DNA of 64,000 nucleotides from positions 10,862 to 74,861 of the forward strand of contig NZ_QSUN01000017.1 in the NCBI RefSeq assembly GCF_003438995.1. The letters run 5' to 3'. The notes under the pieces were generated by a model. It saw nothing but the letters and a program-made list of their open reading frames with translations. It made no database searches and had not been told where the DNA came from. Source of the stretch: Bacteroides sp. OM05-12 (GTDB lineage Bacteria > Bacteroidota > Bacteroidia > Bacteroidales > Bacteroidaceae). Positions 1 to 64,000 of the stretch are shown here, piece after piece. The first letter of the stretch is position 1, and each line of letters opens with the position of its first letter. Position numbers and translations under genes: made by a program.

Positions 1-2
1 AA

Positions 3-440
3 CAGGCAAAAGCAAAACCCAAAGCATTGCCTGCAAACATTAGTACGGAGTGTTTGGCGGTGGATGCCGCATGCAGTGGCAATCCCGGTCCGATGGAATA
101 CAGGGGAGTTTATCTGCGCACAAATGAAGAAATCTTCCATTTCGGTCCTACATTGGGAACCAACAATATCGGAGAGTTCCTGGCCATCGTTCACGGTCTG
201 GCACTCCTAAAACAAAAGAAGCTGACAATGCCTATCTATTCCGACAGTAAAACAGCTATTAGCTGGGTGAAAAACAAGAAGTGTAAAACGCTACTGACAC
301 GTGACGCTCAAACAGAAGAGTTATTCCAACTCATCGAACGTGCTGAGAATTGGTTGAAGAAAAACAGCTATTCTACCAAGATTATCAAATGGGAAACACA
401 AGAATGGGGCGAAATCCCTGCTGATTTCGGAAGGAAATAA
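3..440 (+). CDS. Ribonuclease H (5'-truncated by window edge)
   Basis: This is the C-terminal RNase H catalytic domain, which cleaves the RNA strand of RNA:DNA hybrids in the cytoplasm. The frame is open from the window edge with no stop, so the gene begins upstream; the TTG at 27 is an internal leucine rather than a start. Active-site acidic residues are visible in AVDAACSGNPGP (Asp), NNIGEFLAIVHG (Glu), IYSDSKTA (Asp) and the terminal EIPADFGRK (Asp). From established knowledge, Bacteroides homologues are about 210 residues with an N-terminal viroplasmin-like hybrid-binding domain; only the last ~145 residues are present here. It converges on the DUF4254 gene across a hairpin at 441-480. 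Confidence 0.9.
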   Translation, partial: QAKAKPKALPANISTECLAVDAACSGNPGPMEYRGVYLRTNEEIFHFGPTLGTNNIGEFLAIVHGLALLKQKKLTMPIYSDSKTAISWVKNKKCKTLLTRDAQTEELFQLIERAENWLKKNSYSTKIIKWETQEWGEIPADFGRK

Positions 441-480
441 TGATGATTCTTTCAGTATGAACAACAAGAAAGAATCATCA
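441..480. terminator. Perfect 13-bp hairpin between convergent genes
   Basis: TGATGATTCTTTC at 441-453 is the exact reverse complement of 468-480, with a 14-nt loop. It starts directly after the RNase H stop codon and lies between two convergent genes, so it can serve both. There is no long T-run on either side, so termination is inferred from position and stem strength. Confidence 0.55.
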
Positions 481-499
481 GAATAACAAAACAACAACT

Positions 500-1105
500 T
501 TACTTCTTACCGTAAAGCACCGGATTCAAACTCGGATCATTATACATCTTCATCTGTTTATACACTTTCATGTATTTTCTTCCGGCTTCAATATCTTCAA
601 TCAATTGGTTAATAGCTGTGGAAAGATCTTTTTGCTGCTCCAACAAGATGTTCAATTTCGTTTCACATTGCGCATGATGCTCCGGAGTAGTATCCGCACG
701 CTCCACCTCCTGACGCATATGATAGATTTTTAATGCCAAAATAGACAAACGGTCTACAGCCCACGCCGGGCTTTCCGTATTAATTGTAGCATTCGACAAA
801 ATCTTCACATCCTTATACTTATCCAGGAAGTAACTATCAATCAGCTCAACCAGATCCGTACGGTCCTGATTGGATTTATCGATTCTTCTCTTTAAAGTCA
901 GTGCAGCTACCGGATCAATGTTCGGATCACGGATAATATCTTCAAAATGCCACTGCACCGTATCAATCCAATTCTTCAAATACAGATAATACTCAATTGT
1001 CTTTACCTCATAAGGATTCGCTATTGGGGTATCAACATTATCAGTAATATGATAGTCACGGATAGATTCTACGAAAATCTTATTACATAAATCAGTAAAA
1101 GTCAT
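500..1105 (-). CDS. DUF4254 domain-containing protein
   Basis: A 201-residue soluble, highly charged and mostly helical protein with no signal peptide or membrane segment. It resembles the DUF4254 family, found as a single-copy cytoplasmic protein in Bacteroidota. The recognisable core is the N-terminal part (Ile-Glu-Tyr-Tyr-Leu region, WIDTVQWHFEDIIRDP) and the central SPAWAVDRLSILALKIYHM segment. The function is unknown and I infer none. A -7 element (TAGCTTTG) lies 25 bp upstream on the minus strand, so it is probably transcribed on its own, divergently from the ABC transporter gene. Confidence 0.8.
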   Translation of the reverse strand: MTFTDLCNKIFVESIRDYHITDNVDTPIANPYEVKTIEYYLYLKNWIDTVQWHFEDIIRDPNIDPVAALTLKRRIDKSNQDRTDLVELIDSYFLDKYKDVKILSNATINTESPAWAVDRLSILALKIYHMRQEVERADTTPEHHAQCETKLNILLEQQKDLSTAINQLIEDIEAGRKYMKVYKQMKMYNDPSLNPVLYGKK

Positions 1106-1129
1106 AAGTACCTTTTTTAGTTAGTGAGA

Positions 1130-1137
1130 CAAAGCTA
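1130..1137 (-). promoter_or_regulatory. -7 element of the DUF4254 gene
   Basis: The minus strand reads TAGCTTTG, an exact match to the Bacteroidota -7 consensus TAnnTTTG, 25 nt before the ATG at 1105. I see no convincing -33 TTTG at the right distance. Confidence 0.5.
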
Positions 1138-1180
1138 TATAAAGTTTACTAATTCCACAACTATTATGAGTGAATTTTCA

Positions 1181-1188
1181 TACCTTTG
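1181..1188 (+). promoter_or_regulatory. -7 element of the ABC ATPase-pdxB operon
   Basis: TACCTTTG matches TAnnTTTG and sits 27 nt before the ATG at 1215. Because it lies inside the possible GTG-initiated extension from 1170, it argues that the real start is 1215. Confidence 0.55.
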
Positions 1189-1214
1189 TCCTACCTAAAA
1201 GTATTTCATACACA

Positions 1215-1913
1215 ATGTCTGTTAAACTATCAAATATTTATAAATCATACGGGAAGCAGGAGATACTCCATGATGTTAGCTTTGAAGTAAAATGCGGTGA
1301 GATAACCAGCTTTTTGGGAGTCAACGGTGCAGGAAAATCCACGTGCATGAAAATCATTACCGGCGGACTTGTGCAAGACAAAGGCGAAATATATATCTGT
1401 GGTCATAACATTATCGAAGATCCCTTATCATCAAAGAAGCAAATAGGTTATCTTCCGGAGAACAATCCTCTTTATCCGGAAATGTACGTGCGCGAATATT
1501 TGATTTATGTAGCAGGGCTTTATCATCTGACAAACGCATCTCAAATAGTAGATGAAATGATAGAGCGTATCCGGCTGACAGATGTTTGCGGTAAAACCAT
1601 ACATACGTTATCCAAAGGCTATCGGCAAAGGGTAGGGCTTGCACAATCCCTATTACACAATCCCTGTATATTGATTCTGGATGAGCCTTTCTCCGGTTTA
1701 GACCCCAACCAATTAGATGAGATGCATGATATGCTAAGAGAATTGGGAAAGGAAAAAGCAATCCTTTTTTCTTCCCACTCGCTTCAGGAAGTGAAAGATT
1801 TATGCCAGCATACCATCATTCTTCACAATCACAGGATTGTAGCCGACGCTCCAACCGAAGAGCTTATCCAAGAAATGTCTTTAGAAGATAAATTTAAACA
1901 ATTAACGCAATGA
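1215..1913 (+). CDS. ABC transporter ATP-binding protein
   Basis: A 232-residue stand-alone nucleotide-binding subunit of an ABC exporter. Visible motifs are Walker A GVNGAGKST (about residue 35), the signature LSKGYRQRVGLAQSL (about 131), Walker B ILILDEP (about 152) and the switch-histidine segment FSSHS (about 187). The sequence resembles the GldA/NatA-type ATPases of Bacteroidota. No membrane partner is encoded nearby, so the substrate cannot be stated. A GTG at 1170 would add 15 residues but contains the promoter -7 element, so ATG 1215 (MSVKLSNIYKSYGKQ) was chosen. The stop codon overlaps the pdxB start by 4 bp (ATGA), indicating translational coupling. Confidence 0.88.
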   Translation: MSVKLSNIYKSYGKQEILHDVSFEVKCGEITSFLGVNGAGKSTCMKIITGGLVQDKGEIYICGHNIIEDPLSSKKQIGYLPENNPLYPEMYVREYLIYVAGLYHLTNASQIVDEMIERIRLTDVCGKTIHTLSKGYRQRVGLAQSLLHNPCILILDEPFSGLDPNQLDEMHDMLRELGKEKAILFSSHSLQEVKDLCQHTIILHNHRIVADAPTEELIQEMSLEDKFKQLTQ

Positions 1914-2944
1914 AAGTTATTGTAGACGATAAGATACCTTATATTAAAGGAAACATAGAACAAGTTGCCGATGAGGTAATCTATCTTCCGGGAAACCAGT
2001 TTGTATCAGAGACAATACAGGATGCAGATGCCCTAATTATCCGGACGCGCACATTGTGCAACCGGGAACTATTAGAAGGCAGCCGCGTAAAATTCATCGC
2101 AACGGCAACTATCGGTTTCGATCATATTGATACCGAATATTGCCGGAATGCAGGTATCACATGGACAAATGCTCCCGGATGCAATGCAAGTTCCGTCGCA
2201 CAATATATTCATTCTGCACTCTTACTTTTACAAAAAAAGGGTTACGACCTCAAAAACTCCTGTATAGGCATTATCGGTGTAGGAAATGTAGGAAAGAAAG
2301 TACAAAAGGTTGCAGAATTATTAGGATTAAAGGTATTACTAAATGATCCTCCCCGCCAAGAACAAGAAGGGAACAACGATTTTACAGACTTGGAAACCAT
2401 CAAGCGGGAATGTGATATCATCACCTTTCACACGCCTCTCAATAAGGAGGGAAAATATCGCACTTACCATTTAGCAGACCACGATTTTTTCCAATCCCTG
2501 AAAAAGCAGCCTGTCATCATCAATACCTCCAGAGGCGAAGTAATCGAAACGCAAGCTATCCTCAACGCTCTGCAAAACGGCACAATATCCAATGCCATTA
2601 TCGACGTATGGGAAAATGAGCCGGGCATTAATTTAACCCTGCTCAATAACGTGTTTTTAGGAACTCCTCACATAGCCGGATACTCAGCAGATGGTAAAGC
2701 AAATGCCACCCGTATGTCTCTTGAAGCTCTTTGTGATTTCTTTCATTTACCCAAGAACTTTCACATTGCACCTCCCGAACCGGAACAGAACATTCTCAAA
2801 GGAATGAAAGAAGAAGACGCCTATCTATTAATGTATAATCCCGAACAAGATAGTATAAAATTAAAAGAACATCCGGAACTATTTGAGTACCTGCGAGGAA
2901 ATTATCCGTTAAGAAGAGAAAAGGAAGCATATCTCCGTCTCTGA
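1910..2944 (+). CDS. pdxB: Erythronate-4-phosphate dehydrogenase
   Basis: Catalyses NAD-dependent oxidation of 4-phosphoerythronate to 2-oxo-3-hydroxy-4-phosphobutanoate in the DXP-dependent pathway to pyridoxal phosphate. The 344-residue protein belongs to the D-2-hydroxyacid dehydrogenase family. The Rossmann motif GIIGVGNVGKKV is at about 121-132, the catalytic Arg is in INTSRGEVIE (about 207), and the catalytic His is in GTPHIAGYS (about 253). The N-terminal MKVIVDDKIPYIKG and a ~90-residue C-terminal extension typical of PdxB separate it from serA-type enzymes. It overlaps the upstream ABC ATPase gene by 4 bp, so the two are co-transcribed, although no functional link is evident. Confidence 0.93.
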   Translation: MKVIVDDKIPYIKGNIEQVADEVIYLPGNQFVSETIQDADALIIRTRTLCNRELLEGSRVKFIATATIGFDHIDTEYCRNAGITWTNAPGCNASSVAQYIHSALLLLQKKGYDLKNSCIGIIGVGNVGKKVQKVAELLGLKVLLNDPPRQEQEGNNDFTDLETIKRECDIITFHTPLNKEGKYRTYHLADHDFFQSLKKQPVIINTSRGEVIETQAILNALQNGTISNAIIDVWENEPGINLTLLNNVFLGTPHIAGYSADGKANATRMSLEALCDFFHLPKNFHIAPPEPEQNILKGMKEEDAYLLMYNPEQDSIKLKEHPELFEYLRGNYPLRREKEAYLRL

Positions 2945-2995
2945 GGTTTTAAAGCATTTTAACTAATGCCGAACCTAATAAATATTTTATTTCAG

Positions 2996-3003
2996 TATTT
3001 TTG
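2996..3003 (+). promoter_or_regulatory. -7 element of the AraC gene
   Basis: TATTTTTG fits TAnnTTTG 14 nt before ATG 3018. Its last base is the first base of an in-frame GTG at 3003, so that GTG is unlikely to be the translation start. Confidence 0.5.
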
Positions 3004-3017
3004 TGCAAACTAATTAT

Positions 3018-3890
3018 ATGGAAGTAAACAATCAACATATCGATTCTCCTAATAATGAATCATCTCCGGAAGATTTCAAGATCTACGATGACATTGCAGA
3101 TCTTCCCCTTCATGAAAATCCAACTTACCTAAACGAAGGAATAAACGGTATTTGCACCGGTGGTTCCGCTATTTTAAATGTCGCTTCAAACCAACGTAAA
3201 ATAACTAAAAACGATTTAGTCGTTCTTTTCCCTTATCATTTGGTTAGTATTACGGAAGTTAGCGATGATTTTTCAATGCTCTTTTATAAGGTTCCCAAAA
3301 CAATGTTTATGGATACCATGAGCGGTTTGTGCAGGTTAACGCTTGATCTTTTCTTTTACATGCGTCAGAACTTCAGCTATCCACTGGATGATAATGAACG
3401 TGAACGATTTGCCCATTTCTGTCATTTATTATCTTTCCGTGCCAGTTCATCGCCAAATCTCTTCAGAAAAGAATCGATCATGCACTTGCTAAGGGTCTTT
3501 TATTGGGATATATACATCGCATTTAAAAACAGCGCCCCTGCAACAGAACAATCCATCAAATATACCAGTAAAGAGAAAATTACGTTCAATTTCTTCTATT
3601 TGGTTACGGAGCATCATTCAGAAAGCCGGGAAGTAGCTTTCTATGCTAAGAAACTGTCTATTTCGCCCAAATATCTTACACTATTAATGAAAGAAGTAAC
3701 AGGGCAAACAGCAAAAGATTGGATTATAGAATATACGATACTTGAACTTAAATCTCTTCTAAGAAATACCCAACTGGATATTAAGGAAATCGTAAAACGT
3801 ACCAATTTCCCTTCCCAATCCGTTATGAGCCGTTTCTTCCGGGAATATACCGGAATGACTCCATCAGAATACCGAAATTCAATTTCATAA
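3018..3890 (+). CDS. AraC family transcriptional regulator
   Basis: A 290-residue cytoplasmic regulator. The N-terminal half is a cupin-like sensor fold. The last ~100 residues are the double helix-turn-helix of the AraC/XylS family, with EVAFYAKKLSISPKYLTLLM as the first HTH and the family signature ending RFFREYTGMTPSEYRNS. The ligand and targets are unknown. It stands alone, between pdxB and the convergent GH81 gene, so a role in the glucan locus is possible but only by proximity; the divergent regulator at 30 kb is the stronger candidate. ATG 3018 was chosen over the GTG at 3003, which overlaps the -7 element. Confidence 0.85.
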   Translation: MEVNNQHIDSPNNESSPEDFKIYDDIADLPLHENPTYLNEGINGICTGGSAILNVASNQRKITKNDLVVLFPYHLVSITEVSDDFSMLFYKVPKTMFMDTMSGLCRLTLDLFFYMRQNFSYPLDDNERERFAHFCHLLSFRASSSPNLFRKESIMHLLRVFYWDIYIAFKNSAPATEQSIKYTSKEKITFNFFYLVTEHHSESREVAFYAKKLSISPKYLTLLMKEVTGQTAKDWIIEYTILELKSLLRNTQLDIKEIVKRTNFPSQSVMSRFFREYTGMTPSEYRNSIS

Positions 3891-3943
3891 GTAAGCATAG
3901 GTCATCGGTATGAAACAAAACCAATGTTCCTAACAAGCAATAA

Positions 3944-3988
3944 AAAAAGGATCTATTGTCGTGAATAAACAGACTTTAGATCCTTTTT
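3944..3988. terminator. Bidirectional intrinsic terminator
   Basis: AAAAAGGATCTA at 3944-3955 pairs perfectly with TAGATCCTTTTT at 3977-3988. The A-run on one side and T-run on the other give a U-tract in both directions. It lies between the convergent AraC and GH81 genes and closes the glucan operon. Confidence 0.8.
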
Positions 3989-4026
3989 CCTTTCAGTAAT
4001 CAGAAAACAACTAGAAATTTAAATCT

Positions 4027-7000
4027 CTACAAAACAATCTTGAGTACTTCGTGACCAACACGTTTCCTTATCATTAACACATAAATACCAGTCCGATTCC
4101 CCACTTCAATAGTAAACTCATCTGCTTCACGAACCTTATTGATAATAATCATTTTTCCCTGAATATCAAAAAGCATCACATCTTCAATATCATCACCGCT
4201 AATTCTTAATTCATTGCCATTACGAACAACCATTGCTTTGTTCACTTCATTAAGTCCGGTAAAAGACTGTACGGATATCGGTAAAGTAAAGTTAGCCAAC
4301 TTACATGACACAGTCAAAAGATAATCCCCGACTAAAGTGGCATGATAAGTACCGTCAACGTCAATCTTACCTCCGGTAACAGACCAATTTAATGGATAAT
4401 CAACGATCAATCGGTCATCAATATCCCGAACTTCCGCAACATACTTAACAGTCTCGCCAACAGTTAGTGTCTTTACCGGATCAATCAGATGAATATAATA
4501 CGGTTCTTCCGGCTTCACTTTCTCACCAAATGCGCGTAATTCAAAAATAGAATATCCCCATACCGTACTTCTCCGAGTACAATAGATTCGCAAATAGCGT
4601 CCCATACCGCTCACTCTGAATTTATCAGTCCTCTTACCAGTCTTATCGGAAACAGATTGCAATGTATTCCAAATCTCCCCATTCGGCGAAATTTGCACCT
4701 CATAATCAGCAGCCGAAGCTGTTTCCCAATCAATTTCAATATCGGTTACCAAATAAGCATCCTGCATATCCACTTTAATCCATTCAGGCCCATCCTGTTC
4801 TGCACTGATCCAACGTGTACCGCCATTGCCGTCTACAGCAGCATTGCCGTCACCGGATGACGTCTCAACAGGTTTCTTCAAAACAAGATTCGTATTATCT
4901 ATACTAATCACTTCTATATTAGCAGTTGCCGTCATACCCGATGCCGTAGCTGTAACCACGTACGTACCTAAATTATTCGTACAGAAAACACCCGATGCTG
5001 AAATAACTCCCTCTGCCTTACAACTCCAATTCGGATTAACTGTATACGGATTTCCATACTGGTCAAACCCTTTAGCTTTCAACTCTAATGATTCACCTGC
5101 CTTCAATTTATAATATTCCGGCTCTACTACCATACGAGACAAAACTCTTTTAGGATATACACTAAACGGAAACTCTTTCTGAAGGGTACCATAACTTACT
5201 TTCAAAGTATAATCTCCCGTAGTAGTCGCCTTAAAGCTATTTCCATTCACAATCGTTCCTCCTCCATTCGGGGTATAAACTACTGTCTTATCTTTTTGCA
5301 AAGCAATACCATACTGGTCTAAAACTATTGTTTCCAAAGGAGTTGTTTCGTCACAATAGAAAACCAATGGTTGCGGAAGTACCTGTATATCTGTCGGAAC
5401 CGGATTATCCCATTTTGCATTTCCATAGACTTCCATTTCCCAAAGACTGGCACCATAGACACTGCTTCTTTTCAAACAAACCAGACGTATATATCGCGCA
5501 GCAGTCTCTTCAATCGTAAAGTCTTCATTTCCACCTCTACAGGAAGATTTCTCATATACCGTAGTCCAATCCTCTTCATCTAGAGATACGTCAATCCGGT
5601 AAGCAGTAGCATAAGAAGCCTCCCAGAAAAGTTTAAAACGATTGATAATATAACTTCCTTCCAAATCAATCTGAATATAAGCTCCATCTTCAAAAGAACT
5701 ACCCCAACGGGTACTCATATCCCCGTCATTCACATTGGAAGGCATATTCTCTCCTTCACTACCACTTGCCCGTGCCGGTTTATTAAACGCTAAATTTACA
5801 TCCTCTATCTGGGCAACCTTTATATTAATCGTTTTACTGACTTTTCCTTTACCTACAATCAGTTTATAATCTCCCGGAGTAGTTGCGGTAAAACGGTTAT
5901 TGACAAAAGTCGCTTTTCCTTCTCCCGTAATCTTATACTCTAATCCCTCTACCGGAATGTTACAGCCAAACTGATCTAAGAAAGTAATATCAAATTCCTG
6001 ACTGTCTCCTACAACCAACACCGCAGAACCGGGGCTGACCTCTACAGAAGTTAAATTAATACTCTCCTCAACAACAAACGTTGCCGCCGCTTTCTTGTTC
6101 CCGGATGCAGCTTCCACGGTTACATTTCCATATTGTTGCGGAGTAAACAGTCCATTGATAATCGTACCATCTCCATTTACTTTCCAAGACAATTGGGCCG
6201 GCACAACTTCACCTTTACCATTATAAGCAGTACCTTGTAACTGAATGGATTCTCCTTGTTTCAGGAGCATAGACGGTGCAGTAATCTGAATACCCAATAT
6301 ATCATCTTCACTCAAAGATGACGGAACTCCATATACTTCAAATTCATACAAAGAAAACCCATAGGAAGTAGCTCGCTGCAAACCGTTCATCTTTATATAA
6401 CGTGCTTCACAATTCAAATCAATGGATTCCGTACCTCCAAGCCCATTTACGGTTTTAAGAGTAGTCCACGATTTACCATTATCCGAAACCTGAATCTCAT
6501 AAAGCGAAGCATAAGAAGCCTCCCAAACCAGACTTACATGAGAAATATACGATTTCTCACCCAAATCCACATATACCCATTGGTTATCTGCATGCTCACT
6601 ACCCCATCGAGTCGTTTTATCACCATCTGTAACATAGCGGGTCAATGTTCCTGTATTTTCTTCGGAGCTGGAATATGCCTTTTTGTTTAAAGCAATATTA
6701 GCAAGTTTCGGAGACAAATATACTTGTTCCGAATAGGTTTTCCCATCTGCCGTTGCCTGTACCGTATATATCCCTACTGTCTGTACATCAAGTATAGAAT
6801 CTGTTTTCACCACTTGGCCGTCTTTCATTATTTTCCAATCGACCTTTGTCAGATAAGCATTCCCATATTGGTCTTCTGCCTTTAGTGAAAAGTTCAATGA
6901 TTTACCTACTTCAAGATAAGGTTGTTGCGGTTCTATTTCCGCTTTATTCAAGACTGCCTTATCATTAATCATCAAATCAATTGTAGCAGACAACTCCCCT

Positions 7001-9582
7001 AAAGTAGCTGTTACTGTACAAGTCTGCCCTTTCACATTACCGGCTGTGAATAATCCTTGACTGATAGAGCCATAACTATTATTGACTTTCCATACGGGAG
7101 TTCCTTCTACAGTTGCTCCATATTGATCTGTAATACGGGCGGAAAGCTGAAGTTTTTGTCCCGGAGGAACAATCAAACTTGCAGGCTTCACTATCTCTAT
7201 CGCCGAAGCATAAGGAGCAGACGAATAAACCGTCAACTTATGACCTGGGGCTTTTATCTTCTTCTCCGCAATATTATTACGATAAAATGTTACTGTTTTT
7301 TCTGATATTTCAGGGTTATAAACCACATAAGTATAAACTCCATCCTTATTTTTATAAGTAGTGGCAGTTGGAATGTCAGCATGTACTTCCCAATCAATAT
7401 CGCCATAAGTACGATGAGAATGAAGAATGTAATAGCTGATGCCACCGGTATCCGGATTCTTAACGGTCGGTTTATCTTCATTCCACATTCTTTCAAAAAC
7501 ATTAGCCGCACTATCCGGATCAAAGCGTTGCAAATAAGAAAGGACTACATTTCCTAATCCCGACTCTTTTCCTAATGATTCACCGTTTGCATTTTCATTT
7601 TCCCATCCGCCTATTTCTTTCTTATCCCACATCTGTGCATAGTCACGACGTGCAAAGTCAAGATCTTCAGAGAGATATTTCAGACAAGGAGAAATAGGCA
7701 TCCATTGAATAGAATGCATCCAGACCGGATCACCGCTAAACCACGTCCACCAACCTATGCCCTGTGAAGTCAGATTACTGTTATAAGGTTTCGTATAAAG
7801 TTCCCTGTTAATATTTTCATTATCACGGTCAAACCAATATTCCGCCACGCCACGTGATTCCGCAGTCCAACCAAAGATAGCAGCATCGCGCATCTCTTTA
7901 TTTCCGGTAGCAACACCAAGCAAATACATACCTCCCCATCCTTGCATCGCTTCCGATGTTGATTCCTGTCCGTTCCCGTTCCAGCCGCCTAAACCTCCGG
8001 CATAAGAATGTCCTGCCCAAGGGTCAAACGTGCGGAAGAAAGGAAAATCTTTATCCGATTTATCCCAATTGGCATAATCCTTTGCCACAAGCGTAAGCAT
8101 TTCTCCGTAATTCCGGCAGAAATCTTCATCAAACAAAGCGAGAAGAGCTCCGGCATAAGTATAATATCCGTAATGGAAATGGTGATCATTAAATGTATCC
8201 GAATCATAACTGGTATCATAACCAATCAAAGCCCCCCAACGTTGATAACGTGCAAAAAAGAAATTATTCTCACCCGGTGTATAAGTCAACCAGTTTACCA
8301 TAACATCTTTCAATCGTTGGCGGCACTTCTCAAAAAGCTCCGTCTCTCCCATTTCATAGGCGAACGTCATATAAAGGGCCATCTGTGTCAATCCTTTTCC
8401 ACCCCAATAAGTATCCGCTCCGAAACTACCCTTATCAGCATAATCCGCAATCATTTGTTTCATGCGTTCCCGGTTATAAGGACTACTCAAGTCCTGCATT
8501 TCTTTAGGAGCTGCATAATAAGGAAGAATACCATTAAAATCATAAGTAACTGTAAAAGTATTCCCTTCTGCCATTTTCATTTTCCCACGAGGGGTGGCAT
8601 ACGTATAATCCGTAAAGCTGAAATTCATCTCCGAACGTTTATAATGATGCGGTATGAATCCTTGCAGGATATTTCGTTCGCTACCTCCAATCAAGTTTTC
8701 CGTACTCACTTTCCAGGTAGAGGCAACCTTTCCGGTTGTTTCATTATAATCCCATTTTACGTCTGTAGAACGGGGAATCACATAAGCATAAGAAGCAAAA
8801 GCATCTAAATCTTCTTTCTGAGGCAACACGGCAACAGAGATAAACTGCTTACTACCATTAAACTTGATGGAAACAAGATCTCCCTTTTGCTCAAACGACG
8901 TACCATCCGGCACATATATACCGTATGCATCCTCACCCAACATCACCACCAAACGGTTTGTTGTCACAGGCAAACTTATTTCTTTGGATACTGTAAAGAA
9001 ACGGGCATTCTTGACTCTAAACTGTGGAACAATATTCTTTGTTTCAACCCATGTGAAAGGAATACCATGAGCCAATGTCACCTTCATTTCCTTTTCACCT
9101 TGCGCCAACTTCATCTCAAGTCCCCAATCGTGCCAGTTTTCTGCGATTGCCGACTCCGGATAGAATTTACTGCCGGTTATCTCTAACTGTGTATTCCATT
9201 TCATTTCGCATCCATCAGGGCTCCAAAATGTAGGATAAGCAATATAAATGCCATAATCTTCCGCATTAACCACTTGCGGATAAGCCCATAAGTTGCCGGA
9301 ATAACGGGTATTCAATAAATCCGTCCACCAGTCATTCGTTGGAATAGGTTCACCGTCTTCTCTGATAAACAACTCTTTAGTTTGCATAATCCTACTCTTG
9401 TCACCACTATGCTCATTTGTCCAACTTTTAGAAAGCGGAGGATATTCCGCATAACTGCCTTTACCTACCTTAACCGGGTTTTGAGCTACTACTTTAACGC
9501 CGATATTCAATAAAGGGACAATAAAAAAGGCAATAATCAATAAAGCTACTTTTGAAAAAGATTTCTGCTGAAACTGTACCAT
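4027..9582 (-). CDS. GH81 endo-beta-1,3-glucanase with three discoidin domains
   Basis: An 1851-residue secreted enzyme predicted to cut internal beta-1,3-glucosidic bonds. A signal peptide occupies about residues 1-34. The GH81 catalytic module (about 40-780) starts with PIPTNDWWTDLL. It carries the conserved DHHFHYGYY segment (about 464, containing the family's catalytic Asp) and NGQESTSEAM (about 540, containing the catalytic Glu). After it come Ig-like bacterial modules alternating with three F5/8 type C (discoidin) domains at about 965-1086, 1264-1387 and 1560-1690. The end (LFDIQGKMIIIN...TGIYVLMI) is a T9SS-like sorting tail. The upstream spacing to the GH3 gene is 35 bp with a good Shine-Dalgarno (TAGGAG), so it is the last gene of the locus, before the terminator at 3944. 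Confidence 0.9.
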   Translation of the reverse strand: MVQFQQKSFSKVALLIIAFFIVPLLNIGVKVVAQNPVKVGKGSYAEYPPLSKSWTNEHSGDKSRIMQTKELFIREDGEPIPTNDWWTDLLNTRYSGNLWAYPQVVNAEDYGIYIAYPTFWSPDGCEMKWNTQLEITGSKFYPESAIAENWHDWGLEMKLAQGEKEMKVTLAHGIPFTWVETKNIVPQFRVKNARFFTVSKEISLPVTTNRLVVMLGEDAYGIYVPDGTSFEQKGDLVSIKFNGSKQFISVAVLPQKEDLDAFASYAYVIPRSTDVKWDYNETTGKVASTWKVSTENLIGGSERNILQGFIPHHYKRSEMNFSFTDYTYATPRGKMKMAEGNTFTVTYDFNGILPYYAAPKEMQDLSSPYNRERMKQMIADYADKGSFGADTYWGGKGLTQMALYMTFAYEMGETELFEKCRQRLKDVMVNWLTYTPGENNFFFARYQRWGALIGYDTSYDSDTFNDHHFHYGYYTYAGALLALFDEDFCRNYGEMLTLVAKDYANWDKSDKDFPFFRTFDPWAGHSYAGGLGGWNGNGQESTSEAMQGWGGMYLLGVATGNKEMRDAAIFGWTAESRGVAEYWFDRDNENINRELYTKPYNSNLTSQGIGWWTWFSGDPVWMHSIQWMPISPCLKYLSEDLDFARRDYAQMWDKKEIGGWENENANGESLGKESGLGNVVLSYLQRFDPDSAANVFERMWNEDKPTVKNPDTGGISYYILHSHRTYGDIDWEVHADIPTATTYKNKDGVYTYVVYNPEISEKTVTFYRNNIAEKKIKAPGHKLTVYSSAPYASAIEIVKPASLIVPPGQKLQLSARITDQYGATVEGTPVWKVNNSYGSISQGLFTAGNVKGQTCTVTATLGELSATIDLMINDKAVLNKAEIEPQQPYLEVGKSLNFSLKAEDQYGNAYLTKVDWKIMKDGQVVKTDSILDVQTVGIYTVQATADGKTYSEQVYLSPKLANIALNKKAYSSSEENTGTLTRYVTDGDKTTRWGSEHADNQWVYVDLGEKSYISHVSLVWEASYASLYEIQVSDNGKSWTTLKTVNGLGGTESIDLNCEARYIKMNGLQRATSYGFSLYEFEVYGVPSSLSEDDILGIQITAPSMLLKQGESIQLQGTAYNGKGEVVPAQLSWKVNGDGTIINGLFTPQQYGNVTVEAASGNKKAAATFVVEESINLTSVEVSPGSAVLVVGDSQEFDITFLDQFGCNIPVEGLEYKITGEGKATFVNNRFTATTPGDYKLIVGKGKVSKTINIKVAQIEDVNLAFNKPARASGSEGENMPSNVNDGDMSTRWGSSFEDGAYIQIDLEGSYIINRFKLFWEASYATAYRIDVSLDEEDWTTVYEKSSCRGGNEDFTIEETAARYIRLVCLKRSSVYGASLWEMEVYGNAKWDNPVPTDIQVLPQPLVFYCDETTPLETIVLDQYGIALQKDKTVVYTPNGGGTIVNGNSFKATTTGDYTLKVSYGTLQKEFPFSVYPKRVLSRMVVEPEYYKLKAGESLELKAKGFDQYGNPYTVNPNWSCKAEGVISASGVFCTNNLGTYVVTATASGMTATANIEVISIDNTNLVLKKPVETSSGDGNAAVDGNGGTRWISAEQDGPEWIKVDMQDAYLVTDIEIDWETASAADYEVQISPNGEIWNTLQSVSDKTGKRTDKFRVSGMGRYLRIYCTRRSTVWGYSIFELRAFGEKVKPEEPYYIHLIDPVKTLTVGETVKYVAEVRDIDDRLIVDYPLNWSVTGGKIDVDGTYHATLVGDYLLTVSCKLANFTLPISVQSFTGLNEVNKAMVVRNGNELRISGDDIEDVMLFDIQGKMIIINKVREADEFTIEVGNRTGIYVLMIRKRVGHEVLKIVL

Positions 9583-9617
9583 TCTATTTTCTCCTATTTA
9601 GTATTTTATTTATGAAT

Positions 9618-12600
9618 CTATTTTTTAATGAATCTTTGTGTGTAGGCATTCTTTCCATCCTTAACCCTGACAATATAAAAGCCCTCATCCAGACCGGAAA
9701 CATCCAACATCATTTCCATATTATCCACACCATAAACTTTGCTCAACACAACAGTTCCACTTACATTATATATTTCTATAGAGGAAATGCTACTATTCAA
9801 ACGTACTGTCAGTACATCATGAACCGGATTCGGATAAATATTCAAGGCCTCAACAGAGATTTCTTCCATACCAATCGGTTCACCTCCTGTGGTATAACCT
9901 TGCATACCATACCCATACTGGAATAAAGGATCACCATATACAGGCTCCAAGTGCTCACCAAGAATTATCTTGGAACGAATTTCTTGACGCTCTGCCGTTG
10001 TGGCTCCCAGATCAAAAGGAAGATCCCATTTCTCTGCTTGCCCTGTCAGGTTGTCTGTTCCGACTTGTTCCATAGAACGAGGGAGTTGCCAAGGTAATCG
10101 TCCTTTCGGGGCATAATCGCCAAACAACACCTGGTTCAATGCGGGACCGGCTCCATCACCCGGACGGTAGGCAATCAGAATAGCATCTGCATACTCTAAA
10201 ATATTGGACAAGACAAACGGACGAGGCATTATCAAGACAACAACAACCGGCTTACCTAAAGCACGAGCTTGTTGTAAAGTCGTCAAATCGTATTCCTCCA
10301 AATTATGTTCCGTTGCATCATGCACATAAGGCATTTCCGTATTCCACATAGTACCATGTGTATAAGTCGGCTCACCGATAATTACAATCGAGGCATCCGG
10401 ATTAGTTTCCGTATCAGAAACGGAGAATCCATTCTCCTGTCCCAATTGCCGCAAAGCCTCATACATGGTTTTAGCACCATGTTCACGGTGGAAATAACTG
10501 GTCCAGATGCGGTAAGAATCTCCATCATTCGCTCTCGAACCTACCACCCGATATCTCTTTCCTGCCGACTTATCCAAAGGAAGCACACCTTTCTCATTCT
10601 TCAATAAAGTCATTGACTGACGTGCAGCATCAATTACCAATTCCTGGCTTTCTTTTGTATACCAAGTCTCTTCATACTTACTTTTATTATCGGCATTCCC
10701 ATAAGGGTCTTCAAATACTCCCAGTTTAAACTTCACGGTAAGAATACGTTTTACAGCCTCATTAATCCGTTCTTCGCCTACTTCACGGATAAATGTATCC
10801 ATACTGAAGCCTTCAGCTCCGGGGTCGGCCCCACCCATTACGTCAGCTCCTGCCAAGGCACAATCTATCCATGCCCCCCAAGGCAGCCAATCCGTACAGA
10901 CCACACCATCAAAACCAATAATATTTCTCAAATAATCAGTAATCTTTTTGCTATCACCAGCCCCCGGACCACCCGGATCAATAAAAGAACTGCCTGCATA
11001 GCCCGGCATTACTGCACCGCCTCCGGCGTCCATGTGAGCAAACCACGGTTTCATGTGGTATTTAGCTGTTACAGCATCATATACAATCAAAGCTTCACCA
11101 CCGGCTCCCTCACCCGGCCAATGTTTTGTCGTCACCATAATAGAAGAAGGACAAAGTTCCGGCCCGTTCTGAAAACCACTAATCATGGCACGCACCATAG
11201 CTGCTGCAAAATCGGCATCTTCTCCGCATCCTTCCTGTATTCTGGGATAAAGAACTTTTGTTCCTACCTCAGCCAAAGGTCCTAAAACACCTCTTGCACC
11301 TACCGCTATCTGCTCCGTACGTTGAATATTTGTCACTTGATGAGCAATATCCAAATTACGTGAGGCAGCCATTGTGCTCTGTGTGGGATAGGTAGTTTGA
11401 TAACCGTGAATATTATCTCCGGCAGAAACAAAAGGAATACCCAATCTGGTAGTTGCCGCCGTTTTTTGTTTAAGGAACATATCACTCACCGTACCCGGTC
11501 CGAATGCCCATCCTGCCAACGGATAGTTCTGTGCATTATAAAACATCTGATAGGCTTTCTCCTCTATCGTCATCTGTGCCATAAGGTCTGTAACCCGTAC
11601 ATCTACCGGTAAACGCCAATTCTCATAATCATCAACTTTCCCGTTTTTATTCAAGTCCCTGCAACCATCTATAATTTTAATACCATCAGAGACGGCTGTC
11701 ACAGCCGGTAGATAAAGGCTGAACTGACCTAAATCCGAATTCTTGGTCTCACCATCTACTTTCGTTACAATATACCATTTATAAGTCCACCGATCAGGTA
11801 AATCCTGCGTCAGTGTGAACGAATTGGTTGCCGACTCTCCTACTTTTGTAAAACGGTCAAGCAAACTTCCGCATTTGTACCAATCATAATCATCCCGAGT
11901 AATATTGAGCCATATTTCATAAGATTGTGCACCGGACACCGTTTCCCATTCCAATGTCGGACGACGGGTATCTACTACCATTGCCTTAGATGAAGGGCGT
12001 AAAGTTTTAAAGGAAGGTTCACCGGGAAGAATCGGTTCGGGATTCGGGTTTGGATTCGGATCAATAACATCATCCGGTCCGCTACCGGGGCTATACACTT
12101 CAAATTCAAACAAAGAGTAACTGTAAGGAGTATTACGCTCTATACCCCGCATACGTATATATTGACCGACAACCGTATTGAATGTAAAATCATCTACACG
12201 AGCTTCCTGCGGCAAATTATTACCGTTAAACTCATAAGCTTTCAGCCAGTTGACATTATCCACTGAAACCTCAATCACATAATGTTTCCCCGAAGCAGCT
12301 TCCCAACGAAGAATCACCCTGCCTATATAAAACTGCAAACCCAGATTTACCGTAATACTTTCCTCATCATTGGCCTCACTCTCCCAACGTGTCGTTACAT
12401 TTCCGTCGACAGCAAAATTAGATTGATTTGCTCCGTCCCCACGGACTGAGGAACATTCGGTACTCATACCGGCGGCAATATTACCAACTCCGGTCATAAT
12501 AACATCTCCTACCGTATTATCATTCGTTCTGGTCTGCAAAGTAGCGGCTTCCGACTCATTGCCTTTGGCATCATACGCCCTGATGGAAAACGTATATTCG

Positions 12601-13943
12601 GTATCAGGAGACAGGTTACTGATTGTCATAGAGGTAGAATTACCATCTATCAGAGTTTCAAAAGCTCCGTCCTTAAATATCTTATAATGATCCACTCCTA
12701 CATTATCCGTAGAAGCCGTCCATTGCAGGAACACCGCATAGACAGCAGGAGTAGCAGTAAAATCAGTTGGAACAGTAGGCGGTTCTTTATCCGATTGTAC
12801 GTCCGGATTAACTCCATAAAGCTCCCATTCAAAAATAGAATAGCCGAAATTCTCATTACGCTTCGTACCCGTCAATCTTACATAACGCCCTACAACGTCG
12901 TCCAAGCCATATAATCCATCGATTCTGGTTCCGGCAGGCATATCACTTTTAACCAAAGCCTGAGACCATTCACTACCATCATCCGATACTTCTATCTTAT
13001 AATCCTTCGCATTAGCCGTTTCCCAGCTTATTCTCATATCGGTAACAGCATACCGATGTCCCAAATCAACTTTTATCCATTGCGGGTCCACTCCCGAGAT
13101 ACTCTCCCAACGAGTATTATAATTGCCATCAAAGGCAAAAGCCGCTTCATTGTCTCCCTTGACCGAAGAAGCCTCTACTCCATCTCCGGGAATGGATAAT
13201 TTTTCTTTATTCGGAATGGCTTCAACGAGAGCCGATGCCGATATTCCGTTATTTGTAGCGGTAACAGTATAAAATCCCGCAACAAGAGCCCTGAACACCC
13301 CTTCAGGAGAAACAGTTGCATTGTCTTCTTTCACACTCCATGATGTAGGTTGAGATAACTCGAAAGAATTCCCCATTTGGTCTTTTCCTTCGATGAAAAG
13401 GGAGAAATTCTCACCTACCTTAGTAATTAGTTTATCTTTATTCAGAAAAACGAGAGATGACAATTCCGGCGTTACGGGAGGATATACCTCAAATTCATAG
13501 ATAGAATAACCGTAGCCTAATTGGAGTTCCACACCTTGAAATTTAATGTAGCGGCACGAGATATTCTCATCGGTCAGATTAATATTGTCTGTCCTGTTAC
13601 CCGCCGCCATATCCGAATAATCTTTCTGATTCGTGAAATCAGACCCATTTGTAGAGAATGAAATATTGTAAGCTTTCGCATTGGCTGCTTCCCAATAGAT
13701 TTTAATATAACCGACAGGCTTATCCGCCCCTAAATCAACTATGAACCAGATATCATCCGCCACTGTGGATTCTTGCCACTGGTTTCCGGTAAGATTTCCG
13801 TCAAATAGTCTATCGAAACCGGCACTCGTTGCATTTGTAGAAGAGACCTTCAATCCGGTATATTTTTGAGAATACCCGTGGGCATTAAATATCACCAGAA
13901 AAATAAAAGTCAGGATTTGTATTTTTTTGATTTGTTTCATCAT
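9618..13943 (-). CDS. GH3 beta-glucosidase with three discoidin domains and T9SS-like tail
   Basis: A 1441-residue secreted glycoside hydrolase. Order: signal peptide (1-25), discoidin 1 (about 25-155), Ig-like (160-245), discoidin 2 (250-375), FN3 (385-475), discoidin 3 (485-620), a second FN3-like module (640-745), then a GH3 catalytic region (about 770-1330). The nucleophile Asp is in GVVCTDWLPW (about 1015), preceded by TTKHWPGEG. The tail contains NIYPNPVHD and GFYIVRVKDG, a clear T9SS type A sorting domain. From family knowledge GH3 releases glucose from non-reducing ends; the attached discoidin modules suggest it acts on polymer at the cell surface, unlike the plain GH3 upstream. No canonical promoter is visible just upstream, only the 14-kb repeats. 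Confidence 0.88.
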   Translation of the reverse strand: MMKQIKKIQILTFIFLVIFNAHGYSQKYTGLKVSSTNATSAGFDRLFDGNLTGNQWQESTVADDIWFIVDLGADKPVGYIKIYWEAANAKAYNISFSTNGSDFTNQKDYSDMAAGNRTDNINLTDENISCRYIKFQGVELQLGYGYSIYEFEVYPPVTPELSSLVFLNKDKLITKVGENFSLFIEGKDQMGNSFELSQPTSWSVKEDNATVSPEGVFRALVAGFYTVTATNNGISASALVEAIPNKEKLSIPGDGVEASSVKGDNEAAFAFDGNYNTRWESISGVDPQWIKVDLGHRYAVTDMRISWETANAKDYKIEVSDDGSEWSQALVKSDMPAGTRIDGLYGLDDVVGRYVRLTGTKRNENFGYSIFEWELYGVNPDVQSDKEPPTVPTDFTATPAVYAVFLQWTASTDNVGVDHYKIFKDGAFETLIDGNSTSMTISNLSPDTEYTFSIRAYDAKGNESEAATLQTRTNDNTVGDVIMTGVGNIAAGMSTECSSVRGDGANQSNFAVDGNVTTRWESEANDEESITVNLGLQFYIGRVILRWEAASGKHYVIEVSVDNVNWLKAYEFNGNNLPQEARVDDFTFNTVVGQYIRMRGIERNTPYSYSLFEFEVYSPGSGPDDVIDPNPNPNPEPILPGEPSFKTLRPSSKAMVVDTRRPTLEWETVSGAQSYEIWLNITRDDYDWYKCGSLLDRFTKVGESATNSFTLTQDLPDRWTYKWYIVTKVDGETKNSDLGQFSLYLPAVTAVSDGIKIIDGCRDLNKNGKVDDYENWRLPVDVRVTDLMAQMTIEEKAYQMFYNAQNYPLAGWAFGPGTVSDMFLKQKTAATTRLGIPFVSAGDNIHGYQTTYPTQSTMAASRNLDIAHQVTNIQRTEQIAVGARGVLGPLAEVGTKVLYPRIQEGCGEDADFAAAMVRAMISGFQNGPELCPSSIMVTTKHWPGEGAGGEALIVYDAVTAKYHMKPWFAHMDAGGGAVMPGYAGSSFIDPGGPGAGDSKKITDYLRNIIGFDGVVCTDWLPWGAWIDCALAGADVMGGADPGAEGFSMDTFIREVGEERINEAVKRILTVKFKLGVFEDPYGNADNKSKYEETWYTKESQELVIDAARQSMTLLKNEKGVLPLDKSAGKRYRVVGSRANDGDSYRIWTSYFHREHGAKTMYEALRQLGQENGFSVSDTETNPDASIVIIGEPTYTHGTMWNTEMPYVHDATEHNLEEYDLTTLQQARALGKPVVVVLIMPRPFVLSNILEYADAILIAYRPGDGAGPALNQVLFGDYAPKGRLPWQLPRSMEQVGTDNLTGQAEKWDLPFDLGATTAERQEIRSKIILGEHLEPVYGDPLFQYGYGMQGYTTGGEPIGMEEISVEALNIYPNPVHDVLTVRLNSSISSIEIYNVSGTVVLSKVYGVDNMEMMLDVSGLDEGFYIVRVKDGKNAYTQRFIKK

Positions 13944-14036
13944 TCGGATTTAATAAGATATTAATAAGATTCCGGAAGTCAAGCAGTAATCCGACTCGTT
14001 TTTTTAGCCGATTACAGAAGCAATCAACTAATCCTT

Positions 14037-14092
14037 CATCCTTCAGGAAGTTCCGGAAACACGATTAACAAAGGCTTTCGAGCTGAAGGATG
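14037..14092 (+). repeat. CATCCTTCAG hairpin element, copy 1
   Basis: CATCCTTCAG at 14037-14046 is the exact reverse complement of CTGAAGGATG at 14083-14092. The 36-bp interior (with CGGAAA, CGAT, AAAGG and TTCGAG) matches the reverse complement of the interior of the copy at 14290-14346. The two are therefore inverted copies flanking the 22-bp array. Confidence 0.7.
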
Positions 14093-14121
14093 GTTTATCC
14101 GTCAATCTTTCAGCTTCATAA

Positions 14122-14209
14122 TTTTCAAGTACCCGTATCTTTGTTTTCAAACATACGGTCGATTGAATTCAAACATACGGTCGATTGATCACAAACGTCC
14201 GTATGTTTT
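14122..14209. repeat. 22-bp-period tandem array (4 units)
   Basis: Four consecutive 22-bp units start at 14122, 14144, 14166 and 14188. Units 2 and 3 share an identical 20-bp segment containing CAAACATACGGTCGATTG; the outer units are degenerate (CCGTATCTTTG and CAAACGTCCGTATG). The array lies in the 416-bp gap between bglX and the discoidin-GH3 gene and shares the TACGGTCGATT core with the arrays at 34 and 53 kb. Confidence 0.8.
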
Positions 14210-14233
14210 TTCAATCATCATAATTATTATATA

Positions 14234-14270
14234 AACCACCGCTGATTTTATTTAAAACTCAACGGTGGTT
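14234..14270 (-). terminator. Possible terminator hairpin downstream of bglX
   Basis: AACCACCG at 14234-14241 pairs with CGGTGGTT at 14263-14270 around a 21-nt loop. On the minus strand it follows bglX and precedes an A/T-rich stretch without a continuous U-tract, so it may be only a partial terminator or a stability element. Confidence 0.4.
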
Positions 14271-14289
14271 CAGATTAAAATCCTTCAGT

Positions 14290-14346
14290 CATCCTTCAGC
14301 CCGGGAACCTTTATTCATCGCAATTTCCGCTATCGACTGAAGGATG
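14290..14346 (-). repeat. CATCCTTCAG hairpin element, copy 2 (inverted)
   Basis: CATCCTTCAG at 14290-14299 and CTGAAGGATG at 14337-14346 form a perfect 10-bp stem with a 37-nt interior. The interior resembles the reverse complement of copy 1. It begins 13 bp beyond the bglX stop codon. Confidence 0.7.
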
Positions 14347-14359
14347 AAAGACATTTCAA

Positions 14360-16597
14360 TTAATTTAAAATAAAGGATGCAGAAGTACCTGCCGCACTAC
14401 TTGGAGCTATCCAAACTTCAAACTCACCGGCTTCGGCACGTTTTACCATATCTGCATTCCAGTAAGCAAGATCCTTTTCCGTAATCTGGAAAGAAACGGT
14501 TCTACTTTGTCCGGCTTTGATAGCGACTTTCTTGAAATCTTTCAACTCTTTGACCGGGCGAACCAACGAACCTACTTTATCTCTGATGTAAAGTTGTACA
14601 ACTTCATCCGCATCATATTTTCCTGTATTGGAAACCTCACAAGTAGCAATCAATACATCACCTTTATTCATATTGGTCTTAGATAATTTCACATCCCCAT
14701 ACTTAAAAGTGGTATATGACAAACCATAACCAAACGGGAACAAAGGAGAATCACCTGCGTCCAAATGATAACTTGTAAATCCCAACGACGTCTGCTTTGC
14801 ACCAATCTCAATATCATCAATCAAAGTAATGTTGGATGCCGGACGTCCGGTATTCTTATGCGCATAATAGATAGGAACCTGTCCCACCATACGAGGAAGT
14901 GTCACCGGAAGTTTACCTGACGGAACAGCTTTGCCGAATAATAAATCAGCTAAAGCCGGACCTGCCATTGTTCCTCCATGAAATGCATACAACACAGCAT
15001 CGGCCATTTCCGTTTCCTCCGGTATTGTCAAAGGACGACCGGCCATAACAATCATCACCACCGGTTTACCCGTAGCTTTCAACGCTTTCAGCATCTCTCT
15101 TTGAGCACCCGGAAGACTTATATCCGCGCGACAACGTGCCTCTCCCGACAAAACAGCCTCTTCACCTGCAAAGAACAAGATTACATCTGCTTTTACGGCA
15201 GCAGCAACAGCTTTCTTAATACCATCCTCACTCTTATCACGACTGTAAGTCAAGCCTTGCTCTGCTATCACCTTCACATCTTTCCCACACAACTCTTTAA
15301 TTGCTGTAAGCGGAGTTACGGAGTGTTCCGGCTCTGCATCAAAGCACCATGTGCCCACCTGATCTGCCTGAGCATCGGAAAGAGGACCTACAACAGCAAC
15401 CGATTTAACGGTATTCTTTACAGGAAGTACGCCATCATTCTTCAATAGAACAGCACCTTCAATCGCTGCATTTTTCGCTTTCTGCAAAGACTCAGCGGTA
15501 TAGAATGGTTGTTCTTTTTGAATCTCTGTATAAGGATTATCAAATAACCCTAAACGGAACTTCATACGAAGAATATTGCGAACAGATTCATCCAATAACT
15601 TTTCATCAACCTGACCCGATTTTACCAAGTCTTCCAAATGAATCAGATAAGCATATCCCATCATATCCATATCAACACCCGCCAAAATAGCTTTCAATCC
15701 TGCATCTTTCAAGTCTTTGCAAAATCCGTGCGGAATCATCTGCTCAATAGAGCCCCAGTCACTAACTAGAACACCATCATATTTCCACTCATCACGCAAT
15801 ATATCACGGTTCAAGAACTTGTTTCCGGAAGAAGGTACACCATTTATATCATTAAAAGAACACATAAATGATGCAGCACCAACTTCGGCAGCTTTCTCAA
15901 ATGGGGGAAGAAAGACTTCGCGAAGCTGAATCTCCGGAATCCAAGTTGTATTATAATCTTTCCCGGATTCTGTAGCCCCATAAGCGGCAAAGTGCTTGGC
16001 ACAAGCAGCCATAGAGGTAGGAGAAGATAAATCTTCTCCCTGAAAACCTTTCACCATGGCAGCTCCCATTACAGACGTAAGATAAGGATCTTCACCACAA
16101 GACTCAGCTATACGTCCCCAACGCGGGTCACGACTTACGTCGATCATTGGAGCAAATGTCCAACGTATACCGGCTGAAGTTGCCTCCAGCGCAGCTACTC
16201 TAGCTCCATCCTCTGCCACTTGGGGATTCCATGAGGCAGCTTGCCCCAATGGAATCGGAAAAATTGTTTTAAAACCATGAATGACGTCACGAGCAAAAAT
16301 CATCGGAATATGCAAACGACTCTCTTCCACAGCAATGCGCTGTAACTCGTTGACAGTCTTCGCATCCAACTCGTTCAATATAGAACCGACTTTTCCTGCA
16401 CGAATCATACTTTTCATATCATCGGATAAGCCCGTCCCTGTCAGCTGATTCATTTGGCCGATCTTCTCCTGCAATGTCATCTTCGAGACTAATTCGTCAA
16501 TCCGCTGTTCCATTGCAGTATCTGCTTGGCTATAGGCAGCCAGAGACGTACTCACCGAAAACGCTAGTACACAAAATTTATTTAAATAACGATTCAT
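14360..16597 (-). CDS. bglX: BglX-type GH3 beta-glucosidase
   Basis: A 745-residue periplasmic beta-glucosidase that removes terminal glucose from beta-gluco-oligosaccharides. A signal peptide (about 1-24, ending AAYSQA) precedes MTLQEKIGQMNQ, the usual N-terminus of the mature enzyme. The GH3 N-terminal barrel carries KHFAAYGATESG and the nucleophile Asp in VLVSDWGSIEQM. The GH3 C-terminal domain and an FN3-like domain follow (SYTTFKYGDV, then EVVQLYIRD). Unlike its neighbours it has no discoidin domain and no T9SS-like tail, so I infer a periplasmic location downstream of SusCD import. It lies 43 bp after a small peptide gene in the operon and is followed by a long repeat-filled gap. Confidence 0.9.
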   Translation of the reverse strand: MNRYLNKFCVLAFSVSTSLAAYSQADTAMEQRIDELVSKMTLQEKIGQMNQLTGTGLSDDMKSMIRAGKVGSILNELDAKTVNELQRIAVEESRLHIPMIFARDVIHGFKTIFPIPLGQAASWNPQVAEDGARVAALEATSAGIRWTFAPMIDVSRDPRWGRIAESCGEDPYLTSVMGAAMVKGFQGEDLSSPTSMAACAKHFAAYGATESGKDYNTTWIPEIQLREVFLPPFEKAAEVGAASFMCSFNDINGVPSSGNKFLNRDILRDEWKYDGVLVSDWGSIEQMIPHGFCKDLKDAGLKAILAGVDMDMMGYAYLIHLEDLVKSGQVDEKLLDESVRNILRMKFRLGLFDNPYTEIQKEQPFYTAESLQKAKNAAIEGAVLLKNDGVLPVKNTVKSVAVVGPLSDAQADQVGTWCFDAEPEHSVTPLTAIKELCGKDVKVIAEQGLTYSRDKSEDGIKKAVAAAVKADVILFFAGEEAVLSGEARCRADISLPGAQREMLKALKATGKPVVMIVMAGRPLTIPEETEMADAVLYAFHGGTMAGPALADLLFGKAVPSGKLPVTLPRMVGQVPIYYAHKNTGRPASNITLIDDIEIGAKQTSLGFTSYHLDAGDSPLFPFGYGLSYTTFKYGDVKLSKTNMNKGDVLIATCEVSNTGKYDADEVVQLYIRDKVGSLVRPVKELKDFKKVAIKAGQSRTVSFQITEKDLAYWNADMVKRAEAGEFEVWIAPSSAAGTSASFILN

Positions 16598-16640
16598 ACT
16601 TTATATTCTCAATTATATCTATTCATATAATGTTTCCCTG

Positions 16641-16793
16641 TCATTCATTGTCAAACCAGAAATCTCTCTTTTTAGAGCCGGCAGGACCTGTATGAGGGCC
16701 TTTGCCCACACCTACACTAGAGGCTACGACTTCTTGCATTTCTATTTTTATAATTTCAACACAAGGTTTTAAATATCTACTTTTTATTTTCAT
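16641..16793 (-). CDS. Small peptide gene (50 aa) inside the glucan operon
   Basis: An in-frame 50-codon gene, ATG at 16793 and TGA at 16641-16643, beginning 5 nt after the stop of the discoidin protein gene. An AAGG Shine-Dalgarno overlaps that stop, which suggests translational coupling. The product starts MKIKSRYLKPCVEIIKIEMQ, continues EVVASSVGVGKGPHTGP and ends KKRDFWFDNE. It has no signal peptide or membrane helix. It has the layout of the many tiny Bacteroidales proteins that pair a Tyr-x-x-Pro...Glu N-terminus with a Ser/Gly-rich middle and an acidic aromatic end. Their function is unsettled and I do not assign one. It could equally be a RiPP-like precursor, although no modifying enzyme is nearby. 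Confidence 0.6.
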   Translation of the reverse strand: MKIKSRYLKPCVEIIKIEMQEVVASSVGVGKGPHTGPAGSKKRDFWFDNE

Positions 16794-16798
16794 AGACC

Positions 16799-19651
16799 TT
16801 ATTTGATAATTACTTTCTGATTATTTACGATATAAATACCTTTCGGCAGATTGGTTATTACATTATGACCTTCATTCAATTCCATATTACGAACGATACA
16901 ACCATCTATACTGCATATTTTTACACATTGTGCTTTATCCGCTACAATTTCCAATACTCCGTTTGCAGACCATACAAGAAGAGTACTTGCATTTTGAGCA
17001 TTAATCTTAGTTGGAGGAGGAGGAACTTCGCCATCATGTAACACATTAATGCGATCTGCAGCAAAAGCTGAATTGCTGGTAATATAAGCACGGAAAGCAG
17101 GAACAGAAGAATCATCTGAGCCAACTGCAAATTCACTACCATCAGTGCGAAGCAGATAAAGACCATTGGCACTACCGGCAGCTATTTCATTAAACGTACC
17201 TTTGAAAACATATGTACCATTATCAATTGAAACATCATTAGCAGCTGTAGCTACAGGTACTATACCTGAACCGGTAAATACACCGTTCGTTTCACTATTT
17301 ACAGCCATAATATAAGGAGTATTCGCAGTTGTTCTAGTTCTTGTTACAGATTCAAAAGAGAAATATCCTTTATCTTCTTGGCTTGTATAATCAGCTAAAG
17401 TTTCAATAGTATATCCCTCTACCTTTACTGCAAAAGGCAAATAAAGAGAAGCCCAACCATTCATTCCGGAGAAATCACGGGTATATGAAATAGAAGCTGC
17501 TGTAAACTCTTTCGTGTTATTAAACGGATGACCATCCTCTAAAGTAATTGCTTCAGCGTTACCCTCTCCATTATTAAATACTACTATATTTTTCGACGTA
17601 TCTGAAATCTTAGAACTCTTATCTACATAAATCAAACAGTTCGGATTTAAATTTTCCATAGCAGGAAGTTCGCCTCCTATTACATCTATTAAATCAATCG
17701 TAGTAAGTTTTGCATAATCCAAATCATAACCGGCAAATAAATCTGCATCCCATTTTCCTGACAAGATAAGATCCGTATCTGTTCCTTCTTTTTCCAACGG
17801 TCCTGAACATTCACCCGTGATAGCGAAAATATAATGCTCATAATCATCATTATTGGCACTCGTAAAGTTTCCATCATGTCCTTCCATATTCCATACAAAC
17901 ATTGTATAAAGAGACATGCCTACCGGATAAGTATCATCTGCAGTCAAAGTATAGCTTCCGTCCTCTTGTTTATTCATACCAACGAAACCAAATCCACCTT
18001 TAGCATCCATACGATGAACCTGTCCATAAGTCAATGCCGGACCACCTTCTGCCGGTGTTATTCTAAAAGTAACCTTTCCTTTATTATAAGTAATTGAATA
18101 GTCTATATTCCAAGCTGTGTTACCACCCTTCTCCGTGATAGTACCTTGACATTCACTTTCACGTACCAAAGTAGTAAAAGGAGATAAAGTTACTGGTTCA
18201 GATAGATTGCCTGCCAAATCTTTTGCTACTATAGAAAAAGTATATTCCGTATTTGGATTTAAACCTTTTATTGTAATTGTATTCCCGTCAGTAGGGACAA
18301 GAATTTCTTTAGAGAATTCCATTGCATCATCTGTTATCACATAAGAATAGACACCGATATTATCCGTTGCTTCTATTGTTAAGTCTACACTACCATAAGC
18401 AATGCTTTCATTTACCAATGCTGCAGAAGTTATTTGCGGTGCTTCCTCATCTAACACTTTAACAATTTCGTCCGCACTATTATTGAACACAATCTTTTCA
18501 ATTGTCATCGCCTTAGGAAAAACAGATGAATAATCTACCATAATAACGACTTCTGTCAACTTCTTTAATTCGCCGGCTGTATTGGTCACCTTAAATACAA
18601 AATCTTGTTTTTCATCTGCTATTGCAATCGTAGAAGAAGAGAATTCCCCATAGCCAAATCTTCCTTTTATACTCTGAGCTGAAGTAGCACAAGAACCTAT
18701 CACATGAACATAAGAATATTCACCGGCTTTAAGCTCTTTAGGTAATTCCTTTAGTTTAAAACCAACCCAATTAGGACCTTTTGTAAGTGTCACTAAAACA
18801 CCATTTTCTTGTGGTTCAAAAGTATATCCTTCGCCAACCTCAAAGCTTGTCAAGTTGTCTATATTTTCTAAAGCATTCCAAGTGTAAGATTCCGAGATTA
18901 CATCTAAATCTACCTTTTCAGTAACACTTGCATCTCCCGAGGTTGCGGTAATTGTCAATTGGCTCATACCAATTTTTTTGCCTGTTACAGACAATGTTTT
19001 ATCCGTACCGGATGCTTCAACATCAGCAATATCAGGATCTGAAGAAGAAACTGTAATCGTAGTCTCACCCTTAAAAAGTCCACCTTCCTGGTCAAGTAGC
19101 GTTATAGGGAAAACAGTTGTTTTCATTCCTTGAACCACTACCTCCGGTACACTGATTGTTGTCAAGACAGGATCTGCAGTCGCTTTAAAGACTCTGAACT
19201 CGAAGAAACTCGACCCCCAAACCATTTCGCGTTCTAAAGCTACAAACTTTATAAAACGTGCACTATTTCCTAATACATCGTAAGTATGAAGTCCTGCCTT
19301 ATTTACTGTAAATTCGCCTAACAAGCTCCAAGTTCCTTCGCCGGTTGTTTGATCCGGTTCATCTGTAGCTCCATACAACTCAAACCTCTTTGCAAAAGCA
19401 CCTTCCCAATTTATTTCGATAAAATCCAAGTCAAATGTTTCACCTAAATCTACGTACCACCACTCGTTTTCATCCTCTTCAGCTGCTTGCCAACGTGTAT
19501 TATCCTTTCCATCAACGGCATTCTTTGCCTCTTCTTGCTTTGAAGATGCGTAAACCGGCTTATCCAAAGCCAGATTTACCTGTGCATTCACACTCGTAAT
19601 TGTCATGCATAGCAAGACAAACAGAGTCATAAAAAAGTTTCTTTTTTTCAT
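16799..19651 (-). CDS. Multidomain discoidin surface protein of the glucan locus
   Basis: A 950-residue secreted protein with no recognisable catalytic domain. Order: signal peptide (1-23), one F5/8 type C discoidin domain (about 25-155), a Big-type Ig domain (160-255), a beta-sandwich of carbohydrate-binding appearance (about 265-395), an FN3-like module (405-495), two further unassigned modules rich in aromatic residues (about 500-880), and a T9SS-like tail ending GIYIVNNQKVIIK. I infer a surface glycan-binding scaffold that holds beta-glucan next to GH16, GH128 and SusCD. It is 25 bp from the GH128 gene and 5 bp from the small peptide gene, so it is clearly co-transcribed with both. Confidence 0.75.
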   Translation of the reverse strand: MKKRNFFMTLFVLLCMTITSVNAQVNLALDKPVYASSKQEEAKNAVDGKDNTRWQAAEEDENEWWYVDLGETFDLDFIEINWEGAFAKRFELYGATDEPDQTTGEGTWSLLGEFTVNKAGLHTYDVLGNSARFIKFVALEREMVWGSSFFEFRVFKATADPVLTTISVPEVVVQGMKTTVFPITLLDQEGGLFKGETTITVSSSDPDIADVEASGTDKTLSVTGKKIGMSQLTITATSGDASVTEKVDLDVISESYTWNALENIDNLTSFEVGEGYTFEPQENGVLVTLTKGPNWVGFKLKELPKELKAGEYSYVHVIGSCATSAQSIKGRFGYGEFSSSTIAIADEKQDFVFKVTNTAGELKKLTEVVIMVDYSSVFPKAMTIEKIVFNNSADEIVKVLDEEAPQITSAALVNESIAYGSVDLTIEATDNIGVYSYVITDDAMEFSKEILVPTDGNTITIKGLNPNTEYTFSIVAKDLAGNLSEPVTLSPFTTLVRESECQGTITEKGGNTAWNIDYSITYNKGKVTFRITPAEGGPALTYGQVHRMDAKGGFGFVGMNKQEDGSYTLTADDTYPVGMSLYTMFVWNMEGHDGNFTSANNDDYEHYIFAITGECSGPLEKEGTDTDLILSGKWDADLFAGYDLDYAKLTTIDLIDVIGGELPAMENLNPNCLIYVDKSSKISDTSKNIVVFNNGEGNAEAITLEDGHPFNNTKEFTAASISYTRDFSGMNGWASLYLPFAVKVEGYTIETLADYTSQEDKGYFSFESVTRTRTTANTPYIMAVNSETNGVFTGSGIVPVATAANDVSIDNGTYVFKGTFNEIAAGSANGLYLLRTDGSEFAVGSDDSSVPAFRAYITSNSAFAADRINVLHDGEVPPPPTKINAQNASTLLVWSANGVLEIVADKAQCVKICSIDGCIVRNMELNEGHNVITNLPKGIYIVNNQKVIIK

Positions 19652-19676
19652 AATATAAACATTTTAAGTATTAAAA

Positions 19677-21197
19677 TTATTCTATAATTTGTTTCACTGT
19701 CCTGGTTGTGCCATCTGCCAAAGACACAGTAACTAAATAAACACCGGAGGAAATAGAAGATACATCTATATGATTACGTTTATTTATAGAAACTAACGTT
19801 CTACCTCCCATGTCAGAAACCATAAAAGATTTGACTTCCTGTTCCGTATCAGCATATAAGGTTGCCCCTTCTTTACGAATAGATATTTTATTAGGCATTA
19901 CCTTATCTATAATCTTAGAGGGAGTCCCACTCAAACTTATCCAATTAATTTTGCACGTTGTATTCTTTTTGCTCTTTAATGTTAAGCGTTGCTTACCTGC
20001 CGGCAAATCAATATTTATAATTCTAGTTTCCCATTTATCTGTACTTCCTGTTTCCGGGATCTCTACCGTTGAAAGTAAATTATCATCCGAATAGATTTCT
20101 ATGTTAGGAGCATACCTTTCGGCAACAGAAGCAATACGAATCGATAATGGATAAGTACCTGCTTCCGGAACATCTATCAAATAAGTTGCAGTACATCCCA
20201 TACCGAATGCTTCCCATTGCAACTTAAAAGGACTTGATTCATCCGAATTAAGTTCCAAAGAAGAATAAGAGGACTGGATATAGTTTGTTGCAGGTATAAC
20301 ATCATCTGTTGTATAATAATGATCCATATCAAAAGAAGACATATTTACATATATCTGCCCCAATTCCGACAAGATACCTGCTTCTCCTCCAGATGCAGCT
20401 TCCGATGAATAAAGCATCAAACGATAATAAGGTAAAGAGTTTAGTCCTTTTGCCTTAAACCATGCATACTTCGCTACATTAGGACTAAGTTCTAAAGCTT
20501 CAAGCTTTTGTGTCATTGTTTTACGCTGTATATTATAAGTTTCAGCGTTATCCTGCATCCCATCCCAAGCACAGAATTCGGTTAACCAAATTTTCTTATT
20601 ATATCGTTTAGCTATTCCATCAATAAAATCCATAACGGCAGCCGGTTGTACCATATAACAATGTAGAGCAAGATAGTCTACACGCGCATTTGGATATGCC
20701 TTAAAAAATTCATCGTACCAAGTTGTTGGATTTTGATAAGGCGCATCAGGTGAATAGTTCAAAGCAGGACCAACCAATTCCAAATCAAAATCTTCCGCAA
20801 TCTTCTCTAAACGAGGCCATATTTCAGCAGCTTGCTTCGGAGTCATGTTAGCTTGAGCTTTAAAATTCGGTTCATTAAATCCCAAAAGATATTTTGCTCC
20901 CGGATGATCTGTAAAATATTGACGAATTTTATTTTCATCAAATCCACCATTCCATGTCATTGGCACATAATCCATATCTTTTCCCGGTCCAACTACGCCT
21001 TTAACAGCATTGTTGGGGGTAGGTCCCCAATCATAATACCAGGAAACGCCCGAAGACAAGGATTTAATTTCCGCTTCATCGGAAAAGCTACTTTCAGACA
21101 CACCCCGTTTTTCACTGCGCTTCTGCGCAAACGTACTTGTCTGACTGCTTACAATGGCAATTAAGCCAAACAGTATAATACAATCCCGTAATCTCAT
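19677..21197 (-). CDS. GH128-like endo-beta-1,3-glucanase (copy 2)
   Basis: A 506-residue secreted enzyme of the Asl1-like/GH128 family, which hydrolyses beta-1,3-glucan. After the signal peptide (about 1-24) the TIM-barrel carries YLLGFNEPNF (about 107, acid/base Glu) and IWLTEFCAWDG (about 205, nucleophile Glu). A CBM6-like beta-sandwich follows (about 300-430), then a T9SS-like tail (GVYLVTVSLADG). The in-frame ATG at 21236 would overlap the upstream gene by 28 bp and put 13 charged residues before the signal peptide. The ATG at 21197 has a good Shine-Dalgarno (AAAGGA) and gives a normal signal sequence, so it was chosen. It is a tandem paralogue of the next gene upstream. Confidence 0.88.
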   Translation of the reverse strand: MRLRDCIILFGLIAIVSSQTSTFAQKRSEKRGVSESSFSDEAEIKSLSSGVSWYYDWGPTPNNAVKGVVGPGKDMDYVPMTWNGGFDENKIRQYFTDHPGAKYLLGFNEPNFKAQANMTPKQAAEIWPRLEKIAEDFDLELVGPALNYSPDAPYQNPTTWYDEFFKAYPNARVDYLALHCYMVQPAAVMDFIDGIAKRYNKKIWLTEFCAWDGMQDNAETYNIQRKTMTQKLEALELSPNVAKYAWFKAKGLNSLPYYRLMLYSSEAASGGEAGILSELGQIYVNMSSFDMDHYYTTDDVIPATNYIQSSYSSLELNSDESSPFKLQWEAFGMGCTATYLIDVPEAGTYPLSIRIASVAERYAPNIEIYSDDNLLSTVEIPETGSTDKWETRIINIDLPAGKQRLTLKSKKNTTCKINWISLSGTPSKIIDKVMPNKISIRKEGATLYADTEQEVKSFMVSDMGGRTLVSINKRNHIDVSSISSGVYLVTVSLADGTTRTVKQIIE

Positions 21198-21208
21198 ATT
21201 ATTCCTTT

Positions 21209-22744
21209 TTAATATTTCACGATTTTTTTCACACAACTAATTCCATCTTCCATTTCAATATTCAAGAAATAAGTTCCAGCTGGCAAGAAAGATAAATTTA
21301 CATCATTAGACTCAATCTTTAACTCAGCAAGCATTCTGCCAGAAAGCTCATAGATTTTCAGATTATTGACTCTCCGATCACCACTACGAATAGACATTAT
21401 ATCTTTGACAGGAGAAGGATAAACAGAAACAGTAGATGCCATTTCTAATAAATCATTATGAGTACTAGATCCAGATAATAGTGTAAGCCAATTTAAAGAT
21501 ATAGTACCATTCGTTACCTTTAATCGTAATGTTTGTTCACCCTTTTGTAAATTAAGCGTTGCCTGATATTCTTTCCAGACCTTCTCGCCTCCAGTTGATG
21601 GCATACTTAAAACAGATAGTTCCGTTCCACCTACTGATAGCTGACATGAAGCATCTTCTTTGGAAGCATAACGAAGTTTTATTTGAAAATCTCCCGATGA
21701 TGGAACATCAATATTATATTCAGCCCATTCATTATCATTGAAATCATAGATCTCCAAAATTCCATTGTCATCTGTAGACAGACGTAACTGAAAGCCATCT
21801 TTCCAATTATCACTATTATCTATATCAACTATATTCATGGAAGAATAATGTTCTGCCGGAATCTGCTCGCCAACTTTAAAATAATAAGACTTATCCTGTG
21901 AAGACATATTTACGAAAACTTGTCCTAAATCAGTTAACGCGCCAGGAGCATTATCTTCTAAAAATTGCATATAAGGATACTTATCATTTCCCCCAGTTCG
22001 AGGGATAAACCATGCATAACGGTACACATCCGGATCTGATTCCAAATAATTAATCGCATTCACCATAAACTTCATTTGGTTAGAAGGTTGGTCTCCCGGT
22101 ATATTATAGAACTCATCCCAAGCACAGAACTCAGTCAACCAAATAGGTTTTCCATATTTTTTAAATTTACTGATATACCACATTAAAGCAGAGGGATATG
22201 GCATATAACAATGCACAGCTACATAATCGACTCTTGCATCAGCCGGAAGTAATTTAAAGAATTCGTCCAACCAAGCATTGGGATCCTGATAAGGTGCATC
22301 CGGACTAAAGTTTACAGCAGGAGCAACAATCTTCAAACCAAAATCATCGGCAATCTTTTGTAGTCTCGGCCATGCAGCAACAGCCTCTGCCGGTGTCATA
22401 TTAGCTTGCGACTTAAAGTTCGGTTCATTAAAACCTAATAGATATTTAACATTTTTGTGAGTTTGTAAATAAGAACGTAAAGCATTTTCATTATACCCAC
22501 CATTCCACGCCATAGGAACAAAATCTACTGCTTCATCCTCTAATACCGCATCAACAACAGCATTAGGGGTAACACCCCAATTGTAAAACCAAGAAGAACC
22601 TTTTGAAAGAGAATATACATCCTCAGCATACGGGATTTCATAAGAAACCCCTCTTTTATAACTCTTAGCTTGAGCAAACAAAAAAGAATTCATTTGTAAA
22701 GCTAAGAAACATCCAGCAATAACTGTCAATTTAATATAATTCAT
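21209..22744 (-). CDS. GH128-like endo-beta-1,3-glucanase (copy 1)
   Basis: A 511-residue secreted paralogue of the gene just downstream. Signal peptide about 1-25, a GH128 barrel with YLLGFNEPNF (about 105, acid/base) and IWLTEFCAWDE (about 206, nucleophile), a CBM6-like module (about 305-430) and a T9SS-like tail (NLKIYELSGRML, AGTYFLNIEME). The two barrels share long identical stretches such as FKSQANMTP/FKAQANMTP and SPDAPYQ. The CBM regions differ more, so the pair may have diverged in binding rather than chemistry. It is separated by 14 bp from the GH16 gene and 11 bp from copy 2. Confidence 0.88.
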   Translation of the reverse strand: MNYIKLTVIAGCFLALQMNSFLFAQAKSYKRGVSYEIPYAEDVYSLSKGSSWFYNWGVTPNAVVDAVLEDEAVDFVPMAWNGGYNENALRSYLQTHKNVKYLLGFNEPNFKSQANMTPAEAVAAWPRLQKIADDFGLKIVAPAVNFSPDAPYQDPNAWLDEFFKLLPADARVDYVAVHCYMPYPSALMWYISKFKKYGKPIWLTEFCAWDEFYNIPGDQPSNQMKFMVNAINYLESDPDVYRYAWFIPRTGGNDKYPYMQFLEDNAPGALTDLGQVFVNMSSQDKSYYFKVGEQIPAEHYSSMNIVDIDNSDNWKDGFQLRLSTDDNGILEIYDFNDNEWAEYNIDVPSSGDFQIKLRYASKEDASCQLSVGGTELSVLSMPSTGGEKVWKEYQATLNLQKGEQTLRLKVTNGTISLNWLTLLSGSSTHNDLLEMASTVSVYPSPVKDIMSIRSGDRRVNNLKIYELSGRMLAELKIESNDVNLSFLPAGTYFLNIEMEDGISCVKKIVKY

Positions 22745-22758
22745 GGCTTATAATAAGA

Positions 22759-23937
22759 TTATTGTAAATAAATTTTTCTTGAGAATGAGGTCCCATCTTT
22801 CATATTCACTTTGATAATGTACATACCTGCTTGTAAATGTGTTGCTTCAATAATATTTGAGTCACATTTATCAAGCTCGGTTGTACCATCTACTGAAAAC
22901 ATAGTCAATCTTTCTACCTCTCCTTTTATATTGATCTTTCTACCTAATATTTCTACTTTTATTTGTTGATCGTGTGATGGAGAATTTACAAAAGTAGGAG
23001 GTACTCCTACCCCCGTAAATTCTTCATGACTTTCTCCTTTTTGATACAATTTTACATAATCAACATACATTTTAGCTTCACCATCTTTCAATGCTGTAAT
23101 ACCATTTATATCCCAAATTCCAGGGAAATTTCCACCAACAGCTAAATTGAATATAACAAAAAACGGCCGATGAAAATAATTACCAGGATCTTGCGGATTA
23201 GCATTCGCTGATATATTCATTTCATAATATGGTTTAGCATCAGGATATATATCCTTATCCAAAAACATTTGGATAACATTCTCATTCCAGATCATGGTAA
23301 AAAGATGAAAATCATCCTGCATACCATAACTGTTCGTTGTAGCTTTTGCATAATTCGGATATCCACCATTCTCATAATATCCCCAATGACAAGCCCCATT
23401 AAAAAGACGGTCTTGAGTATTATTTCGAATCCCTGTAGAATGTCCCATTTCTAAAATATCAACCTCTCCGCATCTAGGCCAGCCTTCATTAGAAATCGTA
23501 TTTCCCAACATCCAAAAAGCCGGCCATAAACCGTCTGCCGTATGTGGTAATTTAATTCTAGCTTCCAGCTTCCCATGTTTAAAGAACATTTTACCTTGTG
23601 TGGTCAAACGCCCGGAGGTAGCAGGGCTACCTAAAAAATTCTCTTTCTTTGCTGTAATTATCAGACAACGGCTACCAGTCACCGGCTCATTGCCTATTGA
23701 GATATTTTCTTTGCGGTAATACTGTATTTCTCTATTACCACAGCCATCACCATTTATTTCCACTGACCAATTATCCGTTTCATTGAGCTCATCTCCATCG
23801 AATAAGTCTTGCCAAACTAATTTATAACCATCAGTTTCGCCAGTTCCGGTCTGGACATTCTCTGCCATCAGACTAATAAATGAGAAACCAAATAAAAAAG
23901 AAAAAATTATTACTCGCATAATATTGTACTTCATCAT
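22759..23937 (-). CDS. GH16 endo-beta-1,3-glucanase (laminarinase-like)
   Basis: A 392-residue secreted beta-glucanase. The signal peptide is about 1-25 and the jelly-roll GH16 domain spans about 35-295. It carries the catalytic signature GEVDILEM at about 155-160 (nucleophile Glu, assisting Asp, acid/base Glu) in the beta-bulge form typical of laminarinases. WPAFWMLGN and FNLAVGGNFPG are further family segments. The C-terminus is a T9SS-like tail (AGMYIIKVNMKDG) rather than a lipid anchor, as there is no lipobox cysteine. It is the first enzyme gene after the binding-protein genes, from which it is separated by a 154-bp gap holding a long hairpin. Confidence 0.9.
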   Translation of the reverse strand: MMKYNIMRVIIFSFLFGFSFISLMAENVQTGTGETDGYKLVWQDLFDGDELNETDNWSVEINGDGCGNREIQYYRKENISIGNEPVTGSRCLIITAKKENFLGSPATSGRLTTQGKMFFKHGKLEARIKLPHTADGLWPAFWMLGNTISNEGWPRCGEVDILEMGHSTGIRNNTQDRLFNGACHWGYYENGGYPNYAKATTNSYGMQDDFHLFTMIWNENVIQMFLDKDIYPDAKPYYEMNISANANPQDPGNYFHRPFFVIFNLAVGGNFPGIWDINGITALKDGEAKMYVDYVKLYQKGESHEEFTGVGVPPTFVNSPSHDQQIKVEILGRKINIKGEVERLTMFSVDGTTELDKCDSNIIEATHLQAGMYIIKVNMKDGTSFSRKIYLQ

Positions 23938-23983
23938 ATAAATAACTTTATTTCTTCCAACTCACCACTTAAATTAAGTAGAG

Positions 23984-24076
23984 AATAGGGATATACCAAG
24001 GGCTATAGACATATAAAACATCTAAGACAATCGCCTATAATAAGCTAATAATTAGCCCTATAGATATATCCTTATT
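23984..24076 (-). promoter_or_regulatory. Intercistronic inverted repeat between binding-protein and enzyme genes
   Basis: AATAGGGATATA (23984-23995) and GGGCTA (24000-24005) are complementary to TATATCCTTATT (24065-24076, one mismatch) and TAGCCC (24053-24058). This gives a two-part stem around a loop of about 47 nt. There is no U-tract and no -7 element in the gap. Transcripts continuing from susCD would fold here, so it may act as a stability or partial-termination element that sets the enzyme-to-SusCD ratio. Confidence 0.5.
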
Positions 24077-24091
24077 AAAAATCTGAATAGA

Positions 24092-24961
24092 TTACTTTAT
24101 AGCAACTTTCTTCACAATAGAACCTGACTTAAGAACGTAGACACCTTTATTCAAATCATTTATACCTACAACAGATTCCTTCGTTGATTTAACTTGTTTT
24201 CCTGAAATATCATACAAATCAATGCCATTTTGAGAACCTAAAACAGAAAGTGTACTTTCACCTACTAATACCTGAAGATCTTCTGCATTTATTTGTCCAA
24301 TATTGCTAGGATCTGCTTTTTGATAATAGAAAATAGCGTCAAAAGAACATCTAGTACCTGCTCTGGAACCTAAAGAGAAAGAAAATGGAGCATACTCAAT
24401 AACACCGGCTTTCCAGCCTAGTTTTTTCAATTCTTTCACAGAAATATCGAAGGCATGCCATTCCCCATCACGATCAAAATCATCAAATGCCTGAACACCA
24501 TCACTATTAGGAGTTTGCCCAAAAACCAATGCAGCTTCTCCATTTTTACTTCCCGTCACTGTAAACGTAAATGACTCGCTATCTTCCGAAAGAAGAGCTA
24601 TATGGAAAAAATAAGAGTCATCAATCTCACTCAGATCTTTTTCTCCGGTATTAAATGCGCCACCAGACCAAGTCATACCCGGAGCCACCTCTAATGCCAA
24701 AAATTCACCCTGAACTCCATTTGAATTGGGACCAATTGCATCAATAAATACCATAGTTTCACCGGCAGACCAAATATCAATCTGAGACGTTCTCAAATCC
24801 AGTTTAATTTGATTCTGAATCGGAGCTAAAGTTTGTTCACCCAAATAAATCGGACAATAATTTGTCGCACTTGAGAAATCAAATTCAGCTTGAGCTGAAA
24901 CATTTACACTACTAGCCATAGCAGCTAATCCTGCCACTAATAAGGTTGTAATCTTTTTCAT
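24092..24961 (-). CDS. Putative surface glycan-binding protein (SusE position)
   Basis: A 289-residue secreted protein encoded directly after susD, where PULs usually place SusE/SusF-like or other surface glycan-binding proteins. It has a signal peptide (about 1-23, ending VSAQA) without a lipobox Cys. A single beta-rich domain of about 190 residues follows, with a galactose-binding-like pattern (TMVFIDAIGPN, FHIALLSEDSESFTFTV, GEWHAFDISVKEL). A T9SS-like tail (GIDLYDISGKQVKS, GVYVLKSG) ends it. I do not recognise a named family. Binding of beta-1,3-glucan is inferred from position only. It is 48 bp from susD. Confidence 0.65.
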   Translation of the reverse strand: MKKITTLLVAGLAAMASSVNVSAQAEFDFSSATNYCPIYLGEQTLAPIQNQIKLDLRTSQIDIWSAGETMVFIDAIGPNSNGVQGEFLALEVAPGMTWSGGAFNTGEKDLSEIDDSYFFHIALLSEDSESFTFTVTGSKNGEAALVFGQTPNSDGVQAFDDFDRDGEWHAFDISVKELKKLGWKAGVIEYAPFSFSLGSRAGTRCSFDAIFYYQKADPSNIGQINAEDLQVLVGESTLSVLGSQNGIDLYDISGKQVKSTKESVVGINDLNKGVYVLKSGSIVKKVAIK

Positions 24962-25009
24962 TTTAGTAAAATTTTAAAAGTTAATAATTGAGTTTATATT
25001 CGATATTAA

Positions 25010-26620
25010 TTAATATCCCGGATTTTGTTCAATCCCATTTAAGTCAATTTCTTTTCTCGGTATTGGGAACAACTCATGTTTCCCCTTTACGAAAGGAGCA
25101 AGACTAGCTTGTACTTCTTCTACTTCCTGAGCATTATAGGCATCCAATACTTCTTTTGCAATTCCCCAACGACAGAGATCAAACCAACGATGCCCCTCCA
25201 TACCTAGTTCAACACGACGTTCATGACGAATAGCACCAAGTAAATCTTGTTGAGTATCATTACATCTCCTTTTTACATATTTTGCAGCACCTTCATCCCA
25301 CAAATTACATTCATAATCCGGGAATACAGGCAATATGTTACGGTCATTTCCACAAGCACGTGCACGAACCTGATCCAAAGCCCATTTAGCACGATCAAGA
25401 TTATTTGACTCACAACAAGCTTCAGCATACATTAACAAGACATCTGCATAACGTATTACTTTATTATTCAATGGTCCACGAGAATCATGATCCAATTTAG
25501 GATATGTACCAAATTCATCTGTCCATGCATATTTGCGATTCAAATATCGGCTTCCTAAATAAATTTCTTCACTAGGATTGGTAATTTCATCATCTGTCAA
25601 ATTAATAATGGTTTCATCTCTTCTTGGATCTCCGGCTTCATATTCATCATATAGATTCTGAGTCGGTCTATTAAATCCCCAACCTACTGTATTAAATATC
25701 TTGTTTCTTCCGCGAACCAATTTTGTAGTAAATGTACCTCTCGTAGCGCCATTACCTTCGCTATAGTCGCTTGTACCCTCTATCATATACTGGATCTCAA
25801 AAACAGATTCCGGACCATTTTCTCCCTCCAAAGTAAAATTGTCAAAATAACGATTTACTAATTCATAATCTCCGCTAGAGATGATTGAATCACCCCATGA
25901 TTTTGCTTCATTATAACGATGCATATATAAATTAACTTTCAATAGCATTGCTTGAGCTGCACCTTTAGTAGCACGTCCCAGATCCGCAAGCGGATAATTT
26001 TGTTTACGCCACAATCTCTTCTGAGCGTTCTCTAAATCTTCAATTATGAAATCATATATTTCTTCAGCAGTAGCTCTCTGTACTCCCCATTTTTCTGAAG
26101 AGTCCACAACAAAATCTACTTTAGGTACTCCACCGAATACGCGTACTAAACGGAAATAATACATCGCCCGTAAAAATTCAACTTCTCCAATTAAACGATC
26201 TTTCAAACGTGCATCCATTAAAGTATCCGTATCTACTTTCGGTATTTCCTGAAGAGCAAGATTACACCGTGAAACTCCCTGATACTGAGCCCTATAATAG
26301 TCCAACAAAAGCTCATTATCGGATGTTGTCTTAAAATTCTCCATATCATAAACAGCAGGCATATCACCTAAGTACTGACCACCTTTCAAGGCATCATCAG
26401 AAACAACATCACCAATAAACCATTCAGGATAAAATGTTTCATTATATTCCCACATCAATGGAACATAGGCAGCATTAACTACCTGAATAGCAGTATTCCC
26501 TGAAGTAAAAAAGTCTTCAAGCTTAGTTGTACCCGGAGTAGGAGCATTCAACCAATCATCGCAGGAAACAAGTCCGAACGAGAAACATAAAGTCAATGTG
26601 ATTAAAATATATTTTTTCAT
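25010..26620 (-). CDS. susD: SusD-like starch/glucan-binding outer-membrane lipoprotein
   Basis: A 536-residue RagB/SusD-family lipoprotein that forms the lid of a SusCD importer and binds glycan at the cell surface. The signal peptide ends with a lipobox, FGLVSC, placing lipidated Cys at residue 20. TPR-like helices typical of the family include YDFIIEDLENAQKRLW and GRATKGAAQAMLLKVNLYM. The C-terminal signature runs through IRHERRVELGMEGHRWFDLCRWG and ends LFPIPRKEIDLN...NPGY. It is 20 bp downstream of susC. Specificity for beta-1,3-glucan is inferred from the enzyme set. Confidence 0.93.
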   Translation of the reverse strand: MKKYILITLTLCFSFGLVSCDDWLNAPTPGTTKLEDFFTSGNTAIQVVNAAYVPLMWEYNETFYPEWFIGDVVSDDALKGGQYLGDMPAVYDMENFKTTSDNELLLDYYRAQYQGVSRCNLALQEIPKVDTDTLMDARLKDRLIGEVEFLRAMYYFRLVRVFGGVPKVDFVVDSSEKWGVQRATAEEIYDFIIEDLENAQKRLWRKQNYPLADLGRATKGAAQAMLLKVNLYMHRYNEAKSWGDSIISSGDYELVNRYFDNFTLEGENGPESVFEIQYMIEGTSDYSEGNGATRGTFTTKLVRGRNKIFNTVGWGFNRPTQNLYDEYEAGDPRRDETIINLTDDEITNPSEEIYLGSRYLNRKYAWTDEFGTYPKLDHDSRGPLNNKVIRYADVLLMYAEACCESNNLDRAKWALDQVRARACGNDRNILPVFPDYECNLWDEGAAKYVKRRCNDTQQDLLGAIRHERRVELGMEGHRWFDLCRWGIAKEVLDAYNAQEVEEVQASLAPFVKGKHELFPIPRKEIDLNGIEQNPGY

Positions 26621-26640
26621 ATGTCAATACCATTTAATAA

Positions 26641-29600
26641 TTAGAAATTAAGATTTGCACCAATCATCACTGTACGTGACTGTGGATAATTACCATAGTC
26701 CACTCCACTAGCAACTTCCGGATCATACCCTGTATACTTGGTAACAGTAAATAAATTACTAGCAGAAACATAAAAACGACAACGGTTAATACCAATTTTA
26801 GATGTACAAGCTCTAGGTAAAGTATAACCTATCTGGAAATTCTTCAATCGCAAATAGGCTCCATTTTCTACAAATCTATCTGATACTGAATAGTTAAGAC
26901 TTGTATTCGGATTTGGGATAGAGCCATTCGGATTATTTTTTGTCCATACATCACGCATTGAAGTACTTAATGTGGCTTCAACCCCTTTACCCTCAGTACG
27001 ATTCAACACTTGATTGTATATCTTATTACCATATACTCCTTGGAAGAATAATTGTACATCAAACCCTTTCCATTCAGCACCTAAATTCAAACCATAAGTT
27101 AACCATGGAAAAGGATTTCCAATATCAGTTCTATCCCCTCCATCAATCATTCCATTATTATTCAAATCTGCAAATTTTGCATCTCCTGCATGATAAGGAA
27201 TTTCCGTATCGCTATATCCCCACAAATGTTGTTTTGCTTCTTCATCCGAACGATAAATGCCCTCATACTTATAACCGTAGAATGTGTATAATGCATACCC
27301 TTCATCATTTATACGAATACCATCTACATACTGCACTTCACCACCATTTAAAGCCGTTAATTCATTTTTAATAAATGAAACATTCCCATTAATCGTATAA
27401 TTGACTTTATTAATCTTGTTTTTATGCTCAAGAGCTATCTCAATACCTTGATTTCTTACTGTTCCCACATTTTTAGTTGCATCATAACGATTACCAATGT
27501 AAGCAGGTCCTTTTACTGTTAACAACATTTCTTTAGTATCTCTACGGAATAAATCTACATTACCTGAAAGCAAGCCATTGAATAAGCCAAAATCCACTCC
27601 AACGTTCCAAGTTTCTGTTACTTCCCATTTACCACCCATATTTTTATAAGTAAGAACCGTAGCTCCACGAGCCAAAGCCTGATCTCCAGGTCCCAATACA
27701 TAATCTACAAAATATGGTCCTGTATTAAACATTGTTTGAGAAAAGTTATCGTTACCAATTTTATCATTACCGATACGTCCCCAACCTGCACGTACTTTCA
27801 AGAAATCTATTTTCTCCAATCCTTTCATCCAATTTTCCTCACTCATTTTCCACCCCAAAGCAACGGACGGGAAAAAGCCCCAGTTATTTTCCGGAAATTT
27901 ATTAGAACCATCAGCACGGAAATTTGCTGTTGCCAAATAACGATTCTTATAAGAATAATGTAAACGACCTAAAAAAGATAATCTTCTTAAACGGTCAACC
28001 CCATCTCCTGCTTCATTACGATCTTGAGTCGTCTGTGACAAATACCAATTATTAGATGTAGGATTCAAGATTTGTGACCCAGAACCACCTATATTATAAT
28101 AATTATACTCTTCAGTAGTATGTCCTGCCATTATTGAGAAATCATGATCTTTGATTTGCTTTGAATAAGTCAATGTATTTTCCCATATCATTGTAGCATA
28201 TCTTGACATACTTCTTTCTAAAAAGTTTTTATCCGAATAATCGTTAGAAGAAATATAATAAGCATCTTTGAACAATCTATGGTTCACATGTGAAAGATCA
28301 TAACTTATATCTGAGCGATAAACCAATCCTTTTAATGGAGTAATTTCTAAATATATATCTCCAACCCATCTTTCTGTTTTATCCATCGGGTGGGAATAAT
28401 TAACCATACCAAAAGGATTCGATACATTTTTAAAATTAGATGGAGCTGCGATTTTACCTCCTAAATCTTCTCCTTTGTAATTTAATGTACCAGCCGGATA
28501 ATGTGCCGGATCCCAAGGAGCCATCGCCAAAGCCGCTGACAAAATAGAAGCACCCGGACTTGAATTATTATTCATGGCATTGCGACCTTCTGAATTCACA
28601 AATGATAAGTTTTCACCGATTTTCAACCATTTATTTACTTGGAATGAAGTATTAGCACGCAATGTAAGACGGCTATAATTGGAACCAATAATCGTACCAT
28701 CTTGATCAAAGTAGCTTACACTAAAAGAATAATTTGCTTTTTCCGTACTTCCATCAATAGATAGATGATAATTCTGTATCAAGGCATTCTTCTTAAAGAC
28801 CTCATCTTGCCAATCAGTTTCCACAGCAGAATAATCAAAGCCATTTGGATTAGTAGCTGATTTTATTGCCGGATAGAATTCATCCTGTGGCCCAACTCGC
28901 CAACTAGACAACCAACCGTTGAGACCACCATCAGTATAACTCTGTAGCTGTTTCTCACCTTGTTTACCCGGAGTTAATGCAATAATAGTTCTCGCAAGTT
29001 CATCACTTTTCATTAAATCTAATTTATTCCAACGATTCTGAAAACCTACATACGTATTAAAGGATATTTCCGTACGACCATCCGTAGAGCCTTTTTTAGT
29101 TGTAACCAAAATTACACCATTAGCACCACGAGAACCATAGATAGCTGTAGCTGAAGCGTCCTTCAATATTTCAGTAGAAGAAATATCATTAGGATTCAAA
29201 AAAGAAATATCACCAACTATAACCCCATCAACAACATACAAAGGATCAGCACCGTTTACCGTTCCAATACCACGAATACGAACTTCTGCTCCCGCACCCG
29301 GTTGTCCGGTATTTGCATTAACCGTGACACCAGCTGCTCTTCCTTGCAATGCCTGGTCTAAACCTGCAGCAGGAGTTTTCTTTAATTGATCTGCACTAAT
29401 AGTTGAAACAGAACCGGTTAAATCACTTTTTTTCATTGTTCCGTAACCAACTGCAACAACTTCATCAAGCATCATCGCGTCATTTTCCAACACAACGTTC
29501 AAAGTTCCCGACTTAATTTTCTTTTCTTGGGTTTTAGTTCCTATATAAGAGAACTGTAATGTACCATTCGTTGGAGCTGAAATCACATATCTACCATCAA

Positions 29601-29766
29601 TATCGGTAGATGTACCAATTGTTGTTCCTTTTACAAGTACTGTAACTCCCGGTAATGGCAAACCGTCTTCTGCCGATGTCACTACACCTTGCACCTTTAT
29701 ATTCTGTGCAAGAATTATAGAAGACAAAAATGAGAAATAGAATAAAATGAATAATTGTTTTTTCAT
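26641..29766 (-). CDS. susC: SusC-like TonB-dependent outer-membrane transporter
   Basis: A 1041-residue outer-membrane barrel that imports oligosaccharides with SusD, energised by TonB/ExbBD. Order: signal peptide (about 1-21), carboxypeptidase-regulatory-like domain (about 25-95, with GVTVLVKGTTIGTSTDIDG), a TonB-box-like stretch (LDEVVAVGYG), plug domain (about 110-225, with ILKDASATAIYGSRGANGVI), then the 22-strand barrel ending TVMIGANLNF. Two starts lie close together; ATG 29766 (MKKQLF) gives a standard signal peptide, while 29778 would add four residues. It is the first gene of the glucan operon, downstream of a TATCTTTG -7 element. Confidence 0.93.
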   Translation of the reverse strand: MKKQLFILFYFSFLSSIILAQNIKVQGVVTSAEDGLPLPGVTVLVKGTTIGTSTDIDGRYVISAPTNGTLQFSYIGTKTQEKKIKSGTLNVVLENDAMMLDEVVAVGYGTMKKSDLTGSVSTISADQLKKTPAAGLDQALQGRAAGVTVNANTGQPGAGAEVRIRGIGTVNGADPLYVVDGVIVGDISFLNPNDISSTEILKDASATAIYGSRGANGVILVTTKKGSTDGRTEISFNTYVGFQNRWNKLDLMKSDELARTIIALTPGKQGEKQLQSYTDGGLNGWLSSWRVGPQDEFYPAIKSATNPNGFDYSAVETDWQDEVFKKNALIQNYHLSIDGSTEKANYSFSVSYFDQDGTIIGSNYSRLTLRANTSFQVNKWLKIGENLSFVNSEGRNAMNNNSSPGASILSAALAMAPWDPAHYPAGTLNYKGEDLGGKIAAPSNFKNVSNPFGMVNYSHPMDKTERWVGDIYLEITPLKGLVYRSDISYDLSHVNHRLFKDAYYISSNDYSDKNFLERSMSRYATMIWENTLTYSKQIKDHDFSIMAGHTTEEYNYYNIGGSGSQILNPTSNNWYLSQTTQDRNEAGDGVDRLRRLSFLGRLHYSYKNRYLATANFRADGSNKFPENNWGFFPSVALGWKMSEENWMKGLEKIDFLKVRAGWGRIGNDKIGNDNFSQTMFNTGPYFVDYVLGPGDQALARGATVLTYKNMGGKWEVTETWNVGVDFGLFNGLLSGNVDLFRRDTKEMLLTVKGPAYIGNRYDATKNVGTVRNQGIEIALEHKNKINKVNYTINGNVSFIKNELTALNGGEVQYVDGIRINDEGYALYTFYGYKYEGIYRSDEEAKQHLWGYSDTEIPYHAGDAKFADLNNNGMIDGGDRTDIGNPFPWLTYGLNLGAEWKGFDVQLFFQGVYGNKIYNQVLNRTEGKGVEATLSTSMRDVWTKNNPNGSIPNPNTSLNYSVSDRFVENGAYLRLKNFQIGYTLPRACTSKIGINRCRFYVSASNLFTVTKYTGYDPEVASGVDYGNYPQSRTVMIGANLNF

Positions 29767-29853
29767 ATTATATATCATTTTAGGTATAACAAAAAGTTTT
29801 GTTTCTTATCTTTAACCCTAATTAGTATTCCCTCGAATAACATTTTAGTAATG

Positions 29854-29861
29854 CAAAGATA
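29854..29861 (-). promoter_or_regulatory. -7 element of the susC operon
   Basis: The minus strand reads TATCTTTG, an exact TAnnTTTG match, about 88 nt before the susC ATG. A TTG at 29884-29886 (22-nt spacing) may serve as a weak -33 box. The leader of about 80 nt is the usual place for post-transcriptional control of susC genes. Confidence 0.6.
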
Positions 29862-30043
29862 AAGATATATGTAATATAAGAATCAACAAAACGCCTCACA
29901 AAAACTCACTTTTAACACATAACGAATACGACATTAATACATCATAGTACTAATTATAACACTGATAATCAATAATATAATTACAAATAGTGTTTTATAA
30001 CATAACATTTATCAGCTCAACAATTCAAAAAAAATAGCTAAAC

Positions 30044-30076
30044 TTGAAGTGAAATTGAAATGAAAAGCTATTTTTG
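30044..30076 (+). promoter_or_regulatory. Promoter of the PUL regulator
   Basis: TTG at 30044-30046 and TATTTTTG at 30069-30076 are separated by 22 nt and precede the ATG at 30099 by a short leader. The TTG codon at 30090 would lie too close to the start of the transcript to be the usual initiation site. Confidence 0.55.
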
Positions 30077-30098
30077 AAGAACCTAATTATTGAAAAAG

Positions 30099-33005
30099 AT
30101 GAAACACACAAAAAAATCACTTTTCACATTATTATTAATGACGTTTATATGTGCAAGCATTTTTGCACAGCATCCTCTTGTGCGAAATTTCACTCGTATT
30201 GATTATCAAGGAGGAAAGCAAAATTGGTGCATTGTTCAGAATCAAGATAATAAAATGTATTTCGCAAATAATAGCGGGTTACTTGAATATGACAGTAACA
30301 TCTGGCAATTATATCCGATTGCTAATTATACTAATGTACGTTCTTTAATGTATGACGAAGAAAGCAAAAGAATCTATGCCGGTGCTTTCAATGAATTCGG
30401 ATATTATCAATATAATCACCAAACGCTAAAATTAGAATATTATTCACTCGTAGATTCAGTTCCTGAAAAAGAGCGTAACTTCAACGAGGTTTGGAATATC
30501 TATAAAAACGATAAGAATATCTATTTTCAAAGTGATCGGAAAATATTTAAATGTGACGAGAATGGGAAAATGAGTATATATCCATTCAAACACAAAATAG
30601 AAAAATCAGCCATTATATATAATACTCCTGTCATCACAAGCATACAAGACGGAGCATGGACTTTAAACAATGGAATGTTATTAAAACTTCCCAATTCCGA
30701 TATCTTAAAAGACAAAAAAGTAACAGCGATATTACCTTACGAAGGAACTAAAATATTATTTGCTACAGCATTAGATGGATTATTCCTGTTTGACGGTGAA
30801 AAAGTTATTGCGTATCAGAATGATTTGACGGATTTCTTAAAAGAGAATCAGGTTTTTTGTGCTACAGCCAAAGACAATAAAATAGCATTCGGGACTGTAC
30901 TTAATGGAGTTGTAGTAAAAGATCTTAGTACAAATATCAATACTTATATTAATACTTATTCCGGCCTGCAGAACAACACAGTGCTCAGTATAAAATTTGA
31001 TAATGATAACAATCTATGGCTGGGGTTGGATAAAGGTATTGATTATGTTCTGATAAATTCTCCTATCAAAAATTTATTTAGTACAAACAATTTATATGGT
31101 TCCGGATATGCCTCATTAATAAAAGACAACATCCTATATCTCGGTACTAATCAAGGACTTTACATAACCGACTATCCAATTAGAAACACACCAGACCCAT
31201 TTCAGCTAGAGTTAGTTAAGCATATGCAAAGTCAGGTATGGTCTTTAAAAGAGATAGACAATACCATCTTCTGCGGAAATGACCAGGGGGCGTTTATCAT
31301 TAATGGGAGCCAAGCACAAAGAATTGCCAGTGCACATGCCACATGGACATTCAAAAGATTAAAGAAGCATCCGGAATATATTTTAGCTAATTCATACCAA
31401 GGCTTCTACATTTTAAAGAAAGTAGACGGGAAATGGGTATTCTCCCATTATATCAAAGGATTTTCCGAATCCGGAGGCATGTATGAAGAAGATGAAAACG
31501 GAGATATCTGGTTCGGACATTGGATGAAGGGTATTTACCGATTAAAGCTGAACGAAACATTTACTCAAGTAGTTCATACCGATCTATATAACCACACCAA
31601 TGGATTTCCGTCCAGTCACAACAATATCATCTGTCGAATACAAAATGAATTATTCTTCTCATCGGAAAATGGATTTTATAAATACAATAAAAAAGACAAC
31701 AATATTGTCCCTTATCCTAAAATGAATGAAATTTTCGCTCCACATTACAGATCCGTTCGCTTCTTTGAGACACCGGATAAAGATATATGGTCTATATCCG
31801 GAACATCTATTGCAATGGCATCCTATCAAGGAGATGGTAATTATATTTTGGATTCTCTCTCCTACAAAAGTCTGTTAGATAAATTAATGCTCGGATTTGA
31901 ACACTTCAACTTTATCAGTCGCAATAAGGTTCTCGTGGGAACAGAAGATGGATTTGCCTATATAGATATAGGAAAACCTTACTATTCTGACAAGAAATCC
32001 AATATCTTCATTCGCAGTCTATTTTCTATAAATAAGAATGACACCCTACTCTATTCAAAAAGTGAAAGTACGGAGGATGTAAAAGCAATTAAAATTCCGT
32101 ATAATTTAAATTCACTGCGCTTCGAGTTTGTTTTACCGGAATATCAGGATAAGCTGGCTGTAGAATATAGTTATTATCTTAAAAATTATGACACACAATG
32201 GAGCATCTATTCTTCTCAGAATATAAAAGAATATACAAAACTAAAGAAAGGAGATTACACTTTCCATGTGAAAGGATATAATAAAATAGACGGCAGTATC
32301 AGCGAAACATCATTCAGATTCACAATATTACCTCCTTGGTATGAAAGTAATCTGGCTTATGCAATCTATGTTATTATCTTAACCTTACTAATTTATACTT
32401 TGGTATTCTACATAAACAAGAAATCACAAAGCGCTGCCCTAAAAATTAAACGGGAAAAAGAAAAACAATTAAAGGAGCAAAAAGAACACTTCCTGGCACA
32501 AGCAAAAGAAAAAGAGAAGGAAATAGTCGAATTAAAAAATCAACAACTGGAATATGACCTGAAACACAAGTCACAGGAGTTAGCAGATTCGACCATGAAC
32601 CTTATCCGTAAAAATGAGATTCTTTCTGAAATAGGAAATGATATTAATGCAATATCCGAAGAAATAAAAAAAGAAGAAGGAATAACCGTTGCCTATAAAA
32701 AACTTCAGTTAATACTGGATAATATCAGGCAAAATATCGCTCACGACAGTGATTGGAAACGTTTTGAGCAGAACTTCGATATTGTCTACGAAAACTACCT
32801 CAAACGCCTTGGCGAACAATATCCATTGCTTAATACGAATGACAAGAAACTATGCGCATATTTAAAAATGGACCTGAGTTCCAAAGATATAGCACCTTTA
32901 TTGAATATGTCCGTTCGAAGCGTTGAAACAGCCCGTTACCGATTAAGAAAAAAACTCGGATTAAGCAGAGACGCCAATCTAACAGAGTTTTTACAACGAT
33001 TCTAG
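30099..33005 (+). CDS. Membrane-spanning propeller / Y_Y_Y / LuxR-type HTH regulator
   Basis: A 968-residue regulator that probably senses the glucan or its oligosaccharides and activates the divergent susC operon. A signal peptide (about 1-22, ending SIFAQ) leads into a large periplasmic region of propeller repeats (blades such as NNLWLGLDKGIDYV and GDIWFGHWMKGIYRL). Next come a Y_Y_Y-type domain (about 670-745) and one transmembrane helix (about 752-772, LAYAIYVIILTLLIYTL). A cytoplasmic coiled coil follows, then a C-terminal LuxR-like HTH (about 913-955, SSKDIAPLLNMSVRSVETAR). There is no histidine kinase or receiver domain, so it would act as a one-component counterpart of hybrid two-component systems. 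ATG 30099 was chosen over TTG 30090. Confidence 0.82.
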   Translation: MKHTKKSLFTLLLMTFICASIFAQHPLVRNFTRIDYQGGKQNWCIVQNQDNKMYFANNSGLLEYDSNIWQLYPIANYTNVRSLMYDEESKRIYAGAFNEFGYYQYNHQTLKLEYYSLVDSVPEKERNFNEVWNIYKNDKNIYFQSDRKIFKCDENGKMSIYPFKHKIEKSAIIYNTPVITSIQDGAWTLNNGMLLKLPNSDILKDKKVTAILPYEGTKILFATALDGLFLFDGEKVIAYQNDLTDFLKENQVFCATAKDNKIAFGTVLNGVVVKDLSTNINTYINTYSGLQNNTVLSIKFDNDNNLWLGLDKGIDYVLINSPIKNLFSTNNLYGSGYASLIKDNILYLGTNQGLYITDYPIRNTPDPFQLELVKHMQSQVWSLKEIDNTIFCGNDQGAFIINGSQAQRIASAHATWTFKRLKKHPEYILANSYQGFYILKKVDGKWVFSHYIKGFSESGGMYEEDENGDIWFGHWMKGIYRLKLNETFTQVVHTDLYNHTNGFPSSHNNIICRIQNELFFSSENGFYKYNKKDNNIVPYPKMNEIFAPHYRSVRFFETPDKDIWSISGTSIAMASYQGDGNYILDSLSYKSLLDKLMLGFEHFNFISRNKVLVGTEDGFAYIDIGKPYYSDKKSNIFIRSLFSINKNDTLLYSKSESTEDVKAIKIPYNLNSLRFEFVLPEYQDKLAVEYSYYLKNYDTQWSIYSSQNIKEYTKLKKGDYTFHVKGYNKIDGSISETSFRFTILPPWYESNLAYAIYVIILTLLIYTLVFYINKKSQSAALKIKREKEKQLKEQKEHFLAQAKEKEKEIVELKNQQLEYDLKHKSQELADSTMNLIRKNEILSEIGNDINAISEEIKKEEGITVAYKKLQLILDNIRQNIAHDSDWKRFEQNFDIVYENYLKRLGEQYPLLNTNDKKLCAYLKMDLSSKDIAPLLNMSVRSVETARYRLRKKLGLSRDANLTEFLQRF

Positions 33006-33024
33006 CTGATATTTAACGGTCGTC

Positions 33025-34044
33025 TTATTGGATTTTCCTTATCCCGATGCCGGGAAGATTATTTAAAGTGATCTTCCCTCTTACAACTTTCATCCCATCA
33101 AACAAATCATTAGATATGAGCAGATTACCATCCAAATCAGCAAAATCCACAGCCGGAGATAATTGAGCAGCAGCAGAAACAGCACAGGACGTTTCGGTCA
33201 TGCAACCAATCATCACTTTCATACCCAATGTACGGGCCACAGTAAGCATTTTCCACGCTTCACGCATACCTGTACACTTCATCAGCTTTATATTTATGCC
33301 GGAAAAAACACCTTTCAAACGCTCCACATCCGCAAGACGTTGCAGGGATTCATCAGCAAAGACAGGAAGAGGGCTTTGCTCGGTTATCCATGCAATATCA
33401 TCCAATTGCGCCTTCGGCATCGGTTGCTCCACCATTACCACTCCCTGTTCTTTCAGCCATTGTATCATGTCCAACGCCTTGTGTTTATCCGTCCAACCCT
33501 GATTAGCATCTACAGCAACAGGTAAAGAAGAAACAGAGCGAATCGCATTGATTATTTCCCTATCATTATCTCGTCCCAGCTTTACCTTCAATATATTGAA
33601 ACGTCCGGCAACCTCCAAAGTCTTTTCCTTGACTACTTCTGCCGTATCGATCCCTATCGTATAAGTAGTAGAAGGAGCTTTCTCTTTATCCACCCCCCAG
33701 ATTTTATACCACGGAACGCCCAGTAGTTTGCCAACCAAATCATGAAGGGCAATATCTATGGAGGCTTTTGCCGCTGTATTCCCCGCCATGATTCCATCTA
33801 CATAAGTCAATATATCTTCTAATTGAAAGGGATCATTAAAACGATTCAAATCTACTTTTTGCAAAAAAGCCATCACAGACTCTACACTCTCCCCAAGATA
33901 TGGTGGCATAGATGCCTCACCATACCCTATAACACCCTCATATTCAACCTCTACCTGTACCGCTGGTGTAAAAGAACGGGAACAGGAAGCTACAGTAAAT
34001 ACATGCTGTAATTGCAAATTGTATGGATAAAAAGTCAGTTTCAT
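33025..34044 (-). CDS. Dipeptide (L-Ala-D/L-Glu) epimerase
   Basis: A 339-residue enolase-superfamily enzyme that epimerises L-Ala-D-Glu and related dipeptides, usually in murein peptide recycling. The N-terminal capping domain carries GYGEASMPPYLG. The barrel carries the lysine pair in ILKVKLG (about 151) and the metal ligands in VDANQGW (about 178), VEQPMP (about 205) and FADES (about 229). A further conserved lysine is in NIKLMKC (about 253). The longer frame to 34107 would place the -7 element TATCTTTG inside the coding region. ATG 34044 has GAAGG directly upstream and starts MKLTFYPYN as in family members. It ends 19 bp from the convergent regulator gene. Confidence 0.87.
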   Translation of the reverse strand: MKLTFYPYNLQLQHVFTVASCSRSFTPAVQVEVEYEGVIGYGEASMPPYLGESVESVMAFLQKVDLNRFNDPFQLEDILTYVDGIMAGNTAAKASIDIALHDLVGKLLGVPWYKIWGVDKEKAPSTTYTIGIDTAEVVKEKTLEVAGRFNILKVKLGRDNDREIINAIRSVSSLPVAVDANQGWTDKHKALDMIQWLKEQGVVMVEQPMPKAQLDDIAWITEQSPLPVFADESLQRLADVERLKGVFSGINIKLMKCTGMREAWKMLTVARTLGMKVMIGCMTETSCAVSAAAQLSPAVDFADLDGNLLISNDLFDGMKVVRGKITLNNLPGIGIRKIQ

Positions 34045-34068
34045 TCCTTCATTATTATAACCAGGAAG

Positions 34069-34076
34069 CAAAGATA
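34069..34076 (-). promoter_or_regulatory. -7 element of the dipeptide epimerase gene
   Basis: The minus strand reads TATCTTTG, 24 nt before ATG 34044, an exact TAnnTTTG match. It fixes the shorter start. Confidence 0.55.
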
Positions 34077-34155
34077 ATGAATTATATTGCCACAGATTAT
34101 TATTCATATAGGAATTAAATCAATTCCAACTTTTAGGATGCAGCTCAAAAGATAG

Positions 34156-34218
34156 TGCCTTCACTTTAATTAAATAGTAATCAATAATATAAGAGCAAAC
34201 AGTGATAAGGTGAAGGCA
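34156..34218 (+). repeat. CCTTCAC hairpin element, copy A
   Basis: TGCCTTCAC (34156-34164) and GTGAAGGCA (34210-34218) are perfect 9-bp inverted arms around a 45-nt AT-rich interior. The same arms occur at 52900-52960, whose reverse complement also matches the interior in part (TTCACTnTAATTA near one arm, AAACnGTGA near the other). Confidence 0.7.
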
Positions 34219-34282
34219 AGTCTAAGTAAATTAAATAACAGTTAAATCGGTAAAATAAGCAAGCTAAAACGCCTAAGGGAGC

Positions 34283-34524
34283 GTTGGCTTACGCTCCGGT
34301 AGATGTAAGCTATCGCTCCCTTGAGCGTTAGCCATCGCCCCCTTAAGTGTCAGATGACGCTCCCTTGAGTGATTTACAAAACGACCTTTATAGTTTTTAC
34401 AAACATCAAGGCGTTTTTTAAATTCATCAGGTTGATTAGAAAAACCATAAGGACGATTGTAAATAAAGATACGGTCGATTGCCAACAAACTCCTATCGTT
34501 TGTAATCAATCGACCGTATCTTCA
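34283..34524. repeat. 22-bp-period tandem array (11 degenerate units)
   Basis: Eleven consecutive 22-bp units run from 34283 to 34524. The early units share a TCGCTCCCTTGAG core. The later ones drift to ACAAACATCARG and then to AAGATACGGTCGATT. The last three units form a palindromic block: GATACGGTCGATTG and its exact complement CAATCGACCGTATC enclose ACAAAC-TCCTATC-GTTTGT. The array ends 36 bp from the stop codon of the TPR-AraC gene. It is not coding, because the period is not a multiple of three and units accept single-base changes at every position. Confidence 0.8.
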
Positions 34525-34560
34525 TTAGACTGAAACGAATGAATAGAATGAGAAAAAAGC

Positions 34561-36294
34561 CTAAACTTGTCCTTGTTTCAAAATGTCCCAATATTGAGAA
34601 GGGGTCATACCGATTTTTTTCTTAAACAGACTATGGAAGGTACTCATATTAGAAAAGCCGGAAGCTACCGCTATTGCCTGAAGTGTATAGTTATCAAACT
34701 GTTTCATCAAATAAATAGCGTGTTCTATACGAAGTCCGTTAAGATATTCATTTAATCTAGTTCCGGTACTCTCCTGAATAATTTCGGCAAAACGATTTTT
34801 ATTAACATGGATCAATTGTGCCAAGTCGTCTCTGGAGAGAGTTGAATTCAAATACAATTTCTCATCTAAAATCAACTGATTCAGTTCATTAAACAGACGT
34901 TGATTATCAGAAACCCTGTCGTCACATAAATCGCAGGCAGCATCTTTTCCCGAACTATCAGCATCTTGCTCTAATTGTTGAAGAAGCTCAATATTACGTT
35001 TTCTTTCTATTTGGAGTTTCTGCTGAGAGTCAAGCAGTTCGTCAACATTCTTTGCCAATACTAAGTTTTTCCCATGTACAACGCGCGTATGGATGTACAT
35101 ACGCCACAGAAGTAAGATCAATAATAATATAACAATGGACATGGAAACTAAAACGATTTTACGTATTCTCAAATTTGCACCTTGCTCCTGCAACTGCATA
35201 TCTTTCTCATTTGTTTCATAAATAGTCGCCATCTCCAACGCCTCACAATTCTTTGCGCTCACATAAATGCTATCCGCTATATTGCTTATCCGCTTTTGAG
35301 TATCAAAAGCCATCCGGTAATTTCCCATGCCCTGATAAGCATCCCTGTTTTCTTTCAAAAGAATAAGGAATTGCTCATTCAACGTATCACCATCGACAAC
35401 AAGAGTCCGCTCCAACTCCTTATTATTGGACAAAACATCCGAGTTTCTTCCCACTTTTAACAGATAAGGATTAGCTTCCGTTCTGCCTTCATCGGTCATT
35501 GCAAAACTCGTTTGCAAAAAGCGTAGGAAGTAACTTTCTGCAGATTTCTTATCACCAGCCAAAATATATGCATAAGCCATCTTGCTATACAGATAACCAT
35601 ACTGACGATCAATATAACTTTCCGGCGGACCTTCCATTCCGGCAAGACGAGCTATTAATTCTCTCCGTATCTCTCCTATTTCGATGGCTTTTTCCAATAA
35701 ATGATTATCCATATAAGCCGTCATTAAGGTCCCATAGAAATAAGAAAGCATGGATAACTCACGGGGATTGTTACTCCCTTTCAATAAGTCTATTGCCTTT
35801 TGATAATAAAGATAACTATCATCTAAAAGCCCCATTTGCTTTTTAACGTCTCCTATCACCGAAAAAAGATTGGCTTCTACGGAAAGATTCCGATATTTAT
35901 GCGCTATTTCCCCTCCTTTCACTGCAAAATTTATCGCTTCTTCATAGTTACTCAAAGAGACCGAGTAGATGGCAATTTGCATATAGGCATCAAGCCCTCT
36001 TTCCGGATTCAACTCTACTTCTTCTGATTCCAAAACCCGTTTCGCATACTTCAATGCCAAACGATTCATTTTTAATCCGTCATACGAAACCTGCCGCAAT
36101 GTATTTATATCAAAATCACTCAACCGTTTTTCCTGCTCAACTTTATCAATCAGAGTTAAAGCCCCTCTGGGATTAGAGATACTCATTTCTCTTAATCGTT
36201 CAAAGGTCAATAAGCTATCCGGAACTTCAGCAGCTTTCGCCAATGAACAGACCAGACCTTGCAAGCAGAAAAAGAATATAAATAAACACCTCAT
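34561..36294 (-). CDS. TPR - transmembrane - AraC-type HTH regulator (copy 1)
   Basis: A 577-residue membrane-bound transcription regulator. A signal peptide (about 1-22) precedes a periplasmic tetratricopeptide-like helical region (about 30-370, e.g. NYEEAINFAVKGGEIAHKY and DDSYLYYQKAIDLL). One transmembrane helix follows at about 380-400 (VSMSIVILLLILLLWRMY), then a coiled-coil linker and a C-terminal AraC double HTH (about 470-575, with LSRDDLAQLIHVNKNRFAEI and the closing KKKIGMTPSQYWDIL). Signal, ligand and targets are unknown. A close paralogue with the same architecture is at 59386-61134. It has its own -7 element (36340-36347). Confidence 0.82.
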   Translation of the reverse strand: MRCLFIFFFCLQGLVCSLAKAAEVPDSLLTFERLREMSISNPRGALTLIDKVEQEKRLSDFDINTLRQVSYDGLKMNRLALKYAKRVLESEEVELNPERGLDAYMQIAIYSVSLSNYEEAINFAVKGGEIAHKYRNLSVEANLFSVIGDVKKQMGLLDDSYLYYQKAIDLLKGSNNPRELSMLSYFYGTLMTAYMDNHLLEKAIEIGEIRRELIARLAGMEGPPESYIDRQYGYLYSKMAYAYILAGDKKSAESYFLRFLQTSFAMTDEGRTEANPYLLKVGRNSDVLSNNKELERTLVVDGDTLNEQFLILLKENRDAYQGMGNYRMAFDTQKRISNIADSIYVSAKNCEALEMATIYETNEKDMQLQEQGANLRIRKIVLVSMSIVILLLILLLWRMYIHTRVVHGKNLVLAKNVDELLDSQQKLQIERKRNIELLQQLEQDADSSGKDAACDLCDDRVSDNQRLFNELNQLILDEKLYLNSTLSRDDLAQLIHVNKNRFAEIIQESTGTRLNEYLNGLRIEHAIYLMKQFDNYTLQAIAVASGFSNMSTFHSLFKKKIGMTPSQYWDILKQGQV

Positions 36295-36339
36295 TCTTTC
36301 TTATAATATAAATGTCATTACATAATAAAGATAACTTAC

Positions 36340-36347
36340 CAAAGTTA
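36340..36347 (-). promoter_or_regulatory. -7 element of the TPR-AraC gene
   Basis: The minus strand reads TAACTTTG (TAnnTTTG), 45 nt before the ATG at 36294, in the gap after the PAP2 gene. Confidence 0.5.
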
Positions 36348-36361
36348 TATATCTTACTAAA

Positions 36362-36985
36362 TTAATAGGCTACGAGCGCCGGCTTTTCTTTCGGAAAAAT
36401 CAAACGGCTCAACCACTTATTTACATAGATATTGGCTACTGCACAACCGGCACCAATAACAGCTCCTCCCAAAACATCCGACGGATAATGCACTCCTTGG
36501 TTCATACGGGCAAAACTAACCGAACAAGCCCAAAAGGCGGAAGGAGCAATGACATACCACTTAGGATATCTGATACTAAGCGAAGTAGCCAAAGAGAAAG
36601 CAGCCGCTGTATGTGCCGACGGAAATGAAGCACTAGAAGGAAAGTCCCTTTGCACAATCTGGTCAGGATAACGCTCAAAAGGGCGACGACGGTCAACCGC
36701 ATATTTCACTCCATACGATATGACGGCAGCTTCTATCACACTCGTACCTACATATACAGCATCTTTCAACGTTTTTTGGTCTTTACTTATCAATCCGTAA
36801 ATACCCAAGGCAACGGGTACTCCCACACTTACGTAAGGAGCGGATTTAGAGAATGCCTTACTATATCCCCGAACAAAGCCTCCATCCAGCCCATTAATTT
36901 TCTTCAAGACATTTATGTCACAATTCTGAGCAGAGAAATTAATGGCCAGACACAGCAGCAGACAGCAAGAAAATATTCTTTTCAT
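36362..36985 (-). CDS. PAP2 superfamily phosphatase
   Basis: A 207-residue membrane-associated phosphatase of the type 2 phosphatidic acid phosphatase family, which acts on lipid phosphates or undecaprenyl pyrophosphate at the envelope. The three family motifs are present: KYAVDRRRPF (motif 1, about 95-104), FPSAHTAAA (motif 2, about 118-126) and ARMNQGVHYPSDV (motif 3, about 157-169). A signal peptide-like N-terminus (1-19) precedes three to four hydrophobic segments. The substrate cannot be read from sequence. A Shine-Dalgarno AAGGA is adjacent to the ATG and a TATCTTTG -7 element lies 23 nt upstream. Confidence 0.87.
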   Translation of the reverse strand: MKRIFSCCLLLCLAINFSAQNCDINVLKKINGLDGGFVRGYSKAFSKSAPYVSVGVPVALGIYGLISKDQKTLKDAVYVGTSVIEAAVISYGVKYAVDRRRPFERYPDQIVQRDFPSSASFPSAHTAAAFSLATSLSIRYPKWYVIAPSAFWACSVSFARMNQGVHYPSDVLGGAVIGAGCAVANIYVNKWLSRLIFPKEKPALVAY

Positions 36986-37007
36986 TCCTTTTTCAAATAA
37001 TTTATGG

Positions 37008-37015
37008 CAAAGATA
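37008..37015 (-). promoter_or_regulatory. -7 element of the PAP2 gene
   Basis: The minus strand reads TATCTTTG (TAnnTTTG), 23 nt before ATG 36985. Confidence 0.55.
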
Positions 37016-37068
37016 GTCGTTTTTCTATTAAAAGAAGCAGATTATCAACATCAACAATGAATTATTTG

Positions 37069-37076
37069 TATATTTG
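37069..37076 (+). promoter_or_regulatory. -7 element of the Cys-rich AraC gene
   Basis: TATATTTG fits TAnnTTTG, 24 nt before ATG 37101. The in-frame TTG at 37074 is the end of this element and so is not the start. Confidence 0.5.
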
Positions 37077-37100
37077 CAAACCAATATTCACTCTTTTGAA

Positions 37101-37958
37101 ATGACAGATCAAGTATCTTGCAAAATAAAAACACATTGCGACGAATGCCCCAAGTCTTGTGAAAATGTAATAACTCTACTTTCATGGACAAAAGGACAGC
37201 ATGTACCTGCCAACAAATGTGAACAAAACTACATGATATTTCTTACGAAAGGAACATTGCTGGTAAATAGTAAGGAGTATGCCGGTACTACTATCTACGA
37301 AAACCACTTTATATTGCAAGCTATCGGTTCCAAGATTGAAATGCTCGCCATGACTGATGTAGAGGTTATCATCTACAGATTTAATGAACCTCATTATATA
37401 TGCGAAACCAGATATAAAAAAGCAATCGAGAACGCCGAGGCTCCGTTAATCTATTCCCCATTAAAAATGGTTCCTGCCCTGACACAATACTTGGAAGGTA
37501 TGAAACTCTATATAGCCGACCAGATGATATGCAAAGACTTTTTTGACATCAAACAGAAAGAGCTCAACTTCATCTTAAACTGCTATTACTCTTTGCAGGA
37601 TTTATATACTTTATATGCTCCTATATCCGCATATACAAATAGCCTTCACTACTTTGTTATGCAAAACTATAATAAGGTAAAAACAGTAGAAGAACTGGCA
37701 CACTTGGGAGGTTATAGCATCACTACGTTCCGAAGAATGTTCAAAAACCTGTTCAATGAACCTGCTTATGAGTGGATATTGAGACAAAAACGGAATGGTA
37801 TTATGGAAGATTTGCTGCAAACCGGACTTACCATCAGTGAGATCAGCAGCAAATACGGTTTTGACTCTCTACCGCATTTCTCCAATTTCTGCAAGACTTG
37901 TTTCGGAAGCTCGCCGCGTACTATCCGCAAGCAAAGACAAGAGATCAAAAAAATATAA
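37101..37958 (+). CDS. AraC family regulator with N-terminal cysteine cluster
   Basis: A 285-residue regulator. The N-terminus contains four closely spaced cysteines (SCKIKTHCDECPKSCENV, spacing C-x5-C-x2-C-x3-C), then a cupin/CRP-like sensor core (FLTKGTLLVNSKEYAG). The C-terminal ~100 residues form the AraC double HTH (TVEELAHLGGYSITTFRRMF and the closing FCKTCFGSSPRTIRKQ). The cysteines could bind a metal or respond to redox; this is inference. It lies 176 bp upstream of a fimbrillin gene in the same direction but is separated from it by a terminator and a new promoter, so it may regulate rather than be co-transcribed with it. Confidence 0.82.
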   Translation: MTDQVSCKIKTHCDECPKSCENVITLLSWTKGQHVPANKCEQNYMIFLTKGTLLVNSKEYAGTTIYENHFILQAIGSKIEMLAMTDVEVIIYRFNEPHYICETRYKKAIENAEAPLIYSPLKMVPALTQYLEGMKLYIADQMICKDFFDIKQKELNFILNCYYSLQDLYTLYAPISAYTNSLHYFVMQNYNKVKTVEELAHLGGYSITTFRRMFKNLFNEPAYEWILRQKRNGIMEDLLQTGLTISEISSKYGFDSLPHFSNFCKTCFGSSPRTIRKQRQEIKKI

Positions 37959-37997
37959 GAACCGACTCTTTTTCAAGTCATTTCCAACCCCAAAACA

Positions 37998-38032
37998 GAG
38001 ATAAAAAAGGAAAACTTGCACTTTTTTATCTC
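37998..38032 (+). terminator. Terminator of the AraC gene
   Basis: GAGATAAAAAAG (37998-38009) pairs perfectly with CTTTTTTATCTC (38021-38032) over 12 bp with an 11-nt loop. Confidence 0.6.
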
Positions 38033-38073
38033 CATCGCTGATTATTGCAACTTTTTGGTTAATTTTAATAACG

Positions 38074-38101
38074 TTGTCAAATGTTTTTGCCTATATATTT
38101 G
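38074..38101 (+). promoter_or_regulatory. Promoter of the fimbrillin gene
   Basis: TTG at 38074-38076 and the -7 element TATATTTG at 38094-38101 precede the ATG at 38135 by about 33 nt. The spacer of 17 nt is slightly short. Confidence 0.5.
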
Positions 38102-38134
38102 CAGCAATTAATTAATCAACTAATATTTAATATT

Positions 38135-39019
38135 ATGAAAAAGTTATTATTACCGGTATTTGCTTTATTAGCATTAGCATCTTGCAACAACGAAGAAATT
38201 CAAGACATTCAAAGTAACGAACCTGTGGAAATTAAATTAAATGCAGGTTTAGTACAAACAAGAGCCGCCATCGAAAGTGATGCAGCTGGGAAATTAACAG
38301 CAGAACTCACTAAAGTTCAATTTATCAGAGCGGATGGAGCAACAGTCGATTGGACAACAGCAACCGCCGCATCTTTTACCGGAACTATAGGAACAGATGG
38401 AAAAATCACCGGATTTACAGAATATTATCCAACTGATGGAAGCAATGCAAATATAGTAGGTTATTACCCTGCAGCTACCTCAATAGCAGCCGGCAAGTTG
38501 TCAATGACAATCGATGGTTCAAATGATGTTATTTATGCCGCACCAGTTAGCGGTAGTAAAACAGTTGCAATGCCTGCAATGGCATTTAATCATAAACTTA
38601 CACAGTTTAAATTCATTGTAAAAATAGACGGTACAACTGTAACTGAAGAAGTTACGAACGTTAATGTCTCTATAAACAATGCAAATACAACCTTCGATAT
38701 GGCAATTGCAGATGGCGCAATAACAAACTTTGCTACTCCAATCAATACAATAAAAGCTATGACTAATGCAACAACAAGTGCAACTGCCAGTGAAGGAATT
38801 ATGCTTGAACCCAACCTGTCTTCTTTATCTGTTAAAATCACAGCCGATGGATATACTGAAAAAGATATAGCAATTACCCCAAATGCTTCCGAAACTAAAT
38901 TCGAGGAAGGAAAAGTATATACCATTACATTAGTACTAAGCAAAGTAAAGATTGAGGCCTCAGCTACAGTTGGACAATGGATAGATGGAACTAATCCGAA
39001 TGATTTTCCTGTCGAATAA
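38135..39019 (+). CDS. Fimbrillin family lipoprotein
   Basis: A 294-residue surface lipoprotein resembling the fimbrillin (Mfa/FimA-like) families of Bacteroidales, which build type V pili or surface fibres. The lipobox LALASC puts the lipidated Cys at about residue 17. The following EIKLNAGLVQTRA stretch is the typical N-terminal strand before the Arg-gingipain-type processing site of such pilins. Two beta-sandwich halves then follow, with AMAFNHKLTQFKFIV and the closing ATVGQWIDG, hallmarks of the family. An ATG-less extension to 38081 is not needed; MKKLLLPVFALLALASC is a standard start. No anchor or accessory pilin gene is adjacent. Transcription ends at a strong terminator. Confidence 0.8.
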   Translation: MKKLLLPVFALLALASCNNEEIQDIQSNEPVEIKLNAGLVQTRAAIESDAAGKLTAELTKVQFIRADGATVDWTTATAASFTGTIGTDGKITGFTEYYPTDGSNANIVGYYPAATSIAAGKLSMTIDGSNDVIYAAPVSGSKTVAMPAMAFNHKLTQFKFIVKIDGTTVTEEVTNVNVSINNANTTFDMAIADGAITNFATPINTIKAMTNATTSATASEGIMLEPNLSSLSVKITADGYTEKDIAITPNASETKFEEGKVYTITLVLSKVKIEASATVGQWIDGTNPNDFPVE

Positions 39020-39045
39020 GATCTATTTTATAAACTCACACGAAG

Positions 39046-39077
39046 AAAGCCAATCGCACTGATTGGCTTTTTTTATA
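39046..39077 (+). terminator. Strong intrinsic terminator of the fimbrillin gene
   Basis: AAAGCCAATC (39046-39055) and GATTGGCTTT (39061-39070) form a 10-bp stem with a 5-nt loop, followed by a T-run. Confidence 0.9.
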
Positions 39078-39113
39078 CCCCTGTAACAATTAAAGAATTA
39101 TTTCCGTAATTCC

Positions 39114-39144
39114 TTGTTTAATAAATGGATTTGCTTTACTTTTG
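39114..39144 (+). promoter_or_regulatory. Promoter of the frdCAB operon
   Basis: A -33 TTG at 39114-39116 and a -7 element TACTTTTG at 39137-39144 are separated by 20 nt, the usual Bacteroidota spacing. The leader to the frdC ATG is about 53 nt. Confidence 0.65.
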
Positions 39145-39203
39145 CAGGAATAATAGCAAGAAACTTTAGTTCTAACAATTAAATAATTTAAATTCAATCA
39201 TTT

Positions 39204-39902
39204 ATGTGGTTAAGTAATTCATCTGTAGGAAGGAAAGTGGTGATGAGTATCACTGGTATCGCACTTATCCTGTTTCTGACGTTTCACATGGCGATGAACC
39301 TTGTGGCAATCTTCTCAGAAGAAGGCTACAACATGGTTTGCGAGTTCCTTGGAGCCAACTGGTACGCACTGGTTGCTACATTGGGCCTTGCCGCTCTATT
39401 TGTCATTCACATCATCTACGCATTCTGGTTGACTATGCAAAACAGAAACGCCCGCGGTAGCGAACGATATGCTGTTGTAGAAAAACCGAAAAGTGTAGAA
39501 TGGGCTTCTCAAAACATGCTCGTACTGGGTATCATCGTTATTGCCGGTTTGGCTTTACACTTTTACAATTTCTGGTACAAGATGCAATTCTCAGAGATTA
39601 TGGGTATCCACGATGCATTTGCCAATGGTGGCATAGCACCGACAGACGGAGCAGCATTCATCCGTGAAACATTTAGCTGCCCTGTTTATGTTATCATTTA
39701 TTTAGTATGGTTTGCAGCCATCTGGTTCCATCTTACTCACGGCTTCTGGAGTGCATTGCAGACATTAGGCTGGAGCAATAAGGTTTGGTTCGAACGTTGG
39801 AAATGTATTTCTAACATCTACTCAACACTTCTCATTCTCGGATTCGCTTTAGTCGTTGTTGTTTTCTTCGCTAAATCTCTGATGTGCGGAGGCGCATGCT
39901 AA
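39204..39902 (+). CDS. frdC: Fumarate reductase / succinate dehydrogenase cytochrome b subunit
   Basis: A 232-residue di-haem membrane anchor that passes electrons between menaquinol and the FrdAB catalytic subunits in the inner membrane. Five hydrophobic segments are visible, beginning with SITGIALILFLTFHMAMNL and ending LLILGFALVVVVFFAKS. Histidines suited to haem ligation occur in FHMAMN, FVIHIIYAFW, LALHFYNFW and FHLTHGFW. This is the B-type (Wolinella-like) anchor used by Bacteroides for anaerobic fumarate respiration to succinate. The gene is first in the operon frdC-frdA-frdB. Confidence 0.93.
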   Translation: MWLSNSSVGRKVVMSITGIALILFLTFHMAMNLVAIFSEEGYNMVCEFLGANWYALVATLGLAALFVIHIIYAFWLTMQNRNARGSERYAVVEKPKSVEWASQNMLVLGIIVIAGLALHFYNFWYKMQFSEIMGIHDAFANGGIAPTDGAAFIRETFSCPVYVIIYLVWFAAIWFHLTHGFWSALQTLGWSNKVWFERWKCISNIYSTLLILGFALVVVVFFAKSLMCGGAC

Positions 39903-39938
39903 TTGTCAATTGTAAATCATTAAATAGTAAATCATATT

Positions 39939-41882
39939 ATGACTAAGATAGATTCAAAGATTCCTGAAGGCCCGTTGGCTGAGAAATGGACAAACTATAA
40001 AGCTCATCAAAAGCTCGTTAACCCGGCAAACAAACGCCGTCTGGACATTATCGTTGTTGGTACCGGTCTTGCAGGTGCATCTGCTGCCGCTTCACTTGGC
40101 GCACTGGGTTTCAAAGTGTTAAACTTCTGCATTCAAGATTCTCCCCGCCGTGCTCACTCCATCGCAGCACAAGGAGGTATCAATGCCGCAAAGAATTATC
40201 CTAATGATGGTGACTCTGTTTACCGTCTTTTCTACGATACAATTAAAGGTGGTGACTACCGTGCACGCGAAGCAAACGTTTATCGTTTGGCTGAGGTTTC
40301 CAATGCTATCATTGACCAATGCGTTGCACAAGGTGTTCCCTTCGCTCGCGAATACGGTGGCTTACTTGACAACCGTTCTTTCGGTGGTGCTCAGGTATCA
40401 CGTACATTCTACGCCCGCGGTCAAACCGGACAGCAGTTACTTCTTGGAGCATACTCAGCATTGAGCCGCCAAGTACAATTGGGCAACGTTAAGTTATTCA
40501 CTCGCTATGAAATGCTCGACGTGGTTATCATCGAAGGACGTGCACGCGGTATTATCGCCCGTAACCTTGTAACCGGCAATATCGAACGCTTCTCTGCTCA
40601 TGCAGTGGTTATCGGTACCGGTGGTTATGGAAATACTTTCTTCCTGTCAACCAACGCTATGGGCTGTAACGGCTCTGCTGCTATGCAATGCTACCGCAAA
40701 GGTGCTTACTTTGCCAACCCATGTTTCGCGCAGATTCACCCGACTTGTATTCCTGTACACGGCGACAAGCAGTCTAAATTGACGTTGATGTCCGAATCTC
40801 TTCGTAATGACGGACGCATCTGGGTTCCAAAGAAACTGGAAGATGCCAAAGCATTGCAAGCTGGTAAACTTAAACCGACAGAGATTAAGGAAGAAGACCG
40901 TGATTATTACTTGGAACGTCGCTATCCGGCATTCGGCAACTTGGTTCCTCGTGACGTTGCTTCCCGTGCGGCTAAAGAACGTTGCGATAAAGGATATGGC
41001 GTGAACAACACAGGTCTTGCTGTTTATCTTGACTTCTCAGAGGCTATCGGTCGTTTGGGTGAAGATGTGGTAAGAGCACGTTACGGTAACCTCTTCGATA
41101 TGTATGAAGAAATTACGGACGAGAACCCTTATAAGACTCCGATGATGATATTCCCTGCTATCCACTACACAATGGGTGGTATTTGGGTTGACTATGAACT
41201 GATGACTTCCATCCCCGGACTGTTTGCTATCGGTGAAGCAAACTTCTCCGATCACGGTGCTAACCGTTTAGGAGCATCTGCGTTGATGCAAGGTTTGGCA
41301 GACGGATATTTCGTATTACCTTATACTATACAAAACTATCTTGCCGATCAGATTCAGGTGTCACGTTTCTCAACCGATCTTCCTGAATTTGCAGAGGCAG
41401 AAAAGGCCGTTAATGATAAGATTGCCCGTTTGATGAGTATCAAGGGTAAACATTCTGTTGACTCTATCCATAAAAAGCTCGGACACATTATGTGGGACTT
41501 CGTTGGTATGGGACGTACAAAGGAATCTTTGGAAACAGCTTTAGTACAACTGAAAGAGGTTAAAAAAGAATTCTGGAGCGATGTTCGCATACCGGGTGAA
41601 GCTAACACACTAAATGTTGAACTTGAAAAGGCTCTTCGTCTTGCAGATTTCATTGAAATCGGTGAGCTAATGGCTTATGACGGTTTGAACCGTAACGAAT
41701 CTTGTGGCGGACACTTCCGTGAAGAATACCAAACTCCGGAAGGCGAAGCTCTTCGTGATGATGCCAACTACTCTTATGTAGCTTGTTGGAAATATACCGG
41801 CGAAGATTCTAAACCGGAATTAATTAAGGAAGACTTGAACTATGAATTCACCAAAGTTCAAACACGTAATTACAAATCTTAA
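39939..41882 (+). CDS. frdA: Fumarate reductase / succinate dehydrogenase flavoprotein subunit
   Basis: A 647-residue cytoplasmic catalytic subunit reducing fumarate to succinate with a covalent FAD. The dinucleotide-binding motif [16 protein letters not shown] lies at about 35-50. The FAD-linking histidine is in [16 protein letters not shown] (about 71). Active-site segments include HPTCIPVHG and the HTMGG-like [11 protein letters not shown]. The C-terminal part ([18 protein letters not shown]) is the usual capping region. It is 36 bp from frdC and 15 bp from frdB, so all three form one operon. Confidence 0.95.
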
Positions 41883-41897
41883 TAAACAGAGCAGACA

Positions 41898-42653
41898 ATG
41901 GATAAAAATATAAGTTTCACGCTTAAAGTATGGCGTCAGAGAGGCCCGAAAGAAAAAGGTGCTTTTGAAACATACCAAATGAAAGATATTCCGGGCGATA
42001 CTTCATTCCTTGAAACGCTGGATATCTTAAACGAACAGCTTATCAACGAAGGTAAAGAACCTATCGTATTTGATCACGATTGCCGCGAAGGTATCTGTGG
42101 TATGTGTTCTCTTTATGTGAACGGACACCCACACGGACCGGCAACAGGCGCTACAACCTGTCAACTTTACATACGCCGTTTCAAAGATGGAGATACGATT
42201 ACAGTTGAGCCATGGCGTTCTGCCGGTTTCCCTGTTATCCGCGACTTGATGGTAGACCGTAATGCATTCGATAAGATCCAACAAGCCGGAGGTTATGTAT
42301 CTATCAATACCGGAGGTATTCCTGATGCAAACTCTATCGCTATTCCCAAGCCGATAGCTGAAGAAGCAATGGACGCTGCCGCTTGTATTGGTTGCGGTGC
42401 TTGTGTAGCAGCTTGTAAGAATGGCTCTGCAATGCTATTTGTTTCTGCAAAGGTTAGCCAGCTGGCTCTTCTTCCTCAAGGAAAAGTGGAAGGCGCACGC
42501 CGTGCAAAGGCTATGCTTGCAAAGATGGACGAACTTGGTTTCGGTAACTGTACTAACACAAGAGCTTGCGAAGCAGAATGCCCGAAGTGTGTTTCTATCA
42601 GCAACATCGCTCGTCTCAACCGCGAATTCATCAAAGCTAAATTAAAAGATTAA
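41898..42653 (+). CDS. frdB: Fumarate reductase / succinate dehydrogenase iron-sulfur subunit
   Basis: A 251-residue electron-transfer subunit linking FrdA to FrdC. The three clusters are recognisable: [2Fe-2S] cysteines in [17 protein letters not shown] with the fourth in GATTCQLY, [4Fe-4S] in [13 protein letters not shown] (about 163-174), and the [3Fe-4S]/[4Fe-4S] region [17 protein letters not shown] (about 217-233). Length and order match the B-type enzyme. It is the last gene of the operon, with a terminator starting 18 bp after its stop. Confidence 0.95.
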
Positions 42654-42671
42654 TAGTCCTTTGATATAATA

Positions 42672-42713
42672 AAGAAGGTGGGTTCTTATCGCAGAATCCA
42701 CCTTTCTTTTATT
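42672..42713 (+). terminator. Terminator of frdCAB
   Basis: AAGAAGGTGGGTTCT (42672-42686) pairs with AGAATCCACCTTTCTT (42693-42708) with G-U and one mismatch allowed, followed by TTATTTT. Confidence 0.75.
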
Positions 42714-42767
42714 TTATAAGTTTACTTATTCAAACCATACCCCACTATCCAAAAGGCTTGCCGAATT

Positions 42768-42923
42768 AGCTATCGCTTCCTGACAAACTAGCTCGTTTCT
42801 CTCAAGTAACTGCCTATCTCATATAATGTGCAACAAGTCTTTCACAACTGTGCAAATCCTCTTTCACATATTGTGAAAGATGTCTTTCATATATTGTGAA
42901 AAAGGAAGTTTTACATCGGGCAA
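42768..42923. repeat. 22/23-bp-period tandem array (7 units, partly palindromic)
   Basis: Units start at 42768, 42790, 42812, 42834, 42856, 42878 and 42901; five are 22 bp and the last two are 23 bp. Units 4-6 share CTTTCACA...TGTGAAA, so each is itself palindromic (TTTCACA-TAT-TGTGAAA in unit 5). The first unit's AGCTATCGCTTCCT resembles the AGCTATCGCTCCCT of the 34-kb array. It lies in the 335-bp gap between the convergent frdB and CE8 genes. Confidence 0.7.
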
Positions 42924-42988
42924 CAGTTACCTTCCTTGAGCCGGAAGATAACTCCGCCCGAAGCGGGAGATATATGTATTAGCTCCGC

Positions 42989-45900
42989 TTATCTAATCAC
43001 AACCTTAGCTGATTTAATGCCCTCTTCATTTCCGGCTTTTACAATCCAAAAACCAGCACCGAGTTGTAAACGAGCATCCTCATCCACACGCAATGTCTTA
43101 ACCAACGCTCCGTCCATTCCATAGACACTAATAATAGCTTGGCCGCGAACACCATTCACGTAAACATTTACTCCGTCTGTAGATATAATCAAAGAATTGT
43201 CAGAAAGCACCTGCTTACAAATTCCGGTAGCATCATCTTGCTCTATAAGCGCAGGAATAGGATCCCAACTATCATTTCCCTTTGTGAAGTTGAGCGTTGT
43301 AATGGCCGTACCGTCGGACAGAACCGGTTCTGTCAATACAGTAGACCAATCAGCACGTGCAGAAGCAGCATCTTCGGTCTCTTCAATTGTTCCATACTCG
43401 TAACAAAGAGGAGACGTACCGCCCAAACTGTTGTTCCATCCTTCCGGCTTAATTAATGATTGTCCGTTATAATCCGGATGATTGCTTGTTCCTATCGTGG
43501 TATTGTAGAATACTACCTCTGCCGTATTGGCTTGCCACGGTCTTCCGAAATATCCCGGTTTGGAACGATAAGCAGAAGCAGTTTCTATTTCCGGTTCGGC
43601 AGATGTAACTTTACACTCATACATCAGATAACCTCTTCCGCTACTCTGCTGTGCTGCCGTGATATAAGAGACATCATTGTTGTTTTCGCTCGTATTCATC
43701 GCCAGTTCACTCTTATAGAACACAGCCGTCATACCGCCAAAGATATAATCGGTTCCACCCATCATCACTCCTTTATAAATAGCAGCTCTTACATTCGTAC
43801 CACCATAGAAAGAGTCTTGACGACCTACAACCCGGCATTTATTAAGAATAACCTTATCCGTATTATTTGCTATTGCAATGGCAGCCGCACGTTCTACAAA
43901 GCTCTTATCCTGTACTGCCGTACTGCCCACTTGTGTCGGACGTGTGCCCTTACCTCCGGTCACCCATTCCACAACGACATCTTCGGATTCTTTCTTGGAT
44001 ATATATTGGTTATAAGAGTTCTCAAAGATGATGTTCTCTGCTTCAAAACCATCGGCACTCACTACAACGGTCGCATTCCAATAAGAATTATTAGTCGTAC
44101 CGCTTCCGGTATTTACGTAAGACAAATAGCCATTCTCTTTATTTACTTTCAAGGTTTCCTCGTTCCACTGCTGATTACCGGCCATACTATAATAGCTATA
44201 TCCATGACCATAATAAGAAGTAATACGAACGGCACTTTCATCTATATCAACACCTTTGTTCTTCAATGCAATGCTTGGTTTTACGGCAGCATTAATCAAA
44301 GAGACATTAGGAATATCGACCACTAACATTTCTTCATAATTCCTCGGTTCGATCATAATCTTCACCCGTTCATTGTTAGGACGAGTCATACATCTTACAG
44401 TTTCCAATGCAGCATTGATTGTAGTACACTCCTTATCTGTACCCACATATATTGTTTCTGTATAAGGGATTACTTTAGAAACTCTAATCTCCGTAAGATA
44501 AGTAGGCTGCACACTCCCGGAACCATCAGCTTTGCTATAAGCATCACCAAAAGCAAGCGTCACAACACCACTCCCCTCTCCTGTATACGTGTACTCTACA
44601 GATTCAAATTTACTGGTACTACCCGCAGAAGTGGTTGTTTTAATCTCTTCGCCTCCGTTAATCGTAAAGTTGGCAGCATAATAATAGGTAATAGTGACCT
44701 TACTTCCTTTTTCTACCGGAACAGCGATCGTAGCTCCACTAGGTGCCAGCAAGTGCCCTTTTGCTATCTCATTCTTTATGCTTCCGGTAAATGCCAAGCC
44801 TTTATAAGCCGTAGCTCCATTAGCAATCACCTGATCATCAAATGACCAAACAGACACAGGCTTAAAGGCAATACTCTTTTCTACCGCCCTTCCTTCTACT
44901 TTTAGATTGGAAGTCAGAGCCTGTTGCAGAGGATATTCATCCAAACCGGATACCGCAACAGAATATACACCATCTCTCAGTTTAATATCCGAAAGAGAAG
45001 CAAAAGAATAACTGTATCCTTCCTCATTCAGATTTGTAAAAGTCACACTCATCTTAGCTGTTTGTTCCGAAGCCAGACCTTCTGCATTAAGCGTCACGGT
45101 ATAGGTAGGTTTAGCTTGGAAGAGGATATCCTTTGACATATCTCCGGTGATCGTTATTTTATCATCCGTCAATTGATAGTCATTCACTCCTTCTGCAGAG
45201 ATTGTATATTCACAATTCGGTTCCAACTGCACTGTATAAGTCTTGTTCGTGAAATCGACACTGGGTTCCGGAACATAAATCTTTGTTGTAGCCGGAGTAT
45301 AAACAAGAGCTAATTTACCTATCACGGCATCTAATCCCGTAATATTCCCCGTTACCGTATATAACTCAAGTTTAGTAACATGTACATCATGCGACAAATC
45401 TTCCGCATTTACCTCAACAGTAGTCACATTATCGATAATATAACCGTTTGCATTGGAAAGGCTTATTTTATAGGTATATCCCATTGGAAGTTTAACCTCA
45501 TAATTTCCGTTATTGACAGTGGCATCCCAAGTCTTTCCCGCTTCATTCGTAAACTGAACACCGTAGCCTTCCGGCAGAGCAATATCCGACTGAACAGGTC
45601 CATGTACCTTTGCATAGACAACCGGCTTTCTCAAAACACGAAAATAAGAAGGCTTATCTTCACTGTCGAAAATCTTATATGTTCCTTTAAACTTAGCCAC
45701 AAACTTCACTAATGAACCATTGGACGAAGCTGAAGCAAAATCAGTTTGTTTATCAGGATCATTCGTATAAACGAAATTAAGTTTGCCGTTACCATTTTGA
45801 GAATTACAATAAAGCAACACCTCGTCATCCTCATTCAGATTCAGGCTCAAGAATCTGCCTACTTGGGCAGCACCATTTACATATAAATATCCATTCAGCG

Positions 45901-46666
45901 TTTCGCCTTCTATTGTAACCGCTTGCTTATCATCGTAACGAGTCAAATTTGTGTTGGCTGTACGAAGTCTGTCATTCGAACCACCCGTCCAACTTAAAAT
46001 ACCGGCAGTAAAACCTGAAGGAAAGTTATTTCCTGAACTTCCAACTTCAATAGCCGGATCATACCATCCATTGATAAGCTCTACCGTCAACTGGTTATTG
46101 TACTTCGTATCGTCCAATTGATCGGCTCCAAAATCCCAAACGTCGGTTAATCCGTTCGATTCTTCGGTTATTACTGCCTTAACAGCGATATTAGGAACAT
46201 AAGTTTCCGCTTTTTCAAATGCTATCTTTAGAGTTGTAGCAGCACCGGAGTAACTAAATTCCAAGATATTACTATTATCTTCATGATAACATTTTTCTGT
46301 TTTGGATTCTTTTGTACCCAAAGAGGCACCGGATGCGTCAGAAACAGAAACTTGCCCTTTACTATATCCGCAGCCCGCAATCTGAAGATTAACATCACCG
46401 GCAACATCTATCTCAATAATATTACCTTGCTTAAATATAGAGCCATGTTGAGCACCGTTATAACCATAAGCATTCTGAGTACCCACCAAGATTCTAAAAA
46501 TACCATAATCAATGTTGGATTTACCGTCTGTGTCAGTCGGCACAATACTTCCGTCCGTCAAATCAAAGAAATAGTCCTGTCCTTTTTCCGGGGTTGTTAC
46601 TTTATCTGCATACGCCCAAGAAGCAATGAGCAACCAAGCGAATGCCAGAAGAATTTTGTTTTTCAT
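42989..46666 (-). CDS. CE8 pectin methylesterase, large multidomain, T9SS-like tail
   Basis: A 1225-residue secreted protein whose C-terminal part is a carbohydrate esterase family 8 pectinesterase, demethylating homogalacturonan. The signal peptide is about 1-20. Residues 20-735 hold a beta-sandwich of carbohydrate-binding appearance and several transthyretin-like or Ig-like modules I cannot name. The CE8 beta-helix is at about 740-1130, starting IYVGTDKECTTINAAL. The catalytic Asp is in GRQDSFYGG (about 945), the second Asp in GGTDYIFGG (about 970), and Arg/Trp in FGRPWQ (about 1040). The end (SVYGMDGALVKTL, GAGFWIVKAG) is a T9SS-like tail. No pectate lyase or GH28 is in the window, so it stands alone. 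Confidence 0.87.
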   Translation of the reverse strand: MKNKILLAFAWLLIASWAYADKVTTPEKGQDYFFDLTDGSIVPTDTDGKSNIDYGIFRILVGTQNAYGYNGAQHGSIFKQGNIIEIDVAGDVNLQIAGCGYSKGQVSVSDASGASLGTKESKTEKCYHEDNSNILEFSYSGAATTLKIAFEKAETYVPNIAVKAVITEESNGLTDVWDFGADQLDDTKYNNQLTVELINGWYDPAIEVGSSGNNFPSGFTAGILSWTGGSNDRLRTANTNLTRYDDKQAVTIEGETLNGYLYVNGAAQVGRFLSLNLNEDDEVLLYCNSQNGNGKLNFVYTNDPDKQTDFASASSNGSLVKFVAKFKGTYKIFDSEDKPSYFRVLRKPVVYAKVHGPVQSDIALPEGYGVQFTNEAGKTWDATVNNGNYEVKLPMGYTYKISLSNANGYIIDNVTTVEVNAEDLSHDVHVTKLELYTVTGNITGLDAVIGKLALVYTPATTKIYVPEPSVDFTNKTYTVQLEPNCEYTISAEGVNDYQLTDDKITITGDMSKDILFQAKPTYTVTLNAEGLASEQTAKMSVTFTNLNEEGYSYSFASLSDIKLRDGVYSVAVSGLDEYPLQQALTSNLKVEGRAVEKSIAFKPVSVWSFDDQVIANGATAYKGLAFTGSIKNEIAKGHLLAPSGATIAVPVEKGSKVTITYYYAANFTINGGEEIKTTTSAGSTSKFESVEYTYTGEGSGVVTLAFGDAYSKADGSGSVQPTYLTEIRVSKVIPYTETIYVGTDKECTTINAALETVRCMTRPNNERVKIMIEPRNYEEMLVVDIPNVSLINAAVKPSIALKNKGVDIDESAVRITSYYGHGYSYYSMAGNQQWNEETLKVNKENGYLSYVNTGSGTTNNSYWNATVVVSADGFEAENIIFENSYNQYISKKESEDVVVEWVTGGKGTRPTQVGSTAVQDKSFVERAAAIAIANNTDKVILNKCRVVGRQDSFYGGTNVRAAIYKGVMMGGTDYIFGGMTAVFYKSELAMNTSENNNDVSYITAAQQSSGRGYLMYECKVTSAEPEIETASAYRSKPGYFGRPWQANTAEVVFYNTTIGTSNHPDYNGQSLIKPEGWNNSLGGTSPLCYEYGTIEETEDAASARADWSTVLTEPVLSDGTAITTLNFTKGNDSWDPIPALIEQDDATGICKQVLSDNSLIISTDGVNVYVNGVRGQAIISVYGMDGALVKTLRVDEDARLQLGAGFWIVKAGNEEGIKSAKVVIR

Positions 46667-46915
46667 ACTATCTATTGTTTTATTAATTAAATTGGAACAA
46701 AGGAATAGCTTTCCACGACAATAAATGTGTATTTTCTATTTTGTAATGTATAAAAACTGATATTCCCGTTTAAGAAACCTATTACTACTACTGTATAGAC
46801 GAAGTATCTTTATGTGATTATTTTGAATTAAACACATACAAAAAGATAATCCGTGCACGGAAACGATATGTTTTAGTGAAATAATATTAAAAGAAAGCAT
46901 AGAAAAGCAGAAACA

Positions 46916-46947
46916 TTTGGAGTGAATACTCAAAAGCCATACATTTG
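46916..46947 (+). promoter_or_regulatory. Promoter of a candidate small RNA
   Basis: TTTG at 46916-46919 and TACATTTG at 46940-46947 match both Bacteroidota boxes with exactly 20 nt between them, one of the best-spaced promoters in the window. No coding gene follows on this strand before the terminator at 46994. Confidence 0.6.
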
Positions 46948-46952
46948 CAATG

Positions 46953-47019
46953 TGATTTTTTTCATAGTATTAGATTTAAGGTTAACAAAGGTTGGAGTCA
47001 GGCGTGACTCCTTTTTTTT
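46953..47019 (+). ncRNA. Candidate small RNA (~67 nt)
   Basis: A predicted transcript would start about 6 nt after the -7 element (46947) and end in the terminator stem-loop at 46994-47011 with its T8 run (47012-47019). The span contains no open frame of more than a few codons. It lies in a 451-bp gap between two minus-strand genes and so is not the leader of either. It could be a trans-acting sRNA or the leftover leader of a lost gene; the rest of the gap (46667-46915) shows nothing I can name. Confidence 0.45.
46994..47019 (+). terminator. Strong plus-strand terminator
   Basis: GGAGTCA (46994-47000), loop GGCG, TGACTCC (47005-47011), then eight T residues. It is oriented on the plus strand, where no protein gene precedes it. 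Confidence 0.8.
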
Positions 47020-47060
47020 GCCCGTACAGTTCGTAACCACAAAACGCTTAAAGACTTCTC

Positions 47061-47094
47061 AAAAAAAATAGGGCCACTCAACGAGCAGCCCTAT
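47061..47094 (-). terminator. Terminator of the 47-50 kb surface protein gene
   Basis: On the minus strand ATAGGGC pairs with GCCCTAT (plus coordinates 47088-47094 and 47068-47074), followed by a run of T (A-run 47061-47068 on plus). It lies 24 bp downstream of the stop at 47118. Confidence 0.8.
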
Positions 47095-47117
47095 AATCAA
47101 ATAGTTTCAAACCTCTT

Positions 47118-50100
47118 TTAAGGAATTATCACCTTAAATGATTTGCTACCGACATTACTAATCGCCTTGATAATATAATTTCCGGAATTCAAATTCTTAA
47201 TTACTTCATCTTGACTGTTGACTTCCGTTTTATGCATAATTACACGTCCGGTAAAGTCATAAACGAAGACTTCGGCATCCTCTCCTGCTAAGATCTGATC
47301 TATTCCGGAACCAGTTTCTGTATTATTAACCGAAAGAGGAATAAACAAATCTGCTGCACCACGTGACGAAACTTTTATATAAGCGTCATGTACTCCAAGC
47401 TGATCAGAAGCAAAAGTAAAGTTAAACGAGCCGCCCGTTGCAGGCAATTCAGCTGTGGAAAGTTTAAACTTACTAGGATTAGCGCCATCCAACACCAGTT
47501 TAATCGGTTCTGTCAGGTTCTTTGCCGTAATCGTAATATTATCCGAAGTAGATTCGACGTTCACCTTAGCCGTAAATGAAACGGATTTTGCAGAAGAAGT
47601 CATAGTTGGCAAATCTGTACGTCCGTAACTTACATCATCTATATAATAGATAGCTGAAGATTCTTTTTCAACTCCTTTAAATCGGAATCCCATAAAGAAT
47701 ACATCATGGAAACCTTCTGCTTCTGCCAAATCAATATGATATTCATACCATTCTCCATTTTCATCGGCAATGCTCGGCATCTCAACACCTGCTTGCGGAT
47801 TAATATAAAGCTCTCCGTCTTTCATATCCAAATAGCACAACTCTAAAGTAGCCGGTTGCCCTTCAAACAGGTTTGTTCCCATCACACGGAAAGTAAACAT
47901 CTTAGAAGCAGCATTCTTATAATCAAGTGCAGGAGTTACCAATAGCATATCATGTGATTTTGCCTCCGTCGCATTCATAACATAAGCTGTAACTTTTGCA
48001 CTCCTTTCAAGAACGTCTCCGGACTCATTTTTATGTTCATATCCCCACCATGCGCGCAAACCTGCCTGTGCCAGATTCTTCCATCCGTCTATCTTCAACG
48101 GTTTATTACTTGTTACATTATCAAAATGTTCATTCAATAATATACGAGGATTAGAAACGTCCAATGGTAATTCATCACCTTCTTTTTCCGGTATAATCGT
48201 ACTTGGAGTAGCTACACCCTTGACAGTTAAATAGAAATCTTCCATCTCTATAGATGAGAACTTAATACGATCAACAAAAGTACCTGCCACTTTCGGGGCA
48301 AACGTTATTACCAAATTCTGGTTTGTATTCACTTTAGGGAACTGAGTGCTGGATATTCTAAATGAATCACCACTTCCTTCATCATGCATTACTGCCACGT
48401 TCAGATAGTCAGGTAAACCTGTAGTTGTAAACGTAATTGTTTGTTCCTGTGTTTTCTCCGCCTCTACAGAATAATCCACTAATCCAGAAGAGTTCACTGT
48501 CAATGTCGGAGGATTTGCCGGATCAATCGCTACTCCCGATAGATTAATGGCTTTATAGAAGCCACTCATTGCATCGCAAGTAATTGTTAAGCGTGCATTT
48601 TGATGTAAAGCCACAACAGAAGAATTGTAAGTCACAATAACTTCCGTTTTGCTGTTACCCGCAGGAATCTCTGATACAGAAGTTTGGAAATAAGCCTTAT
48701 CTGTCCCGGTAACTTCAATAACAACAGGACCGGTTATTTGATTGGCAACGACTGTCAATCGTCCTAACTCGACAGCCTCATTAATATTAGTCTTTTGTCT
48801 ATCAAACTTAGTAACATCCGGAGTTATTTCCAGTTTAGATTCCGTATCTGCTATGATATCAGCACTTGAACGAGGAGCGATGAGTTTACCTGTATTCAAA
48901 GTAGACACACCTATCAGGTTCTTTATCATAAAAGGAATATCCATACCTACAAAATCCATATCCGAAAGTACCCAAATCTGTGCATTGCCTGTACCATCAC
49001 TAATTTCCGGACGTTTACTTACATCCGTTTCAAATTTAGCACCTGTAACCCAATTATCAACTGTTATATTTTCTATTTCTATCAAGCGAGATTCATAAGT
49101 ATCTGGATTATCAGCCAATTCCTTCAGAGTCACCTTTATAGGAGTTATCGGATTATCTGAAGATACTTTTGTTCCTAAATCTGTTATTCCACTTATAGGC
49201 AACAGCAGCAATGGGCTAGTAGTTTCAACAACTCCACGCAGTCCTCGTATCTTATCTCCAACTTTATAATTTACAGTCACATCATCCCAAGCATCTCTTA
49301 TTCTTAATCCATTTTCTCCATCCTGCAAACAATAGTTAGTCTTTCCTTGTGTATCTTTATAGATATATGTAATAATAGCATCACCTGTCACACGGCAGTT
49401 TGTTTCTTTAGCAGGTTTCGTAGTTCTAAGAGTCTTAATATCAGCAAAATCAGTAAGAGTTATGACCTCCCAATAAGCTGTTAATTTCGCATCCGTAGCT
49501 CCTTCACTGCTAAACAAAAGATCCCCCATAAAACCTTCAGGTTCATTAGCTACCAAACTTACAGTTAAATCAAATCCATCTTCCGATTCGGCCTGTTCTT
49601 TAGGGATTGTTGTTACAGAAGGTTTTAATTCATCAGCAACCGAGCTGGTAATCGTTATATCGTCTGTAAGATTCTTTCCTTTTACATTTACCGTTTGCGA
49701 ATTAGTTTCTCCCTGAAAAACATAATTATATAAAAGCATTTTTTTAGATAAAGTTATTTCTGGGGTAGGAACCGGCTCAAGACCAAATAACTCTCCATAG
49801 CTTTGAGCAACTCGAATAGCTCCTATAAGTAAATTCGGACAATTCTTGCTTCCAGATTGCCCCTGCCTTAGTTCTATTGCCTCAAAGCCTCTAGCCGTAT
49901 TAACATCACTACCAGAGCTTTGATTATAAACAGCGGCAGGGGATGGTTCAGTTACCCCAATCGCAGGATTTACAAATACAGAAACTTCATCATTGGTGTC
50001 TCCTTCTTTAATTTCATATTTAAGCACGACTAAGTAAGTCTCATCAATAGAATATTGATTTTCTGAATACATAATTGTTGTATTATTACGCGACACACCA

Positions 50101-50609
50101 ATATAAAACTTATCCGGAGTATCTCCATTCTTTACATACAATTTAGCAAATTCTAATCCTGTTCCTCCATCTTTAAAAGCAGATGTGCCTTTAGCTACTA
50201 AATTAAAGAAATAAGCCTCTTTTCCTGCTTCTACATCAATACTTTTAAAATTCATTAAAGCACTTACATAGACAGCCCCCTCCTTTACTCCTTCTGTCGT
50301 AAATTGTTTCTGCAAATCTTGCCCTGATGCTGTTGAAGTTATTTCTACGGCATTATATACAACATCAGCATTATTAGGATAACCTTCATAAGTTAAGTTT
50401 GCTGATATGACCTGAATAGGAGCTACTGAATTAGTTCCATATTTTACCCAACTACCTTGAGAATACAAATCTTTTAATTCATAATTAAAATCTTCTGTCA
50501 TTAACACCTGTGCATTTGCACCTAACGAAAATAATGCTAAAAATACAACCAACATTGTACTTCTAATGGAAGAAACAAAGATTCTTCGGTTAAGTCCACT
50601 TTTACTCAT
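47118..50609 (-). CDS. Large secreted multidomain protein with T9SS-like tail
   Basis: A 1163-residue secreted protein without an obvious catalytic centre. The signal peptide is about 1-34 (ending LGANAQ). An N-terminal lectin-like beta-sandwich (about 35-270) is followed by a segment resembling DUF5689/OB-fold nuclease-associated domains (about 390-590, RDAWDDVTVNYKVGDKIRG). Ig-like modules come next, then a choice-of-anchor-J-like domain (about 820-980, ILLNEHFDNVT to IYYIDDVSYG), and a T9SS-like tail (VFVYDFTGRVIMHK, GNYIIKAI). The role is unknown; adhesion or polymer binding at the surface is possible. It is divergent from another T9SS-tail protein gene 132 bp away, suggesting a shared control region. 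Confidence 0.7.
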   Translation of the reverse strand: MSKSGLNRRIFVSSIRSTMLVVFLALFSLGANAQVLMTEDFNYELKDLYSQGSWVKYGTNSVAPIQVISANLTYEGYPNNADVVYNAVEITSTASGQDLQKQFTTEGVKEGAVYVSALMNFKSIDVEAGKEAYFFNLVAKGTSAFKDGGTGLEFAKLYVKNGDTPDKFYIGVSRNNTTIMYSENQYSIDETYLVVLKYEIKEGDTNDEVSVFVNPAIGVTEPSPAAVYNQSSGSDVNTARGFEAIELRQGQSGSKNCPNLLIGAIRVAQSYGELFGLEPVPTPEITLSKKMLLYNYVFQGETNSQTVNVKGKNLTDDITITSSVADELKPSVTTIPKEQAESEDGFDLTVSLVANEPEGFMGDLLFSSEGATDAKLTAYWEVITLTDFADIKTLRTTKPAKETNCRVTGDAIITYIYKDTQGKTNYCLQDGENGLRIRDAWDDVTVNYKVGDKIRGLRGVVETTSPLLLLPISGITDLGTKVSSDNPITPIKVTLKELADNPDTYESRLIEIENITVDNWVTGAKFETDVSKRPEISDGTGNAQIWVLSDMDFVGMDIPFMIKNLIGVSTLNTGKLIAPRSSADIIADTESKLEITPDVTKFDRQKTNINEAVELGRLTVVANQITGPVVIEVTGTDKAYFQTSVSEIPAGNSKTEVIVTYNSSVVALHQNARLTITCDAMSGFYKAINLSGVAIDPANPPTLTVNSSGLVDYSVEAEKTQEQTITFTTTGLPDYLNVAVMHDEGSGDSFRISSTQFPKVNTNQNLVITFAPKVAGTFVDRIKFSSIEMEDFYLTVKGVATPSTIIPEKEGDELPLDVSNPRILLNEHFDNVTSNKPLKIDGWKNLAQAGLRAWWGYEHKNESGDVLERSAKVTAYVMNATEAKSHDMLLVTPALDYKNAASKMFTFRVMGTNLFEGQPATLELCYLDMKDGELYINPQAGVEMPSIADENGEWYEYHIDLAEAEGFHDVFFMGFRFKGVEKESSAIYYIDDVSYGRTDLPTMTSSAKSVSFTAKVNVESTSDNITITAKNLTEPIKLVLDGANPSKFKLSTAELPATGGSFNFTFASDQLGVHDAYIKVSSRGAADLFIPLSVNNTETGSGIDQILAGEDAEVFVYDFTGRVIMHKTEVNSQDEVIKNLNSGNYIIKAISNVGSKSFKVIIP

Positions 50610-50706
50610 ACTTCAAGTTTTTAAGATATTAGTCACTTTTAAATCAAAACAATAATCATTATTGCAATTTTAGTTATAATTTACAAGAAATACAAATATT
50701 ATTGTA

Positions 50707-50714
50707 TATATTTG
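50707..50714 (+). promoter_or_regulatory. -7 element of the PKD protein gene
   Basis: TATATTTG matches TAnnTTTG, 27 nt before ATG 50742, in the 132-bp divergent gap. I could not find an equally good element for the minus-strand gene. Confidence 0.5.
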
Positions 50715-50741
50715 CAAATAAACTTAAAATAGCACAGAAAC

Positions 50742-52694
50742 ATGAAGAAGATTTTCATTTGCACCATCATAGGTATAATAATCGGATACGAAGTAAATGC
50801 TCAAAATGTGAAAGCGAATTTCACAGCTGAAGAGTGCACAAAAGAAGTATATAAACAAGGATTTGATTCAAATCAAGATTTAGCGGAATGGACATTAACA
50901 ACTACGAATGAAACAAATACTTGGTATTTAGGAAATTCACGAATTACAGGTATTCCTCCATTTAGCTCTATAGATCCAACCAGTATTAACTCACTGGCAA
51001 TTAAATATGATGCCAAGAATGCTCAGAACGAGTCTATAACTTCCCCTGAAATGAATATTGAGTCAAATAGTTTCTGTACATTCTATGCTTGTTTTGACGG
51101 AGTTTTCGTTATGTATGCCAATCTTACAATAGAAATCATAAATACGAAAACTCAACAGAAAGACGTCCTTTTCGACGCTTTCTTATGGTCACAAGAAAGC
51201 GGTCATGAACGTCCTAAATGGCAATTCTTTAAGTATGATTTATCTGCCTATACGAATCAAACGGTTCAATTCATTATCACATATAAAGGAATGGATGGTG
51301 ATGATGCACTAATCGATAATTTCTGTATTATTCAGGAAAGTAATGATGAAACAAGCACTGCTAACATACAAGAAGGAGGGCAAGTACATTTTAAAGATAC
51401 ATCAACAGGAAATCCGACTACTTGGGAATGGACTTTCGAAGGAGGAGAACCAGCTACTTCTACAGAGCAAAATCCCGTTATCACCTATAAAACATCCGGT
51501 AACTATCCGGTAAAGCTTATAGCAAAAAATGCAAATGGCAGTAATGAATACAGCAGAACAGATTTTGTAATGGTAAAAGGGGTAGCCCCCATAGCCGCAA
51601 TAGGATGGCCCGATGAGGGGTATTTATCTCCTTATACCGGCATTTTTGTTCCTACCCAAACAGATATACATTTTACTGATATCTCGCAACACTTACCTAC
51701 CGCATGGAAATGGACTCTTACTGGAAGTTCACAACCCACATCGACAGAACAAAACCCTGTTGTACGTTATAATAAAGAAGGTATTTATGACGTAACTTTA
51801 CAAGTAGCAAACAGTTCAGGAACAGATTTTGTCGACTACAAAGAAGTTATTCAGGCCGGAGGAAAACAATATATATGGAACATAGAAATGCAGGAAACGG
51901 AAACATTAGAAAGCATTTACTTCCCATTCTTCGGTTATTACGGAGGTTCAAATTGGTTAGGAATGTTAGCATTTGCCGAACATTTCCAAAAACCGATAAC
52001 ACAGGGAAAGATTTCAGAAGTTTCCATTTTCTTCGCGTCGACCAGTACTATAACTCCGGATGCACTCATCACGGTTTCTATAGCGCAATCGCAAAATGGG
52101 CTTCCGGGCAATAAATTAGCCTCAGCCAGCATTCCGGCAAAAGAACTGCAATATAGTGATGATACTTGGTTGCCTACTGATTTTAAATTTGAGAATCCGG
52201 TAGAGATCAATGAAGAATTCTTTGTCATAGTAGAAGGAATTCCTAATAATACATCAGACAAAGGAACAGACGATATTGCCATGCTTTGCACCGCCAGACG
52301 TCCTGACGGCAGCAAATCTACAGTTTATCACCTGTTAGAAGAACAAAACGACGACGGAACACCAACAGGAAAGATAGAATGGTTCAAAAATACAGACGAG
52401 TTCCTCTCTTTCGCTATCGCACCGTTATTCACTTATACCAATGTCAGTAGTTCTATAAACAATAGCGTAGACAAGCAACAAATAAGTATTTGCCCATCGG
52501 TCATACAAAATCAAATAGAATTATTTGATACAAACAATATTGAAAACATTACAATATATACTTTATTAGGACAACAAGTTTATCAGGCAATAAATGCCTC
52601 TCCTATTAATGTAAGCCACCTACAAAAAGGGTTCTATATTATACAAGTAATCAAAGACCAACAAAAGTATACACAAAAAATTTATATTCAATAA
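50742..52694 (+). CDS. Secreted PKD-domain protein with T9SS-like tail
   Basis: A 650-residue secreted protein. Signal peptide about 1-20 (ending EVNAQ). An N-terminal choice-of-anchor-J-like beta-sandwich (about 35-205) has the pattern WQFFKYDLSAYTNQTVQFII...ALIDNFCI. Two PKD domains follow (about 215-280 and 295-375), each with TTWEWTFEGGEPATSTEQNP- or TAWKWTLTG-type motifs. Another beta-domain (about 390-570) resembles those in peptidases and in the N-terminus of the Omp28-like protein at 62.3 kb (use of GLPGNKLAS, EEFFVIVEG). The end is a T9SS-like tail (NITIYTLLGQQVYQ, GFYIIQVIKDQQ). No protease catalytic motif is seen. It is single-gene, ending at a terminator 8 bp downstream. Confidence 0.75.
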   Translation: MKKIFICTIIGIIIGYEVNAQNVKANFTAEECTKEVYKQGFDSNQDLAEWTLTTTNETNTWYLGNSRITGIPPFSSIDPTSINSLAIKYDAKNAQNESITSPEMNIESNSFCTFYACFDGVFVMYANLTIEIINTKTQQKDVLFDAFLWSQESGHERPKWQFFKYDLSAYTNQTVQFIITYKGMDGDDALIDNFCIIQESNDETSTANIQEGGQVHFKDTSTGNPTTWEWTFEGGEPATSTEQNPVITYKTSGNYPVKLIAKNANGSNEYSRTDFVMVKGVAPIAAIGWPDEGYLSPYTGIFVPTQTDIHFTDISQHLPTAWKWTLTGSSQPTSTEQNPVVRYNKEGIYDVTLQVANSSGTDFVDYKEVIQAGGKQYIWNIEMQETETLESIYFPFFGYYGGSNWLGMLAFAEHFQKPITQGKISEVSIFFASTSTITPDALITVSIAQSQNGLPGNKLASASIPAKELQYSDDTWLPTDFKFENPVEINEEFFVIVEGIPNNTSDKGTDDIAMLCTARRPDGSKSTVYHLLEEQNDDGTPTGKIEWFKNTDEFLSFAIAPLFTYTNVSSSINNSVDKQQISICPSVIQNQIELFDTNNIENITIYTLLGQQVYQAINASPINVSHLQKGFYIIQVIKDQQKYTQKIYIQ

Positions 52695-52701
52695 TTCCGA
52701 T

Positions 52702-52740
52702 TCATCCCTGCTACAATAGTGTGGTCAGGGATGATTTTAT
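52702..52740 (+). terminator. Terminator of the PKD protein gene
   Basis: TCATCCCTG (52702-52710) pairs perfectly with CAGGGATGA (52726-52734), followed by TTTTAT. Confidence 0.75.
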
Positions 52741-52899
52741 TCTTAAGACTTATCCCTTTACTCTCATCCGATATTTATAAAAATCTTACTATTGAAAAAT
52801 CAAGCTTACAGATGAAATCTTATATTAAATCCTGATGTAGTGCTTATCCACAAACATCAATATCCCTTTTTATGCATATTTTCATAATTGTATCCGGAT

Positions 52900-52960
52900 T
52901 GCCTTCACTCTTCACGGTTTGGAATAAACCTCTACTGAATAGCTAATTACAGTGAAGGCA
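52900..52960 (-). repeat. CCTTCAC hairpin element, copy B (inverted)
   Basis: TGCCTTCACT (52900-52909) and AGTGAAGGCA (52951-52960) are perfect 10-bp arms, with an internal GGTTT-GGAAT-AAACC hairpin at 52916-52930 and CTTTTTT after the right arm. The reverse complement aligns with copy A at 34156-34218. Because of the T-run it could also terminate plus-strand transcription. Confidence 0.7.
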
Positions 52961-53046
52961 CTTTTTTCAGTTAAGAATTGAGAGTTGAGTATGGAGAGCT
53001 CTTTTTGTTCGCCCATTTTGACTACCACAAACAATAGTAAAAAATA

Positions 53047-53109
53047 TGTATTCACTATAATTGATTACATATCAACACTATACATTCTAATCGTGAAGAG
53101 GTGAAGGTA
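53047..53109 (+). repeat. CCTTCAC hairpin element, degenerate copy C
   Basis: Same length as copy A (63 bp) and same orientation. It has TTCACTATAATT near the left end and CGTGAAGAGGTGAAGG at the right end; the left arm has decayed. It sits 53 bp before the 22-bp array, as copy A does at 65 bp. Confidence 0.5.
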
Positions 53110-53161
53110 GTTTCAACCTTTTTTCAATTATATCAAATAAGCCCTAAAACACTGTTGGAGT

Positions 53162-53315
53162 CTATAAAAATCATCTTGATGCTTTTTACAAATACCACGA
53201 TGTTTTTAAAAAACATCAGGTTGATTGAAAAAAACATCAGGACATTTGTAAACAAAGATACGGTCGATTATCTACAAACTCCTATCGTTTGCAAACAATC
53301 GACCGTATGTTGAAT
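53162..53315. repeat. 22-bp-period tandem array (7 units)
   Basis: Seven exact 22-bp steps start at 53162. Units 3 and 4 share AAAAAACATCAGG. Units 5-7 (AAAGATACGGTCGATT, ACAAACTCCTATCGTTTG, CAATCGACCGTAT) match the last three units of the 34-kb array in order. The outer arms ATACGGTCGATT/AATCGACCGTAT are inverted. The array ends 20 bp from the dprA stop codon. The rest of the 640-bp gap, outside the terminator and hairpin elements, shows nothing I can name. Confidence 0.8.
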
Positions 53316-53334
53316 AGCAGGTACTTCTTTACTT

Positions 53335-54450
53335 TCACGCAAGCAATTGGTAAACCCCGCCTGCCAATGTTCGGATGACACCTTTCATCTCCAGTTCAAA
53401 CAGGATTTCACTCATTTTATTAACCGGAATATTAGCCTCAACAATCAATGAATTAATCTGTAAATCTCCAGTCCTTTGTAAAACATCTACGATCAATTGC
53501 TCATCCTCCGTCAGATCCGGAAATAGTTGCCTTTGCACCGGAACAGCCTGCGAGCCGGAAGCGGTATCCCAACACATTGCTTTCACAAAATCCTCGGCAG
53601 ACTGAATCAGCGATGCTCGATTAGTGCGAATCAAATTGTTACAACCTTGAGAAAACTCATCATTAATTCGTCCGGGAAAAGCAAAACAATCACGATGATA
53701 ACTTCCGGCAATATCGGCAGTAATCAGGCTTCCCCCTTTCACTGCGGATTCTACAACAATAGTAGCATCGGACATTCCTGCAACAATGCGATTACGGCAA
53801 ACAAAGTTCTGTCTGTCCGGATTTGTACCTGACATATACTCTGTCAACAAACCACCATGTCCCAACATTTCAACAGCCGTACTCCTATGCGCTGCGGGGT
53901 AAATACGGTCCAGACCATGAGCCAATACTCCGACTGTATCCATACAATTTGCCAAAGCAGCACGATGCGCATGTATATCTATGCCATACGCTAAACCGCT
54001 AACTACAAGCACATCCGGACAAAGTCTTTTCAAATCTTTCAGGAAGTCGAGACATAGCTCTTTCCCATAAGCAGTCGCATTTCTCGTACCTATCAGATTA
54101 ATAACCTTAAACGCATTTAAGTTTGTATTTCCTTTATAATAAAGAAGAATGGGAGCGTCGTCACACTCACGTAGTCTGGAAGGATAATCGTCCGAGGATA
54201 TTGATAAACAATCAATATGATTCTCACGGATAAAAAGAAGTTCCTGTTCTGCACGCCGAAAAGCCTCCGGTGTATCCAATGCTTTTATCAGACGAGGAGT
54301 CACTCCCGGAGCAATGCCCTCGAGATGTTCCCGTTCATGGAAAATTGTTACAGCATCTCCTACTATAGTCAACAAATTCTTGGCACCGATAGATCCCAAT
54401 CCCGGAATTTTTGTCAATGCCATTAAAGAAAGCAATTCTTCTTCTGTCAT
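53335..54450 (-). CDS. dprA: DNA-processing protein DprA (Smf)
   Basis: A 371-residue cytoplasmic protein that loads RecA on incoming single-stranded DNA during natural transformation. An N-terminal helix-hairpin-like region (about 1-70, KIPGLGSIGAKNLL) precedes the Rossmann-like DprA domain (about 75-285). That domain carries the signatures SGLAYGIDIHAHRAAL (about 150-165) and FVCRNRIVAGMSDATIVVES (about 215-233). A C-terminal winged-helix domain follows (about 305-370). The start overlaps the stop of the thioesterase gene by 4 bp, so the two are coupled. The first Met has no strong alternative. Confidence 0.93.
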   Translation of the reverse strand: MTEEELLSLMALTKIPGLGSIGAKNLLTIVGDAVTIFHEREHLEGIAPGVTPRLIKALDTPEAFRRAEQELLFIRENHIDCLSISSDDYPSRLRECDDAPILLYYKGNTNLNAFKVINLIGTRNATAYGKELCLDFLKDLKRLCPDVLVVSGLAYGIDIHAHRAALANCMDTVGVLAHGLDRIYPAAHRSTAVEMLGHGGLLTEYMSGTNPDRQNFVCRNRIVAGMSDATIVVESAVKGGSLITADIAGSYHRDCFAFPGRINDEFSQGCNNLIRTNRASLIQSAEDFVKAMCWDTASGSQAVPVQRQLFPDLTEDEQLIVDVLQRTGDLQINSLIVEANIPVNKMSEILFELEMKGVIRTLAGGVYQLLA

Positions 54451-54854
54451 TCGGATACGTATGAAGCGAACAGTTTATCAAACAATTCGCTATCTCCCAA
54501 CCGTCCATTCACGACACATACTGTTTCCACTATAGACTTAATTGAAATCTTAAGATCCGGTAAACGAAATATATCTTGATAAAACAAATATTTAATGCCT
54601 TCTTTTTTCAGATAGAGCTTTGAAACAAACTCATCACCGCTTCTCAAAGGGGTCTTAAAAGCAATATTTATACGTGCCACCACAGGATCTATTCCTTGTG
54701 TATGAAGTTCCGCGAAACTTACACCTATAGAAGAAAGAAACTCGTGGCGAGTATGTTCCAGATAGTGTTGATAATTAGCATTGTTCACAATCCCCTGAAG
54801 ATCACATTCATAATCACGCACCTTCATGGAAAGTTCAAAGATATATTTATCCAT
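54447..54854 (-). CDS. Hotdog-fold acyl-CoA thioesterase (YbgC/4HBT family)
   Basis: A 135-residue cytoplasmic thioesterase. The 4-hydroxybenzoyl-CoA thioesterase motif is clear: VRDYECDLQGIVNNANYQHY, where the Asp (about residue 18) is the catalytic acid, followed by EHTRHEFL. Length fits the family. The natural acyl-CoA is unknown. It lies between dprA (4-bp overlap) and the GNAT gene (13-bp gap) and is read from the promoter at 56019. Confidence 0.85.
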   Translation of the reverse strand: MDKYIFELSMKVRDYECDLQGIVNNANYQHYLEHTRHEFLSSIGVSFAELHTQGIDPVVARINIAFKTPLRSGDEFVSKLYLKKEGIKYLFYQDIFRLPDLKISIKSIVETVCVVNGRLGDSELFDKLFASYVSE

Positions 54855-54867
54855 TATTTTAATATTA

Positions 54868-55998
54868 TCAGATAGCTTTTACAAAGGCCCTTCTTCTCTT
54901 ATGCAATTCGGTATCAAAATATTCCCATTGCGCCTGAACCTTTCCGTTCATTTCCAATTCCGGATTACTCTCTGCATATTTAAAACCCAGTTTTTGATAC
55001 ACCGGGATCAAATCGGAAAACAGCAATGCGTTAACTCCCTTATTCTGGTATTCGGGCTTAATGGCAACCAATAGCAAATCAAGTACCTTTGCCCGCTTTA
55101 CAAACAGGGCTTTAAGCAAATGATACCATCCGAAAGGCAGTATTCTTCCCTTGGCCTTTTGCAATGCAACGGAAAGTGAAGGCATTGAAATACCGACACC
55201 GACCAATGCGTCATTTGCATCGGTGATAAGAGTCAGCATCCTCAAATCCACGATAGGAAGATACATTTTTATATATTGTTTGATCTGTCCTTGAGACAAT
55301 GGTGAAAACCCATAAAGCGGACTGTATGCTTCATTCATCAATTCGAAAATAGCCTGACCATACTCTTTGGCAATCGCTTTTGAAGAAGTATATTTCTTTA
55401 TTTTAAGACTATATTTCCGTTGAATAAGATCGGATATACGTTGATGTTTTTCAGGAATGCCATCAGGAATATAGATTTTATATTCTACCCAGTCTGCATC
55501 CTTTTCATATCCCAATTTCTCCATATGTTCAGGATAATACGGATAATTATAAATTGTTGCCATGGTACTCAACTGGTCATAGCCCTCTACCAACATTCCC
55601 TCCGCATCAAAGTCGGTAAACCCTAACGGTCCTTGTATGTGAGTCATTCCTCGTTCTCTACCCCACTTCTCAACCGTCTCCAGCAGTATCTTGGAGACTT
55701 CTATATCATCTATAAAATCAATCCAACCGAAACGTACATCCTTTTTACCCCACGTTTCGTTTGCTCTCTTATTAATTATTCCGGCTATACGTCCTACAAG
55801 CTTACCATCCTTATATGCAAGAAAATAATCGGCTTCGCAAAACTCAAATGCGGCATTTTTCTTTTTGCTGAAAGTATTCAGCATATCGTCATATAAATCA
55901 GGAACTGAATAACGGTTGTCCTTATAAAGCTCATAATTAAACCTGATAAAATCTTTCAACTCCTTTTTTGTCGTAACTTTTTTTACCGTTATAGCCAT
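54868..55998 (-). CDS. GNAT-like N-acetyltransferase family protein
   Basis: A 376-residue cytoplasmic protein with two GNAT-like halves. The N-terminal half carries YFLAYKDGKLVGRIAGIIN, a GNAT beta4-strand pattern. The C-terminal half has LLVAIKPEYQNKGVNALLF, which fits the acetyl-CoA pyrophosphate-binding loop (Q-N-K-G-V-N). It resembles a conserved Bacteroidota family annotated only as N-acetyltransferase; the acceptor is unknown. The first gene of a three-gene operon with the thioesterase and dprA, about 14 nt from the predicted transcription start. Confidence 0.72.
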   Translation of the reverse strand: MAITVKKVTTKKELKDFIRFNYELYKDNRYSVPDLYDDMLNTFSKKKNAAFEFCEADYFLAYKDGKLVGRIAGIINKRANETWGKKDVRFGWIDFIDDIEVSKILLETVEKWGRERGMTHIQGPLGFTDFDAEGMLVEGYDQLSTMATIYNYPYYPEHMEKLGYEKDADWVEYKIYIPDGIPEKHQRISDLIQRKYSLKIKKYTSSKAIAKEYGQAIFELMNEAYSPLYGFSPLSQGQIKQYIKMYLPIVDLRMLTLITDANDALVGVGISMPSLSVALQKAKGRILPFGWYHLLKALFVKRAKVLDLLLVAIKPEYQNKGVNALLFSDLIPVYQKLGFKYAESNPELEMNGKVQAQWEYFDTELHKRRRAFVKAI

Positions 55999-56018
55999 AC
56001 GTATTCATATTTTGGCTG

Positions 56019-56026
56019 CAAATATA
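56019..56026 (-). promoter_or_regulatory. -7 element of the GNAT-thioesterase-dprA operon
   Basis: The minus strand reads TATATTTG (TAnnTTTG), 20 nt before ATG 55998. Confidence 0.55.
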
Positions 56027-56238
56027 ACGCTTTTTAATATAACTCGTTCTGTTTATATCTGATATCTTGTTGTCGTATAACTAAATATCCTTCTCCTCAC
56101 TCAAGTAGATGACTTCAAAAAGCCAAAATCACTTCCCAAATTAAAAACACTATACTCCTTTTTTTGTTATTTTGAAGATGAGTAACAAGCGTAGAGAAAA
56201 AAAGCCGGAATATATAGCTTAATTCCAAGAATAAGATA

Positions 56239-56246
56239 TACATTTG
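56239..56246 (+). promoter_or_regulatory. -7 element of the MscS gene
   Basis: TACATTTG (TAnnTTTG), 40 nt before ATG 56287. The -33 box is not clear. Confidence 0.5.
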
Positions 56247-56286
56247 ACCACTAAAATAAATTTGAATTTATAGTATCCATTATATT

Positions 56287-58089
56287 ATGAAAAGAACAGT
56301 CTTTCTAATTATACTGTTTTCCGCATTCATAAGTTCTATGGCACATGCACAACTTAAAGAGGCGGTTAAAGACATATTCTCTACGATAAAAGATAGCGTA
56401 GAAACTGTTTATACTCCTAAACCGGACAGTGATTCAATCCAACTCGACCAAATGAAACGGTTACTACAAGAGGCCAAAATCAATGAAATGAATCTGCGGA
56501 TAGAGATGGAACAAATACGCCTGGCATCCTCTTCTATGGACTCTCTCAAAAAAGTACAGCAAAAATCACGGATAGATTCTTTACGTACAATTACACAAGG
56601 CGTTCCCGTCATTATAAATAAAGACACCTTATTTACTCTATATGCCAAAAGGGGTGGTCTCTCTCCTTATGAACGTGCCCAAAATATAGAAAAGATTATT
56701 GATCAACTCGGACGAAAATATAATTTAAAACCTGATTCTGTCTATATAGAAACGACCGATCACGTCACTGATATTATGTACGGCAGTAAGGTTATAATAT
56801 CTCTTACTGATGTAGACGGATTATGGCAAAATACGACTCGTACTGAATTGGCACAAGAATACAAAGGAATAATAACGCAAAAATTACACCAGCTAAAGGA
56901 AGAACACGGTTTTTTCCAACTACTAAAACGTATTCTTTATTTCATTCTGGTATTGGTTATACAATACCTGTTATACAAGGTTACCACTTACCTTTATCGT
57001 AAACTTAAAACCAAAATTATCAGCCTAAAGGATACTAAACTCAAACCAATCTCTTTTCATAACTATGAGTTATTGGATACTAACAAACAGGTTAAAGCAC
57101 TAGTGTTCTTTTCTAACATAGGACGTTACCTAATTATCCTATTGCAACTATTGATAACCGTACCTATCTTATTTTCTATATTTCCACAGACAGAACATTT
57201 AGCAAAGAAAATATTTTCCTATTTATGGTTACCCATTAAATCCATCCTGATAGGAGTTATTGATTACATTCCGAATTTGTTCACCATCTTCGTTATCTAC
57301 TTCGCTATCCGATACATTGTTAAAGGATTACGATATCTGTCCAACGAAATAGCTTCCGAGAAACTAAAAATTGCAGGTTTTTATCCGGATTGGGCTGCAC
57401 CGACCTTCCATATCATCCGTTTTTTACTTTATGCATTCATGATTGCAATGATATACCCGTATCTACCCGGTTCCAACTCCGGTGTATTCCAAGGAATATC
57501 CGTCTTTGTCGGTCTGATTGTTTCATTGGGTTCAAGTACTGTTATCGGTAATATTATTGCAGGAATGGTTATCACTTATATGCGCGCATTCCGTTTGGGT
57601 GATCGCATCAAATTAAATGACATTACAGGCAATGTAATAGAAAAGACACCTTTGGTAACACGTGTAAAGACACCAAAGAATGAACTGGTCACTATTCCTA
57701 ATTCATTTGTCATGTCTTCTCATACGATAAACTACAGTGAATCCGCACGCGAATTGGGACTTATCATTCATGCTGAGGTCTCCATTGGTTACGATGAGCC
57801 CTGGCGTAAGATACACCAGTTACTTATTGATAGCGCTAAAGCTACAGAAGGCGTAAGTACCGAACCGGAACCATTTGTGTTGGAAACATCATTGAGCGAT
57901 TTCTATCCGGTATATCAAATCAATGCTTATATTAAAGAAGCAGATAAACTACCTAAAATATATTCGGCACTCTATCAGAATATTCAGGATAAGTTTGCAG
58001 AGGCAGAGGTAGAAATCATGTCACCGCATTATATCGCTACCAGAGATGGAAATGAATCTACTATTCCCAAGGCTAAAGATATTAAATAG
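56287..58089 (+). CDS. MscS-family mechanosensitive channel with periplasmic domain
   Basis: A 600-residue inner-membrane channel that opens under membrane tension to release solutes. Signal peptide about 1-21 (ending SMAHAQ). A periplasmic coiled-coil region (about 40-110, DQMKRLLQEAKINEMNL) is followed by a folded domain (about 110-205) and four to five transmembrane segments (about 215-430). The pore-lining and beta-domain signature is LGSSTVIGNIIAGMV then AFRLGDRI (about 415-445). The MscS C-terminal domain ends near 590. The length is greater than basic MscS (about 286), as in medium-sized multi-TM relatives. The stop overlaps the convergent methyltransferase gene by 8 bp. Confidence 0.88.
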   Translation: MKRTVFLIILFSAFISSMAHAQLKEAVKDIFSTIKDSVETVYTPKPDSDSIQLDQMKRLLQEAKINEMNLRIEMEQIRLASSSMDSLKKVQQKSRIDSLRTITQGVPVIINKDTLFTLYAKRGGLSPYERAQNIEKIIDQLGRKYNLKPDSVYIETTDHVTDIMYGSKVIISLTDVDGLWQNTTRTELAQEYKGIITQKLHQLKEEHGFFQLLKRILYFILVLVIQYLLYKVTTYLYRKLKTKIISLKDTKLKPISFHNYELLDTNKQVKALVFFSNIGRYLIILLQLLITVPILFSIFPQTEHLAKKIFSYLWLPIKSILIGVIDYIPNLFTIFVIYFAIRYIVKGLRYLSNEIASEKLKIAGFYPDWAAPTFHIIRFLLYAFMIAMIYPYLPGSNSGVFQGISVFVGLIVSLGSSTVIGNIIAGMVITYMRAFRLGDRIKLNDITGNVIEKTPLVTRVKTPKNELVTIPNSFVMSSHTINYSESARELGLIIHAEVSIGYDEPWRKIHQLLIDSAKATEGVSTEPEPFVLETSLSDFYPVYQINAYIKEADKLPKIYSALYQNIQDKFAEAEVEIMSPHYIATRDGNESTIPKAKDIK

Positions 58090-59272
58090 CTTTTGTGCAT
58101 TTCAGAATAACCCTTTTTTCATCGGCTAATGTCGTTGCAAATAAGTAAATATCTCCGCCCTCATTAAGTTTAGTACGTTTCCTCAACTCGGAAACAGAGG
58201 ATGGGAAATTACGTACGGTTATATTCGCTTTCGATATTCCGGAAAGATGTTCTTTCATTTCTCTCTTATTTAACGAAAATACCGAATGACAAATAAAAAT
58301 CCTTCCGGGAAAATCAGTTATCAACTGATCCGATGCATAAAGATGGCTGTTGGGATGCAACTTCTTTATTCCATATTTATATGCAATACTTTTATAAGCT
58401 CCCGCTTTTAATATAGAAGAATTAGGTTCATAGAGATATTTACCCATATCGGAAGCGTAATCGCAGATTACATTTTGTTCTTCTTCCCTGGTAAAATCAA
58501 AACATTGCATATCTCCCTTTCTATCCAAATTGACACAGTGTATCTTACAAGACTCAGTATCATTAGAGGCTAGAACAAGAAGTAACTCTTTACATTCGTT
58601 CAAAACAGAAACAATATGTACGGCTTTTGTTTTCGGCATATCAGACAGAGCCAAAGCAAGATCAAGCATTGGAGATAATTTTATCATAATCATATCGGCT
58701 TTATCCAACAAAAGCGAAGACATGGCTTTCACATCGGGCATACAATCAGAAATTGCAACCGTTTTCCCTCCCTTATCATCTCTGCGAGCCGGATCAATAA
58801 AAATACAATTTACCCTATTCGTATTTTTCAAGAAATCCACACCGTCTCCATTTACTATTTCCACATGATTAAGTCCCAATAAAGGAAAATTATGTGCAGC
58901 TATTCCACAAAGCTCCTCTTGTTTCTCTACATAAATTACTTTTTTAAAATTAGGAGCTAAAAAAGCACAGTCTATCCCAAAACCTCCCGTCAAATCAATT
59001 AAAGAGCCACCCTTTAATAACGAAGATTTATAACGAGCCGTCATCTCTGAAGAACATTGTTCTAAAGACAAATGTCTGGGATATAATAATCCATCCGTTG
59101 CATACCAAGAAGGAAGCTTATCTTTTGCAGTTTGCAATCCCGCAATTTGAGTAATAGCGACAGACATATCTACTAACGGATATTTACTCGCTTGTAACGC
59201 AAGAGCACAAACATCTTCTTTTTGGTGCTCTTGTATAAATTTAATCGTATCTGAATTTAACCGTATACCCAT
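58082..59272 (-). CDS. THUMP-like class I SAM-dependent methyltransferase
   Basis: A 396-residue cytoplasmic protein with a Rossmann methyltransferase core. The SAM-binding motif I is LIDLTGGFGIDCAFLA (about 92-107), the acidic loop follows in YVEKQEE, and the catalytic motif IFIDPARRD is at about 158-166. The C-terminal ~100 residues (NITVRNFPSSVSELRKR) resemble the THUMP-like domain of a conserved Bacteroidota family. The substrate is unknown; RNA is possible. A longer frame to 59326 adds a hydrophobic stretch that spans the -7 element, so ATG 59272 (MGIRLNSDTIKF) was chosen. That places the start only about 5 nt from the -7 element, so the mRNA may be leaderless. Confidence 0.8.
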   Translation of the reverse strand: MGIRLNSDTIKFIQEHQKEDVCALALQASKYPLVDMSVAITQIAGLQTAKDKLPSWYATDGLLYPRHLSLEQCSSEMTARYKSSLLKGGSLIDLTGGFGIDCAFLAPNFKKVIYVEKQEELCGIAAHNFPLLGLNHVEIVNGDGVDFLKNTNRVNCIFIDPARRDDKGGKTVAISDCMPDVKAMSSLLLDKADMIMIKLSPMLDLALALSDMPKTKAVHIVSVLNECKELLLVLASNDTESCKIHCVNLDRKGDMQCFDFTREEEQNVICDYASDMGKYLYEPNSSILKAGAYKSIAYKYGIKKLHPNSHLYASDQLITDFPGRIFICHSVFSLNKREMKEHLSGISKANITVRNFPSSVSELRKRTKLNEGGDIYLFATTLADEKRVILKCTKAI

Positions 59273-59276
59273 AATG

Positions 59277-59284
59277 CAAAAGTA
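59277..59284 (-). promoter_or_regulatory. -7 element of the THUMP-like methyltransferase gene
   Basis: The minus strand reads TACTTTTG (TAnnTTTG). The ATG at 59272 follows after 4 nt, close to where transcription should begin. Confidence 0.5.
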
Positions 59285-59357
59285 ACAAATCTCCGATATA
59301 AACCTGCATATAATCCATTTTAACAATATTTTCGTAGTGTGTTTTTTATATTTATCT

Positions 59358-59365
59358 TATTTTTG
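59358..59365 (+). promoter_or_regulatory. -7 element of the second TPR-AraC gene
   Basis: TATTTTTG (TAnnTTTG), 20 nt before ATG 59386. Confidence 0.5.
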
Positions 59366-59385
59366 TATGCAATATTATAGATTGA

Positions 59386-61134
59386 ATGACACAAGTACAT
59401 CTGATATTTTACATATGCCTCTTATTATGGGGATACTGCTCACAAAACCCAGCCCAAAGGTCAATAAATAAAAATAGGGATAGTCTATATACAGAACAAT
59501 ACATTACAAGTATTTATATAAACGAACCAGAACGAGCGCTAAAACTATTAGAAAAAGCAGAAACCGATAAACTTTTACCTTTACATATTATTGACGACTT
59601 ACGTAGCATGGCTTATCGTAATATGTATATGTGCAAATTAGCATTTATATATGCGCAAAAATCATATGCTAACGACTCTACTCAACAGAATAATCCGCAA
59701 CATTTATTAAAAATGACGGTCACTTTAGCTGAGCTCGCAAATTTATTAAGTAATTATGAAGAAAGTACCGAGTTTGCAATTAAAGGGATCAAATTAGCCC
59801 AAGAGAATAAAAACAAAAAAGCGGAGGCTAAGTTACTTTTCTGCATTGGAGAGAATGAAAGAATGTTGGCTCTGACCCAAGAAAGTTATGAACGCTTCGA
59901 CCAAGCAATTCAGCTATTACAAAAGGGTCAAGACATTGAAGAGATGGCAATGCTATCTTATTTCTATGGAGTAAAAATGAGTTATCTAATTGACGATTCT
60001 AGATTTGAGGAAGCAATATTTATCGGATTAGAACGCCAAAAGCTTATCAATAAAATGAATAATTCACCGGAACTTCCACCCGGCTATGCTGACTTACAAT
60101 ATGCATATGTCTATTCCAAATTGGCATATGCGTTATTTATGACAGGAGAATATACGCAAGCTGAAAACTATTTCAGGAAGTATTCATTAACTCATTCCGC
60201 ATCAACTCCAAGCGGGAAATATGATGCAGTTCCCTATTTGTTACTTACAAAACAATATCAATCTGCTTTAGATAAGAGCTATGATCTCAAAAACATACTA
60301 GCTCAACAAGACACTCTTAACCAACAATATATAGGTATTTTACAGAATCAAATAAAAGCTTATACTGGTTTAAAGAACTATCAAAAAGTTGCTGAATTGC
60401 AAACACGGATAATGGTTATTTCTGATAGTCTTTTTATACGCGAAAAGAAAAATGCTGCATTAGAATTAAATATCATTTATAAAACAAGCCAAAAAGAAGC
60501 CCAAATCGCCAAACATATTTCACAACTGAAAATACGCACCATACTATTAGTTTCCCTTACAAGTATCTCTATATTGCTGTTACTCTTACTATGGCGTATA
60601 TGGAAATATAATCGTACCATTAAATATAAAAATGCAACTTTATTACAATATATCAATGAAGAGCTTTCAAACCAAAATAAACTTCAAGAAACGTATAAAT
60701 CACTCCATCTCCTGAATGAGAAAGAAGAAACAATCTACCCCCAAAATGATTCTAATACTCATAATGAGGAACAAGAACAAATAGAGAACAAAGCTATATT
60801 TGAGAAATTGAATTTTACTATAACACAAGATAAGCTATACCTATCTTCAGACTTATCAAGAGAAGAATTAGCAAAAAAAGTTCACTTGAATAATACACGT
60901 TTTGCTCGTATGATTAAGGAAAATACAGGAACCAACTTAAATGGTTATCTCAATAATTTACGGTTGAAATATGCTATCCAACTTTTAAAAGAGCAGCCGA
61001 ATTACACGTTAAAAGCAATTGCCGAGGAATCCGGAATCAATAGTATGCCGACATTCCACAATCTTTTTAAAGTAAAAACAGGTATGACACCATCGGAATT
61101 TAAGAATGCACTGAAAAGCAAAAAGGTTGATTAA
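59386..61134 (+). CDS. TPR - transmembrane - AraC-type HTH regulator (copy 2)
   Basis: A 582-residue membrane-bound regulator with the same architecture as the gene at 34561-36294. A signal peptide-like N-terminus (1-19) leads to periplasmic TPR-like helices (about 30-375, e.g. NYEESTEFAIKGIKLAQEN and LQYAYVYSKLAYALFMTGEY). A transmembrane helix is at about 385-405 (ILLVSLTSISILLLLLLW), then a coiled-coil linker and a C-terminal AraC double HTH (about 475-578, with LSREELAKKVHLNNTRFARM and FKVKTGMTPSEFKNAL). The two paralogues align over nearly the full length, but the linker before the HTH differs and is rich in Asn/Gln/Glu here. Ligand and targets are unknown. An imperfect hairpin without U-tract follows at 61141-61179. 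Confidence 0.82.
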   Translation: MTQVHLIFYICLLLWGYCSQNPAQRSINKNRDSLYTEQYITSIYINEPERALKLLEKAETDKLLPLHIIDDLRSMAYRNMYMCKLAFIYAQKSYANDSTQQNNPQHLLKMTVTLAELANLLSNYEESTEFAIKGIKLAQENKNKKAEAKLLFCIGENERMLALTQESYERFDQAIQLLQKGQDIEEMAMLSYFYGVKMSYLIDDSRFEEAIFIGLERQKLINKMNNSPELPPGYADLQYAYVYSKLAYALFMTGEYTQAENYFRKYSLTHSASTPSGKYDAVPYLLLTKQYQSALDKSYDLKNILAQQDTLNQQYIGILQNQIKAYTGLKNYQKVAELQTRIMVISDSLFIREKKNAALELNIIYKTSQKEAQIAKHISQLKIRTILLVSLTSISILLLLLLWRIWKYNRTIKYKNATLLQYINEELSNQNKLQETYKSLHLLNEKEETIYPQNDSNTHNEEQEQIENKAIFEKLNFTITQDKLYLSSDLSREELAKKVHLNNTRFARMIKENTGTNLNGYLNNLRLKYAIQLLKEQPNYTLKAIAEESGINSMPTFHNLFKVKTGMTPSEFKNALKSKKVD

Positions 61135-61275
61135 CAAACCTATAGACAATTTTTAATCACGATAAGACTATTGTTTATAACAAATAAGGAATATTTATAT
61201 ATGATTTATATTAAATCGTGTTTATTTGCAAACGATTAAATTTAAACCAACAACTAAATATTACATCTTTCCATT

Positions 61276-61623
61276 ATGGAAAAAATTAAGAGTATAAGTA
61301 TAAACTTGTTGAAGGTATTGGAACGTGAGTCAAATAACAAAAATCATATATTCCTCTACCAACAAGAAAATGGCAAATGGATAGCTTTTGAACAATCTGC
61401 CTGGTTTTTATCCTTTTTTTATCCAAACATAAAATGCACAAAAAAAATATATCAATCATTTGAAGTTATTTTAGTTTCAGCAGAAATAAATGATGATATT
61501 CTAAATAAAAGAAAAGAGCTTAATTCAACAATACAAAATGAAGATGGATCTATAGTTTTATCAATAGATCTAGATTTAGCCATGCTTGCATGGAAAAATA
61601 AAATACCCTTGCATCAAAACTAA
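61276..61623 (+). CDS. Hypothetical protein, 115 aa
   Basis: A small open frame for a soluble protein without signal peptide or membrane helix; I do not recognise it. It starts MEKIKSISINLLKVLERESN and contains ENGKWIAFEQSAWFLSFFYP and a mixed alpha/beta pattern to IVLSIDLDLAMLAWKNKIP. It has codon use similar to its neighbours and ATG follows an AT-rich leader; no canonical -7 element was found. It is followed by about 690 bp without an intact gene, so it may be part of a decaying region. Confidence 0.45.
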   Translation: MEKIKSISINLLKVLERESNNKNHIFLYQQENGKWIAFEQSAWFLSFFYPNIKCTKKIYQSFEVILVSAEINDDILNKRKELNSTIQNEDGSIVLSIDLDLAMLAWKNKIPLHQN

Positions 61624-62179
61624 TTTTATATCGATCATAATTAAATCCTTCATTTTTTATATTGATCCCAAAATCGCCCATTCTTTATAAAGGCGAAGAT
61701 GGTGATAGCACATTAATTATTGCTCTGAAATAGTTTTTTATTAGATCGCTCAAAAAAGAAATGATATAAGAAAACAAGAATCATCAACATTCTATTTTGG
61801 CTCTATAAATTAAAAGGAATAGCAACAGAATATTAGTGTGTGACTACTATCCGGAACAAAAGTTTGAATTTTATTTCAATCACAGAGTACCTTTCAAAGT
61901 TTAGGGAACCCAAAGACACAAAACATCCACCGCATTGCGCAAAAATCAAATGAAACAATTGATCATACCAGAATAAATTGAAATTATCGCCAAAATACTT
62001 ATTTGATGATGGTGAAGTCATAAATGTTACCCAAACTACTACAACGCCCCCAAAATAGTAGTTCCTATTATTATAACATCTATTGGAATAGTAACGGAAG
62101 AAGATCAACCTTTGCAATTAATAAAAAATAATTTAGTAATTTTAACCTACTAATGCGTGTTTAATATATAAAATAGACA
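61624..62179. other. Gene-poor stretch with possible degraded coding remnants
   Basis: No intact gene is supported here. Short plus-strand stretches translate into protein-like text that is broken by stops and frame changes, such as PILYKGEDGDSTLIIALK (about 61676-61730) and LFDDGEVINVTQTTTTPPK (about 62000-62055). This hints at a decayed gene, but no family is recognisable. The single long minus-strand frame (61833-62117) is low-complexity and Phe/Tyr/Cys-rich, and looks spurious. Confidence 0.3.
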
Positions 62180-62187
62180 TACGTTTG
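62180..62187 (+). promoter_or_regulatory. -7 element of the Omp28-like gene
   Basis: TACGTTTG (TAnnTTTG), giving an AT-rich leader of about 115 nt before ATG 62311. The -33 box is not clear. Confidence 0.45.
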
Positions 62188-62310
62188 CATATTCTGAATT
62201 AAAATAATAAACAAATGCATATTTATAAAACGCTTATTTAAATAATTATTAAATATAAATCGATTTATTCAATTCGATCAATTAAAGCAAACATCAATTA
62301 ATAACAATAA

Positions 62311-64000
62311 ATGATTATGAATCCAAGACTACTAATTAGCGTTCTCTTATTAGGGATAATAACAGCCGTTTACGGCCAATCCCAAACATTGGTACAAAAG
62401 AGTGAAATAGAACAGACAATATTAGGATACTGTTCTAACGAAATACCAGCAAAGACCAACCCAATCGGAGCTCAGGGACAAGCCGTATCAATCGGTGCTG
62501 CCATTCGCATCCCTACTTCTAAAATGGCAGGACTAAAAGGCGGAAAAATCACTAAAATACGTATCGGAACGAAAAGCGGACTAACGGGTATTTACATATG
62601 GATTCGTTCTTCTTTGGATGGAAAAGCAGACGCTTTACAACGACTTGGAAACACAGCCGACGGATGGAATGAGATCACTCTGGATACTCCTTATGAAATT
62701 ACAGGAGAAGAAATTTACATCGGCTATAACGGAAAACAGCCGGCAGGTGTGATGGCCGTATTAGCAAATGAAGAAGAACAAAAAGGTGCTACTTACCTCA
62801 GTATAGAAAACGAGTGGGCCGATTACTATGGGAAAGGATTCGGAGCGCTATATATCCAGGCAATAGCCCAAGCAACTTTGCCGGAAACAGATCTTGCTAT
62901 TGGAGATTTCACGATGGACAAAACTTTTTATAAAACAGATGACCCCCTAAACTTTTCATTCAACCTCAGCAATGAAGGAACAAAGTCTATCAATGGCTAC
63001 TCCATTAGTTATCGCATCAACGATGGAGAAGAAATCACTGAAGACATAAACAAAACAATAGCTGCAGGAGCTAAATCAACCTATTCCAAGGAGATACCTG
63101 CAAATAATTATGGAGAAGGAACCCACCGGATTAAGGTTTATATAAGCAAACTGGCAGATGGTGCTATAGATGAAATAGCACTAAATGACACATTAGAAGG
63201 TACATTTAGCCTTTATGAGACAAGCTATCCACATAAGATTCTATTGGAACAATTTACTACCATCAACTGCGTCAATTGCCCCTATGGCGGCAAAGTACTT
63301 ACCACAGCTATATCCGAACGTGACGATGTAGTATGGGTAGCCCATCACGTAGGTTATGGAACAGACGAATTAACCATCTCAGAGAGCGGAGATTATCTCA
63401 ATTTCGGTGTATCAGGCGCACCGGCAGCCATGGTTGACCGCACAAAAATACCAGCAGCAACTGATACCAACTATCCTCCGTTTGGAATCGGATATTCCAA
63501 TACCATCGCAGGGGCTAAAATCGTAACATCCTATATGGATTATTGTGCAGCCATCCCGGCTTTCGTTTCTGTTTCCATCGAAAACGAATATGACCCACAA
63601 ACACGTCAACTTAGTATCACAGTCAATGGCGAAAGAAATGCCATCTTTAATACATTCTATCCCAAAGCAAATATCAGCGTATTCTTAACTGAAAATGGTA
63701 TTTTAGCCAAAACAGCCCAAAGCGGAGCAAATAAAAATTACGTTCATAACCATGTATTGAGGGCTATTTTAACCGAAACGTTTGGTAGCAATATCGAATG
63801 GGAAAACAATAAGTTCACTTACACGACTACAACTACTCTTGATGAGGCATGGATAGCCGGCCGAATGAACGTGATTGCCATCGTAAACAAACCGTTTGAC
63901 GCTCAAACATCCCCGAACGATGCACAAGTATTAAATGTAGAAGAATCTGCGATTGACGACCCAACTTATGATTCTATTACGGAGCAACAACTATCCGAAC
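62311..64000 (+). CDS. Omp28-related secreted protein (3'-truncated by window edge)
   Basis: The frame is open from ATG 62311 to the window end (563 codons seen). The signal peptide is about 1-23 (ITAVYGQ). An N-terminal beta-domain (about 25-195, with GWNEITLDTPYEITGEEIYIGY) is followed by an Ig-like domain (about 200-300). Then comes a thioredoxin-like segment, ILLEQFTTINCVNCPYGGK (CxxC at about 320), which is the hallmark of the Omp28-related family of Bacteroidota. The family is named after a Porphyromonas outer-membrane protein; its function is unknown. A second ATG at 62317 is equally possible. A T9SS-like tail is expected beyond the window but cannot be seen. Confidence 0.75.
   Translation, partial: MIMNPRLLISVLLLGIITAVYGQSQTLVQKSEIEQTILGYCSNEIPAKTNPIGAQGQAVSIGAAIRIPTSKMAGLKGGKITKIRIGTKSGLTGIYIWIRSSLDGKADALQRLGNTADGWNEITLDTPYEITGEEIYIGYNGKQPAGVMAVLANEEEQKGATYLSIENEWADYYGKGFGALYIQAIAQATLPETDLAIGDFTMDKTFYKTDDPLNFSFNLSNEGTKSINGYSISYRINDGEEITEDINKTIAAGAKSTYSKEIPANNYGEGTHRIKVYISKLADGAIDEIALNDTLEGTFSLYETSYPHKILLEQFTTINCVNCPYGGKVLTTAISERDDVVWVAHHVGYGTDELTISESGDYLNFGVSGAPAAMVDRTKIPAATDTNYPPFGIGYSNTIAGAKIVTSYMDYCAAIPAFVSVSIENEYDPQTRQLSITVNGERNAIFNTFYPKANISVFLTENGILAKTAQSGANKNYVHNHVLRAILTETFGSNIEWENNKFTYTTTTTLDEAWIAGRMNVIAIVNKPFDAQTSPNDAQVLNVEESAIDDPTYDSITEQQLSE

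What the first reader, a model, noticed from the sequence alone, without database searches (positions are those of the whole stretch)
34283..34524. Dispersed family of degenerate tandem arrays with a strict 22-bp period
Eleven 22-bp units follow each other without gaps, and each unit drifts from the last, so the period is better conserved than the sequence. Three other intergenic gaps in the window (14.1, 42.8, 53.2 kb) hold arrays of the same period. All four are just 3' of the stop codon of a minus-strand gene. A 22-bp step is close to two helical turns, so an array of protein-binding sites or a 3'-end RNA structure are both possible. The last three units contain a 14-bp perfect inverted repeat around a second, inner hairpin. 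I know of no described Bacteroidales element with this design.
Basis: partly seen in the sequence, partly recalled or inferred. Interest (0 to 1): 0.72.

Follow-up and report, generated by a model that had tools for sequence, protein, structure and literature searches.

The report
Two-turn palindrome arrays across Bacteroidales
Between the genes of many gut and oral Bacteroidales lie small arrays, most often of about four palindromes set 22 bases (two DNA turns) apart; the spelling differs from species to species but the spacing and symmetry do not, which points to a DNA-binding protein not yet identified.

Summary
In the window, lag-22 self-match at 34283-34524 stands 7 sd above shuffles; weaker arrays lie at 14.1, 42.8 and 53.2 kb (the last has period 21). 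Most arrays are also inversion-symmetric, with dyad centres every 10.5-11 bp. In 428 sampled intergenic gaps of Bacteroidaceae, Parabacteroides and Prevotella, 60 hold a significant tandem period, 52 of them 20-23 bp or about twice that; in 187 control gaps of other bacteria it is 2 of 12. Prevotella sp. F0039: 15 of 15. In a Bacteroides luti-like genome one family has at least 49 dispersed 72-bp copies with four TGTACA boxes at 22-bp steps. Copies at orthologous loci of a relative change almost only within the motif RAASAWWN. This fits a 22-bp two-fold-symmetric protein site set in abutting rows better than an RNA hairpin: no consistent stem covariation, no sense-strand bias, no general preference for 3' ends. 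Each lineage has its own sequence family. BrickBuilt (Porphyromonas, 23 nt) is the nearest described relative. The binding protein and purpose are unknown; cooperative binding by a homodimer is inferred.

The parts
34262..34525 (.). Array A: 11-12 units of 22 bp; units at about 34284-34371 share a CGCTCCCTTGAGCG-type core, units 34372-34525 an ACATCAGG / ATACGGTCGATTG-type core, in one register
   Evidence: Lag-22 identity 45.5% over 34283-34524, z 7.0; best RC symmetry 0.73, above all 60 shuffles; limits by eye
34466..34522 (.). 16-bp perfect inverted repeat (34466-34481 / 34507-34522) around an inner hairpin at the end of array A
   Evidence: folded
14116..14213 (.). Array B: period 22, shares the ATACGGTCGATTG word with A and D, with two identical consecutive units (14146-14188)
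42808..42940 (.). Array C: about four TTTCACATATTGTGAAA-type palindromes at 22-23 bp, 3' of frdB; limits by eye
   Evidence: scan segment 42847-42905
53146..53318 (.). Array D: period 21, shares words with A and B, 3' of dprA; 12-bp inverted repeat 53258-53269 / 53297-53308; upper limit by eye
   Evidence: scan segment 53146-53255

Best explanation
The arrays are rows of abutting, two-fold-symmetric protein-binding sites. Each site is one palindrome of 21-23 bp (two helical turns), so neighbouring dimers would sit on the same face of the DNA and could bind cooperatively; about four sites is the commonest length. They belong to dispersed intergenic repeat families that spread by copying, can grow by exact tandem duplication of one unit, and drift, while the dyad symmetry, the pitch and the core letters are kept by selection. 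Each lineage has its own core, so the binding protein (not identified) must be one that changes specificity, or one of a paralogous set. The likeliest role is chromosome-wide (nucleoid or domain organisation) rather than control of single genes. Shown: pitch, symmetry, dispersal, lineage-specific sequence, and, for one family, conserved position and motif-limited change. Inferred: the protein, cooperativity, and the role.
For: Pitch: 52 of 60 significant gaps among 428 (scan) against 2 of 12 among 187 control gaps. Symmetry: complement comb beats mirror comb in 60 of 64 lattice arrays, p 7e-11, but in 5 of 20 arrays of other periods. Family F1: four-box pattern 49 hits, reversed control 0; half-site logo RAASAWWN from 288 half-words of 48 distinct copies. 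Eleven orthologous pairs: A columns changed at 2 of 198 sites against 26% in flanks (p 2e-22); columns 6-7 changed only A<->T, 19 of 19 (p 2e-11); column 4 C<->G 5 of 7. Prevotella family AGCANTGCT twice at 22 bp, up to 3 mismatches: 304 hits against 2 for the reversed pattern. Genes beside F1 look like unrelated housekeeping genes (read by eye; Pfam for ten chosen of 37 5'-adjacent ones).
Against: No binding protein was searched for, and none is known. The TGTACA boxes were the search pattern for most copies, so their conservation is not independent evidence; the linker columns are. Ten of the eleven F1 pairs differ at 2-15 of 48 linker positions and one copy looks flipped (L207/L198: 57 identical forward, 62 reversed), which gene conversion could explain. 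Three sampled genomes (G127, G039, G183) gave no array in 40-60 kb each. F1 copies, unlike the whole set, are scarce in divergent gaps (5 of 48). Correlations between half-sites of both signs are unexplained.
Confidence: 0.55

Rival explanations
1. REP/MITE-like selfish repeats: the palindromes are what a transposase acting in trans recognises, and the copies are relics or passengers without host function.
For: Dispersed copies; one 72-mer identical at two G155 loci (769605, 2776082) with different flanks; some G209 copies share 160-640 bp at 85-88%; BrickBuilt, the nearest relative, sits in a MITE (PMC4596501).
Against: Six of six G209 copies in five stretches chosen from G209 positions alone lie at loci where G155 also carries the element, while flanks of the eleven pairs differ at 26%; A columns change at 2 of 198 sites, not expected of decaying relics. 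The F1 logo has no GTAG tag. A parent element or transposase was not searched for.
Confidence: 0.25
2. RNA-level element: strings of small hairpins in transcripts (3'-UTR stabilisers, terminators, RNA-binding-protein sites).
For: The second half of A and array D fold far better than shuffles as RNA (z -4.6 to -10); all four window arrays fold better on the strand of the minus-strand gene they follow; two half-site pairs of F1 (0-3, 2-5) agree more than shuffled copies.
Against: Over 32 arrays in codirectional gaps (G209 included) sense folds better in 13, antisense in 19; the strand difference follows G+T content (rho -0.70) and the window has GC skew -0.15; the other stem-forming half-site pairs of F1 do not agree beyond chance, several less; no terminator-like site in gap A; 12 of 52 arrays lie in divergent gaps.
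Confidence: 0.12
3. A neutral mutational process with a 22-bp ruler (strand switching in hairpins, slippage) makes palindromic lattices without selection.
For: Units drift along an array with cores changing in register (array A; L258); exact or near-exact 22-bp duplications (array B; G010); ortholog changes that look like local inversions (L183/L191, L142/L190).
Against: Column-specific constraint in orthologs; exactly four boxes in F1 copies; the same core in tens to hundreds of loci.
Confidence: 0.08

Closest known systems
BrickBuilt (Porphyromonas gingivalis), PMC4596501
   Same: Intergenic, tandem unit of 23 nt without spacers, 19 places in strain ATCC 33277, predicted stem-loops; its published degenerate 23-nt consensus is cyclically palindromic at 18 of 23 (p 0.04)
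   Different: A longer minisatellite inside a MITE with leader, tail and IS5-like ends; the paper reports no BLASTn match outside P. gingivalis; consensus and end absent from the window
PINSR (Prevotella intermedia/nigrescens group repeat), PMC4755523
   Same: Intergenic, 177-184 copies, limited to one clade, about three quarters conserved in place, no terminal inverted repeats (section 14)
   Different: Described as a 188-bp repeat; that section reports no 22-bp period or palindromy; the sequence is only in a figure, so it was not compared
REP elements with RAYT transposases, PMC3733652 (start of abstract and passages)
   Same: Palindromic units in many intergenic copies
   Different: REPs of 20-40 bp bear a GTAG or CGTC end tag; here pitch is fixed at two turns and F1 has no such tag
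Iteron or tandem-operator arrays (recalled, no call)
   Same: Rows of sites at whole helical turns bound cooperatively
   Different: Those lie at one origin or promoter; here tens to hundreds of dispersed loci beside unrelated genes

Membership tests
BrickBuilt MITE | 23-nt consensus unit | tested here: not met
   0 matches in the window at up to 3 mismatches; other genomes not searched for it
BrickBuilt MITE | terminal repeat GAGACCTTCGCA | tested here: not met
   0 matches in the window at up to 1 mismatch
PINSR | 188-bp consensus sequence | not testable with these tools
   Consensus is in a figure; two P. intermedia accessions tried are not held
REP/RAYT | GTAG or CGTC tag beside each palindrome | tested here: not met
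   F1 logo NWWTSTTYTGTACARAASAWWN has no such tag; other families not tested
REP/RAYT | RAYT gene in the genome | not tested
   -
MITE | terminal inverted repeats, target duplication, parent IS | tested here: inconclusive
   F1 is near-palindromic throughout; target duplications and a parent IS were not tested
CRISPR array | invariant repeats separated by unique spacers | tested here: not met
   Units abut and drift
FopS and other Rfam RNAs | covariance-model match at the arrays | tested here: not met
   Only gathering-score match in the window is FopS at 46952-47021, outside the arrays; none in ten other loci
Intrinsic terminator | stem-loop followed by a T run | tested here: not met
   0 found in 34108-34560; other arrays not scanned

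The most novel reading that the evidence does not exclude
Bacteroidales chromosomes carry an order-wide, undescribed class of nucleoprotein site: rows of about four abutting two-turn palindromes, tens to hundreds per genome, whose pitch and symmetry are kept while the spelling is replaced in each lineage, together with a fast-evolving dimeric binding protein: a chromosome-organising system or the product of an arms race.
Probability: 0.4. Interest if true: 0.88.

Novelty: new variant of a known kind. Interest (0 to 1): 0.72.

Why it matters
If the arrays are protein sites, a large gut and oral bacterial order has a chromosome-wide DNA-binding system that annotation does not see: in Prevotella sp. 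F0039 15 of 46 sampled gaps of 100 bp or more hold one. Conserved geometry with replaced sequence is unusual; it could link separately named lineage-specific repeats (BrickBuilt, perhaps PINSR) into one class, and it makes the search for the cognate protein a simple pull-down. It also warns that such gaps can be mistaken for terminators, sRNAs or VNTRs.

Tried and rejected
Rejected: CRISPR remnant (no spacers), known sRNA family (Rfam: only FopS elsewhere in the window; none in ten loci), intrinsic terminator (gap A only), regulon of one function, phage or plasmid origin of array A's second half (no plasmid match; only staphylococcal phage matches at E 0.04). Tried and weak: window arrays folding better on the minus strand looked like RNA evidence, but over 64 arrays the strand difference follows G+T content, and after removing it sense wins 17 of 32. 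Lattice beyond the four F1 boxes: 4-bp palindromes at the next box positions are no commoner than elsewhere; only weak symmetry peaks (0.39-0.41 against a mean of 0.27, sd 0.045) remain at -33 and +99, which are lattice positions. The dprA 3' gap in relatives: of 26 gaps of 100 bp or more, six have period 20-23 or 43 at p 0.03 or less, two others periods 41 and 15 at p 0.005 or less, so arrays come and go at one site. Literature: ten searches of one open-access library listed no paper whose title or abstract start describes this 22-bp palindromic lattice; subscription papers are mostly not covered. Papers seen: PMC4596501 abstract, passages and section 8; PMC4755523 passages and section 14; PMC3733652 start of abstract and passages; PMC5771137 start of abstract and passages. 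Not tried: search for the protein or for a RAYT or parent transposase.

Full report
Setting. The window is Bacteroidales DNA: DprA is 69% identical to that of Bacteroides luti and 3.6 kb around the frd operon align to it at 80% nucleotide identity. No whole genome is held for it. Genes in all scans below are mechanical ORFs of 80 aa or more, so 'gap' and 'orientation' are approximate.

The observation. Autocorrelation over 34283-34524 peaks at 22 (45.5%, z 7.0) and 44 (z 4.9); 95% of shuffles have no lag above 35.3%. Over their whole gaps B and C peak at 22 (z 3.1 and 4.0), D at 42 and 21 (z 3.7 and 3.2); B just fails and C and D just pass the same limit. With a maximal-segment score all four exceed a threshold reached by 1.7% of shuffled gaps. 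A, B and D share words such as ACGGTCGAT; C and the first half of A have other cores.

Symmetry. Reverse-complement matching shows dyad centres every 10.5-11 bp, two per unit, in most arrays: 11 of 16 arrays tested beat all 60 shuffles, the four window arrays among them. In the larger set, a comb of complement symmetry beats the same comb of mirror symmetry in 60 of 64 lattice arrays (p 7e-11), and in only 5 of 20 arrays of other periods. So these are tandem arrays of palindromes, not merely tandem repeats.

How general. I scanned every gap of 100 bp or more in sampled stretches for the best period between 10 and 60 bp. Bacteroidales set, all groups: 488 gaps, 74 over threshold, 64 with period 20-23 or 42-46. 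Leaving out G209, whose stretches were chosen around known copies: 428 gaps, 60 over, 52 lattice; the window itself (4 of 6) and one G267 stretch (1 of 1) in that set were also not chosen blindly. Period 22 alone accounts for 50 of the 74. Named records: Prevotella sp. oral taxon 299 F0039 15 of 15 (46 gaps), Parabacteroides distasonis 5 of 5 (24 gaps), Phocaeicola massiliensis 3 of 4 (47 gaps), Bacteroides finegoldii 1 of 1 (8 gaps). Controls (Acinetobacter, Proteus, Hymenobacter, Spirosoma, Photobacterium, E. coli; 500 kb, 187 gaps): 12 over, 2 lattice, one in Proteus at 20 and one in Hymenobacter (also Bacteroidota) at 22. Three Bacteroidaceae genomes sampled at 40-60 kb (G127, G039, G183) gave none. 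A first scan of the window and 54 loci fetched for other reasons gave 25 of 149 gaps over a 1% threshold, 17 of them lattice.

Families. In G155, about 95% identical to B. luti DSM 26991 over 18.5 kb, 17 of 20 significant gaps in 420 kb are lattice. Their cores differ (GATGTACATC, TTGTACAA, CACCCGGGTG, ACATGTACATGT and others), and some recur. The TGTACA family (F1) has 49 places with four boxes at 22 bp and none for the reversed control pattern; no two of these overlap, so none has five. The three-box pattern, which also catches a second family, gives 116 hits in G155 and 135 in G209 (controls 3 and 4) and occurs in 5 of 41 genomes of the genus, in quantity in these two. Prevotella F0039 has one dominant family: AGCANTGCT twice at 22 bp, up to 3 mismatches, 304 hits against 2. 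Array D as query had a match at E 0.01 in 6 of 109 genomes; of the loci shown, arrays are visible in G273 (L249) and G267 (L250, L258, L259), while others lie in coding sequence or show no array. The commonest array length, estimated from the scan segment, is four units (17 of 52), then five (13).

Constraint. Half-words of F1 read RAASAWWN after the box: columns 2, 3 and 5 are A in 276, 282 and 287 of 288. Six G209 elements in five stretches chosen from G209 positions alone (L244-L248) all have the element at the G155 ortholog; of four further stretches chosen near known places three elements have one too (one with a box changed) and one could not be placed. In eleven orthologous pairs the 72-bp elements keep 57-72 identical bases while flanks differ at 26%. 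Linker substitutions by half-word column 1 to 8 number 16, 1, 1, 7, 0, 10, 9, 16; those in columns 6-7 are all A<->T (19 of 19, p 2e-11), in column 1 all A<->G, in column 4 C<->G in 5 of 7. Columns 2, 3 and 5 change at 2 of 198 sites. This is what a protein motif with R, S and W positions would leave; W and S degeneracy suggests minor-groove or shape readout (inference). The boxes themselves were the search pattern in these pairs and are not counted as evidence.

RNA or DNA. The second half of A and array D fold well as RNA, D better on the minus strand (z -10 against -5.9), and all four window arrays have the lower energy on that strand. But over 32 arrays in codirectional gaps sense wins 13, antisense 19; the strand difference follows G+T content (rho -0.70 over 64 arrays) and the window has GC skew -0.15. 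In F1, half-sites that would pair in the long hairpin (0-5, 1-4, 2-3) or across the inner boxes (1-2, 3-4) agree less than in shuffled copies (z -1.3 to -3.2), those within one linker do not or weakly (z 0.1, 1.8), and two pairs at the outer flanks of boxes 2 and 3 (0-3, 2-5) agree more (z 3.9, 3.6). GU against AC departures in sense orientation are 83 to 68. Arrays sit in divergent gaps (12 of 52) about as often as gaps do (109 of 428), and in codirectional gaps are nearer the upstream 3' end in 15 of 26. F1 copies alone are rarer in divergent gaps (5 of 48).

Mobility. One 72-mer is identical at two G155 loci (769605, 2776082) with different flanks, and some G209 copies share 160-640 bp of flanking sequence at 85-88%, so copies spread in the past. 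Neighbours of F1 look like unrelated housekeeping genes: ten proteins that I chose among 37 5'-adjacent ones include four tRNA synthetases, UvrB, a phosphoribosyltransferase, a glycosyltransferase and a HU-HIG protein.

Compared with the known. BrickBuilt (PMC4596501) is a 23-nt tandem unit in a P. gingivalis MITE; its consensus is cyclically palindromic at 18 of 23 (p 0.04), so it may be a homogenised case of the same design. PINSR (PMC4755523, section 14) matches in copy number, clade restriction and positional conservation, but its sequence could not be tested. I call the finding a new variant of a known kind (dispersed intergenic palindromic repeats), with an open possibility that the kind is a new nucleoprotein system.

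Noticed in passing
window 42654-53334: dprA and frdB are convergent neighbours within 0.4 kb in B. luti and six other genomes among the loci held (L001, L007, L084, L085, L086, L098), and 0.7 kb apart in L112, but the window has 10.7 kb with three large ORFs between them, with array C at one end and array D at the other: perhaps an insertion into an array-bearing gap.
   Followed up: partly
window 46952-47021: FopS paralogous sRNA (Rfam RF04319, 70.7 bits), the only gathering-score Rfam match of the window; not part of an array.
   Followed up: no
window 29822-29890: A weak fifth array (period 23) in a divergent gap, below threshold (score 14.5).
   Followed up: no
L277-L282 (Prevotella F0039): 13 of 15 arrays fold better on the record's + strand whatever the gene orientation, a polarity that the weak GC skew does not clearly explain.
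   Followed up: partly
L250, L255, L257, L258, L259 (G267): Repeated mostly non-coding sequence of several hundred bases; in L258 it carries adjoining lattices with changing cores.
   Followed up: partly
L225:1011-1451: A HU-HIG family gene (Pfam PF18291) 65 bp from an F1 element; a conceivable but untested binder.
   Followed up: no
L293 and L294: G209 contig C1 repeats part of C2 exactly over 4140 bp: duplicated region or assembly overlap.
   Followed up: no
L168 (G010): A near-perfect 22-bp VNTR of TGTACA units, a homogenised array like BrickBuilt.
   Followed up: no
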